DNA of 64,000 bases from Micromonospora sp. R77 (GTDB taxonomy: Bacteria > Actinomycetota > Actinomycetes > Mycobacteriales > Micromonosporaceae): the NCBI RefSeq assembly GCF_022747945.1, contig NZ_JALDST010000001.1, positions 6,448,001-6,512,000 on the forward strand, read 5' to 3'. The notes under the pieces are model-generated. The model searched no databases, was not told the DNA's origin, and saw nothing but the letters and a program-made list of their open reading frames with translations. This document shows, piece after piece, positions 1 to 64,000 of this stretch. Positions within the stretch are counted from its first letter, which is position 1; the number at the start of each line of letters is the position of its first letter. The translations under genes were made by a program, and so were the position numbers.

Positions 1-1110
1 GGCTTCCTCTTCACCTGCTCCGGCTACTACCGCTACGACGCCGGTTACACCCCCGACTTCCCCGGCGTCGAGCGGTACGCCGGGCAGCTCGTGCACCCGC
101 AGCACTGGCCCGAGGACCTGGACTGGACCGGCAAGCGGGTGGTGGTGATCGGCAGCGGCGCCACGGCGGTGACCCTGGTGCCGGCGATGGCCGAGCGGGC
201 CGCGCACGTCACCATGCTCCAGCGCTCACCCACGTACGTCATCGCGCTGCCCTCGCGTGACCGGCTCGCCGACGCGCTGCGGCGCCGGCTCCCGGCGAAG
301 GCCGCATATCCGGTGGTGCGCTGGAAGAACGTGCTGCTCGGCGTCGCGAACTTCCAGCTCAGCCGGCGTCGCCCCGGACTGGTGAAGAAGTTCCTGCGAC
401 GCGCCGCCGCCGGCCGGCTGCCGGTCGGCTACGACATCGACCGGCACTTCTCACCCCGCTACGACCCGTGGGACCAGCGGCTCTGCGTGGTCCCCGACGG
501 TGACCTCTTCGACGCGGTGAGCGCCGGCCGGGCGTCCGTGGTCACCGACACCATCGACACCTTCACCGAGGGCGGCGTCCGGCTCGCCTCCGGCGAGGAG
601 CTGCCCGCCGACATCGTGGTCACCGCCACCGGCCTCAACCTGCTCGCCCTCGGCGGCATGACCGTCGCCGTCGACGGCCGGGAGGTCGACCTGGCCGGCA
701 CGGTCGCCTACAAGGGCATGATGCTCTCCGGCGTGCCGAACTTCGCGATGACCATCGGTTACACCAACGCGTCCTGGACGCTCAAGGCCGACCTGGTCGC
801 CACGTACGTCTGCCGCCTGCTGCGCCACCTGGACGCCACCGGGCAGCAGATCGTCACCCCGGTCGCCCCGGCCACCGGCGACCTCGAGCCGATCATCGAC
901 CTGAAGTCCGGGTACGTGCTGCGGGCCGTGGACCAGCTGCCCAAGCAGGGGCCGGTGGCGCCGTGGCGGCTGCACCAGAACTATCCGCGCGACGTGCTGC
1001 TGATGCGGCACGGCCGCCTCACCGACGAGGGGGTCCGGTTCTCCCGCGCCGGCACCCCACCCGCCGCCGGCCCGGCGGAACGGACCCCAGCCGACGCCCC
1101 CGTCGGCTGA
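1..1110 (+). CDS. Flavin-containing monooxygenase, C-terminal part (5' end outside window)
   Basis: The frame is open from base 1, so the N-terminal FAD-binding segment lies upstream. The fragment (369 residues) carries the class B flavoprotein/Baeyer-Villiger signature (FPGVE...HPQHWP, residues 20-38) and then the NADPH-binding Rossmann motif VVIGSGATAV at about 48-57. The family uses FAD and NADPH to oxygenate ketones or heteroatoms; the substrate here is unknown. It ends 18 nt before an SDR gene with its own AAGGAG ribosome site, followed by an alpha/beta hydrolase, so the three look like one operon. An FMO, an SDR and a hydrolase together recall the mycobacterial mymA locus, but that is only a compositional resemblance. 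Confidence 0.9.
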   Translation, partial: GFLFTCSGYYRYDAGYTPDFPGVERYAGQLVHPQHWPEDLDWTGKRVVVIGSGATAVTLVPAMAERAAHVTMLQRSPTYVIALPSRDRLADALRRRLPAKAAYPVVRWKNVLLGVANFQLSRRRPGLVKKFLRRAAAGRLPVGYDIDRHFSPRYDPWDQRLCVVPDGDLFDAVSAGRASVVTDTIDTFTEGGVRLASGEELPADIVVTATGLNLLALGGMTVAVDGREVDLAGTVAYKGMMLSGVPNFAMTIGYTNASWTLKADLVATYVCRLLRHLDATGQQIVTPVAPATGDLEPIIDLKSGYVLRAVDQLPKQGPVAPWRLHQNYPRDVLLMRHGRLTDEGVRFSRAGTPPAAGPAERTPADAPVG

Positions 1111-1128
1111 ACCGCGAAGGAGCACCTG

Positions 1129-2025
1129 ATGCGTGACTTCGTCTTTCCCGGCGGCACCGCCGTGGTCACCGGGGCGGCCAGCGGCATCGGCGAGGCCCTG
1201 GCGCACGGCCTCGCCCGGCGCGGCGCCGACCTGGTCCTGCTCGACCGGGACGCCGAACGGCTCGACGCCGTCGCCGCCGCGCTCCGCGCCGCCCACCCCG
1301 ACCGGTCGGTCGAGACGCACCTGGTGGACCTGGCCGACGCCGACGCCACCGACCGGGTGGCGGCGGAGCTGGCTCACCGCCATCCCCGGATCCGGCTGCT
1401 GGTCAACAACGCGGGCGTGGCGCTGGGTGGCCGCTTCGACCAGGTCACCCTGGACGAGTTCCTCTGGGTCATCGAGATCAACTTCCGGGCCGTGGTACGG
1501 CTGACCCACGCGCTGCTGCCGGCGCTGAAGGCCGAGCCGGGTGCCCACCTGGTCAACGTCTCCAGCCTCTTCGGGCTGATCGCCCCCGCCGGCCAGGCCG
1601 CCTACTCGGCGAGCAAGTTCGCCGTGCGCGGCTTCACCGAGGCGCTGCGCCACGAGCTGGTCGACGACGGTGTCGGCGTCACCTCCGTGCACCCGGGCGG
1701 CATCCGGACCCGCATCGCGGCCAGCGCCCGGGTGGGCAGCGGCGTCCCCCGCGAGGAGTACGAGGCCGGTCGCCGGCAGTTCGAGAAGCTGCTCTCCATC
1801 GACCCGGCGAAGGCCGCCGAGGTGATCCTGCGCGGCGTCGAACGCCGCCGGGGCCGGGTGCTGATCGGCTGGTCGGCGAAGCTGCCCGACCTGCTGGCCC
1901 GGGTCGCCCCGGCCTCCTACCACCGGGTCCTCGCCCTCGGCATGAAGCGCGCCGTCCCGGCCGCCACCGGCAGTGCCGCCACCGGCGGCGACGCGACTCC
2001 GACACCGGCGGAGCGGTCCGCGTGA
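1129..2025 (+). CDS. SDR family NAD(P)-dependent oxidoreductase
   Basis: Classical short-chain dehydrogenase, 298 residues, slightly long for the family because of a Pro/Ala-rich tail. TGAASGIGEA near residues 13-22 is the cofactor-binding glycine motif, NNAGVAL follows, NVSSLFG supplies the catalytic Ser, and YSASK places catalytic Tyr159 and Lys163. ATG is preceded by AAGGAGCACCTG, a good ribosome site. It lies between the FMO and an alpha/beta hydrolase, whose GTG start overlaps this stop codon (GTGA), implying translational coupling. It probably oxidises or reduces an alcohol/ketone in the same pathway as the monooxygenase; the substrate cannot be told from sequence. Confidence 0.93.
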   Translation: MRDFVFPGGTAVVTGAASGIGEALAHGLARRGADLVLLDRDAERLDAVAAALRAAHPDRSVETHLVDLADADATDRVAAELAHRHPRIRLLVNNAGVALGGRFDQVTLDEFLWVIEINFRAVVRLTHALLPALKAEPGAHLVNVSSLFGLIAPAGQAAYSASKFAVRGFTEALRHELVDDGVGVTSVHPGGIRTRIAASARVGSGVPREEYEAGRRQFEKLLSIDPAKAAEVILRGVERRRGRVLIGWSAKLPDLLARVAPASYHRVLALGMKRAVPAATGSAATGGDATPTPAERSA

Positions 2026-2869
2026 CCGGAACGCTGCCCGCCGCCGACGAGCTGACCGTGGCCGGGCGGCGGATGCGCTGCCGGATCACCGGGGACGGCC
2101 CGCCGGTGGTGCTGCTGCACGGCATCGGCCGCACCCTCGACGACTTCACCGCGCAGCAGGAGCTGCTGGCCGCCGACCATCGGGTGCTCAGCGTCGACCT
2201 GCCCGGTCACGGCGGCTCCGCGCCGCTGGACGTCCCGCACACGCTGCCCGCGCTCGCCGCCGCGGTCGCCGACTTCCTGGACGCGGCCGGGGTCTCCTGG
2301 CCGGCCCGGCTGGTCGGCAACTCCTCGGCGGGGCGGTGGCGATGCGGCTCGCCGCCGACCAGGCGCACCGGGCGGCCAGCCTGGTGCTGGTCAACAGCGC
2401 CGGGTTCGGCCGGGAGGTGACCGTCGCGTTGCGGCTGCTCGCCGTGCGCCCGCTCGGCCGGCTGCTGCTGCGTCCCCATCCGGTGGTGGCCCGCCGCACC
2501 GAGCTGGCGATCTTCCGGGACCCCGCGTACGCCACCGAGGAACGGATCGCCACCGCCCTCGCGGTGGCCCGTCAGCCGCACGCCGCCCGGGTGATGCTGG
2601 AGCTGGTCCGCGACCTCGGCACCTGGCGCGGGGTCCGTCCCCAGTGGCGCGAGGAGCTGCTCGCCGCGGTCGCCGCCCTGGACCTGCCCACCCTGGTCGT
2701 CTGGGGCGACCGCGACCTGATCCTGCCCGCCGGCCACCTGGCGGCCGCCCGCGCCCGGCTGCCCGAGGCGCGCACCCACCTGTTTCCCGACACCGGGCAC
2801 ATGCCGCAGATCGAGCGCGCCCCGGAGTTCCACGCGCTGGTCACCGCCTTCTGGGCCGACCACACCTGA
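2022..2869 (+). pseudogene. Alpha/beta hydrolase, one frameshift at about 2324
   Basis: The start GTG overlaps the SDR stop. The N-terminal part reads PPVVLLHGIGRTLDDF (oxyanion-hole HG) in one frame; the rest reads GGAVAMRLAADQAHRAASLV ... LVVWGDRDLILPAGH ... FPDTGHMPQIERAPEF in the -1 frame. The break falls at the nucleophile elbow: GNSSAG would become the canonical GNSLGG with one more C in the run at 2322-2325. Nucleophile Ser, acid Asp (GDRD) and His (TGHMP) are all present once the frame is restored, so this is probably a 282-residue functional hydrolase hidden by a one-base sequence error, though a real mutation cannot be excluded. It ends convergently 6 bp from the photolyase gene. 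Confidence 0.85.
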
Positions 2870-2875
2870 ACCGGC

Positions 2876-4324
2876 TCAGGGCGGGTTGCTGCCGCGCTTC
2901 TCCTCCTGGGCCAGCACCGCCTCCCGGCGTTCCGGGTCGTCCCGGTCGGCCAGCTCGGCGGCCAGCCGGGGATCGGCCACCAGCCGTTCCCGGTTGCGGT
3001 GCAGGAACGCCTCGAACCCCCCGGTGTACGGGCACGCCAGGTCGCCGAGCACCCGCTCCGGCTGGTAGCGGCAGCCGGCGCAGTAGTCGCTGATCTCGTC
3101 GAGGTGCCCGCCGTCGACCGCGTACGGGCGGGTGTCGATGCGGCCCAGGTCGGCGTACTGGCTCATGCCGACGACCATCGCGTTCATCACCCACTCGGCG
3201 CCGTCCACGAACGACCGCTGGAACCAGTCGGCCAGCTCGTCGGGGCGCCAACCACGCTGCAACGCGTAGTTGCCGAGCACCAGCAGCCGTTGCGACTGGT
3301 GCGCCCACGCCCGGTCCCGCACCCCGGCGAGCACGTCCGTCAGGCAGCGCGCCTCCACCGCGTCGGCGTCCAGCTCGGCGAACCACTCCGGCAGCGGCTC
3401 GGTGGCGGGCAGCCAACGCCGGCCCCGGAAGTCCGGTTCCAGATACCAGTAGAGCTGCCAGAGGAACTCCCGCCAGCCCAGCAGCTGCCGGACGAACGCC
3501 TCCACCGCGCCCCGCGGCGCGGCGCCGTCCCGCCAGGCCCGCTCGGCGTCCCGGATCGCCGGCTCCGGGTCGAGCAGGCCCAGGTTGAACGAGGAGGAGA
3601 GCACGCTGTGCGCCAGCAGCGGGTCACCGTGGCTCATCACGTCGGCGTAGCGGTCGTACCCGACCAGGCGGTGGCGCAGGAAGTGCGCCAGCCGGTCCCG
3701 GGCCTCGGCGTGGGTGGCCGGATAGCGTCGGGGCCCGTCCCGGCCCACGAAACGGATCCCCTCGCGCTCCCAGCGGTCCAGGTCGGCGCGGACCTCGGCG
3801 TCGATCGCGTCCTCGGTCACCGGTGGTGGTGGCGGCACGTCCGGGTCGGGGCCGCGGGTGGTGGAGCGGGGCCGGCCGGTGGCCGGGCCACCGGTCAGCA
3901 CCGCGTGGCGCTGTCGGGCGTACCGGTAGAAGTCGGTCATCCGCAGCGGCGCCCGCCGGACCCCGTCGGCCCAGGCCGCGAAGTCCGCCCGGTCGGTGAC
4001 GAAGCCGCGCGGCGGCAGCACGGTCAGCCCCTCGACGGTACGGGCGAAGCCCAGCGCGGCCCGGCTGGTCGGGTGCACCAGCTCGACCGGCTCACCGAGC
4101 CGGGTCAGCGCCTCCCGGAACGTGCCGGCGCGCAGCAGCAGCGCCCGGTCTCCCAGCTCGGCGGCCCGGTGCCGCAGCGCCGACAGGATCAGGTGGGCCT
4201 TCTGCCGGTGCATCCGGCGCTGCCGGAACCACTCCTTCGCCTCCACCAGCAGCACCGGTTGGTCGTCGGCGTCGAGGAAGTGCGGACCGAGCTGGTCGGC
4301 GAGCAGCCAGCGGCGGGTGGGCAT
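2876..4324 (-). CDS. Iron-sulfur bacterial cryptochrome/(6-4) photolyase family protein
   Basis: 482 residues; opens RRWLLADQLGPHFLD, the N-terminus typical of deoxyribodipyrimidine photolyase-related (FeS-BCP, PhrB) proteins that bind FAD and repair (6-4) photoproducts with light. Four cysteines fit the [4Fe-4S] site of this group: Cys327, Cys415, Cys418 and Cys431. Their spacing (88, 3, 13) equals that of Agrobacterium PhrB as I recall it. The stretch WVMNAMVVGMSQYADLGRID is the conserved FAD-pocket region. The start ATG has GGGGAGA upstream on the minus strand. It is convergent with the hydrolase and has a GT2 gene upstream on the same strand. Confidence 0.9.
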   Translation of the reverse strand: MPTRRWLLADQLGPHFLDADDQPVLLVEAKEWFRQRRMHRQKAHLILSALRHRAAELGDRALLLRAGTFREALTRLGEPVELVHPTSRAALGFARTVEGLTVLPPRGFVTDRADFAAWADGVRRAPLRMTDFYRYARQRHAVLTGGPATGRPRSTTRGPDPDVPPPPPVTEDAIDAEVRADLDRWEREGIRFVGRDGPRRYPATHAEARDRLAHFLRHRLVGYDRYADVMSHGDPLLAHSVLSSSFNLGLLDPEPAIRDAERAWRDGAAPRGAVEAFVRQLLGWREFLWQLYWYLEPDFRGRRWLPATEPLPEWFAELDADAVEARCLTDVLAGVRDRAWAHQSQRLLVLGNYALQRGWRPDELADWFQRSFVDGAEWVMNAMVVGMSQYADLGRIDTRPYAVDGGHLDEISDYCAGCRYQPERVLGDLACPYTGGFEAFLHRNRERLVADPRLAAELADRDDPERREAVLAQEEKRGSNPP

Positions 4325-4388
4325 GGGTCGATTCTCCCCGGCCCGGCCCGGCTTGGCACGGTGGCCCAGGTGTCGGCGGCGTGTCGGG

Positions 4389-5274
4389 TCAGGCGGGCGC
4401 GCCGGCGCCGGCGGGGGCGGGCACGGCGGCGTTCGGCTGCGGCCGGGACAGCGTGGTCAGGGCGGCCTCCACGGCGGCCGGGAGCCGCCGCCGGTGGCGC
4501 AGCACCCAGCCGGCCTGGCGGGCCGCGTCGCGCACGCCGGCCCGGCCGTCCGGGTCGCGCCACGCCTCGACGGCCACCGCCCGCACCACGTCCACCGGCC
4601 GGCGCAGCGCCGCGGTGAGCAGCCGGTTGCGCGCCTCGACCCGGCGCCGGGCCGCGGGGTCCCGGCCGGCCGGCGCCGGCAGGTGGTGGCCACCAGCTCC
4701 GGCGTGTACGCGAGGTTCCAGCCCGCCGCGGCCAGTTCCATCGCCAGCAGCGCCTCCTCGCCGTACGTGCCGAGCCGCTCGGCGAACCCGCCGACCTGCC
4801 GGTACGCCTCCCGGCGCAGCACCACCGCGCAGGCCAGGAAGCCCAGCACGCTCGGCCCGGGGCGTCCGGGGCGGTGCCGATCGGCGCCTGCGCCATGCCC
4901 GCCGAGACCGGGTCGAGCCTGGCCTGCCGCCCGACGCGTACCTGCCCGGTCAGCAGGGCCGTCCGGGGGTGCCGCCGCAGCAGCTCCCCGGCCCGCTCCA
5001 GGGAGCCCGGCGCCCAGTACGAGTCGTCGTCCGCGAACGCCACGAACGGGGTGTCCGCCAGCGCCACCCCGACGTTGCGGGCCGCCCCCGCGCCGGCGTT
5101 ACGGCCCAGCGCCACCACCCGGACCCGGGGGAACGCCGCCGCCACGGCCGCCGGGGTGCCGTCGTCGGAGCCGTTGTCCACCACGATCACCGGCGCGGTG
5201 TGCCGGGGCAGCAGGTCGAGAAGCTGGTCGCGCCGGTTGCGGGTCGCCACCACGATCGTCACGTCCGTCGTCAT
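4389..5274 (-). pseudogene. Family 2 glycosyltransferase, two frameshifts
   Basis: N-terminus TDVTIVVATRNRRDQLLDLL is the GT-A fold start of family 2 transferases, then VIVVDNGSDDG and the nucleotide-sugar/metal motif FADDDSYW (DDD). The protein continues as LGFLACAVVLRREAYRQVGG and then ends VVRAVAVEAWRDPDGRAG in two further frames. Adding one base to the run near 4857 and one near 4684 gives a continuous product of about 295 residues (...PDAPGPSVLGFLAC..., ...ELVATHLPAPAGRDPAARR...). Both defects are single-base losses in short G/C runs, as in the hydrolase above, so sequencing error is the simplest reading. It would transfer a sugar from a nucleotide donor to an unknown acceptor. Confidence 0.82.
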
Positions 5275-5451
5275 GGCCGCCCTGGTACCCGGGGACCCCA
5301 GGGGTCACTCGGATCCACGTGGGATTCCCAGCCGGGTCCCGAACCGGCGGCACGCCGCCCCCGAGGAGGGCCCGGTCCCGGCGCGGCGGACCGAACACCA
5401 GGTGGCGTGGACCACGATCACGGCCCTCGCGAGGTGGCCGGACCCACCCGG

Positions 5452-5477
5452 GACGCATCATAGATACATGACGCATC
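5452..5477. repeat. 8-bp direct repeat around the GntR start codon
   Basis: GACGCATC occurs at 5452-5459 and again at 5470-5477, 18 bp apart, bracketing the GntR regulator's ATG at 5468. It could be an autoregulatory site or chance. The 193 bp between the glycosyltransferase and GntR starts otherwise hold only the divergent promoters. Confidence 0.3.
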
Positions 5478-6121
5478 CCAGCACCCGGGCGGTGCCGTCC
5501 GCCGCCGAGCGGGCCTACCGGCACCTCAAGGGGGCCATCCTGGAACAGGTCTACCCCGGTGGTCTGCTGATCAGCGAGGGCGAGATCGCCGAGGCGGCCG
5601 GGGTGTCCCGGACCCCGGTCCGGGAGGCGTTGCTGCGGTTGGAGTCCGAAGGGCTGGTGGCGCTCTACCCGAAGCGTGGCGCGCTGATCCGGCCGGTCTC
5701 CGCCCGCGAGATCGCCGACGTCATCGAGGCCCGCCGCCTGGTCGAGCTGCACGCCGCCGAGCGGGTCTGGCCGCGCCGCGCCGAACTGCGCGCCGACCTC
5801 GCCCGCCGGCTCGACGAGATGCGCCGAGCGCACGCCGCCGGGGACCTCACCGCGCTGATGGCCGCCGACCGGGCCTTCCACGCCACCGTCGTCGAGGCCG
5901 CCGGCAACGAGATCCTCGCCGAGCTCTACCACCGGCTGCGCGACCGGCAGCTGCGGATGGGTGAGGCCAGCTTCCGACTGTCGCCGGGTTGGGCCGAGGT
6001 GGCGCTCACCGAGCACGCCGACCAGCTCGCCGCCCTCGACGGCGACGACCCGGCCGCCTGGCTCGCCAGCGTCGGCGCGCACATCGACAACGCCGCGACC
6101 GTGCTGCGGACGCTCCGGTGA
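5468..6121 (+). CDS. GntR family (FadR/FCD subfamily) transcriptional regulator
   Basis: 217 residues. The N-terminal winged helix reads AAERAYRHLKGAILEQ...LLISEGEIAEAAGVSRTPVREALLRLE (residues 12-60), the classic GntR recognition helix. An all-helical FCD ligand domain follows (EARRLVELHAAERVW...RAFHATVVEAAGNEIL...EHADQLAALDG). The frame is open far upstream, but similarity starts at this ATG. The MFS transporter start GTG overlaps its stop, so the regulator and transporter are one unit and the regulator probably senses what the transporter moves. Confidence 0.92.
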   Translation: MTHPSTRAVPSAAERAYRHLKGAILEQVYPGGLLISEGEIAEAAGVSRTPVREALLRLESEGLVALYPKRGALIRPVSAREIADVIEARRLVELHAAERVWPRRAELRADLARRLDEMRRAHAAGDLTALMAADRAFHATVVEAAGNEILAELYHRLRDRQLRMGEASFRLSPGWAEVALTEHADQLAALDGDDPAAWLASVGAHIDNAATVLRTLR

Positions 6122-7407
6122 CCGCGGCCACCGGCCGCCGCCCCGCCGTCCTGGTGTACGCCGTCGCGGTCACCGCGTACGTGGCGGCGGTGTTCCACCG
6201 CAGCTCGCTCGGCGTGACCGGGGTGGACGCCGCCGACCGTTTCCACATCAACGCCGCCGCCCTGGCCACCTTCTCCGTCGCCCAGCTCGCCGTCTACGCG
6301 GCCATGCAGATCCCCGTCGGGGTGCTGCTCGACCGGTACGGCTCCCGCCGCCTGCTGCTCACCGGCGGGGCGCTGATGGTCGCCGGGCAGCTCTGCTTCG
6401 CCGTGGCCACCGACGTCCCGCTCGCCGTCGCGGCCCGGGTCCTGGTCGGCCTCGGCGACGCGATGACCTTCATCAGCGTGCTGCGGATCGTGGCGTTCTG
6501 GTTCCCCGGCCGGCGCAACCCGCTGCTGGTGCAGCTCACCGGCACCTTCGGCCAGCTCGGGGCGGTGCTGGGCGCCGTACCCCTGGTGGCGCTGCTGCAC
6601 CACGCCGGCTGGACGCCGGCCTTCCTCACCGCGGCGGCGCTCGGCGCGACCGTGCTGCTGCTGGTGCTGGTCGCCGTCCGGGACACCCCGCACCGCGCGC
6701 ACCCCGGCGCGGTCGCCCCGGACCTCGCCGCCGTACGCCGGCAGCTCGCCGCCGCCTGGGGACAGCCCGGCACCCGCCTCGGCCTCTGGACCCACTTCGT
6801 CACCCAGTTCTCCGGGGCGGTCTTCGCACTGCTGTGGGGCTATCCGTTCCTGGTCCAGGGGCAGGGGTTGTCGCCGACCGCGGCGGCGTCGCTGCTCACC
6901 CTGATGACGGTGGCCACCCTGGTCTGCGGGCCGGTCGTCGCGCACCTCTGCGCCCGGCACCCGTTCCGCCGCTCGGTGGTGGTCTTCGCGATCACCGCCG
7001 GCACCGCCGCCGTCTGGGCGGTGGTACTCGCCTGGCCCGGCCGCGCACCGCACTGGCTGCTGGTCGCCCTGGTGGTCGTCCTCGCGGTCAACGGCCCCGG
7101 CTCGGTGATCGGCTTCGACTACGCCCGCACCTTCAACCCGGTGCACCGGATCGGCAGCGCCACCGGCATCGTCAACGTCGGTGGCTTCGTCGCGTCGATC
7201 CTGCTGGTGCTCGCCGTCGGCGTGGTGCTCGACCTGGCCACCCCGGCCGGCGCGGCCACCCCGCCGCTGAGCGCGTTCCGCTGGGCGTTCGCCGTGCAGT
7301 ACGTGCTCTGGGCCGTCGGCGCCGTCCAGGTGCTGCGGTACCGCAACGCCGCCCGCCGCCGGTACGCCGCCGAGCACCCTGCGGTCCCGACCCCGGTGGC
7401 CGCCTGA
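6118..7407 (+). CDS. MFS transporter
   Basis: 429 residues with about 12 hydrophobic segments: VYAVAVTAYVAAVFHRSSLG at the start, and the MFS loop motif QIPVGVLLDRYGSRRLLLTGG after TM2 (G-x-x-x-D-R-x-G-x-R/K). Start GTG overlaps the GntR stop by 4 nt. The N-terminal FHRSSLGVTG pattern is common in actinobacterial MFS proteins close to the nitrate/oxalate-type branch, but the substrate is not deducible. It ends 4 bp before a convergent DoxX-like gene. An inner-membrane exporter or importer, probably controlled by the coupled GntR protein. Confidence 0.92.
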   Translation: MTAATGRRPAVLVYAVAVTAYVAAVFHRSSLGVTGVDAADRFHINAAALATFSVAQLAVYAAMQIPVGVLLDRYGSRRLLLTGGALMVAGQLCFAVATDVPLAVAARVLVGLGDAMTFISVLRIVAFWFPGRRNPLLVQLTGTFGQLGAVLGAVPLVALLHHAGWTPAFLTAAALGATVLLLVLVAVRDTPHRAHPGAVAPDLAAVRRQLAAAWGQPGTRLGLWTHFVTQFSGAVFALLWGYPFLVQGQGLSPTAAASLLTLMTVATLVCGPVVAHLCARHPFRRSVVVFAITAGTAAVWAVVLAWPGRAPHWLLVALVVVLAVNGPGSVIGFDYARTFNPVHRIGSATGIVNVGGFVASILLVLAVGVVLDLATPAGAATPPLSAFRWAFAVQYVLWAVGAVQVLRYRNAARRRYAAEHPAVPTPVAA

Positions 7408-7411
7408 CGGG

Positions 7412-7831
7412 TCAGCGTCGGCGGCGTCGGTGGGTGACCGAGTCGAGCAGCAGGGTGAGCCCCGCCCCGACCAGCCAGACGTCCTTGGCGATGCCGATGC
7501 CCGCCTGGGTGGGGCGCAGGCTGTTCGGCTCGCGCAGCCCCGGCGTCTTCAGATACAGCTGCACCAGGCCGGCGCCGAAGGCGGTCAGTCCGAGCCCGAC
7601 CAGCACCGACGGGACGAACGGGGCGAGCAGTGCGGCGCCCAGCGCGATCTCGCCCCGGGAGAGCAGCTTCGCGAACCGGTCCGCCTCCACCTGCCCGAGC
7701 TGCGGGATCGCCCCGACCGCCATGCCGTGCACCGCCTCGGCGGACTCGCCCTCCAGGGTGCGCTTGCCGAGCCCGGAGTTCAGGATGAACGCGCCGATGC
7801 TGACCCGCAGCGGCGCATGCGTCAGCTTCAT
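7412..7831 (-). CDS. DoxX-like small membrane protein
   Basis: 139 residues from an ATG preceded by GGGAG (minus strand). Hydrophobic stretches LLSRGEIALGAALLAPFVPS, VLVGLGLTAFGAGLVQLYL and KDVWLVGAGLTLLLD give three to four membrane segments, as in the DoxX family, and the tail is basic (HRRRRR). The opening LRVSIGAFILNSGLGK with a conserved Gly/Lys region fits actinobacterial DoxX-like proteins of unknown function. It ends convergently with the MFS gene. A membrane protein; no further role can be assigned. Confidence 0.75.
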   Translation of the reverse strand: MKLTHAPLRVSIGAFILNSGLGKRTLEGESAEAVHGMAVGAIPQLGQVEADRFAKLLSRGEIALGAALLAPFVPSVLVGLGLTAFGAGLVQLYLKTPGLREPNSLRPTQAGIGIAKDVWLVGAGLTLLLDSVTHRRRRR

Positions 7832-7951
7832 GATCACTCCCGTGGGTGTCGGAGAACCGTGCCGCCGCCTACCCGGCGACGACCGCGATAACCACGGCAA
7901 CGGTGGGCCCCGGCCGTGATCAGCGGTAGGTTCTCCACCGGGGCGTGATCA

Positions 7952-8042
7952 CCGCAGTCGCGGCCGAAGGAGGCATCGTGAGCGCGAGGAGTGAGCCGGG
8001 TTTGCGAGCCCCGCAGTCGCGAACGAAGGAGGCATCGTGAGC
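7952..8042 (+). repeat. Duplicated translation-start region upstream of mscR
   Basis: A 32-bp segment (ccgcagtcgc...aaggaggcatcgtgagc) at 7952-7983 recurs at 8011-8042 with two mismatches, 59 bp apart. Each copy carries AAGGAGG plus a GTG. The second GTG starts the dehydrogenase; the first opens a 20-codon frame. Confidence 0.85.
7978..8040 (+). CDS. Putative 20-residue upstream ORF before mscR
   Basis: GTG at 7978 has an ideal AAGGAGG 4 nt upstream (identical to the one used by the next gene) and encodes 20 residues, [20 protein letters not shown]. Its TGA overlaps the GTG of the dehydrogenase (GTGA), so translation of this short frame would be coupled to the enzyme. It arises from the duplicated start region and may be only a by-product, or a leader peptide that tunes expression. 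Confidence 0.35.
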
Positions 8043-9125
8043 CAGGAAGTCCGGGGAGTCGTGTCGCGGCGCAAGGGCGCGCCGGTCGAGGTCACCACCA
8101 TCGTGGTGCCCGACCCGGGGCCCGGCGAGGCGGTCGTCAAGGTGCAGTCCTGCGGGGTCTGCCACACCGACCTGCACTACCGCGAGGGCGGCATCAACGA
8201 CGACTACCCGTTCCTGCTCGGCCACGAGGCCGCCGGCATCGTCGAGCAGGTGGGGGAGGGCGTCACCGGCGTGGCCCCCGGCGACTTCGTGGTGCTGAAC
8301 TGGCGTGCCGTCTGCGGAGTGTGCCGGGCCTGCCGGCGGGGTCGCCCCTGGTACTGCTTCGACACCCACAACGCGACGCAGAAGATGACCCTCACCGACG
8401 GCACCGAGTTGTCGCCCGCCCTCGGCATCGGCGCCTTCGCCGAGAAGACCCTGGTGCACGCCGGCCAGTGCACGAAGGTGGACCCGGCGGCCCGTCCGGC
8501 GGCAGTGGGCCTGCTCGGCTGCGGCGTGATGGCCGGCCTCGGCGCGGCCATGAACACCGGCCAGGTGACCCGGGGCGACTCGGTCGCGGTGATCGGCTGC
8601 GGCGGGGTCGGCGACGCGGCGGTGGCCGGCGCCGCCCTCGCCGGCGCGACGACGATCATCGCGGTGGACACCGACTCGCGAAAGCTCGACTGGGCGCGGA
8701 AGTTCGGCGCGACGCACACCGTCAACGCCTCGGACGACGACCCGGTCGAGGCGATCCGCGCGGCCACCGGCGGCTTCGGCGCCGACGTGGTGATCGACGC
8801 CGTGGGCCGCCCGGAGACCTGGCAGCAGGCGTTCTACGCCCGCGACCTGGCCGGCACGGTGGTGCTGGTCGGCGTGCCCACCCCCGAGATGCGGGTGGAG
8901 CTGCCGCTGCTGGACGTCTTCGGCCGCGGCGGCGCCCTCAAGTCCAGCTGGTACGGCGACTGCCTGCCCAGCCGCGACTTCCCCCTGTTGACCGAGCTCT
9001 ACCTGCAGGGCCGCCTCGACCTCGACGCGTTCGTCACCGAGGAGATCGCCCTGGACCAGGTCGAGGAGGCGTTCACCCGGATGCACCACGGCGACGTGCT
9101 CCGCTCGGTGGTGGTCTTCCCGTGA
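8037..9125 (+). CDS. mscR: S-(hydroxymethyl)mycothiol dehydrogenase
   Basis: 362-residue zinc-dependent class III alcohol dehydrogenase. [14 protein letters not shown] gives the catalytic Zn cysteine, GHEAAG the Zn histidine, [15 protein letters not shown] the structural-zinc cysteines, and [15 protein letters not shown] the NAD-binding loop. The sequence closely matches actinobacterial mycothiol-dependent formaldehyde/nitroso-reductases (Rv2259 type). It oxidises S-hydroxymethylmycothiol to S-formylmycothiol with NAD in the cytoplasm, detoxifying formaldehyde. A metallo-beta-lactamase gene overlaps its stop, the same pairing as Rv2259-Rv2260. Start GTG has AAGGAGG. Confidence 0.93.
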
Positions 9126-9751
9126 CCGCCCGCGTCGACCACGCCGTCACCTCCGGCACGTTCTCCCTCGACGGCCAGACCTTCGACGTGGACAACAACG
9201 TCTGGGTGGTCGGCGACGACGTCGAGTGCGTCGTGGTCGACGCGCCGCACGACGTGGACGCCATCCTGCGGGCCGTCGGCGACCGGAGGGTACGCGCCGT
9301 CCTGGCCACCCATGCCCACGACGACCACGTACGGGTGGCGCCGGCGCTGGGCCGGGCCACCGGTGCGCCCGTGCTGCTGCACCCCGCCGACCGGGTGCTC
9401 TGGGACCTGGTCCACCCGGACACCCCGCCGGACGGCGACCTGACCGACGGCGAGTCGGTCGAGGTGGCCGGCACCGCCCTGCGGGTGCTGCACACCCCCG
9501 GGCACAGCCCCGGCGCGTGCAGCTTCCACGCCCCGACGCTCGGTGTCGTCTTCACCGGCGACACCCTCTTCGCCGGCGGTCCGGGGGCCACCGGGCGTTC
9601 CTACAGCGACTTCGGCACCATCGTGGCGTCGATCCGTTCCCGGCTGCTCACCCTGCCACCGGAGACCGTGGTGCACACCGGCCACGGCGACAGCACCACC
9701 ATCGGCGCCGAGGCGCCGCACCTTCAGGAGTGGCTGACCCGGGGTCACTGA
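9122..9751 (+). CDS. MBL-fold metallohydrolase coupled to mscR
   Basis: 209 residues. The metal site is clear: THAHDDH (HxHxDH), [19 protein letters not shown] and [12 protein letters not shown], the glyoxalase-II-like branch. Start GTG overlaps the mscR stop (GTGA). Family knowledge and the fixed pairing suggest it hydrolyses a mycothiol thioester, perhaps S-formylmycothiol, completing formaldehyde oxidation; that substrate is inference. No signal peptide, so cytoplasmic. Confidence 0.9.
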
Positions 9752-10103
9752 CCCGTACGCCGCCGTCGACGCCCTGCCGCTGGCCGGTGGGGCGTATCGG
9801 CGTGCGCGGGAGTAGGGAACCTGGACCGCCCCGGTCGTCGGTGTCGCCCCGCTGGGCCGTTTCGACGGTTAGCGGCCCGTTCCGGCTCCTCGGAGCTCGG
9901 CGACCCCGGCTGACCGGAGCACCCGCCCGGGGTCTGTGAGCTGGGCCGCACGCCGCCGCTGCCCCTGCGCATATCCGGAATGACCGACACGGGCAGCTGG
10001 TTGTGTCCCCCGTACCGCCGGTACGCAAACCCGCGCCGGCACCGCAGTTCCCCCAGGGGCGCTCACCCCGGAGCGCGTCGTAACGATCGAAAGGGCAACC
10101 ATC
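9752..10103. other. Intergenic region upstream of the first secreted paralog
   Basis: About 350 bp without a convincing gene. It contains a GGTTAGCGG motif near 9868-9876 resembling one found upstream of the second paralog (10939-10946), and the ribosome site AAAGGG just before GTG 10104. No recognised riboswitch is seen. Confidence 0.4.
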
Positions 10104-10790
10104 GTGAAGGATCACTTCACTCGATGGCTCCCCGCCATCGCGAAGACCCCGCACCGCAGGACCGCGCTGAGCATCGCCGGCGTGGCCGCCCTCGGCGGCC
10201 TGGCCTTCGGCCCGACCGCGCTGGCCGCACCCGTCACCAGTGGCCCCCACGCCGGTGCCGTGGCCGCGATCGACCTGGCCACCGGCCGCAAGACGGTGGA
10301 GTCCGGGCTGACCACCGGCAGCGACAAGGTCCCCGACAAGGCGCACAAGCCCAGCCGGGACAAGCTGATCCCGCACGGCGTCGAGGGCGCCCAGTCGCGC
10401 ATCCCGCTGGACGACGCGCAGCTCGCCAACGCCAAGGCCATCGTCAAGGCGGCCAAGGAGAGCGGCGTGGGGGAGCGGGGCGCCGTGATCGGCGTCGCCA
10501 CCTCGCTGCAGGAGTCGAAGCTCTACAACCTCGGCCACCTCGGCGCGTACAACGACCACGATTCGCAGGGCCTGTTCCAGCAGCGCCCGTCGTCCGGTTG
10601 GGGCACGCCCGACCAGGTCACCGACCCGGACTATTCCGCCAAGGCGTTCTACGGCGCGCTGAAGAACGTCGGCGGCTGGCAGAACCTGCCACTGACCACG
10701 GCCGCGCAGACCGTCCAGGTGTCGGCCTTCCCGTACGCGTACGCGCAGTGGGAGGAGCAGGCGGCGGACATCGTCCAGCAGCTCTGGTGA
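10104..10790 (+). CDS. Small secreted transglycosylase-like protein, paralog 1
   Basis: 228 residues. Basic N-terminus, hydrophobic core IAGVAALGGLAFGPTALAA and an AxA-type cleavage site make a Sec signal peptide. The mature part has a 100-residue domain: ANAKAIVKAAKESGVGERGA, VIGVATSLQESKLYNLGH, NDHDSQGLFQQRPSSGWGTP, ending AQWEEQAADIVQQLW. The TSLQES glutamate and GLFQQRPS segment resemble a lysozyme/SLT-like fold seen at the N-termini of actinobacterial cell-wall hydrolases; a peptidoglycan-cleaving role is inferred. It is the most divergent of three paralogs in this window and has a strong terminator 12 bp downstream. Confidence 0.85.
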   Translation: MKDHFTRWLPAIAKTPHRRTALSIAGVAALGGLAFGPTALAAPVTSGPHAGAVAAIDLATGRKTVESGLTTGSDKVPDKAHKPSRDKLIPHGVEGAQSRIPLDDAQLANAKAIVKAAKESGVGERGAVIGVATSLQESKLYNLGHLGAYNDHDSQGLFQQRPSSGWGTPDQVTDPDYSAKAFYGALKNVGGWQNLPLTTAAQTVQVSAFPYAYAQWEEQAADIVQQLW

Positions 10791-10802
10791 TCCGTAGATG
10801 AA

Positions 10803-10839
10803 AACCGGCCGGTTCCCGTTCGTCGGGAACCGGCCGGTT
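10803..10839 (+). terminator. Hairpin terminator after secreted paralog 1
   Basis: A perfect 16-bp inverted repeat (AACCGGCCGGTTCCCG and its complement, 10803-10818 and 10824-10839) with a 5-nt loop, 12 bp after the stop codon. There is no long T run, as is usual in actinomycetes. Confidence 0.85.
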
Positions 10840-10897
10840 CCGTCTGCGCCGCTTTCTCCGTCGGCGATCGTCTCGATCGTCAGAGCACCGATAGGCC

Positions 10898-10949
10898 GAG
10901 CCGGTTAGCACCGATACCCGATCCGCTAACCCACCGGTGTTAGCGGCTC
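10898..10949. promoter_or_regulatory. Nested, mutually exclusive inverted repeats
   Basis: GGTTAGC (10903-10909) pairs with GCTAACC (10925-10931). CCGCTAAC (10923-10930) pairs equally well with GTTAGCGG (10939-10946). GAGCCG (10898-10903) pairs with CGGCTC (10944-10949). Two hairpins compete for one segment, which is the layout of an RNA switch or of overlapping operators. It lies between paralogs 1 and 2, about 390 bp before the second start. Confidence 0.45.
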
Positions 10950-11335
10950 CACATCCGGCCAATGGGTCCGATCACCGCCCATCATCCGGCGGCCGGCAGC
11001 CGGTGGCCCGGCCACGCGGTGCAGGGGCCGCCGGGTGAGCCGAATGTCCCGTTCCGGTGTGACCGGGGGCATCCTCAGGCCGGAATCGTGGCGGGGGCCG
11101 GGTCGTTACAGTCACCGTACGACCGAGTAGCACCGCCGAACACCGGCCTGGTGGACGGGCCGGGCCCGGAATGCGGGTGGCCGGCCGGTCGTTACACCTG
11201 GTCCCGGCACCGCGAAGAGGCCCCCGCCCCGCGAGCCAGCCGGTCGATGACTTTCCCCCTTGTACGTGTTGGGCGCCTGACGGTGCTTGCGTTCCCCCGC
11301 CCCCATGGGGAGCGCCGACCCCCGAGGAGCTTTCG

Positions 11336-11926
11336 ATGAACACGATGCTGCGTAAGAGTGTGCTGGGTATTGCTGGTCTGGCTTTCACCGGTGGTGTGTT
11401 CGCCGGTCCGATCGCCGCTCACGCCGACACCACCCCCGTCACCACCGGTAAGCCGGTCGCGGCGGTGCAGGCCGACAAGCCGGACACGAGCAAGCTGATC
11501 CCGCACGGTGTGCAGGGCAACCAGTCGCACATCGACCTGAACGACGATCAGGTGTCGAACGCGAAGGCGATCATCGCCGCCACGAAGAAGGCCGGCCTGC
11601 CGGAGCGGGCCGCGGTCATCTCGATCGCGACCAGCCTGCAGGAGTCGAAGCTGGAGAACCTGGGCCACCTGGGCGACAAGAACGATCACGACTCGCTGGG
11701 TCTGTTCCAGCAGCGCCCGTCCAGTGGTTGGGGCACCCCGGAGCAGATCACCGACCCGGAGCACTCGACCCTGGCGTTCCTGAAGGGGTTGAAGCAGGTC
11801 GACGGCTGGCAGGACATGCCGCTGACCGACGCCGCCCAGACCGTGCAGGTGTCGGCCTACCCCGACGCGTACGCGCAGTGGGAGCAGCAGGCCGCCGACC
11901 TGGTCGCCCAGCACTGGACCAGCTGA
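11336..11926 (+). CDS. Small secreted transglycosylase-like protein, paralog 2
   Basis: 196 residues; signal peptide LRKSVLGIAGLAFTGGVFAG with cleavage around AHA-D. The mature protein has a short Thr/Lys linker, LIPHGVQGNQSHIDLNDDQ, then the same lysozyme-like domain as paralog 1 (ISIATSLQESKLENLGH, NDHDSLGLFQQRPSSGWGTP, AQWEQQAADLVAQHW). ATG has GAGGAG at 11324-11329. It is almost identical to paralog 3; they differ in a few residues (for example GNQSHID versus GAQSHVD). Probably exported and acting on peptidoglycan; the enzymatic role is inferred from the fold-like motifs only. Confidence 0.87.
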   Translation: MNTMLRKSVLGIAGLAFTGGVFAGPIAAHADTTPVTTGKPVAAVQADKPDTSKLIPHGVQGNQSHIDLNDDQVSNAKAIIAATKKAGLPERAAVISIATSLQESKLENLGHLGDKNDHDSLGLFQQRPSSGWGTPEQITDPEHSTLAFLKGLKQVDGWQDMPLTDAAQTVQVSAYPDAYAQWEQQAADLVAQHWTS

Positions 11927-11938
11927 CCATGAACGAAA

Positions 11939-11976
11939 CGCTGGCCGGCACCCCGAACCCGGGGTACCGGCCAGCG
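11939..11976 (+). terminator. Terminator after secreted paralog 2
   Basis: 17-bp arms (CGCTGGCCGGCACCCCG at 11939-11955, right arm 11960-11976) with an AACC loop and one C/A mismatch. The same element after paralog 3 pairs perfectly. Confidence 0.85.
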
Positions 11977-12153
11977 GCGTATGCACCTGCGGAGCGGACG
12001 ACAACAGTCCGAAGTCCAGTGAGATGCGGTGGTGAGTGAAGCCGGGCGGCAGCCGACGTACCCCGACGGGTGTGTGGTCCTGGTGACGACGTGGCCTGGC
12101 ACGCCCGGGCGGACCGGGCCCCAGCCCGAAACCGCAACCAACGGCCAGGAAAA

Positions 12154-13590
12154 TCAACGCCGACCCATGACGATGTCGACCAGAGCCGCCACCAGGGCCA
12201 GCGCGATCACCCCCGCAGCCAACAGCAGCGAGTACCGGAACGCCGCCGACCAGTCGCCCCCGCTGCTGGCCAGCGTCGAGAAGAACAGCGCACCGACCGC
12301 CGCGATCCCGGCCGCGGAGCCGATCCGCTGGCCGGTCTGCAGCATGCCGGCGCCGCTGCCGGCCTGCGGCACCGGCACCTCCGACAGGGTCAGCGTCTGG
12401 TTGGGTGCGATGACGAGTCCGCTGCCCAGCCCGGCCACCAGCAGCGGCCCGGCGGTCAGCAGCGGCACCGAGCCGGAGGGCGAGCCCCGCAGCACCCACA
12501 CCGTGGCGACCAGCCCGACCAGCACGGCGAGCAGGCCGATGGCGACCAGTGGTCGGCCGTACCGGGTGACGACCCGGCCGCCGAGCGCGGAGGCCGCCGC
12601 CGAGCCGAGCGCGAACGGGGTGATGGCCAGGCCGGCGACCAGCGCGCTGTAGCCCAACCCGATCTGCAGGTAGAGGGTGAAGATGAAGAAGATGGCGGTG
12701 AAGCCGCCGAAGTAGACCAGCCCGATCAGCGATCCGAGGGTGTACGACCGGAGCCGGAACAGCCGCAGGTCGAACAGCGGTGCCTCGTGCCGTCCGTACC
12801 ACCGTTCCCAGAACCCGAACCCGGCCAGGAACGCCAGTCCGGCAGGGATGAGGGCCCACTTCCACGGGCTGTGCCACTGCTCCCGTTGCACCAACGGCAG
12901 CAGCACCAGGGTCACCCCGATCCCGAGGAGCAGCACGCCCACCGGGTCGAGCCGGTGCCGGCCCGGCCCACCCGTGGGGCGGGCCGGCATCAGCCGCCAG
13001 CCGAGCAGCACCGCGACGACGCCGACCGGGATGTTCACGAAGAACACCCACCGCCAGCCTTCCTGCTCGCCGCCGAGTTGGATGAGCAGACCGCCGAGCA
13101 GCGGCCCCACCGCGGTGGAGATGCCGATGGTGGCGCCGAGCAGCCCGAACGCCCGGCCCCGTTCCGCGCCCCGGAAGAGCTGCTGGATCATCCCGCTCAC
13201 CTGAGGGTTGACGATCCCGGCGGCGGCCCCCTGCACGAGCCGCGCGGTGATCAACCACTCTGGTGAGCGGGCCAGTCCGGCCAGCGCGCTGGTCACGGTG
13301 AACGCGGCGACCCCCAGGACGAAGGCGTTGCGCCGGCCACGTGCGTCGCCGAAGCGGCCGGCGGGCACCAGCACCAGGCCGAAGGTGAGCGCATAGCCGG
13401 AGAGCACCCACTGCAGGTCGCTCGGCGTGGCGCCGAGCGCCCGGTCCATCGACGGGACGGCCACGTTGACGATGCTCACGTCGAGCAGGGTCATGAAGGC
13501 CGCGACGAGGCCGACGCCGAGCGCCTGCCAGCGGCGCCGGTCGTCGTATCCGCCGGTGCCGGCGGTTGCCGGCGACCGGTCCGCGCTCAT
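12154..13590 (-). CDS. DHA2-type (EmrB/QacA) MFS drug transporter
   Basis: 478 residues with about 14 membrane segments. LLDVSIVNVAVPSMDRAL is the DHA2 motif in TM1, followed by LQWVLSGYALTFGLVLVPAGRFGDARGRRN (motif A). The 14-TM DHA2 family exports drugs or metabolites by proton antiport. The chosen ATG (13590) has a GGGGGG ribosome site; an in-frame GTG 30 nt upstream is less likely. No regulator sits beside it; a 78-residue winged-helix gene on the same strand lies upstream. Confidence 0.92.
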   Translation of the reverse strand: MSADRSPATAGTGGYDDRRRWQALGVGLVAAFMTLLDVSIVNVAVPSMDRALGATPSDLQWVLSGYALTFGLVLVPAGRFGDARGRRNAFVLGVAAFTVTSALAGLARSPEWLITARLVQGAAAGIVNPQVSGMIQQLFRGAERGRAFGLLGATIGISTAVGPLLGGLLIQLGGEQEGWRWVFFVNIPVGVVAVLLGWRLMPARPTGGPGRHRLDPVGVLLLGIGVTLVLLPLVQREQWHSPWKWALIPAGLAFLAGFGFWERWYGRHEAPLFDLRLFRLRSYTLGSLIGLVYFGGFTAIFFIFTLYLQIGLGYSALVAGLAITPFALGSAAASALGGRVVTRYGRPLVAIGLLAVLVGLVATVWVLRGSPSGSVPLLTAGPLLVAGLGSGLVIAPNQTLTLSEVPVPQAGSGAGMLQTGQRIGSAAGIAAVGALFFSTLASSGGDWSAAFRYSLLLAAGVIALALVAALVDIVMGRR

Positions 13591-13662
13591 GGTGCCCCCC
13601 GAAGACCGTCGATCACGCATCCCGGATCGCTACCCGTGCCATCGTGGGGCAAACGGCGGCGG

Positions 13663-13899
13663 TCAGGCCATCTGGCGCGCGCACCACCGGGGACCGAAGT
13701 CCAGCCCGGCCATCGGGGAGTCCTCCCGGTGCAGCAGGTTCTTCTCGGTGAGCAGGTGCAGCGGCGCGCGCAGCTCCTCCTCGGTCAGGCCGGTCTCCTC
13801 GGCGATCAGGTCCGGATAGGGCACGTGTCCGCGGGCCTCCAGCGCGGACACCGCCTGGTAGACCCGCTCCTCGACCTCGGACAGCGGTACCTGCTGCAT
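13663..13899 (-). CDS. Small winged-helix-like DNA-binding protein
   Basis: 78 residues from an ATG with a very strong GGAGGGACG ribosome site. VEERVYQAVSALEARGHVPYPDLIAEETGLTEEELRAPLHLLTEKNLLHRED reads as one winged helix (helix-turn-helix, then a wing), followed by a short tail FGPRWCARQMA. It resembles stand-alone regulator domains or MarR/GntR-like HTH fragments but has no effector domain. It is divergent from the flavin reductase gene at 14036, which it could control. Confidence 0.72.
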   Translation of the reverse strand: MQQVPLSEVEERVYQAVSALEARGHVPYPDLIAEETGLTEEELRAPLHLLTEKNLLHREDSPMAGLDFGPRWCARQMA

Positions 13900-14023
13900 G
13901 ACGTCCCTCCTCGCCGTGAGCGCCCGACCACGGGCGGTCTGCGCCCGGCGGTTACCCCGCGCGGCTCGGATGATGCCCACCCGATCGGGGGGTCGTGGCA
14001 GGGCGTCCACCCAGGTCGTGTCC

Positions 14024-14029
14024 TACGCT
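14024..14029 (+). promoter_or_regulatory. -10 box of a leaderless promoter
   Basis: TACGCT ends 6 nt before the GTG of the flavin reductase, the spacing expected if transcription starts at the start codon. No ribosome site is visible. Confidence 0.6.
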
Positions 14030-14035
14030 GCAGCA

Positions 14036-15178
14036 GTGATCGTCTGGGACCTCGCTGTCGTCGGTGGTGGCCCCGCCGGCCTCTCCGCCGCCCACGTCGC
14101 GGCTCGCGCCGGCCTGCGCACGCTGGTCGTCGAGCGCGCCACCCATCCCCGCTACAAGACCTGCGGGGGCGGCTTGATCGGCACCTCCCTGGCCGAGGTC
14201 GCCGAGCGGATCGAGGTGCCGGTGCACGACCGGGTCGACCGGGTGACGTTCACCCGCGACGGGCGGCGCGGCTTCACCCGCCGGCACTCCGCCGGCCCGC
14301 TGGTGGCGATGGTGCGCCGGGAGGAGTTCGACGACCGGCTGCGCGCCGCCGCGGTCGCCGCCGGGGCCGAGGTCCGCGAGGGCGTCGCGGTGCGCGCCGT
14401 GGACCAGGACGACGACGGGGTACGCCTGCGGCTGGCCGACGGCGACACGGTGCGCGCCCGTACCGTCGTCGGCGCCGACGGCTCCTCCGGGATCACCGCC
14501 CGGCACGTCGGTGTCGCCTACCGGCAGGTCGACCTGGGGCTGGAACTGGAGCTGCCGGTCCCGCCGGCCGAGCAGGAGCGGTGGCGCGGGCGGCTGCTGC
14601 TGGACTGGGGCCCGGTTCCCGGCTCGTACGCCTGGGTCTTCCCCAAGGGTGACCGGCTGACCGTCGGCGTCATCTCCGCCCGGGGTGAGGGCGCGCGGAC
14701 CCGGGCGTACCTGCGTGACTTCGTGGCCCGGCTGGGCCTGGCGGGGGTGCCGCCGGAGCACGACTCCGGTCACCTGACCCGGTGCCGGGCGGACGACTCG
14801 CCGCTGCGCCGCGGTCGGGTGCTGGTCGTCGGGGACGCGGCCGGGCTGCTGGAGCCGTGGAGCCGGGAGGGGATCAGCTACGCGTTGCGGTCCGGCGCCC
14901 TCGCCGGGGCGGCGGTCGCGGCCGACGACCTGGCCGGGTACGAGCGGGAGGTGCACGGCCGGTTGGTGCCGTCGATGCGGGCCGGGCACCGGCTGCTGGA
15001 GGTCTTCGAGCGCCGCCCGGACGTGTTCCACGCGTTGTTGGCGACCCCGGCGGGCTGGCGGATGTTCGTCCGGTTCTGCCGGGGTGAGGCGAGCTTCGAG
15101 GCGACCCTGGCCCGCCGGCCGGTGCGGGCGGCCCTGGCCCTGCTGGACCGGCTGCCCGCGGCCCGCACGGCGACCTGA
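14036..15178 (+). CDS. Geranylgeranyl-reductase-family FAD-dependent oxidoreductase
   Basis: 380 residues. The N-terminal FAD dinucleotide fold reads DLAVVGGGPAGLSAAHVAARAG with TLVVERA; a family-typical YKTCGGGL follows at about residue 41; GDAAGLLEPWSREGISYALRSG is the second FAD contact. The family reduces isoprenoid double bonds (menaquinone or membrane-lipid prenyl chains) or hydroxylates aromatics. GTG 14036 has a leaderless -10 box and is where similarity starts. It converges with the alcohol dehydrogenase 15 bp downstream. The substrate is not assignable. Confidence 0.88.
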   Translation: MIVWDLAVVGGGPAGLSAAHVAARAGLRTLVVERATHPRYKTCGGGLIGTSLAEVAERIEVPVHDRVDRVTFTRDGRRGFTRRHSAGPLVAMVRREEFDDRLRAAAVAAGAEVREGVAVRAVDQDDDGVRLRLADGDTVRARTVVGADGSSGITARHVGVAYRQVDLGLELELPVPPAEQERWRGRLLLDWGPVPGSYAWVFPKGDRLTVGVISARGEGARTRAYLRDFVARLGLAGVPPEHDSGHLTRCRADDSPLRRGRVLVVGDAAGLLEPWSREGISYALRSGALAGAAVAADDLAGYEREVHGRLVPSMRAGHRLLEVFERRPDVFHALLATPAGWRMFVRFCRGEASFEATLARRPVRAALALLDRLPAARTAT

Positions 15179-15193
15179 CCCGGTCGCGGACGG

Positions 15194-16228
15194 TCAGGGC
15201 ACGATGACGGCGCGGCCATGGATCTCGCCCCGGCGCAGCAGGTCGTACGCCTCCGGCGCGCGGTCGAGGGGGAAGGTCTGCACGTCGGCCCGCAGGACGC
15301 CCTGCCGGGCCAGCGCGATCACCTCGGCGAGTTCCGCCCGGGTGCCCCAGAACGGGACCTGCACGCTCGTCTCCAACGGCAGCGTGGGCGGCTCGTCGGC
15401 GACCGGCCGGACGGGCAGGGTGCCGCCGGCCAGGCCGACCAGCAGGAGCTGGCCGCCGGTGGCGACGACCTGGCGGGCGGTGGTGAGGGTCGGGTCGGCC
15501 CCGACGAAGTCCAGCACGACGTCCGCGCCGTCCGGGGCCGGGCCGACGATCTTCCGGATGGCGTCCACGGCGTCCGGTCCGGCGCGTACGACGTCGTGCG
15601 CGCCGACCCGGGTGGCCAGGTCCAGCGCCGCCAGGTTGGTGTCCACCGCGACGATCCGCACCGCGGTGGTGGCCACCAGGATCTGCACCGCCATGTGGCC
15701 CAGTCCGCCGATGCCGATCACCACGCAGGTGGTGCCGGGCCGCAGCTTCGGCCGGGCCAGCTCGATCGCGTGGTACGGGGTCAGCCCCGCGTCGGTCAGC
15801 GGCGCTACCTGGGTCAGGTCCATGTCGCCGGCGGGCAGCAGCCGGGAGGCGGGGACCACCACGTGCTCGGCCAGCCCGCCGTCGCGGCTGAGCCCGATGC
15901 CCCCGACCGGGACGGTCCGGCACTGGTTCTCCAGGCCGTGCAGGCAGGCCCGGCAGTGGCCACAGCCGATGATCCCGTACACCGCGACCCGGTCCCCGGC
16001 CGACCAGCCGGTCACCCCGGCGCCGACGGTGTCGACGGTGCCGGCGATCTCGTGGCCGAGGGTGAGCGGGGTCGGGAACGCCCCTGCCGGCGCGTCGAGG
16101 ATGTGCAGGTCGGAGTGGCAGGCGCCGACCGCGCCGACGCGCAGCAGCACGTCGCCCGGCCCGGCCTCGGGGACCGGCACATCGACCTGTTCGAGCGTCC
16201 CGGGGGCTGTCATCCGTACCGCGCGCAT
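15194..16228 (-). CDS. Zinc-dependent NAD(P) alcohol dehydrogenase
   Basis: 344 residues. GACHSDLHI and GHEIAG give catalytic zinc ligands; CGHCRACLHGLENQC gives the four structural-zinc cysteines; VVIGIGGLGHMAVQIL binds the dinucleotide, and AVDTN follows beta-2, favouring NAD. Typical of the AdhT/AdhP medium-chain group that oxidises primary alcohols. The ATG has GGAGG about 8 nt upstream. It sits alone on its strand, convergent with the flavin reductase. Confidence 0.92.
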   Translation of the reverse strand: MRAVRMTAPGTLEQVDVPVPEAGPGDVLLRVGAVGACHSDLHILDAPAGAFPTPLTLGHEIAGTVDTVGAGVTGWSAGDRVAVYGIIGCGHCRACLHGLENQCRTVPVGGIGLSRDGGLAEHVVVPASRLLPAGDMDLTQVAPLTDAGLTPYHAIELARPKLRPGTTCVVIGIGGLGHMAVQILVATTAVRIVAVDTNLAALDLATRVGAHDVVRAGPDAVDAIRKIVGPAPDGADVVLDFVGADPTLTTARQVVATGGQLLLVGLAGGTLPVRPVADEPPTLPLETSVQVPFWGTRAELAEVIALARQGVLRADVQTFPLDRAPEAYDLLRRGEIHGRAVIVP

Positions 16229-16323
16229 CGTCGTCCTCCACCTCGTCACCGGCGAACCGTGGCGGCTTACCCGCACCCGGCTGGTTGATGCCCGAGGTGG
16301 TGGGGTGGGCGCACAATGCCGAC

Positions 16324-16509
16324 ATGAGCGAACCGACCGACTCGTTCACCGACGAGGAGTACGCGTTCCTGCGGCACGTCCGCTTCGGCGAACTGCCGCC
16401 GGCGGTCCGCCCCGAGGACCGGACGGAGCTGACGGAGACCGAGCCGCGCCGGGACCGGCCGGAGCCGACCGTCGGGCAGTACGAGCGGGACCTGCTGGCG
16501 GGCGGCTGA
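16324..16509 (+). CDS. Small acidic hypothetical protein (61 aa)
   Basis: MSEPTDSFTDEEYAFLRHVR begins a 61-residue polar protein rich in Glu, Arg and Pro, with no membrane segment and no family I recognise. A CACAAT box ends 6 nt before the ATG, which fits a leaderless start; an earlier in-frame ATG (16285) has no support. It is followed 18 bp later by a strong bidirectional terminator. Codon third positions are GC-rich as in real genes here. Confidence 0.6.
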   Translation: MSEPTDSFTDEEYAFLRHVRFGELPPAVRPEDRTELTETEPRRDRPEPTVGQYERDLLAGG

Positions 16510-16527
16510 GCTGCCGCCGAGACGGCC

Positions 16528-16560
16528 GACGGGCCCCGGGTGCCACACCCGGGGCCCGTC
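16528..16560. terminator. Bidirectional hairpin terminator
   Basis: Perfect 15-bp stem (GACGGGCCCCGGGTG at 16528-16542, complement at 16546-16560) with a 3-nt loop, between two convergent genes. Confidence 0.88.
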
Positions 16561-16575
16561 GTCAGGTGGTACGGA

Positions 16576-18375
16576 TCAGAAGACCGGCACGCCCTCGCGG
16601 ACCAGCTTCCAGTTCGGCACGAAGAAGTCGGCCGGGTCGATGACGCCCTTGGCCTGCGCCCAGTCGATCAGCAGCTGGCGGATCTCCTGCTGCTGGTTGT
16701 AGACCTGGGTCTTCACGATGCCGGGGAAGTTGCCGCCACCGCTGCGCCGGTAGTTGTTCACCGCGATGACGAACTGCGCGTCGGCGGCGACCGGGGTGTC
16801 GGTGCCGGGCAGGACCAGGCGGGTGATCCGCTGGCCGACCGGCTTGGAGATGTCGATGTCGTAGTCGACGCCGGAGATGACGTCGTAGTTGTAGTCCGGC
16901 ACCAGCGGGTCGCTGATGGTGGCCGGGTCGACCGTCGCGCCCACTGCGACGGTGACGAAGTACTTCGCCGAGTACTCCAGGTACGCCTTCACCTCGGCGC
17001 CGGTCAGCACGACCGCCTCCAGGGTGTTGTCGAAGACGTACAGGCCGGCCACGTCGCGGATCCGCACGTCGCCCTGCGGGAAGACGGCGGTGCGGCTGAA
17101 CGGCGCGGCGATCGACAGCACCGGCAGGCCCGCGTACGCGGTGCCGGCGAGAGCCTTGCCGACGACCTCGGTCTGGACGTGGTTGATGAAGTCCAGGATC
17201 GGGGTGTCCTTGTAGCGCGACTCGGCGGCCGACAGCTCCACGCTGGACTGCGCGACCACCTTGTTGACGTAGTCGACCGTCTTGGTGTGCTGGCCGCGCA
17301 CGGCAGCCAGCACCGCCGGGTCCTCGACCACCGTGTTGGTGTTCAGCATGGTGGCGGACTTGCTGACCACTGTCCAGCGGCCCTTGACCTTCCGCACGGA
17401 GAAGTCCATCCGGGTGAGACGCTGGCCCCACTTGGACGGCTCGGCGGTCAGCACCTGCGCACCGGTGGCGGTGTTGGTGACGAACTTCTCGACGACCTCG
17501 TTGTGGGCGTGGCCGAAGAGGATCGCGTCGATGCCGGGAACCTGCTGGGCGATCAGCGCGACCGGGTTCTCGTTCGGCAGCTCCGGGCCGTAGCTGGAGG
17601 TGCCGCTGTCGCCGCCGTGGGCGGAGATGATGACCAGGTCCGCGCCACGATCGCGCATGACCGGCACCCACTTGGCGGCGGTGGCGATCATGTCGGCGAA
17701 GATCAGCTTGCCCTCGACGTTGCCCTTGTCCCAGATGGCCACACCCGGGTTGGTCAGGCCGAGGATGCCCACCTTGATGGTCGGCGAGTCGTAGCCGCTG
17801 CCGAGCCGCACCTTCTTGATCACGTACGGCAGGAAGGCCGGCTTGCCGGTCGCCTCGTTGATCGCGTTCGCGGCCAGGGCCGGGAAGCCCAGCTGACCGA
17901 TCCACTTCGCCAGCAGCGGCAGCCCGTAGTTGAACTCGTGGTTGCCCAGCGTGACGGCGTCGTACTTCAGGACGTTCATCGCGTTGGCCATCGGGTGCGT
18001 CTCACCGGTCGTGGTGATCGGCTCCTGCTTGGCGTAGTAGGTGGCCAGCGGGGTGCCCTGGATGGTGTCGCCGGCGTCCAGCACCAGCGTCGCCTTGCCC
18101 TTGCGCTCCGCGCGGATCTGGTTGACCAGGGTGGCCAGCTTCGCGACGCCGACGTCGTTGTGCTTGCTGTCGTCGTACTCGGCGTCCTTGTAGTAGTCCC
18201 AGTTGTAGACGTTGCCGTGGGTGTCCGAGGTGCCGAGGACGGTCAGGTCCCAGGTCTTCGGGCCCTTGCTCGACTCGGCCGCCCGGGCGGGCGCGCCGGC
18301 GATCAGGGGAGCGGTCGCGGCGGCGGCCGCGACGGCGAGCACCTGGCGGCGCGAGGCGCCGGAGGAGGAGGTCAT
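16576..18375 (-). CDS. Tat-exported bifunctional metallophosphatase/5'-nucleotidase
   Basis: 599 residues. The N-terminus SSSGASRRQVLAVAAAAATA is a twin-arginine signal (SRRQVL plus hydrophobic core, cleavage near ARA-A). The catalytic domain shows TSDTHGN (metal DxH), GNHEFN, SAHGGD and GHAHNE, all calcineurin-like metal ligands. The C-terminal half carries the 5'-nucleotidase domain with VAGLYVFDNTLEAVVLTGAEVK and NNYRRSGGGNF for nucleoside stacking. It would dephosphorylate extracellular nucleotides or cyclic nucleotides, scavenging phosphate and nucleosides. GGAAAGG precedes this ATG; the frame extends 26 codons further upstream without a signal peptide. Confidence 0.93.
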   Translation of the reverse strand: MTSSSGASRRQVLAVAAAAATAPLIAGAPARAAESSKGPKTWDLTVLGTSDTHGNVYNWDYYKDAEYDDSKHNDVGVAKLATLVNQIRAERKGKATLVLDAGDTIQGTPLATYYAKQEPITTTGETHPMANAMNVLKYDAVTLGNHEFNYGLPLLAKWIGQLGFPALAANAINEATGKPAFLPYVIKKVRLGSGYDSPTIKVGILGLTNPGVAIWDKGNVEGKLIFADMIATAAKWVPVMRDRGADLVIISAHGGDSGTSSYGPELPNENPVALIAQQVPGIDAILFGHAHNEVVEKFVTNTATGAQVLTAEPSKWGQRLTRMDFSVRKVKGRWTVVSKSATMLNTNTVVEDPAVLAAVRGQHTKTVDYVNKVVAQSSVELSAAESRYKDTPILDFINHVQTEVVGKALAGTAYAGLPVLSIAAPFSRTAVFPQGDVRIRDVAGLYVFDNTLEAVVLTGAEVKAYLEYSAKYFVTVAVGATVDPATISDPLVPDYNYDVISGVDYDIDISKPVGQRITRLVLPGTDTPVAADAQFVIAVNNYRRSGGGNFPGIVKTQVYNQQQEIRQLLIDWAQAKGVIDPADFFVPNWKLVREGVPVF

Positions 18376-18594
18376 GCCGTGCCTTTCCATGGGGGTGGAG
18401 GCACCTCGTGGGCGCCGTTGCGCACCATAACCACCTGGCGTCACGTGCGCCACATCGCCCCGAGATGTTTCACCACACCAGCGTCACCGGTCGCCCTGGC
18501 GTAACACCCCGGCCACCGGGCGTCGCCCCGGCGTCGCCGGACCTGTCGCCGGCGGGAGCCGGTCGGACGAGTCCCGCCCGGTCCGGATGCCGGG

Positions 18595-19248
18595 TCAGCG
18601 GGGCCAGGCGGCCATCCGGCGTCGCACCTCGGCCACCTGGGCCGTGTCCAGCCCGTAGCGGGCAAACCGGCGGTCCGGCAACCCGTCGAGATAGCGGCCG
18701 GCGGCCCGGACGTCCTCGAGCTCCAGCGCCGGGTCGACCTGTCTGGCCAGCGCCAGCAGTTCCGCCACGTCGTAGCGGTCCAGGGCGGCCGACACGTCGA
18801 TGAAGTCCCGCACCTCCCGGCGGTTGACCAGTGCGGCCGTCTTGTTGGCCAGCAGGTCCCGAACGTCCATCACCGGCCCCAGGTCCATCACCACCGGGCT
18901 GCGGTACCGGTCCAGCCGGGCCAGGCTCAACCGGATCTGCCGACCGTCCCGGCTGACCACGAAGTCGCGCATGTCCCGGTCGAAGCCCTCGAACAGCCCG
19001 GCCAGCTCGCTGTCCGGATCGGCGGCGACCACCTCGAACCCGGCCCGCTCCAGCGCCGTACGCACCTCGGCCGTCGCGGCAGCCGCCGCGCCCTCGACGT
19101 CGGCGAAGAGGTCCACGTCCTCCGTCGGGCGGGTCACCAGGCCGTGCGCCGCCCACGCCACCCCGCCGCCCAGCACGAACCGGTGCGGCCCCGCGGCGCT
19201 CAACGCCACCCGGGCCACCTCCCGGTAGAAGTCGTGCAGGTGGCTCAC
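18595..19248 (-). CDS. Nucleotidyltransferase (AbiEii/MNT-like), putative toxin of a coupled pair
   Basis: 217 residues. FVLGGGVAWAAHGLVTRPTEDVDLFAD holds the nucleotidyltransferase core: GG, then an acidic pair DVD two turns later. GLFEGFDRDMRDFVVSRDG...SPVVMDLGPVMDVRDLLANKTAALVNRREVRDFIDV follows, as in AbiEii/DUF6036-like proteins. Start GTG overlaps the stop of the 113-residue gene before it, so the two are translationally coupled. Family members act as toxins that modify tRNA or protein by nucleotide transfer; whether this one is a toxin is inference from the pairing. Confidence 0.78.
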   Translation of the reverse strand: MSHLHDFYREVARVALSAAGPHRFVLGGGVAWAAHGLVTRPTEDVDLFADVEGAAAAATAEVRTALERAGFEVVAADPDSELAGLFEGFDRDMRDFVVSRDGRQIRLSLARLDRYRSPVVMDLGPVMDVRDLLANKTAALVNRREVRDFIDVSAALDRYDVAELLALARQVDPALELEDVRAAGRYLDGLPDRRFARYGLDTAQVAEVRRRMAAWPR

Positions 19249-19586
19249 GCGGTACGCAGGCCCCGGTGCCGGCTCTCCCACGCCAGGCGTACGCCCCGGG
19301 GCAGGTTCAGCCGCCGCCACACCCGGCGCAGGGTCCGCCCGTGGATCAGCGCCCGCAGGTCGTCGACCCGGGTCGTCTCGCGCAGCACGTTCTCGTACAT
19401 CCACAGCAGGTCGTCCGGTTCGGCCAGGTCGAAGACCCGCTCGCCGCACCACATCAGCCGGACCGGCAACTCGACGACGCCCGTCGTCGGCCCGGTGAGC
19501 TCCGCGAGGGTACGCGCCACCACGGCGGGTCGACCCGGTCGGGCCAGGTGGGCCACGCCGGTCACGGTGGGGGAGACGCCCTGCAT
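19245..19586 (-). CDS. Conserved hypothetical protein coupled to the nucleotidyltransferase
   Basis: 113 residues: VVELPVRLMWCGERVFDLAE, DDLLWMYENVLRETTRVDDL, LRRVWRRLNLPRGVRLAWES. I recognise this only as an uncharacterised actinobacterial family that often precedes an AbiEii-like gene. The start ATG is leaderless: TACCCT lies 6 nt upstream. Its stop overlaps the next start by 4 nt, so it is made first and at a set ratio, as antitoxins usually are. No DNA-binding motif is evident; an antitoxin or partner role is inferred. Confidence 0.65.
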   Translation of the reverse strand: MQGVSPTVTGVAHLARPGRPAVVARTLAELTGPTTGVVELPVRLMWCGERVFDLAEPDDLLWMYENVLRETTRVDDLRALIHGRTLRRVWRRLNLPRGVRLAWESRHRGLRTA

Positions 19587-19592
19587 GCTGTC

Positions 19593-19598
19593 AGGGTA
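19593..19598 (-). promoter_or_regulatory. -10 box of the two-gene nucleotidyltransferase operon
   Basis: TACCCT on the minus strand, 6 nt before the ATG at 19586; leaderless arrangement. Confidence 0.6.
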
Positions 19599-20127
19599 AC
19601 GCCCTGCTCGGCTGCCGGGTGCCGCCCGTGTGCCGGCTGCGTGTTCCGGGCAGTCGTTTCGGGTCCTTTCGGGGGCCGTGGGTGGGGCCTGATCGCGGCC
19701 GTGCCGCCTCTCGCCGCACCGCAGTGCGGTGGGTCGATCGGAGAGCGATGTGGTGGCTGGCGGCCGGTGCGGCAGCCGATGGGCGGTGGTGGCGGGCCCC
19801 ATGGTGGTGCGTTAGCCAGCGGTGCGCGGAGTGTCCGGTTCGGGTGTGACCGGGGGCATGCTCAGGCCGGAATCGTGGCGGGGGCCGGGTCGTTACAGTC
19901 ACCGTACGACCGAGTACCACCGCCGAACACCGGCCTGGTGGACGGGCCCGGCCCCGGAATGCGGGTGGGCGGCCGGTCGTTACACCTGGTCCCGGCGTCG
20001 CGAAGAGGCCCCCGCCCCGCGAGCCCGCCGGCCGATGACTTTCCCCCTTGTACGTGTTGGGCGCCTGACGGTGCTCGCGTTCCCCACCCCCATGGGGAGC
20101 GCCGACCCCCGAATGGAGCTACCCCCC

Positions 20128-20715
20128 ATGAACACGATGCTGCGTAAGAGTGTGCTGGGTATTGCTGGTCTGGCTTTCACCGGTGGTGTGTTCGCCGGTC
20201 CGATCGCCGCTCACGCCGACACCACCCCCGTCACCACCGGTAAGCCGGTCGCGGTGCAGGCCGACAAGCCCGACACGAGCAAGCTGATCCCGCACGGTGT
20301 GCAGGGCGCGCAGTCGCACGTCGACCTGAACGACGAGCAGACCGCCAACGCGAAGGCGATCATCGCCGCGACGAAGAAGGCCGGTCTGCCCGAGCGGGCC
20401 GCGGTCATCTCGATCGCGACGAGTCTGCAGGAGTCGAAGCTGGAGAACCTGGGCCACCTGGGTGACAAGAACGATCACGACTCGCTGGGTCTGTTCCAGC
20501 AGCGCCCGTCCAGTGGTTGGGGCACGCCGGAGCAGATCACCGACCCCGAGCACTCGACCCTGGCGTTCCTCAAGGGGTTGAAGCAGGTCGACGGGTGGCA
20601 GGACATGCCGCTGACCGACGCCGCCCAGACCGTGCAGGTGTCCGCGTACCCGGACGCGTACGCCCAGTGGGAGCAGCAGGCCGCCGACCTCGTCGCCCAG
20701 CACTGGAACAGCTGA
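20128..20715 (+). CDS. Small secreted transglycosylase-like protein, paralog 3
   Basis: 195 residues, near-identical to paralog 2: the same signal peptide LRKSVLGIAGLAFTGGVFAG, linker, LIPHGVQGAQSHVDLNDEQ, and domain with ISIATSLQESKLENLGH and NDHDSLGLFQQRPSSGWGTP. GGAGCT 8 nt before the ATG is the ribosome site. Compared with copy A one alanine codon is missing in the linker. The signal peptide and leader are the best conserved parts, which suggests recent duplication or gene conversion. Function as for paralog 1: exported, probably peptidoglycan-active, unproven. Confidence 0.87.
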   Translation: MNTMLRKSVLGIAGLAFTGGVFAGPIAAHADTTPVTTGKPVAVQADKPDTSKLIPHGVQGAQSHVDLNDEQTANAKAIIAATKKAGLPERAAVISIATSLQESKLENLGHLGDKNDHDSLGLFQQRPSSGWGTPEQITDPEHSTLAFLKGLKQVDGWQDMPLTDAAQTVQVSAYPDAYAQWEQQAADLVAQHWNS

Positions 20716-20727
20716 CCATGAACGAAA

Positions 20728-20765
20728 CGCTGGCCGGCACCCCGAACCCGGGGTGCCGGCCAGCG
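20728..20765 (+). terminator. Terminator after secreted paralog 3
   Basis: Perfect 17-bp stem (20728-20744 with 20749-20765) and an AACC loop, 12 bp after the stop codon. Confidence 0.87.
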
Positions 20766-20956
20766 GCGTACCCGAATCTCGGTTCGTTGCCGGTCCTGAC
20801 GACGACGCCGCAGCCCACCGCGAACCGTCACCGAAAGCACGAATCACGTCGTGACAGCGGTCACCAGAGCTGACGGAACACCCGATGCGGTGGCATGGTT
20901 GTGCAGAGCGTCGGTGTGTCCAGTGTCCCCGGGCCTCACCTAAATAGCCTTCGCGG

Positions 20957-21059
20957 AATACCGTTCGGCTGGAGCCGCGTCGTGCCACTCGCCGAGAGGC
21001 GACCTGCACACCGACGCCCAGGCGCCGCCCCGACCCACCGGTCGGGGCGGCGCTGTTTT
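20957..21059 (+). ncRNA. Candidate structured small RNA upstream of the formate dehydrogenase operon
   Basis: A TAGCCT -10 box (20945-20950) is followed by about 100 nt of strong structure. A 4-bp hairpin CGGC-TGGA-GCCG (20966-20977) comes first. Then GCGTCG (20977-20982) pairs with CGACGC (21012-21017), TGC (20983-20985) with GCA (21006-21008), and TCGCC (20989-20993) with GGCGA (20998-21002) closed by a GAGA tetraloop. A 14-bp terminator with TGTTTT follows. It does not match any riboswitch I know. fdhA has its own TATGTT box (21124-21129) after the terminator, so this is probably an independent RNA. Confidence 0.55.
21022..21059 (+). terminator. Intrinsic terminator with T run
   Basis: GCGCCGCCCCGACC (21022-21035), loop CACC (21036-21039), complement (21040-21053), then TGTTTT. 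One of the few hairpins here with a real T tract. Confidence 0.88.
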
Positions 21060-21168
21060 CCGCCCCGGACGCAGGCCCCGAAAATGGTCCGCCACTCGAG
21101 TCGCGGCCGTCGGAGGGCTGGCCTATGTTCAGAAGGTCAGCTTCCGTCAGCGGGGGAGGGGTGTCCGG

Positions 21169-24100
21169 GTGGGGTTCAGGACCTTCATCGAGGGATGGCC
21201 GGTCTACCGTCAGCTCACCGGCACCGACCCGCTCGGCCGGGGTGCCGCGGCGCAGTCGCCCAGGTCGGCCGGCCTGACCGCCCGGACGGAGCGCGCGGAC
21301 AGCATGGCTCGTTCGGTCTGCCCGTACTGCGCGGTGGGCTGTGGGCAGCGGGTGTTCGTGAAGGACGGGCGGGTGACCCAGATCGAGGGCGACCCGGACA
21401 GTCCGATCTCCCGGGGGCGGCTCTGCCCCAAGGGTTCGGCCAGCAAGTCGCTGGTCACCAGCCCGCTGCGGCAGACCAAGGTCCGCTACCGCCGGCCGTA
21501 CGGCACGGAGTGGGAGGACCTGGAGCTCGACGTCGCGCTCGACATGATCGCCGACCGGATCCTCGCCGCGCGCGAGGAGACCTGGGAGGACGTCGACGAC
21601 GCGGGTCGGCCGCTGAACCGGACGCTCGGGTTCGCCAGCCTCGGTGGCGCCACGCTGGACAACGAGGAGAACTACCTCATCAAGAAGTTGTTCACGGCGG
21701 CGGGCGCACTCCAGATCGAGAACCAGGCCCGTATTTGACACTCCGCCACCGTCCCCGGTCTGGGGACCAGCTTCGGTCGCGGCGGCGCGACGGACTTCCA
21801 GCAGGACCTGGTCAACGCTGACGTCATCGTCATCCAGGGCTCCAACATGGCCGAGGCCCACCCGGTGGGTTTCCAGTGGGTGATGGAGGCGAAGAAGCGC
21901 GGCGCGAAGGTCTTCCACGTCGATCCGCGGTTCACCCGCACCAGCGCGGTCGCCGACGCCTACCTGCCGATCCGGGCGGGCACCGACATCGCGCTGCTCG
22001 GCGGCGTGGTGCGCTACATCCTGGACAACGAGCTGGACTTCCGGGAGTACGTGCTGGCGTACACCAACGCGGCGACCATCGTCAGCGAGCAGTTCGTCGA
22101 CACCGAGGACCTGGACGGCCTCTTCTCCGGCTACAACCCGGAGACCGGCTCGTACGACCACACCAGCTGGCAGTACGAGGGGCACGAGGGCCAGGCTGGC
22201 ACCAAGGGCACCGGCAAGGAGCGGGACAGCGCGTCCGGCCTGCGGCACGAGTCGCACGGTGCCCCGGTGGGGGCGCAGACCCAGCGGGACGAGACGTTGC
22301 AGCACCCCCGCTGCGTCTACCAGATCCTCAAGCGGCACTTCTCCCGCTACACCCCGGAGATGGTGGAGCGGGTCTGCGGCATCCCGCAGGAGAAGTTCCT
22401 GGAGTTGGCCCGCGCCTGGACGGAGAACTCCGGCCGGGAACGCACCGGTGCGCTGATCTACTCGGTGGGCTGGACCCAGCACAGCGTCGGCGTGCAGTAC
22501 ATCCGCACCGGGTCGATCATCCAGATGCTGCTGGGCAACATGGGCCGGCCGGGCGGCGGGATCCTGGCCCTGCGCGGGCACGCCAGCATCCAGGGCTCCA
22601 CCGACATCCCGACGTTGTTCAACCTGCTGCCGGGTTACCTGCCCATGCCGCACCACGCCGACCACCCGACCTTCGACGAGTGGGTGGACAGCATCCGCCA
22701 CCCGGGGCAGAAGGGCTTCTGGGGCAACTCGCGGGCGTTCGCGGCGAGCCTGTTGAAGGCGTACTGGGGCGACGCGGCGACGCCGGAGAACGACTTCTGC
22801 TACGGCTACGTGCCGCGGATGACCGGGGACCACGGGACGTACCAGACGGTGCTGAACATGATCGACGGCAAGGTCAAGGGCTACTTCCTGCTCGGCCAGA
22901 ACCCGGCGGTCGGCTCGGCGCACGGCAGGGCCCAGCGCCTGGGCATGGCGAACCTGGACTGGCTGGTCGTCCGTGACCTGTTCATGATCGAGAGCGCCAC
23001 GTTCTGGAAGAACAGCCCGGAGGTCGCCACCGGCGAGATCGTGCCGCAGGAGTGCCGTACCGAGGTGTTCTTCCTGCCCGCCGCCTCGCACGTGGAGAAG
23101 GAGGGCACCTTCACCCAGACCCAGCGGCTGCTGCAGTGGCGCGAGAAGGCCCTGGAGGCACCGGACGACGCCCGTTCGGAGCTGTGGTTCTTCTATCACC
23201 TGGGCCGGGTGCTGCGGGAGAAGCTGGCCGGCTCCGACAAGCCCCGGGACCGGGCGCTGCTGGATCTCGCCTGGGACTATCCGACCCACGGTGACCGGGC
23301 CGAGCCGAGCGCCGAGGCGGTGCTCAAGGAGATCAACGGCTACGAGGTGGCGACCGGCCGGCCGCTGTCCGCGTTCCACGAGGCCCGCGACGACGGCTCC
23401 ACGGCCGTCGGCTGCTGGATCTATTCCGGCGTCTACGCCGACGGCGTCAACCAGGCGGCCCGCCGCAAGTCGCGGCACGAGCAGGACTGGGTGGCCGCCG
23501 AGTGGGGCTGGGCGTGGCCGGCGAACCGGCGCATCCTCTACAACCGCGCCTCCGCCGACCCGCAGGGCCGCCCGTGGAGCGAGCGCAAGAAGTACGTCTG
23601 GTGGGACCCGGAGTCCGGCGAGTGGACCGGGTACGACGTGCCGGACTTCGAGAAGACGAAACCGCCGACGTACCGGCCGCCGGAGGGCGCCTCCGGTCCG
23701 GAGGCCCTGGCCGGCGACGACCCGTTCGTCATGCAGGGCGACGGCAAGGCCTGGCTGTACGCGCCGACCGGGGTGCTCGACGGCCCGCTGCCGACGCACT
23801 ACGAGCCGGCCGAGTCGCCCATGCGCAACCCGATGTACGCCCAGCAGGCCAACCCGACCCGCAAGATCTACGACCACCCGGTGAACCGGATCAACCCGAG
23901 TCCGCCGGAGGCGCACAGCGACGTCTTCCCGTACGTGTTCACGGTCAGCCGGCTCACCGAGCACCACACGGCCGGCGGCATGAGCCGCACCGTGGGTCCG
24001 CTCGCCGAGCTGCAGCCGGAGATGTTCGTGGAGGTCTCCCCGGAGTTGGCCGCCGAGGCCGGCCTGGCGCACCGGGGCTGGGCGCACCTGGTCAGCGGTC

Positions 24101-24483
24101 GGGCGGTGATCGAGGCGAAGGTGCTGGTGACCGACCGGCTCACCCCGTTGCGGGTGGACGGCCGGGTGATCCACCAGCTCTGGCTGCCGTACCACTTCGG
24201 CACCGAGGGCCTGGTCACCGGCGACTCCGCCAACGACCTGTTCGGCATCACCCTGGACCCGAACGTGCTGATCCAGGAGAGCAAGATCGGCACCTGCGAC
24301 GTACGGCCCGGGCGGCGGCCGACCGGTCCGGCCCTGCTGGAGATGGTGGCGGACTACCAGCAGCGGGCCGGCATGACGGCCGACCGGCGGATTCCGATGG
24401 TCACCACCGGTGGCGACGACGCGGCCGGCAGCACCGACGAGCGTTCCGCCGAGGCGGCGCGGGACGGAGGCCAGGATGGCTGA
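21169..24483 (+). CDS. fdhA: Selenocysteine-containing formate dehydrogenase, alpha (catalytic) subunit
   Basis: 1104 residues when the TGA at 21736-21738 is read as selenocysteine 190: ...IENQARI-Sec-HSATVPGLGTSFGRGG matches the FdnG/FdoG active site (QAR-x-U-H). The N-terminal [4Fe-4S] motif is Cys51, Cys54, Cys58, Cys86 (CPYCAVGC...GRLCPKG). The rest is a molybdopterin/bis-MGD oxidoreductase (QGSNMAEAHP, RPGGGI, GYFLLGQNP). It oxidises formate to CO2 and passes electrons to the Fe-S subunit. GTG start has GGGGGAGGG about 8 nt upstream; the N-terminal FIEGWPVYRQLTGTDPLGRG extension is typical of actinobacterial enzymes. I see no Tat signal. The frame is intact except for the Sec codon. The ATG of fdhB lies inside its last codons. 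Confidence 0.95.
21736..21767 (+). promoter_or_regulatory. Selenocysteine UGA codon and bacterial SECIS hairpin
   Basis: TGA 21736-21738, then 18 nt, then GGTCT (21757-21761) as apical loop on a GTCCCC/GGGGAC stem (21751-21756, 21762-21767). The GGUCU loop and the 18-nt distance from UGA equal those of E. coli fdhF as I recall it. It would recruit the SelB encoded downstream. Confidence 0.9.
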
Positions 24484-25532
24484 CGCCAGGTTGCCGGACG
24501 CCAACAGCCTCTACGGCCCGCTCGACCCGGCCCCGGACGCCGGCTGGGTCGAGGCGGGGCCTCGGATGGGGTTCTTCACCGACACCAGCGTCTGTATCGG
24601 CTGCAAGGCGTGCGAGGTGGCCTGCAAGGAGTGGAACGGCGTCCCGGACTCGGGCTTCGACCTGCTCGGCATGTCGTACGACAACACCGGCGCGTTGACG
24701 GCGAACTCGTGGCGGCACGTGGCGTTCATCGAGCAGCCCCGCCCGGCGGGTCACCGCACGCCGCCGTTCGAGGGCAAGCGACCGGGCCGTCGGTGAGCGC
24801 GGCGAGCGCGGCGGTCGCCGCCGGGGTGGGCAACGACAGCGGCACCGATCCGGGGGTGCCGCAGGGCCAGCCGCAGGCCGCGGCGCGGATGGCGGCCGGG
24901 CCGGAGTTCCTCGGCATGCCGGGCACCCGCCGCCCGGTCGGGGCAGCGGCGTCGAGTCGCGCACCGATTTCCGCTGGCTGATGATGTCGGACGTCTGCAA
25001 GCACTGCACCCATGCGGCCTGCCTGGACGTCTGCCCGACCGGGTCGCTGTTCCGCACCGAGTTCGGCACGGTCGTGGTGCAGGAGGACATCTGCAACGGC
25101 TGCGGCTACTGCATCTCCGCCTGCCCGTACGGGGTGATCGACCAGCGCAAGGACGACGGTCGGGCGTGGAAGTGCACGCTCTGCTACGACCGGCTCGGCG
25201 CCGGCATGACCCCGGCCTGCGCGCAGGCCTGTCCGACGGAGTCGATCCAGTTCGGGCCGCTGGACGAGCTGCGCGAGCGCGCCGCCGGTCGGGTCGCCGC
25301 GCTGCACGAGCGGGGCGTGCCGGAGGCCCGCCTCTACGGCAACGACCCGACCGACGGGGTGGGCGGGGACGGCGCCTTCTTCCTGCTGCTCGACGAGCCG
25401 GAGGTGTACGGCCTGCCGCCGGACCCGGTGGTCACCACCCGGGACCTGCCGAAGATGTACCGGCGGGCCGGCCTGGCCGCGCTGGCCATGGTGGCGGCGG
25501 CCGTCGCCGCGTTCGTCGGAGGTTCATCGTGA
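24476..25532 (+). pseudogene. fdhB: Formate dehydrogenase beta (4Fe-4S) subunit, two frameshifts
   Basis: Electron-transfer subunit with four ferredoxin-type clusters: CIGCKACEVACKEWN, CKHCTHAACLDVCP, CNGCGYCISACPYG and CTLCYDRLGAGMTPACAQACP. A C-terminal hydrophobic helix (AGLAALAMVAAAVAAFVGG) anchors it. The protein runs in frame until about 24785, continues in the -1 frame (GPSVSAASAAVAAGVGND...) to about 24940, then shifts -1 again to GVESRTDFRWLMMSDVCKHC. Each break is repaired by one base in a G/C run. Start ATG overlaps the fdhA end, and the next gene's GTG overlaps this stop. Repaired length is about 352 residues, normal for the family. Confidence 0.87.
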
Positions 25533-26859
25533 GTCCGGACCGCGCCCCGGTGGGTGCCCTGTTCCGTCGGTTCCGTGACCGGCTCGCCGCCGAGGGCCCG
25601 GAACGCCTCGGCGGCCCCGGACCCCGGGCCACCCACGGTGCCAAGGTGACCGCTACCTCCGGCTTCCGCCAGGAGACGAGCGGCCCGGCCGCCGGGAACG
25701 GCGAGAACGGCACCCGGGTCGCGGGTCCGGGCGACGGAAGTGGCCCGCTGACCGGGTCGGACAACGGCAGCCGGGCCACCGGCACCGGCGCGGGCGTGGC
25801 CCGCACCGACGCGGGAGCTGCGGAGGTACGACTGGCCCACACCCGCCGCGCGACGCGGAGCCGGTCGACCGGCCGCGCCGCAGGGGCGGCCGGGGCGGCC
25901 GGGGTGGCGGCGGCGAGCAGCTCACAGTGCCGCCCGCCGAGTTCACCTCCTACTACGGGCGACCGATCCTCAAGGCCCCGGTGTGGAAGTGGGACATCGC
26001 CGCCTACCTGTTCACCGGTGGCCTGGCGGCCGGGTCGTCGCTGCTGGCGGCGGGCGGGCAGCTCACCGGGCGGCCGGCGCTGCGCCGGTCGGCCGGGTCG
26101 TCTCGCTGGCGGCGGTGAGCGCGAGCGCGTACTTCCTGATCAACGACCTGGGCAAGCCGAGCCGGTTCCACCATGCTGCGGGTGGCGAAGGTGACCTCGC
26201 CGATGTCCGTCGGCACCTGGATCCTGACCACGTTCGGCCCCGGCGCCGGTGTCGCGGCGATCGCCGAGGCCGCGCCGTGGCTGCCCGAGCGCGGGCTGCT
26301 CGGGCTGGGCCGCCAGGTGCTGCCGCCGGTCGGGCACGCCGCCGGGCTGGTCGCCGCGGTCACCGCGCCGGCCCTGGCGACGTACACCGGGGTGCTGCTG
26401 GCGGACACGGCGGTGCCGTCGTGGCACGAGGCGTACCGGAACTGCCGACCATCTTCGCGGGCAGCGCCCTGGCCAGCGGCGCCGGCGTGGGTCTGATCGC
26501 CGCGCCGCCGGCGCAGGCCGGCCCGGCGCGGCGCTTCGCGGTCGCCGGCGCCGCCCTGGAGCTGTGGGGGCGCACCGGGTGGAGAACCGGCTGGGGCTGC
26601 TCAGCGAGCCCTACGCCACCGGCACCGCCGAGCGGCTGCTGCGCGCCGGGCGGGCGCTGACCGCCGCCGGCGTGGCCGGCGCGCTGGTGGGCCGCCGCAG
26701 CCGGCTGCTCTCACGCTCTCCGGCGGCGCGCTGCTGGCCGCCTCGGTCTGCACCCGGTTCGGCATCTTCCACGGGGGTGTCGCCTCGGCGAAGGACCCGA
26801 GGTACACGGTGGTGCCGCGGCGGGAACGCGCCGACCGGCGGGCGGCCGAGCAGGGCTGA
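25529..26859 (+). pseudogene. NrfD/PsrC-type membrane subunit of formate dehydrogenase, about six frameshifts
   Basis: The conserved pieces lie in successive frames: PPAEFTSYYGRPILKAPVWK and WDIAAYLFTGGLAAGSSLLA; VVSLAAVSASAYFLINDLGK; MLRVAKVTSPMSVGTWILTT; ELPTIFAGSALASGAGVGLI; VENRLGLLSEPYATGTAERL; and GGALLAASVCTRFGIFHGGV...TVVPRRERADRR at the end. These are hallmarks of the NrfD quinone-linked membrane subunit. Indels fall near 25.9 kb, 26096, 26171, 26442, 26571 and 26713. The first 130 residues are a Gly/Thr-rich, low-complexity extension. It would pass electrons from the Fe-S subunit to quinones. Start GTG overlaps the fdhB stop. The pieces themselves show no stop codons, which favours sequence error. 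Confidence 0.8.
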
Positions 26860-26904
26860 CACCTCGCCGCGCGGGCCGGTGTCCGCTGTGGTTGACTGCT
26901 GCGT

Positions 26905-26997
26905 GGAGGCGTTCAGGCGGCTGGTGCCCCTCCCGGTCTTCAAAACCGGTGTGGTCCGGGACCCGGGCCAGGCGGGTTCGATTCCCGTCCGTCTCCG
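26905..26997 (+). tRNA. selC: Selenocysteine tRNA (UCA anticodon)
   Basis: GGAGGCG (26905-26911) pairs with CGTCTCC near the 3' end with one G-U. The anticodon arm is CCGGT (26933-26937)/ACCGG (26945-26949) with loop CTTCAAA; anticodon TCA is 26940-26942 and would read UGA. The variable arm is long (GGTCCGG/CCGGGCC), the T arm reads GCGGG-TTCGATT-CCCGT. Length, long variable arm and UCA anticodon identify tRNA-Sec. CCA is not encoded (TCCA follows the discriminator G). It sits between the fdh and sel genes. Confidence 0.95.
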
Positions 26998-27021
26998 TCC
27001 ACGCGTACGCAGAGATGAGGC

Positions 27022-28315
27022 ATGCCCGACGGCACGGCCGACCCACGGCGGCGCGTGCCGCGCACCGACGGCGCTGCTCGCCGACCCGGCGCTCGCCGCC
27101 GCCGCCGGCACGCTCGGCCGCGACCGGGTCAAGGCCGCCATCGGCCGCGCGCAGGAGCGGGCCCGCCGCGGTGAGATCACCCCCGACGAGGTACGCGACG
27201 CGGCGCTGGCGACGCTGCCCAGGCCGACCCGCGGACGTGCTCAACGCCACCGGCGTCGTGCTGCACACCAACCTCGGTCGGGCCCCGTTGTCGACCGGCG
27301 CCGTCGCGGCGCTGGTCGCCGCCGCCGGACACCGACGTGGAGCTGGACCTGCGGACCGGCCGGCGGGCCCGGCGCGGCCAGGGATGCCCTCGCCGCGCTC
27401 GCCGCCGCCGTACCCGACGCGCCGGCCGTGCACGTGGTGAACAACGGCGCCGCCGCGCTGGTGCTCGCCGCCACCGCCCTCGCCGCCGACGCCGAGATCG
27501 TGGTCAGCCGCGGCGAGCTGGTCGAGATCGGCGACGAGTTCCGCCTGCCCGACCTGCTGGCCAGCACCGGGGCCCGGCTGCGCGAGGTGGGCACCACCAA
27601 CCGCACCACCCTGGCCGACTACGCCGCGGCGGTCGGCCCGCGTACCGGTTTCGTGCTGAAGGTGCACCCGTCGAACTTCCTGGTCACCGGCTTCACCTCC
27701 GCCGTGCCGGTCCGCGAGCTCGCCACCCTCGGTGCCGGTGGTGGCCGACATCGGGGTCCGGGCGCTGCCCCCGACTCGCTGCTGCCCGCCGAGGCCGGAC
27801 GCCGCCACCGACCCTGCAGGCCGGCGCGGCCCTGGTCACCGCCAGCGGCGACAAGCTGCTCGGCGGCCCGCAGGCCGGCCTGCTGTTGGGCACCGCCGAG
27901 CTGGTCGACCGGCTGCGCGGCATCCTGGCGCGGGCCCTGCGGGTCGACAAGGCTCACCCTGGCCGCGCTTGCCGCCACCCTGCACGGGCCGACCACCCCC
28001 ACCCGGTCCGCGCTGCACGCCGACCCGGCCGCGCTGCGGGAACGCGCCGAGCGCCTGCGCGACCGGCTCGGCGAGGACGGCCGCAAGGCCGAGGTGGTGC
28101 CCTGCGCGTCGGTGGTCGGCGGTGGCGGCGCACCCGGCGTCGACCTCGACTCGTGGGCGTTGAGCCTCCCCGAGCGCTACGCGGAACCGTTGCGCACCGG
28201 TGAGCCGCCGGTCCTCGGTCGGGTGCTGCACGGGCGGCTCCTGCTCGACCTGCGCTGCGTACCGGCCGACGCGGATCCGGTGCTGCTGGCGGCGATCATG
28301 CGGGTGGGTGAGTAA
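27022..28315 (+). pseudogene. selA: L-seryl-tRNA(Sec) selenium transferase, about nine frameshifts
   Basis: PLP enzyme that converts Ser-tRNA(Sec) to Sec-tRNA(Sec) with selenophosphate. Conserved pieces appear in turn: [80 protein letters not shown] with [35 protein letters not shown], holding the PLP lysine; and [20 protein letters not shown] to the end. Most breaks look like single-base insertions near 27070, 27230, 27330, 27378, 27731, 27794, 27813 and 27951, plus one deletion near 27770. All catalytic segments are intact. It lies 25 bp after tRNA-Sec, and selB starts 3 nt after its TAA. The start ATG is tentative. Confidence 0.85.
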
Positions 28316-28318
28316 CCG

Positions 28319-30077
28319 GTGTGGGTCGTCGCCACCGCCGGGCACGTCGACCACGGCAAGTCGACGCTGGTGCGGGCGCTCACCGGGATGGAGCCGGACC
28401 GGTGGGCGGAGGAACGCCGCCGGGGCATGACCATCGACCTCGGCTTCGCCTGGACCACGCTCCCGTCGGGCGGCACCATCGCCTTCGTCGACGTGCCCGG
28501 CCACGAGCGCTTCGTGCCGAACATGCTCGCCGGTGTCGGCCCGGTGCCGGCCGCGATGGTCGTCGTCGCCGCCGACGAGGGCTGGATGCCGCAGTCGGGC
28601 GAGCACCTCGCCGCGCTGCACGCGCTCGGGGTGTCGTACGGCCTGCTGGTGGTCACCCGCGCGGACCTGGCCGATCCCGGGCCGGCGCTGGCGCAGGCCT
28701 GGCCGAGACTCGCCGCCACCTCCCTCGGCGCGGTCGAGGCGGTGGCGGTGAGCAGGGCGACCGGTGCCGGCCTGCCGCAGCTGCGGGACGCCCTGGACCG
28801 CCTGGTGGCTCGGCTGCCCGACCCGGCGCACGACGTCCCGGTCCGGCTCTGGGTGGACCGCTCGTTCACCATCCGGGGCAGCGGCACGGTCGTCACCGGC
28901 ACCCTCGGCGGCGGCCGGCTGGCCGTCGGCGACCAGTTGGAGCTGGCCGACACCGGCGAACCGGTCCGGGTCCGGGGCCTGCACTCCCTGGGCACCGCCC
29001 ACCAGCGGGTGGACGCGGTGGCCCGGGTGGCGGTGAACCTGCGCGGGGTGTCCCGCGACCGGGTGGCCCGCGGCGACGCCCTGCTCACCCCGGGCCGGTT
29101 CCGGCGGACCGACCTGCTCGACGTGCGCCTCGCCGGTGACCCGGCGGCGGACCTGCCGGCCACCCTCACCCTGCACGTCGGCTCGGCCGCCGTGCCGGCC
29201 AGGTCCGGCCGCTCGGCCCGGACACCGTCCGGCTGCGCCTGGCCCGGCCGCTGCCGCTGCTCGTCGGCGACCAGGCGCTGCGCGACCCGGGACGCCACCA
29301 CGTGGCCGGTGGGGTCACCGTGCTCGACGTGGACCCGCCGCCGCTGTCCCGCCGGGCGCTGGCCGCCGCCCGGGCCACCGTCCTGGCCGGGCTGGACGGC
29401 CGACCGGACCTGCCCGGCGAGCTGCGCCGTCGTCGCCTGGCCCGGGCCGGCGAGCTGACCCGGATGGGCGTGCCGGTCACCGTCGCGCCCGTCGCCGGTG
29501 ACTGGCTGGCCGACCCCGACCACTGGCGGGACCTCCGCGTCCGGCTCACCACGGAGGTCACCCGGTACGCCGGCGAGCATCCCCTGGAGCCCGGCATGCC
29601 GGTCGACGTGCTGCGCCAGCGCCTCGACCTGCCCGACCGGGCGCTGGTGGAGGCGCTGGTCCGGACACCACTGCGGGTCCGCGCCGGCCGGGTCACCGCG
29701 ACCACCGTCGACGCGCTCCCGGACCCGGTCGCCCGCGCCGTCGACCGGGTCCGCGCCGAGTACGGCGACCGGCCGTTCCAGGCCCCCGAGACGCACCGCC
29801 TCGCCGACCTGGGGCTGGGGCCCGGGAGATCGGCGCGGCCGTCCAGGCCGGGGCGCTGCTGCGGCTGGCGGAGAACGTGGTGCTGCTGCCCGGCGCGGTC
29901 GACGACGCCGTCAGGGTCCTGGCCCGCCTGCCGCAGCCGTTCACGCTCAGCGCCGCCCGGCAGGCCCTGGACACCACCCGCCGGGTGGCGGTGCCGCTGC
30001 TGGAGCTGCTGGACCGGCGCGGCGCGACCCGCCGGCTGCCCGACGACGCCCGCGAAGTGGTGGCCCCGCCGGCCTGA
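28319..30077 (+). pseudogene. selB: Selenocysteine-specific elongation factor, two frameshifts
   Basis: GTPase that delivers Sec-tRNA to UGA codons next to a SECIS. The N-terminal EF-Tu-like domain has GHVDHGKST (P loop, residues 9-17), MTIDLGFAWT (switch I), DVPGHERF (G3) and TRADL (G4 variant). LWVDRSFTIRGSGTVVTGTL starts domain II. The C-terminal part holds winged-helix domains that bind SECIS RNA (GMPVDVLRQRLDLPDRALVE ... FTLSAARQALDTTRRVAVPL). A base is missing near 29202 (restoring VPARVRPLGPDTVRLRLARP) and near 29822 (LGPREIGAAVQAGALLRLAE). Repaired length is about 586 residues, normal for actinobacterial SelB. With fdhA's SECIS and selC it forms a self-contained decoding set, except that selD is not in the window. 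Confidence 0.88.
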
Positions 30078-30105
30078 ACCGGCCCGGGCGGCCCGCCCGG
30101 TCGCC

Positions 30106-30111
30106 TACCGT
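30106..30111 (+). promoter_or_regulatory. -10 box of a leaderless promoter
   Basis: TACCGT ends 6 nt before ATG 30118; no ribosome site is visible. Confidence 0.6.
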
Positions 30112-30117
30112 GACGCC

Positions 30118-30315
30118 ATGGACCCCTCCGCGGTGTGGCGGGACGCCCAGCACCGGTGGCGGATCGAGGCGTACCGGGCACCGGACCTGCGGTTCGCCGT
30201 CTTCGCCACGAACGGGACCACGGAGTCGGCCCCGCTGTGGCTGTTCGGGATGGCGGCGCTGGCCCGGTGGTTGATGACCCACGCCATCTCCCTGGACGAC
30301 CTGGAGACCGACTGA
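30118..30315 (+). CDS. Small hypothetical protein (65 aa)
   Basis: 65 residues, MDPSAVWRDAQHRWRIEAYR to DDLETD, with a central amphipathic-to-hydrophobic stretch (LWLFGMAALARWLMTHAISL). No known family is recognised. The leaderless -10 box at 30106 and GC-rich third positions support it as a gene. It begins 40 bp after selB and is probably unrelated to selenium metabolism. Confidence 0.6.
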   Translation: MDPSAVWRDAQHRWRIEAYRAPDLRFAVFATNGTTESAPLWLFGMAALARWLMTHAISLDDLETD

Positions 30316-30381
30316 CCCGGACGGGGGAATTCCACCCCGAACGCCGCTGCTCGCCGCGTCCCGCTCCGTACCGTGCGGGAC

Positions 30382-30570
30382 GTGAAGGACCAGGGATTGC
30401 GGAAGTTCGTCGCGGTGCTGGCCGGCCTGGCGGTGATCTATTTCGGCGTCACCGGCCACCGCGGCAGCGAGAACGGTCGAGGGCTGTCCGGTGGCGTGGT
30501 GCTGCTCGCCGTCCTCGCCGGGCTGCTGGTGTGGAACCTGACCAAGCCGGGGGACAAGCCGGTCAAGTGA
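30382..30570 (+). CDS. Small single-span membrane protein (62 aa)
   Basis: VKDQGLRKFVAVLAGLAVIYFGVTG, then a Gly/Asn loop and GVVLLAVLAGLLVWNLTKPG: two hydrophobic segments with a basic tail (KPGDKPVK). Starting at GTG 30382 places a TACCGT -10 box (30369-30374) 7 nt upstream; a GTG 9 nt earlier is possible. No known function. It ends 3 bp before the convergent glycosylase gene. Confidence 0.6.
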   Translation: MKDQGLRKFVAVLAGLAVIYFGVTGHRGSENGRGLSGGVVLLAVLAGLLVWNLTKPGDKPVK

Positions 30571-30573
30571 GCC

Positions 30574-31227
30574 TCAGCGGGCCGCCGCCGTGCGGCTCAC
30601 CTCGCCGGCGGACTCCTCACCGAGGGCCACCCGCACCAGGGCGGAGGCGAGCCGCCCGAAGTCGGCCTCGCCGACCAGCCCGGCCAGCCCGCGCGGGTTC
30701 GCCGGCAACCCGAGCCGCTTCGCCCCGGCCAGGGCCCGCCGGTCGGCGTACGGGCGCACGTCGGTCCAGACCGTCTGCGCCTCCCGCAGGAAGATGTCCG
30801 CCCCGGTGGGTCCGATGCCGGGGAACTCCGTCAGCAGCCGGCGCAGCGTCGGCAACTCCCCGTCGGCCGCCCGGTGCAGCCGGCGCAGGTCGCCGTGCCA
30901 GCGGTCCAGGCAGAGCCGTGCGCCGGTGCCCAGCATGGTCGAGGTGCGCTCGTCGTAGCGGCGGTAGTGCCCCCGGCCGAGCGCGTCGACCCGGGCCTGC
31001 CAGCTCGCCGCCTCCATGGCCTGGGGGGTGCGGTAGCCGGCGGCGAAGAGCTCCCGCGCGGCGGCCAGCGCCACCCCGGCCCGGATCCGGGTGCTCAGCA
31101 GCGTGGTCAGCACCAGCAGCTGGTACAGCGGCCCCGGCCGGTCGGTCAGCCGGATCCCGGCCTCCTCGGCGTACGTGCGTCCCTGCCGGTCCAGCAGCGC
31201 CCGGGCAACCCGGTGTTCGTCCCGCAT
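30574..31227 (-). CDS. HhH-GPD family base-excision repair protein (endonuclease III-like)
   Basis: 217 residues. The helix-hairpin-helix reads LLTEFPGIGPTGADIFLRE, followed by VWTDVRPYADRRALAGAKRL with the catalytic-type aspartate of the GPD motif. The lysine that gives bifunctional EndoIII enzymes lyase activity (in the GRKTAN position) is Thr here, so a monofunctional glycosylase is expected if it is active. The C-terminal [4Fe-4S] cysteines of EndoIII are absent. The chosen ATG is where similarity begins; an upstream in-frame start would add 18 residues. Acts on damaged or mismatched bases in DNA; substrate unknown. Confidence 0.8.
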   Translation of the reverse strand: MRDEHRVARALLDRQGRTYAEEAGIRLTDRPGPLYQLLVLTTLLSTRIRAGVALAAARELFAAGYRTPQAMEAASWQARVDALGRGHYRRYDERTSTMLGTGARLCLDRWHGDLRRLHRAADGELPTLRRLLTEFPGIGPTGADIFLREAQTVWTDVRPYADRRALAGAKRLGLPANPRGLAGLVGEADFGRLASALVRVALGEESAGEVSRTAAAR

Positions 31228-31346
31228 CCTCGCGAGGTACCCGTTCGGGGCGGGGACAGACGTCCGGACGGCATGCGCCACCCGGCGGCGGGTAAGCCGG
31301 GGCGTGCGCGGCCGACGTCGCGTGCGCCCACCGGAGGGAGAGACCA

Positions 31347-31553
31347 GTGGTCAATCCGCAGCAGGAGGAGTTCCGGCGCAACAACAAGGGCGCCACCAGC
31401 CAGGACAGCAAGGGGCCCCAGCCGGCGGGATTCCCGCGCAACCGGGGCACCTCGAGGGGCGACGAGGGTCGCCCGGTCCCCAGGGGACAGGTGTCGCCGT
31501 ACGGCCCGGCCGGTGAGCCGGTGGCCGACGACGAGAGCGGCCACCGGGGCTAG
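31347..31553 (+). CDS. Small hydrophilic, probably disordered protein (68 aa)
   Basis: VNPQQEEFRRNNKGATSQDSKGPQPAGFPR and so on: 68 residues rich in Gly, Arg, Pro, Asp and Ser with no hydrophobic core. GTG 31347 has an excellent GGAGGGAG ribosome site, which argues that it is expressed. It resembles the small stress-linked hydrophilic proteins common near universal stress genes in actinomycetes. Function unknown. Its end overlaps the convergent membrane-protein gene by 4 bp. Confidence 0.6.
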   Translation: MVNPQQEEFRRNNKGATSQDSKGPQPAGFPRNRGTSRGDEGRPVPRGQVSPYGPAGEPVADDESGHRG

Positions 31554-32026
31554 CCGCCCCGGCGGGCGGGCGGTCGCAGCCGGTTCCAGGTGGCTGCGGC
31601 CGCCATCCCGTACGCCAGGTGCGGCACGATGTCGGCCACCCAGCCGGCCCGCCCCCAGCGTCGGGGGTCGGTCACGCCCAGCGCCGTCATCGACCCGTCC
31701 GACACGGCCATCACTCCACCGCCGAGCAGCCCCACCGCCACCGGCACCGGCAGCCGCCGACGCGCGGCGAGCAGTCCGAACGCGGCACCGGCGGCGATGC
31801 CCATCCCGTACCCGAGCAGCGGCCCGAGGCCCGAGCGGCGGTTGGCCGCCCGGTCCTCGGGCCCGAGGTCGACGTGCGCCGCCCCGGCCAGCCGCCGGGC
31901 GGTCTCCTCCGGTGTGCTGCTGGCGGGGCGTGCCCGGACCGTCATGTCCAGGTAGCTGACCACGTTCAGCGCGGCGCTGCCCACCGCGCCGGCGATCGCG
32001 CCGTCGACCAGCTCCGTGCGGCTCAC
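31550..32026 (-). CDS. Membrane protein of unknown function (158 aa)
   Basis: VDGAIAGAVGSAALNVVSYL at the start, LLGYGMGIAAGAAFGLLAAR and VAVGLLGGGVMAVSDGSMTA, then GWVADIVPHLAYGMAAAATW: four likely membrane segments with small residues and Gly patches. Looks like an actinobacterial DUF6789/YwiC-like integral membrane protein, but I do not recognise the family firmly. Start GTG overlaps the stop of the 69-residue gene upstream, so the two are coupled. Confidence 0.7.
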   Translation of the reverse strand: MSRTELVDGAIAGAVGSAALNVVSYLDMTVRARPASSTPEETARRLAGAAHVDLGPEDRAANRRSGLGPLLGYGMGIAAGAAFGLLAARRRLPVPVAVGLLGGGVMAVSDGSMTALGVTDPRRWGRAGWVADIVPHLAYGMAAAATWNRLRPPARRGG

Positions 32027-32232
32027 TTCGGGTCGCCCGGCTCGCGCTCGCCCTTCGGGCCGTACGTCCGTTCGCCCCGCACCACGCCGCGCTGTCCCCG
32101 GTCGTCCTGCAGGATCCGGTTGGCGACCTGGTTGGCCTCCTGGTCCGCCGCGCGTCCGGACTGCTCGATCACGTCGCGCAGTCGGGCCCGCTCCTTGTCG
32201 TACGCGTTGCTCCCCGGCCGTGGTCCTGGCAT
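32023..32232 (-). CDS. Small charged hypothetical protein (69 aa)
   Basis: MPGPRPGSNAYDKERARLRD then IEQSGRAADQEANQVANRIL and a basic/Gly tail. One long amphipathic helix, strongly charged, no membrane segment. Related sequences occur as short uncharacterised actinobacterial proteins. GGAGG lies upstream of the ATG on the minus strand. Coupled to the membrane protein that follows. Confidence 0.65.
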   Translation of the reverse strand: MPGPRPGSNAYDKERARLRDVIEQSGRAADQEANQVANRILQDDRGQRGVVRGERTYGPKGEREPGDPK

Positions 32233-32269
32233 CGCCGCCTCCTCCGGTCGCTGTCGGTGTCCGCGTCGT

Positions 32270-33148
32270 CTACCCGCCCCCGTCGGCGCCAACCGTGCGG
32301 ACCACCGCTACCGGGGAGTCGGCGTGGTGCAGCACGCCCTGGCTGACCGAGCCCAGCAGCAGGCCGCTCAGCTCCTGCCGGCCCTGACTGCCGACCACCA
32401 CGAGCTGCGCGGTCCGGGACGCCTCGGTGAGCACCGCGACGGGCCGGCCGTGCCGGACCTCCCGGGTGACCGGCACCTGCGGATGGCGGTCGGCCAGCCC
32501 GGCCAGGGACTCGGTGAGCAACCGGTCCTCCTCGCCGCGCAGTTGGCCCTCCTCGTAGACCAGGGGCTGCATGTCGCCGGGGCCGGCGGAGACGGGGTGG
32601 GTGTAGGCGTGCACCGCGTGCAGCCGGGTGCCGCGCAGCGCCGCCTCCTCGGCGGCGAACTCCACCGCCGCGCGGGACAGCGCCGAGCCGTCCACGCCGA
32701 CCACGACCGGCCCGGCCGTCCGTTCGGCGCCGCGCGCCACCAGCACCGGGCAGTCCGCGTACGCGGCCACCTGGATCGCCACCGACCCGATCACCAGCGC
32801 GGCGAACCCGCCCAGACCCCGGTCACCGAGCACGACCATGGACGCGGTGGGGGTCTCGCCGAGCAGCGCCGCGGCGGCCTCCCCGTCGATGATCTCCCCG
32901 GTGACCCGCAGTCCCGGTGCGGCCGCCTCCGCCTCGGCGACGGCTGCGGCGACCACCTCCTGCGCCTGGTGCCGCAGCCCGGTGTCGACGGGGCCGCCCA
33001 CCGGCACCCGCAGCAGCGGCCAGATGAACCCGTGCACGACCCGCAGCGGCCGGTTGCGCCGCGCGGCCTCACCCGCCGCCAGGCGCACGGCCCGCCGGGC
33101 CGGTTCGGAGCCGTCCACGCCGACCACCACCGCCGCGCCGTTGCTCAC
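32270..33148 (-). CDS. Tandem-domain universal stress protein
   Basis: 292 residues with two Usp domains. Domain 1 begins AAVVVGVDGSEPARRAVRLA and has the ATP-binding end VVLGDRGLGGFAALVIGSVA. Domain 2 begins PVVVGVDGSALSRAAVEFAA and ends VVVGSQGRQELSGLLLGSVS. Both keep the G-x2-G-x9-G-S/T nucleotide loop, so ATP binding is likely. Tandem Usp proteins support dormancy and redox or starvation responses in actinobacteria. GTG has AGGAGG about 8 nt upstream. Divergent from the methyltransferase at 33279. Confidence 0.92.
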   Translation of the reverse strand: MSNGAAVVVGVDGSEPARRAVRLAAGEAARRNRPLRVVHGFIWPLLRVPVGGPVDTGLRHQAQEVVAAAVAEAEAAAPGLRVTGEIIDGEAAAALLGETPTASMVVLGDRGLGGFAALVIGSVAIQVAAYADCPVLVARGAERTAGPVVVGVDGSALSRAAVEFAAEEAALRGTRLHAVHAYTHPVSAGPGDMQPLVYEEGQLRGEEDRLLTESLAGLADRHPQVPVTREVRHGRPVAVLTEASRTAQLVVVGSQGRQELSGLLLGSVSQGVLHHADSPVAVVRTVGADGGG

Positions 33149-33278
33149 TGCCCGCACCTCCTGGCCGTCGGACGTCCGCGGCCAGTATCGCGGCCGGTGG
33201 AGTGTCAGCGGGCCGATACCGCGGGAGCCGGGCCGTGGATACGCTGTCGGCCGTCGCCCGAGCGAGGGAGAGCCGTCG

Positions 33279-34025
33279 ATGTCCGAGCCCGACCGGCCGA
33301 GCACCGCCCGCATGATCGACTTCTGGCTCGGCGGGGAGCACCACTTCCCGGTTGACGTGGCCGCCGCCCGGGCCTTCGAGCAGGCGTACGGGCCGTGTGC
33401 GGCGATCTTCCGGTCCCTGCGGGACTTCCTGGGCCGGGCGGTCCGGGCGATCACCGACGCCGGGGTGGACGGGTTCCTCGTCTTCGGCGCGGGCGTGCCC
33501 ACCCGGGGCAACGTGCACGAGGTGGCCCCGGAGGCGACGGTGCTCTACACCGACGTCGACCCGGTGGCGATCCGCCTCGGCCAGCGCATCCTGGCCGGCA
33601 GCGACCGCGTCGGGTACGGCTTCGGCGACGCCACCGACATCGGCACCATCGACCCGGCGCAGCTGCACCGCTACGTGCCGGGGTGGGGGAGGCGGCCGGT
33701 CGGGGTGGTCTTCCTCGGGCTGGCCGCGTTCCTGGACGACGACACCCTGGCCCGTACCCTCGACGAGCTCTACGCCGCAGCCGCGCCCGGCAGCTTCCTC
33801 GCGGTGGACTTCGACGGCGAGGAGCTGGCGGCGTACCCCGAGGCCCTGGCGATGATGGGGCCGTCGTTCCGGATGCGCCCAGCGGCGGCGTTCGGGCCGC
33901 TGCTGGGCCGCTGGACCCCCACCGCCGACGGGGTGGTGCCGGTGGCGCGGTGGCGGCCGTCCGGCACCCCGGACCCGGTGCCCGACGCCTTCTACGGCGC
34001 GCTGGCCACCCGGGCCGCGGACTGA
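33279..34025 (+). CDS. SAM-dependent methyltransferase, DUF574 type
   Basis: 248 residues. STARMIDFWLGGEHHFPVD is the recognisable N-terminal signature of this actinomycete family (normally ...ARVYDYLLGGKDNF). VDGFLVFGAGVPTRGNVHEV is the SAM-binding loop, TVLYTDVDPVAIRLGQ the acidic strand, and VVFLGLAAFL follows. These proteins are abundant near regulators and transporters in actinomycetes; substrate unknown. ATG has GAGGGAGAG. The usual D-x-G-S/C-G-x-P loop is FGAGVP, a small departure. Confidence 0.85.
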   Translation: MSEPDRPSTARMIDFWLGGEHHFPVDVAAARAFEQAYGPCAAIFRSLRDFLGRAVRAITDAGVDGFLVFGAGVPTRGNVHEVAPEATVLYTDVDPVAIRLGQRILAGSDRVGYGFGDATDIGTIDPAQLHRYVPGWGRRPVGVVFLGLAAFLDDDTLARTLDELYAAAAPGSFLAVDFDGEELAAYPEALAMMGPSFRMRPAAAFGPLLGRWTPTADGVVPVARWRPSGTPDPVPDAFYGALATRAAD

Positions 34026-34028
34026 GTC

Positions 34029-34151
34029 TCCGTCCTCCCGCCGGCCGTGCCCACGGTGCGGACCGAGCGTCCGTCTTCCCGCCGACCGTGCCCGTGGTGC
34101 GGACCGAGCGTCCGTCTTCCCGCCGACCGTGCCCGTGGTGCGGACCGAGCG
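34029..34151 (+). repeat. Three tandem 41-bp repeats
   Basis: Copies at 34029-34069, 34070-34110 and 34111-34151; copies 2 and 3 are identical and copy 1 differs at about four bases. Each contains CGGAC-CGAGC-GTCCG, a 5-bp hairpin. The array lies directly after the methyltransferase stop. From there to the phosphatase promoter (34311) there is no gene that I can support. Confidence 0.9.
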
Positions 34152-34310
34152 TCCGTCGCCCCCCGGTCGTGGCGGTGCTGCGTGCCGTGCCGCTGACGCC
34201 GGGGCCGGTGCTCGCCCGCCGGTGCCGCTCCGCGCCTGTGCGGATGGCTGAGCCGCCGCGCCCGGTCCGGAAGGGCCGAGCCGGGCGTCCGCACGGTCCG
34301 CCGCCGTCCG

Positions 34311-34332
34311 TATGATGCTTGCTCCCAAGCAA
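34311..34332 (+). promoter_or_regulatory. Promoter (-10 TATGAT) with palindromic operator
   Basis: TATGAT (34311-34316) is a near-consensus -10 box. TTGCT (34319-34323) and AGCAA (34328-34332) form a 14-bp palindrome right at the expected start of transcription, the size and placement of a MarR-type operator. A MarR gene is second in this operon, so autoregulation is plausible. Confidence 0.55.
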
Positions 34333-34355
34333 TAATCGCCTCGGAGGATGCACCC

Positions 34356-35543
34356 ATGCCGGAAGCGCCCGGAGAGGTGTCGCGTGCCCTGCGCGCGGCC
34401 CCGCCCGACCAGTTGGCGGAGGCCGCCGACCGGGCGATCCGCGCGGCGCTGGACGCGTCCCGTACCGAGGTGTTCATCGCCGACTACCGGTTCAGCGGGC
34501 TCTGGCCGGTGCTGGAACCGGAACCGACGGACGCCGGCCTCCCCGCCCGTCACGACGTGATCCGGCGCTGTTTCAGCAGCCAGCAGCCGGTGCTCGACGA
34601 GGCGGAGGGCGGCCGGTGCCGGATCTGTCTGCCGCTGTCCATCTGGGGTGAGCGGCTGGGGGTGCTGCTGATCGAGGTCGGCGCGCATCCGGCGACCGCG
34701 ACGGTCGAGCTGGCCCGGGAGATGGCCGGCGACCTGGCCCTGGCGCTGCGCGCCGCCGACCGGGAGACCGACCGTTACCGCCGGGCGCGGCGCCGGGAGC
34801 GGTTGAGCATGGCCGCGGAGATGCAGTGGGACCTGCTGCCGGGGCGCAGCGTCACGCACGGCGCCTTCCTGCTGGCCGGGCAGCTCGAACCGGCGTACAC
34901 GGTCGGTGGGGACCACTTCGACTGGTCCGTCGACGGGGACCGGCTCACCGTGACCGTGCTCAACGGTGCCGGCTCCGGTCTGTCCGCCTCGCTGCTCACC
35001 GCGGTCACCGTCAACGCGCTGCGCAACGCCCGGCGTTCCGGCGGCAGTCTGGTCGAGCAGGCCGAGCTGGCCTCGGACACGATCTTCTACCAGCACCGGG
35101 GGAGCCGGCACGTGGCCACGCTCCTGATGGAGCTGGACACCCGGCGCGGGATCGTCCGTGCGGTGGACGCCGGCTCGCCGCACGTGCTGCGCCTGCGCGG
35201 CGGCACGGTGAACCGGATCGACCTGGAGCAGCAGCTGCCGCTGGGCATGTTCGCCGAGACCCGCTACGACGTGCAGGAGTTCACGGTGGAGCCGGGGGAC
35301 CGGCTCTTCGTGGTCAGCGACGGCGTGTACGCCGCGGAGCCCGACGGCCAGGAGCCCTACGGGGAACGGGCCATGGCGCGGGCGATGCGGTCCACTCGGT
35401 TGCAGCCGGCGACCGAGGCAGTTGGTACGGTGATGCGCGAACTGCACGCCTACCACGGCGACGCGGATCTCCGCGACGACGCGGTCGTCGTCTGCCTGGA
35501 CTGGCGCGGTTTCGGCCGGCCGGACGACGGGCCCGGGCAGTAG
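34356..35543 (+). CDS. SpoIIE/RsbU-type PP2C phosphatase
   Basis: 395 residues. A GAF-like N-terminal half (HDVIRRCFSSQQPVLDE, RICLPLSIWGERLGVLLIEV), a short helical linker (RRARRRERLSMAAEMQWDLLPG), then the SpoIIE domain: TVGGDHFDW with the first metal aspartates, VVSDGVYAAEPDG and LRDDAVVVCLDW. The usual GD-V-x-G-HG metal site reads VLNGAGSG, so one metal-binding Asp is Asn. Family members dephosphorylate anti-sigma-factor antagonists. GGAGG precedes ATG. A MarR regulator follows after 47 bp. Confidence 0.88.
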   Translation: MPEAPGEVSRALRAAPPDQLAEAADRAIRAALDASRTEVFIADYRFSGLWPVLEPEPTDAGLPARHDVIRRCFSSQQPVLDEAEGGRCRICLPLSIWGERLGVLLIEVGAHPATATVELAREMAGDLALALRAADRETDRYRRARRRERLSMAAEMQWDLLPGRSVTHGAFLLAGQLEPAYTVGGDHFDWSVDGDRLTVTVLNGAGSGLSASLLTAVTVNALRNARRSGGSLVEQAELASDTIFYQHRGSRHVATLLMELDTRRGIVRAVDAGSPHVLRLRGGTVNRIDLEQQLPLGMFAETRYDVQEFTVEPGDRLFVVSDGVYAAEPDGQEPYGERAMARAMRSTRLQPATEAVGTVMRELHAYHGDADLRDDAVVVCLDWRGFGRPDDGPGQ

Positions 35544-35590
35544 CCGTACCGGTGGGCGGGCACGAGCGGGACGAGCTCAGGGGAGATCGG

Positions 35591-36061
35591 GTGGAACGAC
35601 CTCCGAATCTTGCCGCGGCCATCGAAGCGGCTGCCGAGGCGTTGATCGGTGTCCTCGATTCGGCTGCCTCCCGGCACAACGTCAGCGTCTCGCCCACCCA
35701 GCTGCGGGTGCTGTCGCTGATCATGAGCCATCCGGACGCCAACGTGAACCGGCTGGCCGAGCTGCTGGACGTCGTACCCTCCTCGGCCAGCCGGCTCTGC
35801 GACCGGCTCGAGGCGGTCGGTCTGGTGCGGCGGGTCGCGGACCCGCGCGACCGGCGTGAGGTGCGGCTGATCCCCACCGCGGCGGCGGAGACCCTGCTGC
35901 GGGAGCTGAAGGAGCGCCGTCACCAGGCGGTCCAGGCGGTGCTGGACCGGATGCCGTCCCGCACCCAGCACGAGCTGCTGCTCGCCCTGGCCGCGTTCGG
36001 CCAGGCGGCCGCCCTGGCCGCCGGTCCCGTCGACGCCGACTCCGCTGCCCGCACGGCCTGA
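35591..36061 (+). CDS. MarR family transcriptional regulator
   Basis: 156 residues. SPTQLRVLSLIMSHPDANVN, RLAELLDVVPSSASRLCDRL (recognition helix) and VGLVRRVADPRDRREVRLIP (wing with the DxRDxR motif) are classic MarR. GTG has GGGGAGAT upstream. It follows the SpoIIE phosphatase and probably shares its promoter, whose palindrome TTGCT-CCCA-AGCAA could be its operator. A second palindrome (36096-36105) lies 35 bp after its stop. Confidence 0.9.
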   Translation: MERPPNLAAAIEAAAEALIGVLDSAASRHNVSVSPTQLRVLSLIMSHPDANVNRLAELLDVVPSSASRLCDRLEAVGLVRRVADPRDRREVRLIPTAAAETLLRELKERRHQAVQAVLDRMPSRTQHELLLALAAFGQAAALAAGPVDADSAARTA

Positions 36062-36365
36062 GCGCACCGTACGACGGTTCCCGTCTCGCACCAGTATCCT
36101 AGGATGCCTTAGGCGTGATGTGCGGGAGCACACACCGGCACGAGCATCGGACGGGAAAAGCAGGAGGCGGGAAGGGCGCGACGAGCCCGATATAGTGGCA
36201 GCGCAACTCGCCGGCCGATGATCGACAGCGATCGTGGGCCGCATCGGGGGAGGTCCCAGCCCGGGATCGCAAGGGCGCCGGCGCCGACCGGCCGGTAACG
36301 CGCACGTCCCTCACGGGCGACCGAGGTCGGTCGCGCGCCGGACCGTGCCGCGAAGGGAGGGTTCG
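36062..36365 (+). promoter_or_regulatory. Promoter and 5' leader of the pgsA-garA block
   Basis: Contains the palindrome ATCCTAGGAT (36096-36105) followed by a related CCTTAGG, and a strong -10 box TATAGT (36191-36196). Transcription from it would leave a leader of about 160 nt. GAAGGGAGGG just before GTG 36366 is the ribosome site. No gene is apparent within. Confidence 0.55.
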
Positions 36366-37007
36366 GTGTCGCGTCGGCCGGCTCGGACAGCGCGTCCAGA
36401 GGCCACCGGCGGTACGACGGCGGTGGGGGACCGCGTCCTCACCCTGCCGAACATGATCAGCTTCGTTCGGCTGGTCGGCGTGCCGCTGTTCCTCTATCTC
36501 TTTCTGGTGGTGCGTGCCGACGTGGCCGCGATCGTGGTGCTGGCCATCGGCGGCACCAGCGACTGGGTGGACGGCTGGATCGCCCGCCGGCTGCATCAGG
36601 TCAGCCGCCTCGGTGAGCTGCTCGACCCGCTCGCCGACCGGCTCTACATCCTCGCCACGCTGCTCGCGTTCACCGCGCGGGAGGTGGTGCCGTGGCAGTT
36701 CACCGCGGCGCTGCTGGCCCGCGAGCTGCTGCTGCTCGGCTCGTTGGGGGTGCTGCGCCGGTACGGCTACGGCCCACCGCCGGTGCACTACGTCGGCAAG
36801 ACGGCGACGTTCCTGTTGCTGGCGGCCTTCCCGCTGCTGCTGCTCGCCGCGGCGTCGCCGGCGGTGGCCACGGCTTCGGCCGCGATCGGTTGGGGGCTGG
36901 CCTGGTGGGGTCTGGTGCTCTACTGGGTGGCCGGGGCGATGTACGTGGTGCAGGCCGGCCGCCTGGTCCGGGCGATGCGGGACCGGTCCCGGGGAGCGAC
37001 GGCATGA
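36366..37007 (+). CDS. pgsA: CDP-alcohol phosphatidyltransferase
   Basis: 213 residues. The family motif is complete: DWVDGWIARRLHQVSRLGEL then LDPLADR (D-x2-D-G-x2-A-R-x8-G-x3-D-x3-D). About six membrane helices. It joins a CDP-diacylglycerol-linked phosphatidyl group to an alcohol, as phosphatidylglycerophosphate or cardiolipin synthases do; position at the head of the DUF881 cluster matches M. tuberculosis pgsA2 (Rv1822). Start GTG has GGGAGGG; the first 20 residues are a polar extension. The next ATG overlaps its stop (ATGA). Confidence 0.9.
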   Translation: MSRRPARTARPEATGGTTAVGDRVLTLPNMISFVRLVGVPLFLYLFLVVRADVAAIVVLAIGGTSDWVDGWIARRLHQVSRLGELLDPLADRLYILATLLAFTAREVVPWQFTAALLARELLLLGSLGVLRRYGYGPPPVHYVGKTATFLLLAAFPLLLLAAASPAVATASAAIGWGLAWWGLVLYWVAGAMYVVQAGRLVRAMRDRSRGATA

Positions 37008-37948
37008 GCGCGGCACCGCGGGACGGCCGCGACCCCTCGGCCCGGGTGTACGCCCCGGACTTCCTCACCGAACTGTTCCGCAATCCCCTCGATCCGGGTT
37101 ACGCGGATGCGGCGGCCCGGCGCCGGCAGGTGCCGCCGTCGCCCTGGCGGCGGTGGGCGGCGCGGCCGGTCAGCGTGGTGGTGGTCGCGGTGATCGGGTT
37201 CCTGTTCGCGGTGGCGTACCGGGAGACGATGGCCGAGGAGCCGAGCCGGGCGCAGGCGCGGGCCGGACTGATCGCGGAGATCAAGCAGCGTGAGGCGGAG
37301 ACGGACCGGTTGACCGCGCGGGCGGACCAGTTGCGCGAGGAGGTGGGCCGGCAGCGGGACGCGGCGCTGAGCGGTTCGCAGGCGTTCCGGTTGCGGAACC
37401 TGGAGGCCGGGACCGGATTGGGTCGGGTCCGGGGTGACGGTGTGGTGGTGCGGCTCGGGGACGCGGCGGAGGACAAGGACGTGGTGACGGGTGCCGGTGC
37501 CGGTCCGCCGCAGGTGCTGTACTCCGATCTGCAGAAGGTGGCGAACGCGTTGTGGGCGTCGGGGGCGGAGGCGGTGGCGATCAACGGCCAGCGGCTGACC
37601 GCGACGTCGACGATCCGTTCGGCGGGGCAGGCGATCCTGGTGGACTTCCGTCCGGTGACGAGCCCGTACGAGGTGACGGCGATCGGTCCGGGGTCGATGC
37701 GGGAACGCTTCGACGACAGTCGGGCGGCGGCGTTGATGCGGGAGGTGGCCCGGGCCACGGGTCTGTCGTTCGGGGTGAAGGAGGCGAAGGGCCTCACCCT
37801 GCCGGCCGCTCCGCAGCCACGGCTACGCTACGCCGAGCCCTCGGTGAGTCCGAGCCCGTCGCCGTCGGGTTCGGCGGTTCGGGGTTCGTCCAGTCCCGGG
37901 CCGTCCGGCTCGGGTACGTCTCTGCGCCCCTCCGGAGGTGTCCGATGA
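37004..37948 (+). CDS. DUF881 family membrane protein (first copy)
   Basis: 314 residues: cytoplasmic N-terminus, one membrane helix (ARPVSVVVVAVIGFLFAVAY), a coiled coil (LIAEIKQREAETDRLTARAD QLREEVGR region), then the DUF881 domain (GDGVVVRLGDA ... DLQKVANALWASGAEAVAIN). The 55-residue tail is Ser/Pro/Gly-rich. DUF881 proteins always flank sbp in this cluster and are thought to sit in the cell envelope; their job is unknown. Overlaps both neighbours by 4 nt, so strongly coupled. Confidence 0.9.
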   Translation: MSAAPRDGRDPSARVYAPDFLTELFRNPLDPGYADAAARRRQVPPSPWRRWAARPVSVVVVAVIGFLFAVAYRETMAEEPSRAQARAGLIAEIKQREAETDRLTARADQLREEVGRQRDAALSGSQAFRLRNLEAGTGLGRVRGDGVVVRLGDAAEDKDVVTGAGAGPPQVLYSDLQKVANALWASGAEAVAINGQRLTATSTIRSAGQAILVDFRPVTSPYEVTAIGPGSMRERFDDSRAAALMREVARATGLSFGVKEAKGLTLPAAPQPRLRYAEPSVSPSPSPSGSAVRGSSSPGPSGSGTSLRPSGGVR

Positions 37949-38277
37949 TCGCGGTGCTGGCGTTGATCGCCGGTGTGGTTCTCGGGATCTACCTGGATCC
38001 GACCGTGCCCGCGGCGTTGCAGCCGTACCTGCCGATCGCCGTGGTGGCCGCGCTGGACGCGGTTTTCGGCGGGGTCCGGGCGAAGCTCGACCGGATCTTC
38101 GACGACAAGCAGTTCGTGGTGTCGTTCATCTCGAACGTGCTGGTGGCGGGGTTGATCGTCTATCTGGGTGACCAGTTGGGCGTGGGTGGTCAGTTGTCCA
38201 CGGGTGTGGTGGTCGTGCTCGGGGTGCGGATCTTCGGCAACGTGGCGGCGATCCGTCGTCACCTGTTCCGGGCGTAG
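37945..38277 (+). CDS. sbp: Small basic membrane protein, DUF1290/Sbp family
   Basis: 110 residues, four-helix hydrophobic protein: IAVLALIAGVVLGIYLDPTV, LPIAVVAALDAVFGGVRAKL, FVVSFISNVLVAGLIVYLGD, LSTGVVVVLGVRIFGNVAAI. These match the Sbp/DUF1290 family (Rv1824 in M. tuberculosis, and sbp near ftsAZ in Bacillus). ATG overlaps the stop of the first DUF881 gene. Function unknown; always between two DUF881 genes in actinobacteria. Confidence 0.9.
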   Translation: MIAVLALIAGVVLGIYLDPTVPAALQPYLPIAVVAALDAVFGGVRAKLDRIFDDKQFVVSFISNVLVAGLIVYLGDQLGVGGQLSTGVVVVLGVRIFGNVAAIRRHLFRA

Positions 38278-38287
38278 GTTTGTGGCG

Positions 38288-39253
38288 ATGAGCGACGAGC
38301 AGAGCGGGACGGGGTGGCCGGCTGGTGAGCCGGTCCGGCCGTCGGGTCCGGCTGGTGAGCCGGATCCGCGTCCGGAGGCGCCGGACGCGGACGAGGTGAG
38401 TCCGCTGGCGCCGGTGGAGCCGGTCGAGCGGGAGGACGCGGCGCCGGTGGAGCCGCCGGCCGACGCGGGGCCGGCCGGTGCGTCGGCCGTCTCGGACGAG
38501 GCCGGTCCGGTGGTGCCGGAGGCCGGTCCGGTGGCTGCCGCCCCGGCGGTGGCGGGGCGCCGGTGGACGTCGGCGGGGGCGATGATCGCGGTGCTGCTGG
38601 CGTTGCTGGGGTTCACGCTGGTGGTGCAGTTGAAGACGACCTCGGCGGATCCGACGTTGTCGGCGACGCGGGAGGAGGACCTGGTCCGGATCTCGTCGGA
38701 CCTGGACTCTCGGGAGCGGCGGCTGCGGCAGGACATCGAGTCGTTGGAGGAGAGCCAGCGGCAGTTGCGTTCGGGTGAGCAGGGTCGGCAGGCGGCGTTG
38801 GACGAGGCGACGCGGCGGGCGGACCAGTTGGGCATCCTGGCGGGGACGTTGCCGGCGGTGGGTCCGGGGTTGACGGTGCGGTTCGAGGGTCCGGCGAAGG
38901 CGGTGTCGTCGACGCGGGTGCTGGACGCGGTGCAGGAGTTGCGGGGCGCGGGCGCGGAGGCGATGCAGATCGCGGGGGCGGATTCGGCGGCGGTGCGGAT
39001 CATCGCGTCGACGTATTTCGTGGACGGGGAGAACGGGTCGTTGGTGGTGGACGGGCGGCGGTTGACCGGCCCGTACACGATCACGGTGATCGGGGATCCG
39101 GAGACCATGCGGACCGCGTTGTACATTCCCGGCGGGGTGGTCGCACTGGTGGAGGAGGGCGGCGGTAACGTGATCGTCGACGATCGTGAGGCTGTGGAGG
39201 TTTCGCAGCTGCACGCGCCGATCAAGCTGGATCACGCCCGGCCGGTTTCCTGA
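38288..39253 (+). CDS. DUF881 family membrane protein (second copy)
   Basis: 321 residues. A Pro/Glu/Ala-rich cytoplasmic tail of about 95 residues, one membrane helix (GAMIAVLLALLGFTLVVQLK), a coiled coil (ISSDLDSRERRLRQDIESLE...) and the DUF881 domain (VQELRGAGAEAMQIAGADSA ... TITVIGDPETMRTALYIPGG). It shares domain order with the first copy but little sequence outside the core. An in-frame GTG 6 nt upstream is an alternative start. Partner of sbp; envelope role inferred from topology. Confidence 0.9.
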   Translation: MSDEQSGTGWPAGEPVRPSGPAGEPDPRPEAPDADEVSPLAPVEPVEREDAAPVEPPADAGPAGASAVSDEAGPVVPEAGPVAAAPAVAGRRWTSAGAMIAVLLALLGFTLVVQLKTTSADPTLSATREEDLVRISSDLDSRERRLRQDIESLEESQRQLRSGEQGRQAALDEATRRADQLGILAGTLPAVGPGLTVRFEGPAKAVSSTRVLDAVQELRGAGAEAMQIAGADSAAVRIIASTYFVDGENGSLVVDGRRLTGPYTITVIGDPETMRTALYIPGGVVALVEEGGGNVIVDDREAVEVSQLHAPIKLDHARPVS

Positions 39254-39309
39254 CGGGTCGCGGCCGCGCCGGTTTCCTCCGGTGCATCGATGGATGAAGG
39301 ATGCTGCTG

Positions 39310-39690
39310 GTGATTCCTGAGGATCTGCGGTACACCGCCGAGCACGAGTGGGTGGCGGCTGTCGACGGTGGGGCCGTGCGGGTGGGTATCACGCACTTCG
39401 CGCAGGACGCCCTGGGTGACATCGTGTTCGTCCAGTTGCCCGATGAGGGCGCGGTGGTGGCGGCGGGTGAGCCGTTGGGTGAGATCGAGTCGACGAAGAG
39501 CGTGTCGGAGATCTACGCGCCGGTGGGCGGTACGGTGACGGCGCGCAACGAGGCGCTCGGTGACGCCCCTGAGGCGATCAACACGGATCCGTACGGTGCG
39601 GGGTGGTTGTTGGAGATCACTCCGGAGGATCCGGCGGCGGTGGATGGTTTGTTGTCCGCTGAGGCGTACCGGGAGCTCACTCAGAGCTGA
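39310..39690 (+). CDS. gcvH: Glycine cleavage system H protein
   Basis: 126 residues with the whole lipoyl domain: PEDLRYTAEHEWVAAVDGGA, GITHFAQDALGDIVFVQLPD and GEIESTKSVSEIYAPVGGTV, in which Lys63 carries lipoate. It shuttles aminomethyl groups between GcvP and GcvT. GTG 39310 gives GAAGG a normal spacing; ATG 39301 is in frame but touches that ribosome site. gcvP lies 8 kb downstream; gcvT is not in the window. Confidence 0.93.
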   Translation: MIPEDLRYTAEHEWVAAVDGGAVRVGITHFAQDALGDIVFVQLPDEGAVVAAGEPLGEIESTKSVSEIYAPVGGTVTARNEALGDAPEAINTDPYGAGWLLEITPEDPAAVDGLLSAEAYRELTQS

Positions 39691-39906
39691 GTGTCGTGCC
39701 GGGCGGCGGGGGTTGTCTCCGCGCGTCCGGTTGCCCTGCATTTCGGCGCTGGCTAGGCTCGCCCAGTCGACCGAGAACCCAATAGTTGAGCGTTTGTGGA
39801 ATGCGCCTTCCCGGGCACGGGGAGCCAGCCGCCGGGTGTGTGTCTGCCCGGCGGCCAGACCCTCCATTACCCTGACGCCGACCGAACAGATCCGTGAGGT
39901 GGTCCC

Positions 39907-40359
39907 ATGACGCGCCCAGACGACGAGTTCCCCCCACTCGACGTCACTTCGACGCTCAATCTCGGTTCGCTCGACGAAGTGCTGGAGGGTCCGGACACCG
40001 ATGTGGTGCCGAGCCGGATGTCCGGTTCGTTGCCGCCGGGAATGGCGCTGCTGGTGGTTCGCCGGGGTCCGAATGCGGGTGCCCGGTTCTTGTTGGACCA
40101 CGATGTGACGACGAGTGGCCGGCATCCGGACAGTGACATTTTCCTGGACGACGTGACGGTGTCGCGGCGGCACGCGGAGTTCCACCGGGACGGTGGCACG
40201 TTCACGGTGCGGGACGTGGGCAGCCTGAACGGTACGTACGTGAACCGGGAGCGGGTCGAGGCGGCCACGTTGAGCAATGGTGACGAGGTGCAGATCGGTA
40301 AGTTCCGGGTGGTGTTCATCGCCGGTCCGCGCCCGGAGGAGGAGGCCGGCCGGGGGTGA
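39907..40359 (+). CDS. garA: FHA-domain regulator (GarA/OdhI type)
   Basis: 150 residues. The N-terminal tail has the kinase-site motif PPLDVTSTLNL, in place of ETTSVFR. The C-terminal FHA domain shows SGRHPDSDIFLDDVTVSRRHAEFHR and VRDVGSLNGTYVNRE, with the phosphothreonine-binding Arg, Ser and Asn. GarA proteins, phosphorylated by Ser/Thr kinases such as PknG/PknB, switch off 2-oxoglutarate dehydrogenase and tune glutamate synthesis. Upstream are a TAGGCT and a TACCCT box. The FtsR gene overlaps its stop (GTGA). Confidence 0.92.
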   Translation: MTRPDDEFPPLDVTSTLNLGSLDEVLEGPDTDVVPSRMSGSLPPGMALLVVRRGPNAGARFLLDHDVTTSGRHPDSDIFLDDVTVSRRHAEFHRDGGTFTVRDVGSLNGTYVNRERVEAATLSNGDEVQIGKFRVVFIAGPRPEEEAGRG

Positions 40360-41111
40360 ACGAGCCTGCGGCTTCGACGCCGCCCGGGGCGGCCGGGTCC
40401 CACCCGCTGATGAGTATCGGTGAGGTGTTGGGTCAGTTGCGGGTGGAGTTCCCGGACGTCACCATCTCGAAGTTGCGGTTCCTGGAGACCGAGGGTCTGG
40501 TGGAGCCGCAGCGGACGCCGGCGGGTTATCGGAAGTACAGCTGGGACGATGTGGCGCGGTTGCGGTTCGTGTTGGCCGCGCAGCGGGACCAGTATCTGCC
40601 GTTGCGGGTGATCCGGGCGCAGTTGGCGGAGTGGGACGCGTCGGGTGCGGCGCCGGGTCGGCAGCGGCCGGCGTTGGTGGCGGTGGGTCCTGACGGTGCG
40701 GTGCCGGGTCGGGGTGATCAGGAGCCGGTCGAGTCGTCCGAGGTGCGGTTGGGTCGGTTGGATCTGATCGCGCGTAGTGGTGTGGACGAGTCGACGTTGG
40801 GTGAGTTGGAGCGGCTCGGTGTGTTGGTGTCGGATCCGCCGGGGTGGTACGACGCGGATGCGTTGATCATCGCGCAGGCGGTGGCGGGGTTGGCGGCGTA
40901 CGGGTTGGAGCCGCGGCACCTGCGGGGTTACCGGACGGCGGCGGATCGGGAGGTCGGTCTGTTCGCGCAGTTGGTGGCGCCGTTGGTGCGGCAGAGTGAT
41001 CCGGCGGCGCGGGCTCGGGCGGCGGAGACGGCGCGGGAGTTGGTGGCGTTGTCGCAGCAGTTGCATGCCGCGTTGGTGCGGGTGGGGTTGCGGTCGACGT
41101 TGGGTCGGTGA
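40356..41111 (+). CDS. ftsR: MerR-family regulator FtsR
   Basis: 251 residues. MSIGEVLGQLRVEFPDVTISKLRFLETEGL is a MerR helix-turn-helix, followed by VEPQRTPAGYRKYSWDDVAR. A second helical domain (LGELERLGVLVSDPPGWYDA) is characteristic of FtsR (Rv1828), which in Corynebacterium activates ftsZ and in mycobacteria binds its own and neighbouring promoters. Start GTG overlaps garA. A hairpin follows at 41117. Confidence 0.9.
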   Translation: MNEPAASTPPGAAGSHPLMSIGEVLGQLRVEFPDVTISKLRFLETEGLVEPQRTPAGYRKYSWDDVARLRFVLAAQRDQYLPLRVIRAQLAEWDASGAAPGRQRPALVAVGPDGAVPGRGDQEPVESSEVRLGRLDLIARSGVDESTLGELERLGVLVSDPPGWYDADALIIAQAVAGLAAYGLEPRHLRGYRTAADREVGLFAQLVAPLVRQSDPAARARAAETARELVALSQQLHAALVRVGLRSTLGR

Positions 41112-41116
41112 CGGTG

Positions 41117-41146
41117 GGGCCGGGTGTCCGTGGGGATGCCCGGCCC
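41117..41146 (+). terminator. Hairpin after ftsR
   Basis: GGGCCGGG (41117-41124) and CCCGGCCC (41139-41146), 8 bp, loop 14 nt, 5 bp after the stop. No T run; a weak or partial terminator. Confidence 0.5.
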
Positions 41147-41320
41147 TTCGTTGTGGGGTGTGCGGAAAGATCTGCTCCGGGGTGCGTGTCGTAGGCTTGC
41201 GGGGGTAACCCCTTTCTGGTGTGGCGTGGTGCACGTAGCGCGCGGGATTCTCGTGTCGTGGTCCGTGTACCGTGCAGGGAAGGGCGCGGTGCGTAGGCGA
41301 CGACGACACGGAGGCGGCCG

Positions 41321-41785
41321 GTGCGCGAGCTGAGCGTGGTCGGAGTTCGGGTGGAGCTGCCCAGCAACCAGCCGATCGTCCTGCTGCGGGAGGTCGAGGG
41401 GGACCGCTATCTGCCGATCTGGATCGGCGCGGTCGAGGCGACGGCGATCGCTTACGAGCAGCAGGGGGTCAAGCCGGCCCGGCCGTTGACGCATGATCTT
41501 CTGCGGGATGTGCTGGCGGCGTTGCAGGCGCCGTTGCGGGCGGTGGAGATCACCGAGTTGAAGGAGAACGTCTTCTACGCCGATCTGTTGATCGGGGACG
41601 GTGTGCGGGTGTCCGCGCGGCCGAGCGATTCCATTGCGTTGGCGTTGCGGGTCGGTGCTCCGATTCGTTGTGCTGAGCAGGTCCTCAGTGAGGCGGGGAT
41701 CGTGATTCCTGATGAGCAGGAGGACGAGGTGGAGAAGTTCCGGGAGTTCCTGGAGCAGGTGCGTCCGGAGGACTTCGCGGGCTGA
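41321..41785 (+). CDS. DUF151/bifunctional nuclease domain protein
   Basis: 154 residues: VRELSVVGVRVELPSNQPIVLLR, LPIWIGAVEATAIAYEQQGV, PLTHDLLRDVLAAL and ARPSDSIALALRVGAPIRCA, the BFN (DUF151) fold of Rv1829. Related plant proteins act as nucleases; the bacterial function is uncertain. GTG has GGAGGC upstream and a TACCGT box at 41268-41273 may be its promoter. Always follows ftsR in actinobacteria. Confidence 0.9.
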   Translation: MRELSVVGVRVELPSNQPIVLLREVEGDRYLPIWIGAVEATAIAYEQQGVKPARPLTHDLLRDVLAALQAPLRAVEITELKENVFYADLLIGDGVRVSARPSDSIALALRVGAPIRCAEQVLSEAGIVIPDEQEDEVEKFREFLEQVRPEDFAG

Positions 41786-41973
41786 GCCCGGGTGTCGGAC
41801 CGTCGTCACTGTGGGTGGCGGCCCTGTGGCGTTGATGATCTTTCGTCTGGTGGCGCGGCGTGTCGCGTCGGTTCCTGCGTGGTAACTGTTCGGGGCGGCG
41901 TTAGGGTTGGCCGTGTCGAGGGGTGCACGTCGGTGGAACGATGTGTCACCGCACGGGCGGGGAGGTTGTCCGG

Positions 41974-42564
41974 ATGCATGAGCCGCATGATCCCGAGCCG
42001 GGTACGGAGCAGCAGCGGGCGGGTGTCGACGATGACGGGTCGGTGGGCTACCGGGGTGTGACGGCGTGTCACGCGGTGGGCATCAGTTACCGGCAGTTGG
42101 ATTACTGGGCGCGGACGACGCTGGTGGTGCCGAGTGTGCGGGACGCGTCGGGTTCGGGGACGTCCCGGTTGTATTCGTTCCGCGACTTGGTGGTGTTGAA
42201 GGTCGTGAAGCGGTTGTTGGATGCGGGGGTGTCCCTGCAGAACATCCGTAGGGCGATCGAGGCGTTGCGGTCGCGTGGGGTGGAGGACCTGGCGGGGATC
42301 ACGTTGATCTCGGACGGGACGACGGTGTACGAGTGCCGTTCCCCGGAGGAGGTGGTGGACCTGTTGCAGGGTGGTCAGGGTGTGTTCGGCATCGCGATCG
42401 GTGGTGCGTTCAAGGAGATCCAGGGTTCGTTGTCGCATCTGCCGGCGGAGTCGGTGTCGGGTGCCGGGTCGGAGCCGGTGGGGTCGGCGCCGGAGGCGCC
42501 GGAGTCGGTGGAGTCGGTGGGTGACGAGTTGGCGGCGCGGCGGGCGCGGCGTCGGGCGGGCTGA
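41974..42564 (+). CDS. MerR-family regulator (Rv1830 type)
   Basis: 196 residues. GYRGVTACHAVGISYRQLDYWARTTLVVPS is the MerR HTH in its Rv1830/MtbR form. A conserved sensor part follows (SLQNIRRAIEALRSRGVEDLAGITLISDG, EVVDLLQGGQGVFGIAIGGA), then a Glu/Ser-rich tail. It has no effector cysteines. GGGGAGG precedes ATG. Third regulator in the garA cluster; in mycobacteria it influences growth and division. Confidence 0.9.
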   Translation: MHEPHDPEPGTEQQRAGVDDDGSVGYRGVTACHAVGISYRQLDYWARTTLVVPSVRDASGSGTSRLYSFRDLVVLKVVKRLLDAGVSLQNIRRAIEALRSRGVEDLAGITLISDGTTVYECRSPEEVVDLLQGGQGVFGIAIGGAFKEIQGSLSHLPAESVSGAGSEPVGSAPEAPESVESVGDELAARRARRRAG

Positions 42565-43048
42565 GTCTGGGTGGTGGGCGTCGACACGCCCGGTTGTTGT
42601 GGATCGCGTCGTGGCTGAGGCCCGGCGCGATCTGTCGTTGGTGACCGGTTGTGGTCCGATGTGGAGTGCGGTCGGGGTGGGGTGAGTCCGGCGGATGGGA
42701 CCGGTGTGGAGGTTCGGGCCGAATCGGGTGTCGTCGGTGGTGGTGGCGGCGATGGCCGGGCGGGCGCGGGGCGGGTGGGGGACGGTGGCGGGGGTGGGTG
42801 TCACGCGTGTGGCGGTCGGCCGTTGACACGGTGGGTGACGGGCCGGCGCGCTGCGGGTGACCGCGAGGGTCACTTTCCGTGGTGGATGGTTGTCGGGATT
42901 CCGATAGGGGGGCCGTGACCGGGGCGGCGCGGCACGCTATGGTCCGACACGGTCGCTGTCGCGTGGATTGTCACAGCACCCCGGGTGACCCACGCCGGCT
43001 GCCCGCCGCGGCGCGTGCCGCGGTGACCCCTCACCGGAAGGAACAACT
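42565..43048. promoter_or_regulatory. Intergenic region with the globin-operon promoter
   Basis: 484 bp without a convincing gene. The first 350 bp are G/T-rich and hold no clear signal. TATGGT at 42938-42943 is a good -10 box; transcription from it would give a leader of about 100 nt ending in GGAAGGAAC, the ribosome site of the truncated globin. Confidence 0.5.
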
Positions 43049-43447
43049 GTGACGGTCACGCAAGACACCGCTCCCGTCTCCCACTACGAGCGCATCGGTG
43101 GCGCCGCCTCGGTGAAGGCGGCGGTCGAGGTGTTCTACGACAAGGTGCTGGCGGATCCGGAGCTGGCCGGCTACTTCACGGACGTGAACATGGCCGAGCA
43201 GCGTCGGCACCTGGCGTTGATGATGACGGTGGTGCTGGGCGGGCCGGACGAGTACGCGGGGCGGGGTCTGGCGGAGGCGCACCAGCCGCTGCGGATTCCG
43301 GTGGAGCACTACGTCATGGTGGGTGGGCACCTGACGGCGACGCTGGCGGAGCTGGGTGTGCCGGCGGATGTCATCGACCATGTCCGGGTGGTGCTGGGGC
43401 AGGTGCAGGACCAGGTGGTGGCCTCCGGGACCGGGTCGGGCGCCTGA
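43049..43447 (+). CDS. glbN: Truncated (group I) hemoglobin
   Basis: 132 residues. HYERIGGAASVKAAVEVFYD, KVLADPELAGYFTDVNMAEQ, GLAEAHQPLRIPVEHYVMVG: the two-on-two globin with the proximal histidine in LAEAH. TrHbN proteins detoxify nitric oxide or carry oxygen. GTG has GGAAGGAAC. The flavohemoglobin starts 2 nt after its stop, so both share the promoter at 42938 and the pair probably handles NO. Confidence 0.9.
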   Translation: MTVTQDTAPVSHYERIGGAASVKAAVEVFYDKVLADPELAGYFTDVNMAEQRRHLALMMTVVLGGPDEYAGRGLAEAHQPLRIPVEHYVMVGGHLTATLAELGVPADVIDHVRVVLGQVQDQVVASGTGSGA

Positions 43448-43449
43448 CC

Positions 43450-44628
43450 GTGGACGCGGCACGGCTCAAGCAGAGCTGGTCCCTGGTCGCCGCGCACGGC
43501 GACCAGGTGCCGCTCTACTTCTATTCGACGTTGTTCCTGGCTCATCCGGAGACCCGGCAGATGTTCCCGACGAACATGGCGGGGCAGCGGGACCGGCTGG
43601 TCGGCGCGTTGGGGCACATCGTGTCCCACGTGGACCAGGTGGACCGGTTGACGGGTTTCCTGAAGGACCTGGGCGCCGATCACCGCAAGTTCGCGGTGCG
43701 GGCGGAGCACTACCCGGCGGTCGGTGAGGCGCTGCTGGCGACGTTGCAGCATTTCCTGGGCGAGGCGTGGACGGATGAGCTGGCGCAGGACTGGGCGGCG
43801 GCGTACGGGCTGATCGCGCAGGTGATGACGGAGGCGGCGCAGGCGGCGGAGGCGGTGAATCCGCCGTGGTGGGTGGCGGAGATCGTCGGGCATGAGCGGC
43901 GGGCGTTCGACGTGGCGGTGCTGACGGTGCGTCCGCAGTACCTGTTGCCGTTCACGCCGGGTCAGTCGATCGGGGTGTCGCATCCGGCGGTGCGGGCGTG
44001 GCGGTACTACTCGCCGGCGAACGCGCCGCGGGCGGACGGCACGATCGAGTTACACGTGCGGGCGGCGCCGGGGGGTGCGGTGTCGTCGCGGCTGGTGTAC
44101 GGGTCTGCGGTGGGGGATCAGATCAGCTTGTCGGCGCCGGTGGGGGACCGGTTGACGTTGTGGTCGGCGGGGTCGGCGGATCTGCTGCTGCTGGCCGGCG
44201 GCACCGGTTGGGCGCCGGTGAAGGCGTTGGTGGAGCAGGTCGCGGCGGAGGGCGCGCGACGCAAGGTGGATCTGTACGTGGGGGCGCGGTCGCGCAGCGA
44301 GTTCTATGACACGGAGTCGATCGACAAGTTGGCGTCGTCGTCGCCGTGGTTGTCGGTGACGTACGTGGTGGGGGCGGATCTCCGGCGGCCGGGTGAGTTC
44401 ACGCATCCGGTGGACCGGGCGCTGGCCGACGGGGACTGGCGGTCGCGGCACGTGTACGTGTGTGGTTCGGACGAGATGGTGGGGCATTCCCTGTCGGCGT
44501 TGTCGCAGGCTGGTTACCACGTGGGTCAGGTGCACCACGAGGGGCTGGGGAAGCACTGGTACGGGCCGGCGTGGCGCACCGCGGTGCAGCGGGCGGCGGC
44601 GGCCGACGATTCCGGAGGTGTGCGGTGA
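43450..44628 (+). CDS. Flavohemoglobin-type globin/FAD-NAD oxidoreductase
   Basis: 392 residues. Globin domain at 1-135 (SWSLVAAHGDQVPLYFYSTL, KFAVRAEHYPAVGEALL with the proximal His). The FAD domain has WRYYSPANAP (R-x-Y-S), the NAD domain LLLAGGTGWAPVKAL and VYVCGSDEMV. It is a nitric-oxide dioxygenase of the Hmp type or the related actinobacterial group lacking some FHb residues. GTG start lies 2 nt after glbN; the next gene's GTG overlaps its stop. Confidence 0.9.
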   Translation: MDAARLKQSWSLVAAHGDQVPLYFYSTLFLAHPETRQMFPTNMAGQRDRLVGALGHIVSHVDQVDRLTGFLKDLGADHRKFAVRAEHYPAVGEALLATLQHFLGEAWTDELAQDWAAAYGLIAQVMTEAAQAAEAVNPPWWVAEIVGHERRAFDVAVLTVRPQYLLPFTPGQSIGVSHPAVRAWRYYSPANAPRADGTIELHVRAAPGGAVSSRLVYGSAVGDQISLSAPVGDRLTLWSAGSADLLLLAGGTGWAPVKALVEQVAAEGARRKVDLYVGARSRSEFYDTESIDKLASSSPWLSVTYVVGADLRRPGEFTHPVDRALADGDWRSRHVYVCGSDEMVGHSLSALSQAGYHVGQVHHEGLGKHWYGPAWRTAVQRAAAADDSGGVR

Positions 44629-45317
44629 GCGCGACGCCGATCAGCAGGTACGACGGGATGCAGGTGTCCGGCGGTGTGCAGGTGCGAATGACCGCGGACC
44701 GGGTGCGTCGGTGGGAGTTCGGTGGCACGTCGTTCACGCGTCGTGGGTACGACCCGAACGACGTGGACCGGTTCCGGGTGCAGGTGGCCGACGAGTTGGA
44801 CCTGTTGTCGGCGCAGATCTCGCACCTGCGGGCGGAGAACGAGCGGTTGACCGACCGGGTGGAGTTGCACCGGCACGGGGTCATTCCGTCGGCGGGGTCG
44901 GCGTCGGGTCTGCCGGCGGCGAAGGAGGTGAATCTGTTGTCGGCGGCGCAGCGGGAGGCCGAGCAGATCATCGCGCAGGCCCACGACTACGCCCGGCGGG
45001 TCGCCGAGTACGCCCGGGTGCAGTACGAGAGCTACATGCGGGCGGCGGAGGAGGAGGCGAAGCTGGAGGCCGAGCGGGCGGTGCAGGAGTACCGCAGCAG
45101 CGCGGGCGCCGGTTTCGACGAGTCGGTGGCGACGCGGGAGGCGCTGCGGATCTTCGGCGAGATGATGATCTCGCACATGCGGGCGGCGGCCCGGCACCTC
45201 GACGACGGCAGTGAGCAGTTGGCGCGGACGATGGACCGGATCGCGTCGGAGGTCACCGGCGCGGCGGTCGGTGGTGGGGGTCCGCAGGTGGCGTTGGCCC
45301 GGCACCAGCAGCGGTGA
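44625..45317 (+). CDS. DivIVA-domain coiled-coil protein
   Basis: 230 residues. WEFGGTSFTRRGYDPNDVDR followed by FRVQVADELDLLSAQISHLR and ENERLTDRVELHR is a DivIVA N-terminal motif and coiled coil; a second coiled coil spans AEEEAKLEAERAVQEYRS. DivIVA-type proteins recruit wall-synthesis or division factors at curved membranes. Translational coupling to a flavohemoglobin (GTGA) is unusual. A 16-bp terminator follows 3 bp downstream. The start GTG is set by this overlap. Confidence 0.83.
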   Translation: MSATPISRYDGMQVSGGVQVRMTADRVRRWEFGGTSFTRRGYDPNDVDRFRVQVADELDLLSAQISHLRAENERLTDRVELHRHGVIPSAGSASGLPAAKEVNLLSAAQREAEQIIAQAHDYARRVAEYARVQYESYMRAAEEEAKLEAERAVQEYRSSAGAGFDESVATREALRIFGEMMISHMRAAARHLDDGSEQLARTMDRIASEVTGAAVGGGGPQVALARHQQR

Positions 45318-45319
45318 GC

Positions 45320-45361
45320 GGTGAGGGGTGGCCGGTCCGTCGGGGCCGGTCACCCCTCACC
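45320..45361. terminator. Bidirectional hairpin terminator
   Basis: GGTGAGGGGTGGCCGG (45320-45335) pairs with CCGGTCACCCCTCACC (45346-45361), 16 bp with one G-T pair, loop 10 nt; between convergent genes. Confidence 0.85.
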
Positions 45362-45363
45362 GG

Positions 45364-46017
45364 TCAGTGCAGGGCGGTGATCGCGTCGGCGATGGGGGTT
45401 TCCCCGCCGACGAGTTCCAGGGTCAGTCCGGCCGTGGCGGGGTCGTAGAGGAGCGCGAGGAGCACCCGGGCCACGTCGGCGCGGGTGACCGCGCCCGGGG
45501 TGACGTGGCGGGCGAGTTCCACCCGTCCGACGGGTTCGTCGTCGGTGAGCCGGCCGGGGCGCAGCACGGTGACGTCGAGGTCCCGGCCGGTGATCTCGTC
45601 CTCGGCGGCTTTCTTCGCCCGCAGGTACGCCGCCCACACCTCGTCGGTGCCGGCGGCGGGTGGGGTGTCGACGCCCATGGAGGAGACCAGCAGGTAGCGG
45701 CGTACACCGGCGGTCTGGGCGGCGTCGGCGAGCAGCACCGCGGCGGCCCGGTCGACGGTGTCCTTGCGGTCGGCGCCGCTGCCGGGTCCGGCGCCGGCGG
45801 CGAAGACGACCGCGTCGGCGTCGGTGAGGTGCCCGGCGAGGGTGTGGACGTCGGTGTGTTCCAGGTCGACCACGACCGGCTCGGCGCCGGCGGCGCGCAG
45901 GGCCGCCGCGTGGTCGGGGTTGCGGATGAGGCCGACGGCGGTGTCGCCGCGTCCGGCGAGTTCCCGCTCCAGCAGTTTCGCGATCTTGCCGTGGCCTCCG
46001 GCGATGACGACTCGCAT
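45364..46017 (-). CDS. NAD(P)-binding atypical SDR/epimerase-like protein
   Basis: 217 residues. RVVIAGGHGKIAKLLERELA is the Rossmann start (GGHGKIA, the atypical GxxGxxG), VVDLEHTDVHTLAGHLTDAD the second acidic strand, VVFAAGAGPGSGADRKDTVD and YLLVSSMGVDTP follow, with VLRPGRLTDDEPVG near the end. This is the NmrA/YwnB-like branch without the Tyr-x3-Lys pair, often a redox sensor or quinone reductase. TAGGTT ends 6 nt before its ATG (leaderless). Confidence 0.88.
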   Translation of the reverse strand: MRVVIAGGHGKIAKLLERELAGRGDTAVGLIRNPDHAAALRAAGAEPVVVDLEHTDVHTLAGHLTDADAVVFAAGAGPGSGADRKDTVDRAAAVLLADAAQTAGVRRYLLVSSMGVDTPPAAGTDEVWAAYLRAKKAAEDEITGRDLDVTVLRPGRLTDDEPVGRVELARHVTPGAVTRADVARVLLALLYDPATAGLTLELVGGETPIADAITALH

Positions 46018-46023
46018 GGGCCC

Positions 46024-46029
46024 AACCTA
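46024..46029 (-). promoter_or_regulatory. -10 box of a leaderless promoter
   Basis: TAGGTT on the minus strand, 6 nt before ATG 46017. Confidence 0.6.
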
Positions 46030-46227
46030 ACCGTCGGGCGTCCGCCGCGCCGCCGACCGCGCTTTCCCGCACCCCGGTCAGGGGTGCGCGGCGGCTTCCC
46101 GCCCGGTGTCGCACCGTCGGCCGCGACGCGGGGTGACCGCGCTGGCGCGGCGTCACGGCCCGGGTGAGCGGCGTCACGGGTACGGCGGACGGTCGCCGAT
46201 CGGGTCGCGGCGAGGCAGCATGGACGG

Positions 46228-47103
46228 GTGACGGACACCTTCGACGCGTTGACCGACCTGGTGGCCCCGGGTGGCGTGGTGGTGCTCAGCGGGGCCGGGT
46301 TGTCCACCGAGTCGGGGATCCCGGACTACCGGGGCCCCAGTGGCGTCGCCCGCCGGCACACCCCGATGACGTTCCAGGCGTTCACCCGCGACGCGGACGC
46401 CCGGCGCCGCTACTGGGCGCGCAGCCACCTGGGGTGGCGCATGATCGCCCGGGCGGCCCCGAACGACGGGCACCGGGCGGTGGCCCGGCTCGAGACCGCG
46501 GGACTGGTCACCGGGGTGATCACGCAGAACGTCGACGGTCTGCACCAGGCGGCGGGCAGCGGCGCGGTGGTCGAGTTGCACGGCCGGCTCGACGAGGTGG
46601 TCTGCCTGGACTGCGGGAACCTGACCTCCCGGGAGGAGCTGGACCGGCGGCTGCGGGAGGCCAACCCGGGTTTCGACGCCGACGTCGCCGCGGTGAACCC
46701 GGACGGTGACGTGGAGCTGCCCGACGCGGCGGTGGCCGGGTTCCGCACGGTGGACTGCGCGTTCTGCGGCACGGGCATGCTGAAACCGGACGTGGTGTTC
46801 TTCGGTGAGACGGTGCCGGCGGCGCGGGTGGCGGACTGTTTCGCGCTGGTGGAGCAGGCGCGGGCGCTGCTGGTGCTGGGGTCGTCGTTGACGGTGATGT
46901 CGGGTCGCCGGTTCGTCATCCGGGCGGCGAAACTCGGCATTCCGGTCGGGATCGTGAACCAGGGGCCGACCCGTGGCGACGGGTACGCGGCCGTGACGGT
47001 GGACCGACCGTTGGGTGCGGTACTGCCCGACCTCGCCGACCGGGTGACGGGCCTGGCACCGATCCGGCCGGTGGCGGCGGGTGTTCCGGCCGGTCGCGGT
47101 TAG
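46228..47103 (+). CDS. Sir2-family NAD-dependent protein deacylase
   Basis: 291 residues. VVVLSGAGLSTESGIPDYRG (NAD-binding GAG...GIPDYR), ITQNVDGLHQAAGSGAVVELHG with the catalytic His, zinc cysteines CLDCG and CAFCG, KPDVVFFGETVP and VLGSSLTVMSGRR. It removes acyl groups from lysines using NAD. The GAGLSTESGIPDYRGP form is the class II (SIRT4-like) branch, which is often a lipoamidase or deacylase. That is notable next to gcvP, part of a lipoyl enzyme complex. GTG has a weak CAGCAT box 6 nt upstream. Confidence 0.92.
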   Translation: MTDTFDALTDLVAPGGVVVLSGAGLSTESGIPDYRGPSGVARRHTPMTFQAFTRDADARRRYWARSHLGWRMIARAAPNDGHRAVARLETAGLVTGVITQNVDGLHQAAGSGAVVELHGRLDEVVCLDCGNLTSREELDRRLREANPGFDADVAAVNPDGDVELPDAAVAGFRTVDCAFCGTGMLKPDVVFFGETVPAARVADCFALVEQARALLVLGSSLTVMSGRRFVIRAAKLGIPVGIVNQGPTRGDGYAAVTVDRPLGAVLPDLADRVTGLAPIRPVAAGVPAGRG

Positions 47104-47394
47104 CGTGCCCTCGCTGGGAGGATCTGTTGGCTGTGGCCCTGCGGCTTGGTGGAGGTCTGCAGCGTGTGGCGGGGGCCGAGGTCGGGAAGAACGAGGCGCG
47201 CCTACGGGCGTCGAGGTGGTTGTACTCGCGAAGCGCGGTCAGCTGCTGAGCCCAGGACCCTCGAGAGGTACCCATGGCGAGCTGACCGCACGGGTGCGTC
47301 CAACCGGACTGCGTCCTGCGGGATTCCCCGTTGCCGCCGAGCGCGCCGGGGGACGACATCCGGCGGAGACCGGGGCGCTGGTAGCGTTGACCAT
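47104..47394. promoter_or_regulatory. Intergenic region carrying the gcvP promoter
   Basis: About 290 bp between the sirtuin and the riboswitch, with no gene that I can support. TAGCGT (47382-47387) is a candidate -10 box that would start the transcript just before the riboswitch. Confidence 0.45.
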
Positions 47395-47404
47395 GCCGGT
47401 ACCA

Positions 47405-47495
47405 CCCACGTGGGAGAGACCGCCCGACAGTGACGGGGCGGCGCCGAAGGGGCAGCTTCCTCCCCGGAACCTCTCAGGCAGAAGGACCACGTGGG
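47405..47495 (+). promoter_or_regulatory. Glycine riboswitch (single aptamer)
   Basis: CCCACGTGG (47405-47413) and CCACGTGGG (47487-47495) form P1. Between them are the conserved elements GGGAGAGAC, GCGCCGAAGGGGCA and CTCTCAGGCAGAAGGACC of the gcvT-type glycine aptamer. Only one aptamer with these motifs is seen. Glycine binding would promote expression of gcvP, which starts 76 nt later. Confidence 0.92.
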
Positions 47496-47570
47496 CAGGC
47501 ACTGTGGAGCGCCTCCGGGCGTGACTCAGGGGGAGGCCGACTTGTCGACCTCGCCCGCAGGAGCGCCCCC

Positions 47571-50393
<2,823 letters not shown>

Positions 50394-50401
50394 GGCGTCA
50401 T

Positions 50402-50428
50402 GCCGGGGCGGTCGTGTGCCGCCCCGGC
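50402..50428 (+). terminator. Terminator after gcvP
   Basis: Perfect 10-bp stem GCCGGGGCGG (50402-50411)/CCGCCCCGGC (50419-50428), 8 bp after the stop. Confidence 0.8.
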
Positions 50429-50507
50429 CGGTCGTCGACCTGGGGAGGGTGGTCCCCGCCGGGGGGACTAGCCTGGGTCGACGTGCCGGGCACGCTGCGT
50501 GATCGCG

Positions 50508-50708
50508 TCAGGCGACCAGGGCGTGTCGGGCGGGGCCGCGGTGCGGGGCGATGGTGCTGCCGTCGGGGAGGAGTTCACCGGTGTCCTCGAAGATGATGAC
50601 ACCGTTGCAGAGCAGGCTCCAGCCCTGCTCACGGAAGCAGGCGATGACGCGGGCGGCTTCGCGGTCGGTCGCCTCGGCGGAGGGGCAGGTGGGTTGGTGC
50701 TGGCACAT
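50508..50708 (-). CDS. DUF5999-like small cysteine-rich protein
   Basis: 66 residues: MCQHQPTCPSAEATDREAAR, EQGWSLLCNGVIIFEDTGEL and LPDGSTIAPHR. The pattern C-x-H-x3-C plus WSLLCNGV...FEDTGELLPDG is an abundant actinomycete family of unknown function (DUF5999 as I recall); the N-terminal Cys/His could bind metal. GGAGA lies 8 nt before this ATG. An ATG 33 nt upstream is also in frame but would add an unusual CPHSPENP segment. Confidence 0.82.
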   Translation of the reverse strand: MCQHQPTCPSAEATDREAARVIACFREQGWSLLCNGVIIFEDTGELLPDGSTIAPHRGPARHALVA

Positions 50709-50831
50709 CGGGTTCTCCGGACTGTGGGGGCACTGTGTCATGGTTCACATGACCAGTGACGCACAGTACCAAGCGGAACCGCGCGGTATCGAGCAGGCAT
50801 CGGTCATGTTCACCGGAAATCCACTGAACGG

Positions 50832-52026
50832 ATGAGGGAGAATGGGCCACACGGCGTGGAAGCGCTCCCACGCCGGATGGCGGTGATGCCCGCCGCGCCG
50901 GCGCGCTGCCGCGGCCGGCTCGTCGAACGCGCCCGGCTGCAGTGGTGGACCACCGACGGCGGCGACCCCGCCGCCCTCGCCCAGGAATTCCTGCTCACGC
51001 ACGGTGTCGACGTGACCGACCTGGGCCGCCCGGGCCGGCACGACCCCGACGGCGTCTGCGGCGCGGCCCTCTACGTCTCCGCCGCCGCCGGGGCCCTGGC
51101 CGCCGGCGCACCGCCCGGCGCCGCCAGCCCGGTGCCCGCGCTGCCCGACCTGGTGGTCGTCGTCCACGGCCACGCCGACGCGGCCACCGCCCCGCAGCCG
51201 GCCGGTCGTGATCCCGGCTGGTGGCTGGGGGACTGGCGGGACAGCTGGACCCCCGACGGCACGCCGAGGCCGTCGAGGCGGTCCGCGCCGCGATCGGCCG
51301 CGGCGACGTCTACCAGGTCAACGTCGTCGGGCACGCCGCCGCCGCGTACCGGGGCGACCCCGCCCGGCCCTCGCGCGCCTCGGCGCCCTGCCCGGGGCCC
51401 GCTACGGCGGCACCCTCACCGGAGCCGGCTGGGCGATCGGCTGCGCCTCCCCGGAGACCCTCGTCGAGGTCACCGACGGCCGCCTGGTCACCCGGCCGAT
51501 CAAGGGCACCCGCCCGGCGACCCCCGCCGGGCGGCGCGAGCTGCTCGCCTCCACCAAGGAACGCGCCGAACACGTCATGATCGTCGACCTGGAACGCAAC
51601 GACCTGGCCCGCGTCGCCCGCACCGGAACGGTGCGGGTGGACGAGCTGTTCGCCGTACGCCGGTGGTGCGACCTGTGGCAGGCGGAGTCGACGGTGTCCG
51701 CGGCGGCCGGGGACGGTCTGGGCCTGGCCGATCTGCTGCGGGCGGTCTGCCCCGGCGGGTCGGTCACCGGTGCGCCGAAGCGCGCCGCGCTGCACGAGAT
51801 CGCGACCCTGGAACCGGTCGGGCGGGGCGCCGGCATGGGCGCGCTCGGTTGGGTCGCGCCCGGCCGGGTCGACCTGGGCCTGACCATCCGCACCGCCGCG
51901 GCCGACACGCAGCGACTGCACGTGTGGGCCGGCGGCGGCATCACCTGGGACAGCGACCCGGACGCCGAGGTCGCCGAGGCCGCCGCCAAGGCCGCCCCGC
52001 TGCGCGCGCTGCTCGCCGCCGGCTGA
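50832..52026 (+). pseudogene. pabB: Aminodeoxychorismate synthase component I-like, two frameshifts
   Basis: Chorismate-binding enzyme. The C-terminal half is typical: IKGTRPATPAGRRELLASTK, HVMIVDLERNDLARVARTGT, WQAESTVSAAAGDGLGLADL and CPGGSVTGAPKRAALHEIAT. The N-terminal part has GRPGRHDPDG...PDLVVVVHGHAD. Single bases are missing near 51251 (restoring TPRRHAEAVEAVRAAIGRGDVYQVN) and near 51366 (LALARLGALPGARYGG). Repaired length is about 397 residues. It makes 4-amino-4-deoxychorismate for folate, normally with a glutamine amidotransferase partner that is not adjacent here. The start is uncertain (50832, 50859 or 50877). Confidence 0.83.
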
Positions 52027-52092
52027 CCGCGCCGACCCCACCGTCACCTGCCACAATGGATTGATCATGACGGGGGTGGAGGCGAGACGGGG

Positions 52093-53070
52093 ATGCTGCC
52101 GAATCAGGTCGTCGACACCGCGCCGCTGCCGGCGGCGGACCGGTTCGAGTTCTGGCACGCGCTGGTCGCGCAGGAGACCGCGGCCGCGCACATCAGCAGT
52201 CCCCACCTGCACGACTTCCGCGCCCACGCCCGGGTCGTCGACCTGGGCCGGATCACCCTGACCGCGCTGCGCTACCCCTCGCTGGACACCGTCCGGCCGC
52301 CCACCCTGGTCCGCCGGTACGAGGCGGACGTCTACCAGTTGGCGCTGCCCGAGGCCGGGCGCAGCGAGCTGGTCCAGGACCGGCAGGAGGTGCAGCTGAG
52401 CCGCCCGTCGGAGTTCACTTTCCTGGACGCCTCCCGCGCGCACGTGGCCAGCCACCGGTCGACCGGGCCCGAGCCGTTGGACAACGTCACGGTGCAGATC
52501 CCGCACCACGAGCTGCCCCTGCCGCCGGACCGGGTCCGCCAACTGCTCGCCGCGCGGCTGCGCGCCGACGAGGGGATGGGCGCGCTGCTGGCCCAGCACG
52601 TGCGCCGCATCGCCCAGCACCCCGAACAGTTCGCCCCCACCGACGCGCCGCTGCTGGCGCGGGTGACGCTGGACCTGGTGTCGGCGACCCTCGCGCAGCA
52701 CCTCGACCGCACCGGCGACCTGCCGGTCGAGGTACGCCAGAACGCCCTGCGCGCCCGCGTCGACGCGTTCATCGACCGGCACCTCGGCGACCCGGCGCTC
52801 ACCCCCGCGGCGGTGGCCGCCGCGCACCACCTGTCGCTGCGCTCCCTGCACCGGCTCTTCGCCGACGGCGAACTGACCGTGGCCGCCACCATCCGGTCCC
52901 GCCGGCTGGAGCGCTGCCGCCGCGACCTGGCCGACCCGCTGCTGGCCGGGCAGCCGGTGCAGGCCGTCGCCGCCCGCTGGGGCTTCGCCGACAAGGCGCA
53001 CTTCAGCCGGGCGTTCCGCGCCGCGTACGGGTGCTCGCCGCGCGCCTGGCGCGACGCGGCACGGCGGTGA
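52093..53070 (+). CDS. AraC family transcriptional regulator
   Basis: 325 residues. N-terminal AraC-binding-like domain (VDTAPLPAADRFEFWHALVA ... FTFLDASRAHVA). The C-terminal DNA-binding part has two helix-turn-helices: LTPAAVAAAHHLSLRSLHRL and GQPVQAVAARWGFADKAHFS with FSRAFRAAYGCSPRAWR, the AraC/XylS signature. ATG follows GAGGCGAGACGGGG. No target is obvious: the gene ends convergently with a peptidase. Confidence 0.92.
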   Translation: MLPNQVVDTAPLPAADRFEFWHALVAQETAAAHISSPHLHDFRAHARVVDLGRITLTALRYPSLDTVRPPTLVRRYEADVYQLALPEAGRSELVQDRQEVQLSRPSEFTFLDASRAHVASHRSTGPEPLDNVTVQIPHHELPLPPDRVRQLLAARLRADEGMGALLAQHVRRIAQHPEQFAPTDAPLLARVTLDLVSATLAQHLDRTGDLPVEVRQNALRARVDAFIDRHLGDPALTPAAVAAAHHLSLRSLHRLFADGELTVAATIRSRRLERCRRDLADPLLAGQPVQAVAARWGFADKAHFSRAFRAAYGCSPRAWRDAARR

Positions 53071-53076
53071 GGCGGG

Positions 53077-54024
53077 TCAGGGCCGGGCGAACGCGTCCAG
53101 TGCCGCCACGACCCGCTCGGTCATGCCGTTGCCGGTGCCGTGGCCGCCGCTGTCCACGATCTCCAGCCGGGCGTCCGGCCAGCCCTGCACGAGCCGCCAG
53201 GCGATGTCCGGTGGACCGCTGACGTCGAGGCGGCCCTGCACCAGCACGCCGGGGATGCCGGCGAGCTTCCCGGCGTCGCGCAGCAGCTGACCGTCGGGCA
53301 GGAACCCCCGGTGGGCGAAGTAGTGGGTGACCAACCGGGCGAACCCGTACCGGAACACCGGGTCGGCGAAGCGCGGACTGGGCCGGTGCCCGCCGGCGAG
53401 GGAGACGTGCACGTCCTCCCAGTCGCACCAGTCCCGGGCCGCCCGCTCCCGCACCCGCGGGTCCGGGTCGTTCAGCAGCCGGGCGTACGCGGCGCAGAGG
53501 TCACCGTCGCGGTCGGCCTCGGGCACCCCGGCGCGGAACCGGGCCCACTCGGCGGGGAAGACCCGGCCCATGTCCCGGGTCACCCACTCGATCTCCCGGT
53601 CGGTGTTGGCGACGACGCTGAACAGCATCAGCGCGGTGACCCGCCGCGGGTGCCGCTGGGCGTAGGCCAGGGCCAGCGACGACCCCCAGGACGCGCCGTG
53701 CAGCAGCCACCGGTCGATGCCCAGGTGCGCGCGCAGCAGCTCCATGTCGGCCAGCAGGTGCGCGGTGGTGTTCGTGGCCAGGTCCACGGCCGGGTCCGCG
53801 GCCGACGGGGTGCTGCGCCCACAGCCACGCTGGTCGAACAGGACGACCCGGTAGGCGGTCGGGTCGAACACGCGACGCCAGCCGGGGGTGGCGCCGGAGC
53901 CGGGGCCGCCGTGCACCACCAGCGCGGGCCGGCCGTCGGGGTTGCCACAGGTCTCCCAGTACACGCGCTGCCCGTCGCCGACGTTGAGCAGCCCGTGGTC
54001 GTACGGCTCGATCGGTGGATACAT
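53077..54024 (-). CDS. pip: Proline iminopeptidase
   Basis: 315 residues, S33 peptidase. VVHGGPGSGATPGWRRVFDP holds the oxyanion HGGPG, LLHGASWGSSLALAYAQRHP the nucleophile Ser (GxSWGS), VLVQGRLDVSGP the Asp and VDSGGHGTGN the His. It releases N-terminal proline from peptides in the cytoplasm. ATG has GGGGAGG on the minus strand. Divergent from a MarR gene; the 18-bp operator between them is likely to control both. Confidence 0.92.
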   Translation of the reverse strand: MYPPIEPYDHGLLNVGDGQRVYWETCGNPDGRPALVVHGGPGSGATPGWRRVFDPTAYRVVLFDQRGCGRSTPSAADPAVDLATNTTAHLLADMELLRAHLGIDRWLLHGASWGSSLALAYAQRHPRRVTALMLFSVVANTDREIEWVTRDMGRVFPAEWARFRAGVPEADRDGDLCAAYARLLNDPDPRVRERAARDWCDWEDVHVSLAGGHRPSPRFADPVFRYGFARLVTHYFAHRGFLPDGQLLRDAGKLAGIPGVLVQGRLDVSGPPDIAWRLVQGWPDARLEIVDSGGHGTGNGMTERVVAALDAFARP

Positions 54025-54049
54025 CCCGGTGTTCCTCCCCGCCGTCAGA

Positions 54050-54069
54050 TGCAACAGTGCTGTTACATT
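54050..54069 (+). promoter_or_regulatory. Palindromic operator overlapping a leaderless -10 box
   Basis: TGCAACAG-TG-CTGTTACA (54050-54067) is an 18-bp palindrome with one mismatch pair. TACATT (54064-54069) is the -10 box of the MarR gene, 7 nt before GTG 54077. The regulator could block its own promoter and, on the other side, pip. Confidence 0.65.
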
Positions 54070-54076
54070 AGCGGGT

Positions 54077-54583
54077 GTGACCGGACCACCCGACCGCGCG
54101 GCGTTGGGCACCCTGCTGCGCCACGTCCTCGACCTGCTCGACGGCGACGTGGCCGCCGTCTACGCCGACCTCGGCCGCACCGACTACCGGCCCCGCTTCT
54201 CGCCGCTGGTGCGGGTGCTGGTCGCCGACGGGCCGCTGCCGATCCGCGACCTGGCGGCCCGGGTCGGGGTCACCCACTCCGCGGCCAGCCAGACCGTCGC
54301 GCAGATGCGCCGCGCCGGACTGGTCGACGTCGCGCCCGGCCGGGACGCCCGGCAGCGGGTGGTCACCCTCACCGACCGGGCGTCCGCGCTGCTGCCGGTG
54401 ATCGAGGCCGAGTGGGCGGCCACCACCGCTGCGATGCGGCAGCTCGACGCCGAGCTGCCGGTGCCCCTCGCCGACGAGCTGTACGCCGTGCTGGCCGCGT
54501 TGCGTCGCCGGCCGCTGCGCGCCCGGATCACCGACACCGGCCTGGCCGTACGCCGTACGGGCGACGGTACAGTCGGCGAGTGA
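54077..54583 (+). CDS. MarR family transcriptional regulator
   Basis: 168 residues. PRFSPLVRVLVADGPLPIRD, LAARVGVTHSAASQTVAQMR (recognition helix) and GLVDVAPGRDARQRVVTLTD (wing) are MarR features; the final part (RRPLRARITDTGLAVRR) is a basic tail. GTG 54077 is the leaderless start. It probably binds the 18-bp palindrome before it. The TetR gene's GTG overlaps its stop. Confidence 0.9.
   Translation: MTGPPDRAALGTLLRHVLDLLDGDVAAVYADLGRTDYRPRFSPLVRVLVADGPLPIRDLAARVGVTHSAASQTVAQMRRAGLVDVAPGRDARQRVVTLTDRASALLPVIEAEWAATTAAMRQLDAELPVPLADELYAVLAALRRRPLRARITDTGLAVRRTGDGTVGE
54568..54573 (+). promoter_or_regulatory. -10 box before the TetR gene
   Basis: TACAGT, 6 nt before GTG 54580, within the end of the MarR gene; a leaderless internal promoter in addition to coupling. 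Confidence 0.5.
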
Positions 54584-55374
54584 CCATCGAGTACAGCGGC
54601 ACCGGCGACCCGGCCCGCAGCCTCGCCCTGCTCTGGCGTACCCGGGACAAGCCCAGCCGCCGCGGCGGCGACCTCGGCGTGGAACGGATCGTGCGCGCCG
54701 CCATCGAGGTCGCCGACGCCGAAGGCCTCGCCGCGCTGTCCATGCGCCGCGTCGCCGAACGCCTCGGCGTGGGCACCATGTCGCTCTACACCCACGTGCC
54801 CGGCAAGGGCGAACTGCTCGACGTCATGCTCGACACCGTGTACGGCGAGACCGCCCGCCCCGACGACGTGCCCGGCGGCTGGCGCGGCCGGCTCACCCAG
54901 ATCGCCCGGGAGAACTTCGCGCTCTACCTGCGCCACCCGTGGCTGCTGCAGGTCGCCACCACCCGCCCACCGCTGGGCCCCCAGGTCACCGCCAAGTACG
55001 AGTACGAACTGCGCGCCGTCGACGGCATCGGCCTGACCGACCTCGAGATGGACGCCGTCGTCACCCTCGTCACCGGCTACGTGCACGGCGCGGTACGCGG
55101 CGCCGTCGAGGCCGCCCAGGCCGCCGCACGCACCGGCATGACCGACGAACAGTGGTGGCAGGCCCACGCCCCCTACCTGGACACGGTCCTCGACCCGCGG
55201 CGGTTCCCCCTCGCCGCCCGGGTCGGCACCGCCGCCGGGCAGGAGTACCAGGCCGCCACCGACCCCGACCGCGCCTTCGCCTTCGGCCTCGCACGCATCC
55301 TCGACGGCGTCGAGGTGCTCCTGCGTGACCGCGACACGACGGGCGGGAACACCCGCAGCGCCTCCGACCGATAG
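54580..55374 (+). CDS. TetR family transcriptional regulator
   Basis: 264 residues. IVRAAIEVADAEGLAALSMR and RVAERLGVGTMSLYTHVPGK are the TetR helix-turn-helix with LYTHVPGK as the recognition-helix end. A long TetR_C ligand domain follows (VVTLVTGYVHGAVRGAVEAA, VGTAAGQEYQAATDPDRAFAFGLARILDG). GTG overlaps the MarR stop and also has its own -10 box. TetR and MarR regulators together, with no permease between, suggest control of pip or of genes elsewhere. Confidence 0.92.
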   Translation: MTIEYSGTGDPARSLALLWRTRDKPSRRGGDLGVERIVRAAIEVADAEGLAALSMRRVAERLGVGTMSLYTHVPGKGELLDVMLDTVYGETARPDDVPGGWRGRLTQIARENFALYLRHPWLLQVATTRPPLGPQVTAKYEYELRAVDGIGLTDLEMDAVVTLVTGYVHGAVRGAVEAAQAAARTGMTDEQWWQAHAPYLDTVLDPRRFPLAARVGTAAGQEYQAATDPDRAFAFGLARILDGVEVLLRDRDTTGGNTRSASDR

Positions 55375-55377
55375 CCT
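55372..55377 (+). promoter_or_regulatory. -10 box of def
   Basis: TAGCCT, 6 nt before ATG 55384; leaderless. It overlaps the stop of the TetR gene. Confidence 0.6.
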
Positions 55378-55383
55378 TCCGGC

Positions 55384-55893
55384 ATGACCATGCGCCCCAT
55401 CCGGATCATCGGCGACCCCGTGCTGCGCACCCCCTGCGAGCCGGTGACCAGCTTCGACGCCGACCTGCGCGCCCTGGTGACGGACCTGATGGACACGCTG
55501 CTCGGCGCGCCCGGCCGCGCCGGCGTGGCCGCCCCGCAGATCGGCGTCAACGCCCAGGTGTTCGTCTACGACGCCGACGGCCACCGCGGCCACCTGGTCA
55601 ACCCGACCCTGGAGCTGTCCGAGGAACTCCAGGACGACGACGAGGGCTGCCTGTCCATCCCCGGCCTGTACTTCCCGACGTCCCGGGCCATGCACGCCAC
55701 CGCCCACGGCGTCGACCAGCACGGCCAGCCGCTGACCATCTCCGGCAGCGGCTTCCTGGCCCGCGCCCTGCAGCACGAGACCGACCACCTGCACGGGCGC
55801 CTCTACGTCGACACGCTGCGCGGCGACACCCGCCGCAAGGCCCTGCGGGAGATCCGCGCCGGCCGGTTCGACTCACCCAGCCGCCACCACTGA
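55384..55893 (+). CDS. def: Peptide deformylase
   Basis: 169 residues with all three motifs: GVAAPQIGVN (motif 1, GxGxAAxQ), EGCLSIPG (motif 2, EGCLS with the metal Cys) and QHETDHLHG (motif 3, HExDH). It removes the formyl group from nascent proteins using a divalent metal. Motif 1 begins GVAAPQIG, the usual actinobacterial form. Leaderless start. Converges with an acetyltransferase. Confidence 0.95.
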   Translation: MTMRPIRIIGDPVLRTPCEPVTSFDADLRALVTDLMDTLLGAPGRAGVAAPQIGVNAQVFVYDADGHRGHLVNPTLELSEELQDDDEGCLSIPGLYFPTSRAMHATAHGVDQHGQPLTISGSGFLARALQHETDHLHGRLYVDTLRGDTRRKALREIRAGRFDSPSRHH

Positions 55894-55940
55894 CCACCTC
55901 ACCTGGCGGCTGGGCCGGGCACGCCGGGCAGCCGCGCCGG

Positions 55941-56714
55941 TCACGCACGGAACCGGAGCCCGCACTCCACGAAGCCCTCGACCCGGGTGAAGCCCAACCG
56001 CTCGTACAGCCGCACCGCGGCGAGGTTGTCCGCCCGCACGTTCAGGGCGACATGGTCGACGCCGTCGCGCAGCCGGCCGCACAGCGCCGCCACCGCGGCC
56101 GAGGCCAGGCCCCGCCCGCGTACCCGGGGATGGGTGGTGACGTTGCCGAGGGCGGCCACCCGCCAGGCGGGGGACCACACGTGCACCCCGGCGACCGCCA
56201 CCAGCTCCCCGCCGTCGCGGACACCCACGTACTGGCCGGTGTCGAGCATCCGCGGATCGAACCAGTTACCCGGATAGGCGGCCGCGTAGAGCGCCAGCAA
56301 CGCCGGCAGGTCCGCACGCCCCAGCACCTCGCCCGCCGGCGCGACCGTGGCCAGCCGCGCCGGATCGGTCAACGCCATCCGATGGTGGTCGGCCGCCTCC
56401 GTCACCACGAACCGGTCGGTCAGCGCCGCGGACAGGCCGGGGGACAGGTGCGCCCACAACCGCGCCGGCAGCACCGGCGCCAGCTCGGCCAGCAGCGCCG
56501 CCAGCTCCGCGCGGTCCGCCGGCCCGCCGAACGCCAGCAGCGTCGGCAGCTCCACCCCGTGATAGAGCAGCGCCACCTGGTCGCCGCGCCGGAACCACGA
56601 CGTGTACGGCCAGAAGAAGTCGTCCAGGTCACCCAGCTGATAGGCGTGGCGTACCGGATCCCGGGCCAGCAGCGCGGCCAGGACGGTGCGGTCGTGTTCG
56701 GCGCGTACCGGCAT
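55941..56714 (-). CDS. GNAT-type acetyltransferase
   Basis: 257 residues. The C-terminal half is GNAT: GVRDGGELVAVAGVHVWSPA, VTTHPRVRGRGLASAAVAAL (acetyl-CoA loop R-G-R-G-L-A), VALNVRADNLAAVRLYERLG and FTRVEGFVECG. The N-terminal 110 residues form a second, degenerate domain, as in FR47-type proteins. Acyl acceptor unknown. Starts 5 nt after the HxlR stop, so the two are one operon. Confidence 0.9.
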   Translation of the reverse strand: MPVRAEHDRTVLAALLARDPVRHAYQLGDLDDFFWPYTSWFRRGDQVALLYHGVELPTLLAFGGPADRAELAALLAELAPVLPARLWAHLSPGLSAALTDRFVVTEAADHHRMALTDPARLATVAPAGEVLGRADLPALLALYAAAYPGNWFDPRMLDTGQYVGVRDGGELVAVAGVHVWSPAWRVAALGNVTTHPRVRGRGLASAAVAALCGRLRDGVDHVALNVRADNLAAVRLYERLGFTRVEGFVECGLRFRA

Positions 56715-56719
56715 CGCGG

Positions 56720-57079
56720 TCAGCAGCCGCCGCGCGGCCCGGCAGCGGGCAGGTTCTCCTGCGCCCAGTGGGCGAGCGCGTCCAACGCCGGCAGCAGCGC
56801 CCCGCCCCGCTCGGTCAGCTGGTAGGTGACCCCCAGCGGGGGACCCTCCCGCACCGTACGCGACACCAGCCCCACCCGGCACAGCTCACCGAGCCGGTCG
56901 GACAGCACCGACTCGCTGATGCCCGGCAGCGCGCGGGTCAGCTCGGCGAACCCGGCGGGACCGTGGGCCAGGGTGCCCAGCAGGATCCCGTTCCACCGCT
57001 TGCCGAGGAACGCGAAGGCCCGGGCGAGACCCGCGTCGCACGCCCGCGGCGTTCCCCCCACTTCCGGCCCGACCGTCAT
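56720..57079 (-). CDS. HxlR family transcriptional regulator
   Basis: 119 residues. FAFLGKRWNGILLGTLAHGP, FAELTRALPGISESVLSDRL and ELCRVGLVSRTVREGPPLGV then YQLTERGGALLPALDALAHW: the HxlR winged helix (W..LL.L..G..RF.EL...GIS...L). Cys25 near the N-terminus (RACDAG) is at the position used for thiol or quinone sensing in HypR/QorR-like members. Leaderless ATG. It is divergent from the nitroreductase, its likely target. Confidence 0.9.
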   Translation of the reverse strand: MTVGPEVGGTPRACDAGLARAFAFLGKRWNGILLGTLAHGPAGFAELTRALPGISESVLSDRLGELCRVGLVSRTVREGPPLGVTYQLTERGGALLPALDALAHWAQENLPAAGPRGGC

Positions 57080-57085
57080 GGCACC

Positions 57086-57091
57086 AGGATA
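57086..57091 (-). promoter_or_regulatory. -10 box of the HxlR gene
   Basis: TATCCT on the minus strand, 6 nt before ATG 57079. The 99 bp between the divergent starts also hold AGCTAGCT and a TACCGT box (57136-57141) for the nitroreductase. Confidence 0.6.
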
Positions 57092-57178
57092 CGGGCCCCA
57101 CCGACAGCGCAAGCCACTTCTAAAAAGCTAGCTGCTACCGTTCATGGAGCCATCTCTCCCACCCCTGAGGAGCCCCCC

Positions 57179-57778
57179 ATGAACAACCCCATCACCCTGC
57201 ACCCCGACGCACAGGCACAACTGTTCACCGACGCCCGCACCGCCAACACCTTCACCGACGAACCCGTCACCGACGACCAACTGCGCGCCATCTTCGACCT
57301 CGCCAAATACCCACCCACCGCCGCCAACACCCAACCCCTGCGCGTGCTCTACATCCGCGACGGCGAACCCCGCGAACGCCTCCTCACCCACATGTCCGAA
57401 GGCAACCGCGCCAAGACCGCCGCCGCCCCCGTCGTCGCCGTCCTCGCCGCCGACACCAACTTCCACGACCACATCCCACACGTCTTCCCGATCCGCCCCC
57501 AGATGCGCGACAGCCTCGCCGACGACCCCGCCGGCCGCGAACAGATGGCCCGCTTCAACGCCACCCTGCAGATCGGCTACTGGCTCCTCGCCGTCCGCGC
57601 CGCCGGCCTCGCCGCCGGACCCATGGCCGGCTTCGACACCCACGGCGTCGACAAGGACTTCTTCGCCGACAACGGCTGGAAATCCCTCCTCGTGGTCAAC
57701 CTCGGCAAGCCCGGCCCCGACGCCTGGTACCCCCGACTGCCCCGCCTCGACTACGACGACGTCGTCCGACACGCCTGA
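57179..57778 (+). CDS. Malonic semialdehyde reductase/nitroreductase family protein
   Basis: 199 residues. LFTDARTANTFTDEPVTDDQ, AIFDLAKYPPTAANTQPLRV and AAGLAAGPMAGFDTHGVDKDFF then LLVVNLGKPGPDAWYPRLPR: FMN-dependent RutE/nitroreductase fold (R-T-x-N-x-F ... P-T-x-x-N-x-Q-P). RutE reduces malonic semialdehyde in pyrimidine breakdown; here the neighbours give no pathway, so a general FMN reductase is as likely. GAGGAG precedes ATG. Probably controlled by the divergent HxlR protein, as is common for nitroreductases and quinone reductases. Confidence 0.9.
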   Translation: MNNPITLHPDAQAQLFTDARTANTFTDEPVTDDQLRAIFDLAKYPPTAANTQPLRVLYIRDGEPRERLLTHMSEGNRAKTAAAPVVAVLAADTNFHDHIPHVFPIRPQMRDSLADDPAGREQMARFNATLQIGYWLLAVRAAGLAAGPMAGFDTHGVDKDFFADNGWKSLLVVNLGKPGPDAWYPRLPRLDYDDVVRHA

Positions 57779-57791
57779 CCCGGCGACCCAC

Positions 57792-58565
57792 TCAACCGGC
57801 CAACCACTGGTCATGACCCAGCTTGGCCACCAACGCCAACACCACCACCAACAACACCACCCGCACGAAGCCGGAGCCGCGCCGCAACGCCATCCGCGCC
57901 CCCAGCGCGGCTCCGGCGACGTTGCACACCGCCATCCCCGCACCCAGCAACCACCACACGTGCCCCGTCGCGCCGAACACCACCAACGCACCCAAATTCG
58001 TGCCGGCGTTCACCACCTTCGCCATCGCCGACCCGTGCACGAAATCCGCCCCCACCAACCCGGTGAACGCCAACACCAGGAACGTCCCCGTCCCCGGCCC
58101 GATCAACCCGTCGTACAGGGCCACACCCAACCCCGCCACCGCCACCGCCACGACCACCCGCCCCCGGGTCCGCCGCGCCGGCTGCGCCACCACCCCCAAC
58201 CGCGGCCGACACAACACCAACACCGCCACCGCCACCAACACCACCAACACCACCGGCCGGTACGCCCCCGCCGGCACCGCCCCCGCCAACGCCGCACCCA
58301 ACCCCGCCGTCACCACCGCCAACCCCGCCGACGGCCCCGCCACCACCCAGTCCACCTTCGTCCGCCGCGCATACGTCACCGCCGCCGTCGACGTACCGAA
58401 GATCGCCGCCAACTTGTTCGTGCCCAACGCCGTCGCCACCGGCAACCCCGGCGCCGCCACCAACAACGCCGGCAACAACAACAACCCACCACCACCCACC
58501 ACGGCGTCCACCCAACCCGCCATGGCGGCCGCAGCCAACAGAGTGCCCAGCGACAGAGGATCCAC
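57792..58565 (-). CDS. TauE/SafE-family membrane transporter
   Basis: 257 residues, about eight membrane helices: AAAMAGWVDAVVGGGGLLLL, LGTNKLAAIFGTSTAAVTYA (the GTNKLA repeat), VALYDGLIGPGTGTFLVLAF and VVNAGTNLGALVVFGATGHV (second repeat). TauE/SafE proteins export sulfite, sulfoacetate or related anions. Codon use is extreme: long G/T-rich runs on the coding strand. Start GTG 58565 gives the usual N-terminus DPLSLGTLL; GTG 58595 is possible. A 28-residue membrane peptide precedes it. Confidence 0.9.
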   Translation of the reverse strand: MDPLSLGTLLAAAAMAGWVDAVVGGGGLLLLPALLVAAPGLPVATALGTNKLAAIFGTSTAAVTYARRTKVDWVVAGPSAGLAVVTAGLGAALAGAVPAGAYRPVVLVVLVAVAVLVLCRPRLGVVAQPARRTRGRVVVAVAVAGLGVALYDGLIGPGTGTFLVLAFTGLVGADFVHGSAMAKVVNAGTNLGALVVFGATGHVWWLLGAGMAVCNVAGAALGARMALRRGSGFVRVVLLVVVLALVAKLGHDQWLAG

Positions 58566-58619
58566 GGGCGGCCATTCTTCCCACCACCCCACCACCCACG
58601 AGAACCCCTGTGGCCAGCC

Positions 58620-58706
58620 TCACCGACCCCGCCGCCGCCGCAACCACACCCCCAACCAACCCACCGCCACGAACACCAGCACCGAACACAGCAACGCCCT
58701 CACCAT
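58620..58706 (-). CDS. Putative 28-residue membrane peptide
   Basis: MVRALLCSVLVFVAVGWLGV then WLRRRRGR: one hydrophobic helix and a basic C-terminus. ATG has GGGAGGG 7 nt upstream, among the best ribosome sites in the window. Its stop lies 55 nt before the transporter start at 58565, so it may be a small subunit or leader for TauE. Too short for certainty. Confidence 0.45.
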   Translation of the reverse strand: MVRALLCSVLVFVAVGWLGVWLRRRRGR

Positions 58707-58729
58707 CCAGCAACCCTCCCACGCCGACG

Positions 58730-58735
58730 TAGGGT
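58730..58735 (+). promoter_or_regulatory. -10 box of a leaderless promoter
   Basis: TAGGGT, 6 nt before GTG 58742. Confidence 0.6.
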
Positions 58736-58741
58736 GAACAG

Positions 58742-59521
58742 GTGCGCCTGGCCACCTTCAACCTGCTGCACGGACGATCCCTCACCGACGGACTCGTCAA
58801 CCCCGACCGGCTCGCCGCCGCCGTCACCGCCCTCGACGCCGACGTCCTCGCCCTCCAGGAAGTCGACCGCGACCAGACCCGCAGCGGCAACCTCGACCTC
58901 ACCGCCATCGCCGCCCACGCCCTCGACGCCCCCGAACACCGCTTCGCCGCCGCCGTCGTCGGCACCCCCGGCGAACAGTTCCGCCCCCTCACCCACGACG
59001 ACGACGGCCACGGCGAACCCCTCTACGGCGTCGGCCTCGTCAGCCGCCACCCCGTACGCACCTGGCAGGTCACCCGCCTCCGCCCCGCCCCCGTCCGCTC
59101 ACCCGTCTACATCCCCGGACCCGACGGCGGACTCATCCTCCTGCGCGACGAACCCCGCGTCGTCCTCGCCGCCGTCCTCGACACCCCACACGGCCCCCTC
59201 ACCGTCGCCGCCACCCACCTGTCCTTCGTCCCCGGCTGGAACCTCCTCCAACTCCGCCGCGTCGTCCGGGCCCTGCGCACCCTGCCCGCCCCCCGGATCC
59301 TCCTCGGCGACCTCAACCTCCCCGCCGCACCCGCCGCGCTGCTCACCCGCTGGCAACCCCTCGGCCGACGCCCCACCTACCCGGCCGGACAACCCCGCGT
59401 GCAACTCGACCACATCCTCGCCGACCGCCACGGCCTCGACCGGCTCCCACCCGTCACCGCCGTCGACACCCCACCCTCCACCATCTCCGACCACCGGCCC
59501 CTCGTCGTCGACCTCGGCTGA
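58742..59521 (+). CDS. Endonuclease/exonuclease/phosphatase family protein
   Basis: 259 residues. MRLATFNLLHGRSLTDGLVN (metal Asn), DADVLALQEVDR (catalytic Glu), VAATHLSFVPGWNLLQLRRV, ILLGDLNLPA (D-x-N) and TISDHRPLVVDL (S-D-H) are the five EEP motifs in order. The family includes DNases, phosphodiesterases and sphingomyelinases; no signal peptide here, so cytoplasmic. GTG start is leaderless. Followed by an uncoded 120 bp before the DHFR-like gene. Confidence 0.92.
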   Translation: MRLATFNLLHGRSLTDGLVNPDRLAAAVTALDADVLALQEVDRDQTRSGNLDLTAIAAHALDAPEHRFAAAVVGTPGEQFRPLTHDDDGHGEPLYGVGLVSRHPVRTWQVTRLRPAPVRSPVYIPGPDGGLILLRDEPRVVLAAVLDTPHGPLTVAATHLSFVPGWNLLQLRRVVRALRTLPAPRILLGDLNLPAAPAALLTRWQPLGRRPTYPAGQPRVQLDHILADRHGLDRLPPVTAVDTPPSTISDHRPLVVDLG

Positions 59522-59642
59522 ACCACCGACCACCCGCCCCAGCTCAACCGCACAGCTGCCGCAGCCCGACAGGCAGCTCGACGCCCGCCCCGGAGCAGCC
59601 CCGGAAGGCACAAGAGCCCCCCAGGGCTGCCCCGAGAACCGG

Positions 59643-60287
59643 TCACCTCCGCCAGAACAGATGGTGCGTCACCCCGCTCGGACTGGGCACCACCTCCAGG
59701 TGAAACCGATCGAGCAACTCATCGGGTGACTCCCACAGACGCACCCCGGACCCGAGCCGCACCGGCGAAACCGCCACATGCAGGGTGTCGACAAGATCGG
59801 CGTCGAGGAACTGCCGGATGGTGGTGACCCCACCGCCGAGCCGGACGTCCTTGCCCTGCGCCGCCTCCCGGGCCTGTCCGAGGACCGAGGCAGGATCGCC
59901 GCCGACGAAATGGAACGTCGTGTCGGACAGCGTGAACGAAGGGCGCCCGTAGTGGGTCATCACGAACACCGGAGTGCGGAACGGCGGCTCGTCACCCCAC
60001 CAGCCGCGCCACTCATGGTCCTGCCACGGCCCGCGCTGCGGACCGAACTTGTTGCGGCCCATGATCTCGGCACCGATGTCACGGGCGTAGTCCCGCGTCA
60101 GGTAGTCATCGAGACCCCGGCTGCCCCCGGGATCGGTGCGCATGGGCCAACTCGCCGTGGCACCGGCCCAGGCGAACAGCCGCTCGGGCTCCACATGACC
60201 GAACGGCCGCTCAAGGGTCTGGTCCTCACCGGCACCGATTCCGTCACTCGAGACATTGAAGTTCTGGACTCTCAACAACTGCACCAT
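59643..60287 (-). CDS. Dihydrofolate reductase-fold (RibD-like) protein
   Basis: 214 residues. LRVQNFNVSSDGIGAGEDQT is the DHFR/RibD_C N-terminus, IMGRNKFGPQRGPWQDHEWR and PVFVMTHYGRPSFTLSDTTF follow, then VRLGGGVTTIRQFLDADLVD (NADPH-binding GGG). These YyaP/RibD-like proteins reduce small substrates with NADPH but are not true folate reductases. ATG has a near-perfect AAGGAGGAACAT. No linked pathway genes. Confidence 0.9.
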   Translation of the reverse strand: MVQLLRVQNFNVSSDGIGAGEDQTLERPFGHVEPERLFAWAGATASWPMRTDPGGSRGLDDYLTRDYARDIGAEIMGRNKFGPQRGPWQDHEWRGWWGDEPPFRTPVFVMTHYGRPSFTLSDTTFHFVGGDPASVLGQAREAAQGKDVRLGGGVTTIRQFLDADLVDTLHVAVSPVRLGSGVRLWESPDELLDRFHLEVVPSPSGVTHHLFWRR

Positions 60288-60443
60288 ATGTTCCTCCTTG
60301 ACGGTGACAACCGTGGTGAGACGTGGATCGTCACCGTGAGGTCGGAGCCGACCGACCGATCCCGACCCCGCACCGGCAGAATCACCTGATCCGCGCCCGC
60401 GCGGCTCCTCCACCAGGGCCCACCCGACGCACCCCGCGGCCAC

Positions 60444-61439
60444 TCACCCCGACCGCTCCACCACCAGACCCGCCAACGCCCGATTCGTGCGGTTGGACGC
60501 CACCGCCGCCCGCTGCTGACCCGCCGTCACCTCGATGTACGTCTGCGACGACGCCAACGACGCATGACCCAGCAACCGCATGATCTCCGCCGCACCCGCC
60601 CCGTCCTCCGCCAACCGCGTGGCGAACGTGTGCCGCAACGCGTGCAACCGCGCACCACGCGGCACCCGGTCACCGATGCCCGCCCGCCGGTAACACGACT
60701 CCACCAGGTACTGCAGACCACCCCGGCGCAGCGGCTCACCCCGCCGATCCACCAGCAACGCCGAATCCGGCCGGACGCTGCGCGACCCGAACCGACGCGC
60801 CCGACTGTCCAGATAGTCCCGCACCGCCCGGTCCAGGCCCGCCTCGATCGGCACCACCCGCGGACGACCGCCCTTGCCGGCCACCTCGACCCGCCGCTCG
60901 CCCTCCCGCCCGCCCAGCGACGACACCCGCAACGCCAGCAGCTCGGACAGGCGCAGCCCGGCGCAGAGCGCCAGCGCCAGCACCGCCACATCCCGCTCGG
61001 GCCACGGGTCGCGCTGCCGACCGTCCTCGCGGGCCACCGCGGCGAGCAGCTGCTCGGGGGTGTCCTCACCGCGCAGCGGCTTCGGGCGGGGGAGTGGCGT
61101 ACGAGGGCGGCCCACCGCCGGCATCGGATTTCCCGGCACGACCCCCTCGGCGACCAGGAAGGTGAAGAAGCTGTTCCAGGTCGACCAGGCGCGGTGCACG
61201 GAGGCTGCGGCGCGGGGAGTGGCGAACGAGGCGAACGCCGACCGCATGACGCGGGGGGAGAGGGCGGTGACCGGCACGGCGTCGAGGGGGAGTGCGCGGT
61301 CCTCGGCGACCAGCCGTGCGACGGCGACGAGGTCCCGCCGGTAGGCGGCCAGGGTGTGGGGGGAGGGCTTGCGGGTGGCCCGGGCCGTCAGGAACTCCTC
61401 GATCAGCGTTCCGAGCATTTCGCCCGTTTTGTCATGCAT
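60444..61439 (-). CDS. Tyrosine recombinase (XerC/D-like integrase)
   Basis: 331 residues. N-terminal SAM-like domain (FLTARATRKPSPHTLAAYRR). Catalytic residues are complete: ALCAGLRLSELLALR (Arg I), GKGGRPRVVPIEAGLDRAVR (Lys), LHALRHTFATRLAEDG (H-x-x-R), LLGHASLASSQTYIEV (His and nucleophile Tyr). It cuts and joins DNA at short palindromic sites. No phage or transposon genes and no adjacent tRNA are seen, so it stands alone. The chosen ATG lies in a 26-bp palindrome and has TAATAT 5 nt upstream. The long open frame upstream of it is not used. Confidence 0.88.
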   Translation of the reverse strand: MHDKTGEMLGTLIEEFLTARATRKPSPHTLAAYRRDLVAVARLVAEDRALPLDAVPVTALSPRVMRSAFASFATPRAAASVHRAWSTWNSFFTFLVAEGVVPGNPMPAVGRPRTPLPRPKPLRGEDTPEQLLAAVAREDGRQRDPWPERDVAVLALALCAGLRLSELLALRVSSLGGREGERRVEVAGKGGRPRVVPIEAGLDRAVRDYLDSRARRFGSRSVRPDSALLVDRRGEPLRRGGLQYLVESCYRRAGIGDRVPRGARLHALRHTFATRLAEDGAGAAEIMRLLGHASLASSQTYIEVTAGQQRAAVASNRTNRALAGLVVERSG

Positions 61440-61457
61440 AAGGGATATTATGCATGA
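61432..61457. promoter_or_regulatory. 26-bp palindrome at the recombinase start
   Basis: TCATGCATAA (61432-61441) and TTATGCATGA (61448-61457) are perfect 10-bp arms around GGGATA. It covers the -10 region (TAATAT) and the ATG of the recombinase, so a bound protein would block expression. It is also the size of a tyrosine-recombinase core site (two arms with a 6-8 bp centre). AT-rich in a GC-rich genome. Confidence 0.75.
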
Positions 61458-61508
61458 TTTTCGCGTCCGGGCAACGGTGGGGAAGGGGAGCGGCCTACCG
61501 TGAGCGGG

Positions 61509-62099
61509 GTGCGGGTGCAGCGGTACGTCCTGACGGGAGCGCCCGGGGCGGGCAAGACGACCATCCTGGCGCAGTTGCGGCGGCGCGGCCGGCAGGTCGT
61601 CGCGGAGGCCGCCACGGACGTGATCGCCGACCGCCAGGCCGCGGGTTGCGACGAGCCGTGGCGACGGGACGACTTCCTGGACCTGGTGGTCGCGGAGCAG
61701 GCCCGCCGGCAGCGGGCGCAGCCGCCGGGCAGCCCGCAGGTGTACGACCGTTCGCCGCTGTGCACCCTGGCCCTGGCGCGTCATCAGGGTCGCGCGGTCA
61801 CGCCGGCGCTCGCCGCCGAGGTGGCGCGGATCCGTCGTGACGGCATCTACCAGCGGCAGGTCTTTCTCGTCCAGCCGTTGGGCTTCGTCACCCGCACGGC
61901 GGCCCGGCGGATCGGTGTGGCCGAGGCGCTGGCCTTCGGCCGGCTGCACGAGCAGGTCTACCGGGAGCACGGCCACGAGCTGGTCGTGGTGCCGCCGGGT
62001 CCGGTGGGTGAGCGGGTGGACCTGATCGAGGAGCACCTGCGCCGCTGGGCGGCCCCACCCGTCCCGGGAGAGGGCCCCGACCAGGTTCACTTTACATAA
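61509..62099 (+). CDS. P-loop AAA-type ATPase (NadR/AAA_28-like)
   Basis: 196 residues. YVLTGAPGAGKTTILAQLRR is the Walker A P loop; the body (EAATDVIADRQAAGCDEPWR, VYDRSPLCTLALARHQGRAV, IYQRQVFLVQPLGFVTRTAA, LHEQVYREHGHELVVVPPGP) matches the AAA_28 kinase-like NTPases. These phosphorylate or hydrolyse NTPs on unknown substrates. A TACCGT box (61496-61501) ends 7 nt before GTG 61509; GTG 61500 is also in frame. It is divergent from the recombinase and sits between two AT-rich palindromes. Confidence 0.82.
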   Translation: MRVQRYVLTGAPGAGKTTILAQLRRRGRQVVAEAATDVIADRQAAGCDEPWRRDDFLDLVVAEQARRQRAQPPGSPQVYDRSPLCTLALARHQGRAVTPALAAEVARIRRDGIYQRQVFLVQPLGFVTRTAARRIGVAEALAFGRLHEQVYREHGHELVVVPPGPVGERVDLIEEHLRRWAAPPVPGEGPDQVHFT

Positions 62100-62109
62100 T
62101 GTGCATTAT
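62096..62109. repeat. 14-bp AT-rich palindrome at the ATPase stop codon
   Basis: ATAATG-TG-CATTAT, perfect 6-bp arms. The TAA of the ATPase gene lies inside it. It shares TGCAT/ATAA elements with the palindrome at 61432-61457, about 650 bp away on the other side of the ATPase. Confidence 0.6.
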
Positions 62110-62518
62110 CGAATCTCGGGTTGGATGCTTGATGGGCTGCCGGAACGCGCGATGCGACGGGATCGGTGTCGCTCCCAGGCTTCCTCACAGAGTCAGATCG
62201 GGCCGCACCGTTCCGGTGCGGTTTCAGTCCGCGTGGCTCGGCCACTGCACCCCAGTTGGTGGACACAGCCTTCGGTTGACTGGCTGGCCGCGGCGTGCCA
62301 TTTTCTTGTCGCTGCCGCCGTGGCCGCCGTGGCCGGGCGATCGGTTCCCGTTGGCGCACTGGTGAGCAGCCGGGCCTCTCCCCTGGATCGCGCCTGCCGC
62401 ATCGACCGGCAGGGATGGCAGGCAGCCGCCGACGGGCCGAGCGGTCCGGTCGGCACAGGCGGTGGCCCGTCAGCCCGCTCGCGGCATCGACCTCGGCGCG
62501 GGTGGTCCCCGGCGGGTG
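62110..62518. other. Intergenic region without a supported gene
   Basis: About 410 bp. It holds the hairpin CCGCACCG-TTC-CGGTGCGG (62203-62221), possibly the terminator of the ATPase gene, and no reading frame that I trust: open frames on both strands have low-complexity, Arg/Ser/Pro-rich products. Possibly a decayed or recombined patch. Confidence 0.4.
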
Positions 62519-63022
62519 CTAGAGGCCGAGGTGGAGCGGCTGGGCCGGCGTGCCCGTGGTGAGCAGCGCGGTCAGCGGTGTGGCGAGGTCGCGGGGCGAG
62601 AACAGGTCGGGGCCGCCGTAGTTGACGATCTCCGGGAGGTGCCACCAGCGGAACGCGGCCAGGTTCTCGGCGGCGAGTTGGTCGTCGGTCAGTTCACCGC
62701 GGGGCTGGAAGTGGTGCACCCGGATGAGGAAGTAGTCGTTGATGATGCCGTCGAAGCCCGGCGCGTGGTCGGCGGCGATGACTTCCTGGTGCCAGACGTG
62801 CGGTGGGTCGGCGGTGGTCGTCAGGCCGGTCTCCTCGCGGAGTTCGCGGCGCAGGGCGGTGAGCGGGTCCTCGCCGGGTTCGATGCCGCCGCCCGGCGCC
62901 GCCCACACGCCGGTCGCCTGGCCCGGCACGACGGGGTGCGGGAAGACGAACCGGCACAGCAGGATGCGGTCGTCCTCGTCGAGCAGGATCGCCCGGACCG
63001 AGCGACGCAGGTTCGGCGTCAC
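62519..63022 (-). CDS. Nudix hydrolase
   Basis: 167 residues. RRSVRAILLDEDDRILLCRF then the Nudix box GGGIEPGEDPLTALRRELREETGL, with all metal-binding glutamates (REx2EE). Members hydrolyse nucleoside diphosphate derivatives, such as oxidised nucleotides or ADP-sugars. GTG start; no adjacent pathway genes. Divergent from the SRPBCC gene, 250 bp away. Confidence 0.92.
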   Translation of the reverse strand: MTPNLRRSVRAILLDEDDRILLCRFVFPHPVVPGQATGVWAAPGGGIEPGEDPLTALRRELREETGLTTTADPPHVWHQEVIAADHAPGFDGIINDYFLIRVHHFQPRGELTDDQLAAENLAAFRWWHLPEIVNYGGPDLFSPRDLATPLTALLTTGTPAQPLHLGL

Positions 63023-63196
63023 CGCATGTCAGCCGTGGCGGCGGCCGGAACATTGATCGACATGTCCCGAGGCTACCAACCCCCCGGTGCAGAACGAGAT
63101 CATCGTAACCCTTGGATCTGATGACGCCGGCGCGCATCGGATCGCTCGCCACTGCGAGGAAACCGGCTCCGCAGTGGATACCCGGACTGGCGGATA

Positions 63197-63259
63197 GCGC
63201 AACCATTGGTTGCGCGCTCCCCCTCGGGCCCGCTAGCCTGACCTGCAACCAAACGTTGC
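63197..63259 (+). promoter_or_regulatory. Promoter with two copies of a 15-bp operator
   Basis: GCAACCA-TTG-GTTGC lies in 63199-63213 (a perfect 19-bp palindrome from 63197 to 63215), and GCAACCA-AAC-GTTGC in 63245-63259. A -10 box TAGCCT (63234-63239) lies between them. One operator covers the -35 region, the other the start site. The ArsR protein encoded downstream is the probable binder. Confidence 0.75.
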
Positions 63260-63272
63260 GAAAGGTGGCGCC

Positions 63273-63740
63273 ATGGAATTCGGCACGATCGAGCGGGAGA
63301 TCCACATCGACGCCTCACCCGAGGTCGTCTTCGACGTGGTGAGCAGCCCGGAGCACCTGCGCCAGTGGTGGCCGGACGAGGCGGAGTTCCCGGCGGAGCC
63401 GGGTGGTGCGGGCCGGATCGGGTTCGGCGACTGTGCCCACGGTGGCACGTGGGTGCAGTTCACCGTGGTCGACGCGATTCCCCCGCAGCTGTTCTCCTTC
63501 CGCTGGACCCATGACGAGGGCGTGGCCGCCGCACCGGGCAACTCGCTGCTGGTGGTCTTCGAGCTGCGGCCGGACGGGGCGGGGACGCTGCTGCGGATGA
63601 CCGAGAGCGGCTTCCGGGAGCGTGGCTGGGAGGAGGCGAAGGTCGCCGCCGAGTACGCCGAGCACGTCACCGGTTGGGACTACTTCCTCCCCCGGCTGCC
63701 GGCGTACGCGGCGACGGTGGCGGCGGGCGCGTCCGCGTGA
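63273..63740 (+). CDS. SRPBCC (AHSA1/START-like) domain protein
   Basis: 155 residues. IEREIHIDASPEVVFDVVSS, PEHLRQWWPDEAEFPAEPGG, FRWTHDEG and LRMTESGFRERGWEEAKVAA, TGWDYFLPRLP: an AHSA1-type helix-grip fold that binds hydrophobic ligands or partners. ATG has AAAGG upstream. The ArsR gene overlaps its stop (GTGA). SRPBCC and ArsR pairs are common and control expression in response to an unknown signal. Confidence 0.92.
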   Translation: MEFGTIEREIHIDASPEVVFDVVSSPEHLRQWWPDEAEFPAEPGGAGRIGFGDCAHGGTWVQFTVVDAIPPQLFSFRWTHDEGVAAAPGNSLLVVFELRPDGAGTLLRMTESGFRERGWEEAKVAAEYAEHVTGWDYFLPRLPAYAATVAAGASA

Positions 63741-64000
63741 CGGTGGTGGACGACGACCTGTGGGCGGCGGTCGGCGACCCGACCCGGCGGCGGCTGCTCG
63801 ACCTGCTGCTGAGCGACGGCAGTGGGACGGCGACGAGCCTGAGTGACCGGCTGCCGGTGACCCGTCAGGCGGTGGCGAAGCACCTGGTCGTCCTGGACCG
63901 GGTGGGTCTGGTGCACGCGACCACCAGTGGACGGGAGCGGCAGTTCCGCGTCGACGAGGCGCAGCTGGCCCGCGCCGTCGCGCAGCTGGCGGACGTGGGT
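63737..64000 (+). CDS. ArsR family transcriptional regulator, partial (cut by window end)
   Basis: The first 88 residues: DDDLWAAVGDPTRRRLLDLL, LSDRLPVTRQAVAKHLVVLD (recognition helix) and GLVHATTSGRERQFRVDEAQ, a winged-helix ArsR protein of the SdpR-like group that pairs with SRPBCC proteins. No metal-binding cysteines are seen in this part, so it probably does not sense a metal. Start GTG overlaps the SRPBCC stop. Its operators are probably the two palindromes at 63199 and 63245. Confidence 0.9.
   Translation, partial: MTVVDDDLWAAVGDPTRRRLLDLLLSDGSGTATSLSDRLPVTRQAVAKHLVVLDRVGLVHATTSGRERQFRVDEAQLARAVAQLADVG

Follow-up and report, generated by a model that had tools for sequence, protein, structure and literature searches.

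A putative selenocysteine-containing formate dehydrogenase and its covarying SECIS hairpin in a Micromonospora-like actinomycete

In Escherichia coli, SelB binds the SECIS hairpin and delivers selenocysteine (Sec)-tRNA to the UGA codon, as set out in two publications (PMC1794560, PMC13188914). The alpha subunit of formate dehydrogenase (FDH) is the commonest bacterial selenoprotein family in the survey of PMC5029168, with 1,276 proteins in 822 organisms. Sec-FDH clusters of actinobacteria are already in print, and the locus described here is an ordinary, textbook example. The fdnG-fdxH-selABCD region of Corynebacterium aurimucosum is a Sec-FDH cluster that contains an internal UGA and has sel genes nearby (PMC2830990), and FDH-O of Streptomyces incarnatus, accompanied by selABCD, belongs to another with an internal UGA (PMC4498112). 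A literature search for selenoproteins in Micromonospora, judged by title and the start of the abstract, found nothing on the topic.

The window, by which we mean the whole stretch of 64,000 nucleotides that was analyzed, very likely carries the alpha gene of a membrane-anchored, molybdopterin-dependent Sec-FDH from a Micromonospora-like actinomycete, the in-frame UGA of which would be decoded via a SECIS element. This level of confidence derives from the gene family, the Sec column, the conserved UGA, the covarying hairpin, the gene cluster, selC, and selD.

The alpha-subunit gene and its in-frame TGA

Two features define the gene and its apparent stop codon:

21169..24483, + strand: FDH alpha subunit, fdnG/fdh type, read through the TGA (ORF list, read-through translation, NF041513 and TIGR01553 matches, structure alignment)
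21736..21738, + strand: TGA predicted to be read as Sec, residue 190 (read-through, X column of 1h0h_A and 1kqf_A, conservation of the TGA)

The plain ORF list contains two pieces in one shared frame, 21169-21738 (189 amino acids) and 21847-24483 (878 amino acids), and the GTG start at 21169 is the assignment of that list. Translating the TGA at 21736-21738 as a residue yields a protein of 1,104 residues, in which the next stop is the terminal TGA only. The read-through protein matched NF041513 (formate_DH_Act) with 1965.1 bits over residues 6-1066 (cut-off, 1400) and TIGR01553 with 939.1 bits (cut-off, 814.2). It contains Fe4S4, molybdopterin, and dinucleotide-binding domains, and the closest solved structures are 1h0h, 1kqf, and the 8cm4 group. 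In two alignments, residue 190 (TGA-CAC) was placed opposite the X-H of 1h0h_A and 1kqf_A. The X in this column stands for Sec. With profile scores above curated cut-offs and a Sec codon followed by His at the active-site column, the gene would count as a Sec-FDH. The initial annotation had proposed one long FDH frame across this TGA and an alignment of the joined translation to FdnG/FdoG; the profile match and the 1kqf_A alignment support its reading. It had also warned that a gene caller would split the gene, which is true of the plain ORF list but not of an annotated Arthrobacter homolog, which has the TGA and stands as one CDS.

The QAR-x-U-H context, with X and then His at the same column, is common to this protein, to E. 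coli FdnG (1kqf), and to the 1h0h FDH. Unlike those two, the protein shows no twin-arginine motif in its N terminus (inspected by eye), and for this reason the alpha subunit probably faces the cytoplasm. Compared with the actinobacterial FDH of NF041513, the alpha gene belongs to the same family, has the same UGA, has the same neighbor genes in its relatives, and shows no difference that we could see; the difference lies in four neighbor genes, which are frame-broken in this assembly.

A scan of 20700-21800 returned no sigma-70-like promoter site. Between the upstream ORF and the FDH gene, at 20728-20765, lies a terminator-like GC-rich stem of 17 pairs on the minus strand. Two stretches of the window, approximately 11000-11980 and 19720-20780, match one and the same pair of sites in the related genome G122 at about 86 to 90% identity, which suggests a duplicated gene upstream of the FDH.

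The predicted SECIS hairpin and the evidence for its conservation

The SECIS element of E. coli fdhF has a GGUCU loop 18 nt after its UGA, as does the hairpin found here:

21751..21767, + strand: predicted SECIS hairpin of the bacterial type, with a stem of 6 bp and a GGUCU loop (exact pairing, folding, conservation, chance test)

The stem is formed by GTCCCC (21751-21756) and GGGGAC (21762-21767), enclosing the loop GGTCT (21757-21761), and the gap from the TGA is 12 nt to the stem and 18 nt to the loop. The coordinates and distances given in the initial annotation were exact. The GUCCCC/GGGGAC stem differs in sequence from that of fdhF. The bacterial SECIS consensus in Fig. 2 of PMC13188914 comprises an apical loop of 3 to 9 nt, an upper stem of 4 to 16 bp, at least one G in loop positions 1 and 2, a distance of 16 to 37 nt between the UGA and the apical loop, and a minimum free energy of -7.5 kcal/mol or lower. 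Judged by that figure, the hairpin at 21751-21767 fits, with a GGUCU loop of 5 nt, a stem of 6 bp, a distance of 18 nt, and an energy of -10.3 kcal/mol.

The energy of the 17-nt hairpin corresponds to a z score of -2.40, and 6 of 200 shuffles were equally good. Stretches of 48 nt (z = -0.81) and 40 nt (z = -0.31) were ordinary in comparison with shuffles. Because the DNA is so GC-rich here, folding energy alone proves little, and we dropped it as proof of a SECIS element, given that the two longer stretches fold little better than shuffled sequence.

The chance test separated the stem from its loop. Counting both strands, the window contains 1,110 TGAs, 13 of which are followed by a six-pair stem at the same spacing; a first-order Markov model gave a mean of 4.7 per 64 kb. 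When the loop motif was required as well, the TGA at 21736 was the only one among the 1,110, and 200 simulated sequences yielded none. The bare stem is not rare in the window, whereas the combination of stem and loop is. In a SECIS search of the strain's own genome, in which 150 of 10,775 candidates were scored, this element reached 73.1 bits and the next candidate 18.1 bits (E = 7.71); among those scored, no second SECIS of the same type was convincing.

The frequency of bare stems in the window is one point in favor of a different explanation, in which the TGA arose by a plain nonsense mutation or a sequencing error and the hairpin results incidentally from encoding VPGLGT in GC-rich DNA. 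The other is the coding constraint itself. Because the stem overlaps the codons for V-P-G-L-G-T, the protein sequence fixes most of the stem's bases. Pairs free on both sides are those between the third bases of Val and Gly and between the third bases of Pro and Leu. Four of the six pairs are, on this reading of the codons, largely set by the residues, and only two test the hairpin independently.

Conservation across relatives weighs against this explanation. The codon survey covered 142 fetched loci, with some genomes present twice, and its TGA loci represent 92 distinct 66-mers. The Sec site is TGA in 139 of the 142 loci and TGC (Cys) in 3. All six pairs are retained in 138 of the 139 TGA loci and five pairs in the remaining one. 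At the Val-Gly wobble pair, these loci have C-G (103), T-A (27), T-G (5), G-T (3), or G-C (1); at the Pro-Leu wobble pair, they have C-G (135) or G-C (4). All 139 have T as the last base of the loop codon, which encodes Gly or Ser; among downstream glycine codons, 387 of 4,055 have T there.

Covariation was tested on 38 sequences out of 65 distinct 48-mers. In this set, 99.6% of the alignment cells pair. Both sides had changed in 16 cells against a shuffled mean of 4.4, and the covariation score was 0.312 against 0.163 for shuffles; neither value was reached in any of the 500 shuffles, which ignore relatedness. Sliding the partner along gave no double changes in the 38 sequences. Double changes occurred at 2 pairs, a number not above shuffles (97 of 500 were as high). 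That the hairpin goes beyond chance is, in our judgment, settled by comparison and not by energy. With a TGA conserved in nearly all loci, paired changes at the wobble positions, a loop codon that ends in T throughout, and a combination of stem and loop that is rare in the window, we rejected a nonsense mutation joined to a chance hairpin; its probability is very small.

The three Cys loci are one from Nonomuraea (L054) and two from the same order as the window's genome (L162 and L165). They are 63.5 to 67.0% identical over the compared stretch. Five of the six stem pairs can form in L054 and three of six in each of the other two, and the loops (GGCCT in L054, GGGCT in L162 and L165) all lack the GGT loop motif. 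These loci read V-V-G-L-G, and the change in the stem is partly due to that change of residue. In the two whole genomes with Cys loci (G188 and G510), we found no SelA match and no tRNA-Sec above the cut-off, and SelA, SelB, and tRNA-Sec were not found in the flank of the third locus. We read the three loci as ordinary Sec/Cys exchange. The initial annotation had counted close homologs with a Cys codon and no hairpin as contrary evidence. Cys homologs do occur, at 3 of the 142 loci, but at the identities given above they are distant and not close.

Sec-decoding genes and frame breaks in the cluster

Downstream of the alpha gene, we assigned the following features:

24410..25532, + strand: iron-sulfur (beta) subunit of FDH, with single-base indels at 24780 and 24929
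25532..26860 (limits approximate), + strand: membrane anchor subunit of the NrfD type, with several indels that split it
26905..26996, + strand: selC, tRNA-Sec, anticodon TCA (RF01852, 73.2 bits; cut-off, 47)
27022..28314, + strand: selA, selenocysteine synthase (G122 counterpart, TIGR00474, 408.5 bits)
28319..30077, + strand: selB, Sec-specific elongation factor (G122 counterpart, TIGR00475, 262.9 bits, plus SelB-wing_3)

Thus selC, followed by homology to selA and selB, lies within 6 kb of the end of the alpha gene. The G122 counterpart of the anchor matches PF03916 with 68.2 bits. The anchor of E. coli FdnGHI is of the cytochrome b type, in contrast to the NrfD type here. The selD gene lies elsewhere in the chromosome (C1:4423556-4424464; 382.8 bits; cut-off, 125) and is open, with no internal stop; it is presumably a Cys form. 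In the C. aurimucosum and S. incarnatus clusters, by contrast, selD is nearby.

By analogy with E. coli and other FDHs, SelB would recognize the GGUCU-loop hairpin 18 nt downstream and bring Sec-tRNA(Sec), encoded by selC, to the UGA at 21736. SelA would make this Sec-tRNA from seryl-tRNA with selenophosphate supplied by SelD. Sec would then act as a ligand of the active-site Mo or W and take part in formate oxidation, and electrons would pass through the iron-sulfur subunit to the NrfD-type anchor and from there probably to the quinone pool.

The neighborhood was surveyed at 83 loci, 19 of which were too short and 64 of which had enough downstream sequence, including the Cys locus L054. Genes for the iron-sulfur and NrfD subunits followed in all 64. 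Within the fetched flank, SelA was found at 43 loci, SelB at 42, both at 40, SelD at 29, and tRNA-Sec at 47; SelA and SelB were not both found there in 24 of the 64. At five loci (L083, L090, L091, L093, and L098), iron-sulfur and NrfD genes follow the alpha gene and the flank contains no sel gene or tRNA-Sec; the strains of the first three show another Sec-FDH alpha copy.

The reading frames of the cluster were compared with those of G122, a relative with a 98% identical alpha gene, in which the same genes are open. This comparison revealed frame breaks in selA and selB that the initial annotation had not noticed. The alpha gene has no indel; of frame-changing indels, the iron-sulfur gene has 2, the anchor gene 8, selA 14, and selB 4. 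Because of these breaks, the SelA matches in the strain's own genome are four fragments of one locus, and the SelB match (241.1 bits) falls just under the cut-off of 242.25. No second intact SelA or SelB was seen in the genome.

One way to account for these observations is that the cluster is real and that Sec decoding was lost very recently, with pseudogenes now in place of selA, selB, and both small-subunit genes and the UGA stopping translation at residue 189. The indel counts and the single SelA and SelB loci fit such a loss, as does the concentration of indels in selA while the alpha gene of the same cluster is free of them. Between 24.7 and 29.9 kb, 29 short indels, each of one or two bases, set the window apart from G122, 20 of them missing and 9 extra in the window. 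The extra bases show no homopolymer preference (1 of 9 in runs of at least three), a point against sequencing error. The missing bases, however, favor homopolymers, with 11 of 20 in runs of at least three, compared with 16% of bases. Away from the indels, substitutions relative to G122 keep an alpha-like bias for the third position in selA (41 of 59) and selB (80 of 124), the value for the alpha gene after the Sec codon being 57 of 83. Elsewhere in the window, frame-changing indels also occur in 12 of 37 crude gene calls, as self-cancelling pairs in two of these cases, and this points to a general problem with errors; the 37 calls are 42 rows minus five in or overlapping the cluster, and some may be spurious. 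Stem, loop, and tRNA-Sec are intact. Recent loss is therefore an unlikely reading of the locus. If it were true, the gene of the catalytic subunit would still be pristine, as would the UGA and the SECIS element within it, and the alpha subunit would now be a stub of 189 residues. Given the homopolymer bias of the missing bases, the third-position bias, and the indels elsewhere in the window, sequencing error is the most likely cause of the breaks in selA, selB, and both small subunits. The strain itself is probably competent to decode Sec, with the caution that selA and selB read as broken in this assembly.

Those frame breaks are also the only point in favor of near-cognate read-through of the UGA, or its reading as another residue, without SelB and SECIS. 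Such decoding hardly agrees with a covarying hairpin whose loop is conserved, with selC nearby, with an aligned X in solved structures that stands for Sec, or with Cys at the same site in 3 of the 142 loci, and we consider it extremely improbable. Decoding as Sec is the preferred reading, and Sec at residue 190, as the initial annotation had it, is supported by the family, the active-site column, the conserved TGA, the covarying hairpin, selC, and selD.

Distribution of the gene and its consequences

Within the genus, 140 of 151 genomes, the strain's own included, were matched at E = 0; each of the matches listed contained at least one internal TGA. Across the phylum, 114 of 396 genomes were matched with an E value of 1e-150 or better, and an internal TGA was present in most of these matches; the near-full-length matches without a stop came from G188, G510, G180, and G461. 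Of the 80 named loci retained, 37 were 80 to 91% identical, 34 of them from Micromonospora, which makes this genus the most likely source of the window. Some genomes have two Sec-FDH alpha genes; G032 carries copies at C1:4916570-4919833 and 5059476-5062790 and has two SECIS matches.

Four genomes of the genus (G113, G043, G073, and G145; 5.2 to 5.6 Mb) keep tRNA-Sec and a full-length SelA. They contained no close Sec-FDH, no FDH-type SECIS among the scored candidates, and no stop-interrupted PF00384 gene, and a selenoprotein was not found in them. A search for the UGSC family was uninformative, with no match in any control genome. At locus L181 of G113 (G113:C1:1757000-1772000), ORFs for SelD and SelB flank SelA at approximately 2866-7201, and next to these genes there is a Cas1-like ORF together with a repeat array, an arrangement seen by eye. 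In G039, selC and SelA lie at a contig start, and the FDH gene may simply be cut off there. Farther along the window, a glycine riboswitch (47401-47499; RF00504; 68.5 bits) overlaps the beginning of a long ORF from the crude calls (47435-50393), one that is matched in G122.

The present analysis adds a covariation test of the hairpin that is set against coding constraint. The apparent stop would be a recoded sense codon, and the catalytic subunit of the FDH would be missed if genes were called naively. Sec-FDH is, it seems, carried by most of the genus, to judge from the 151 genomes sampled.
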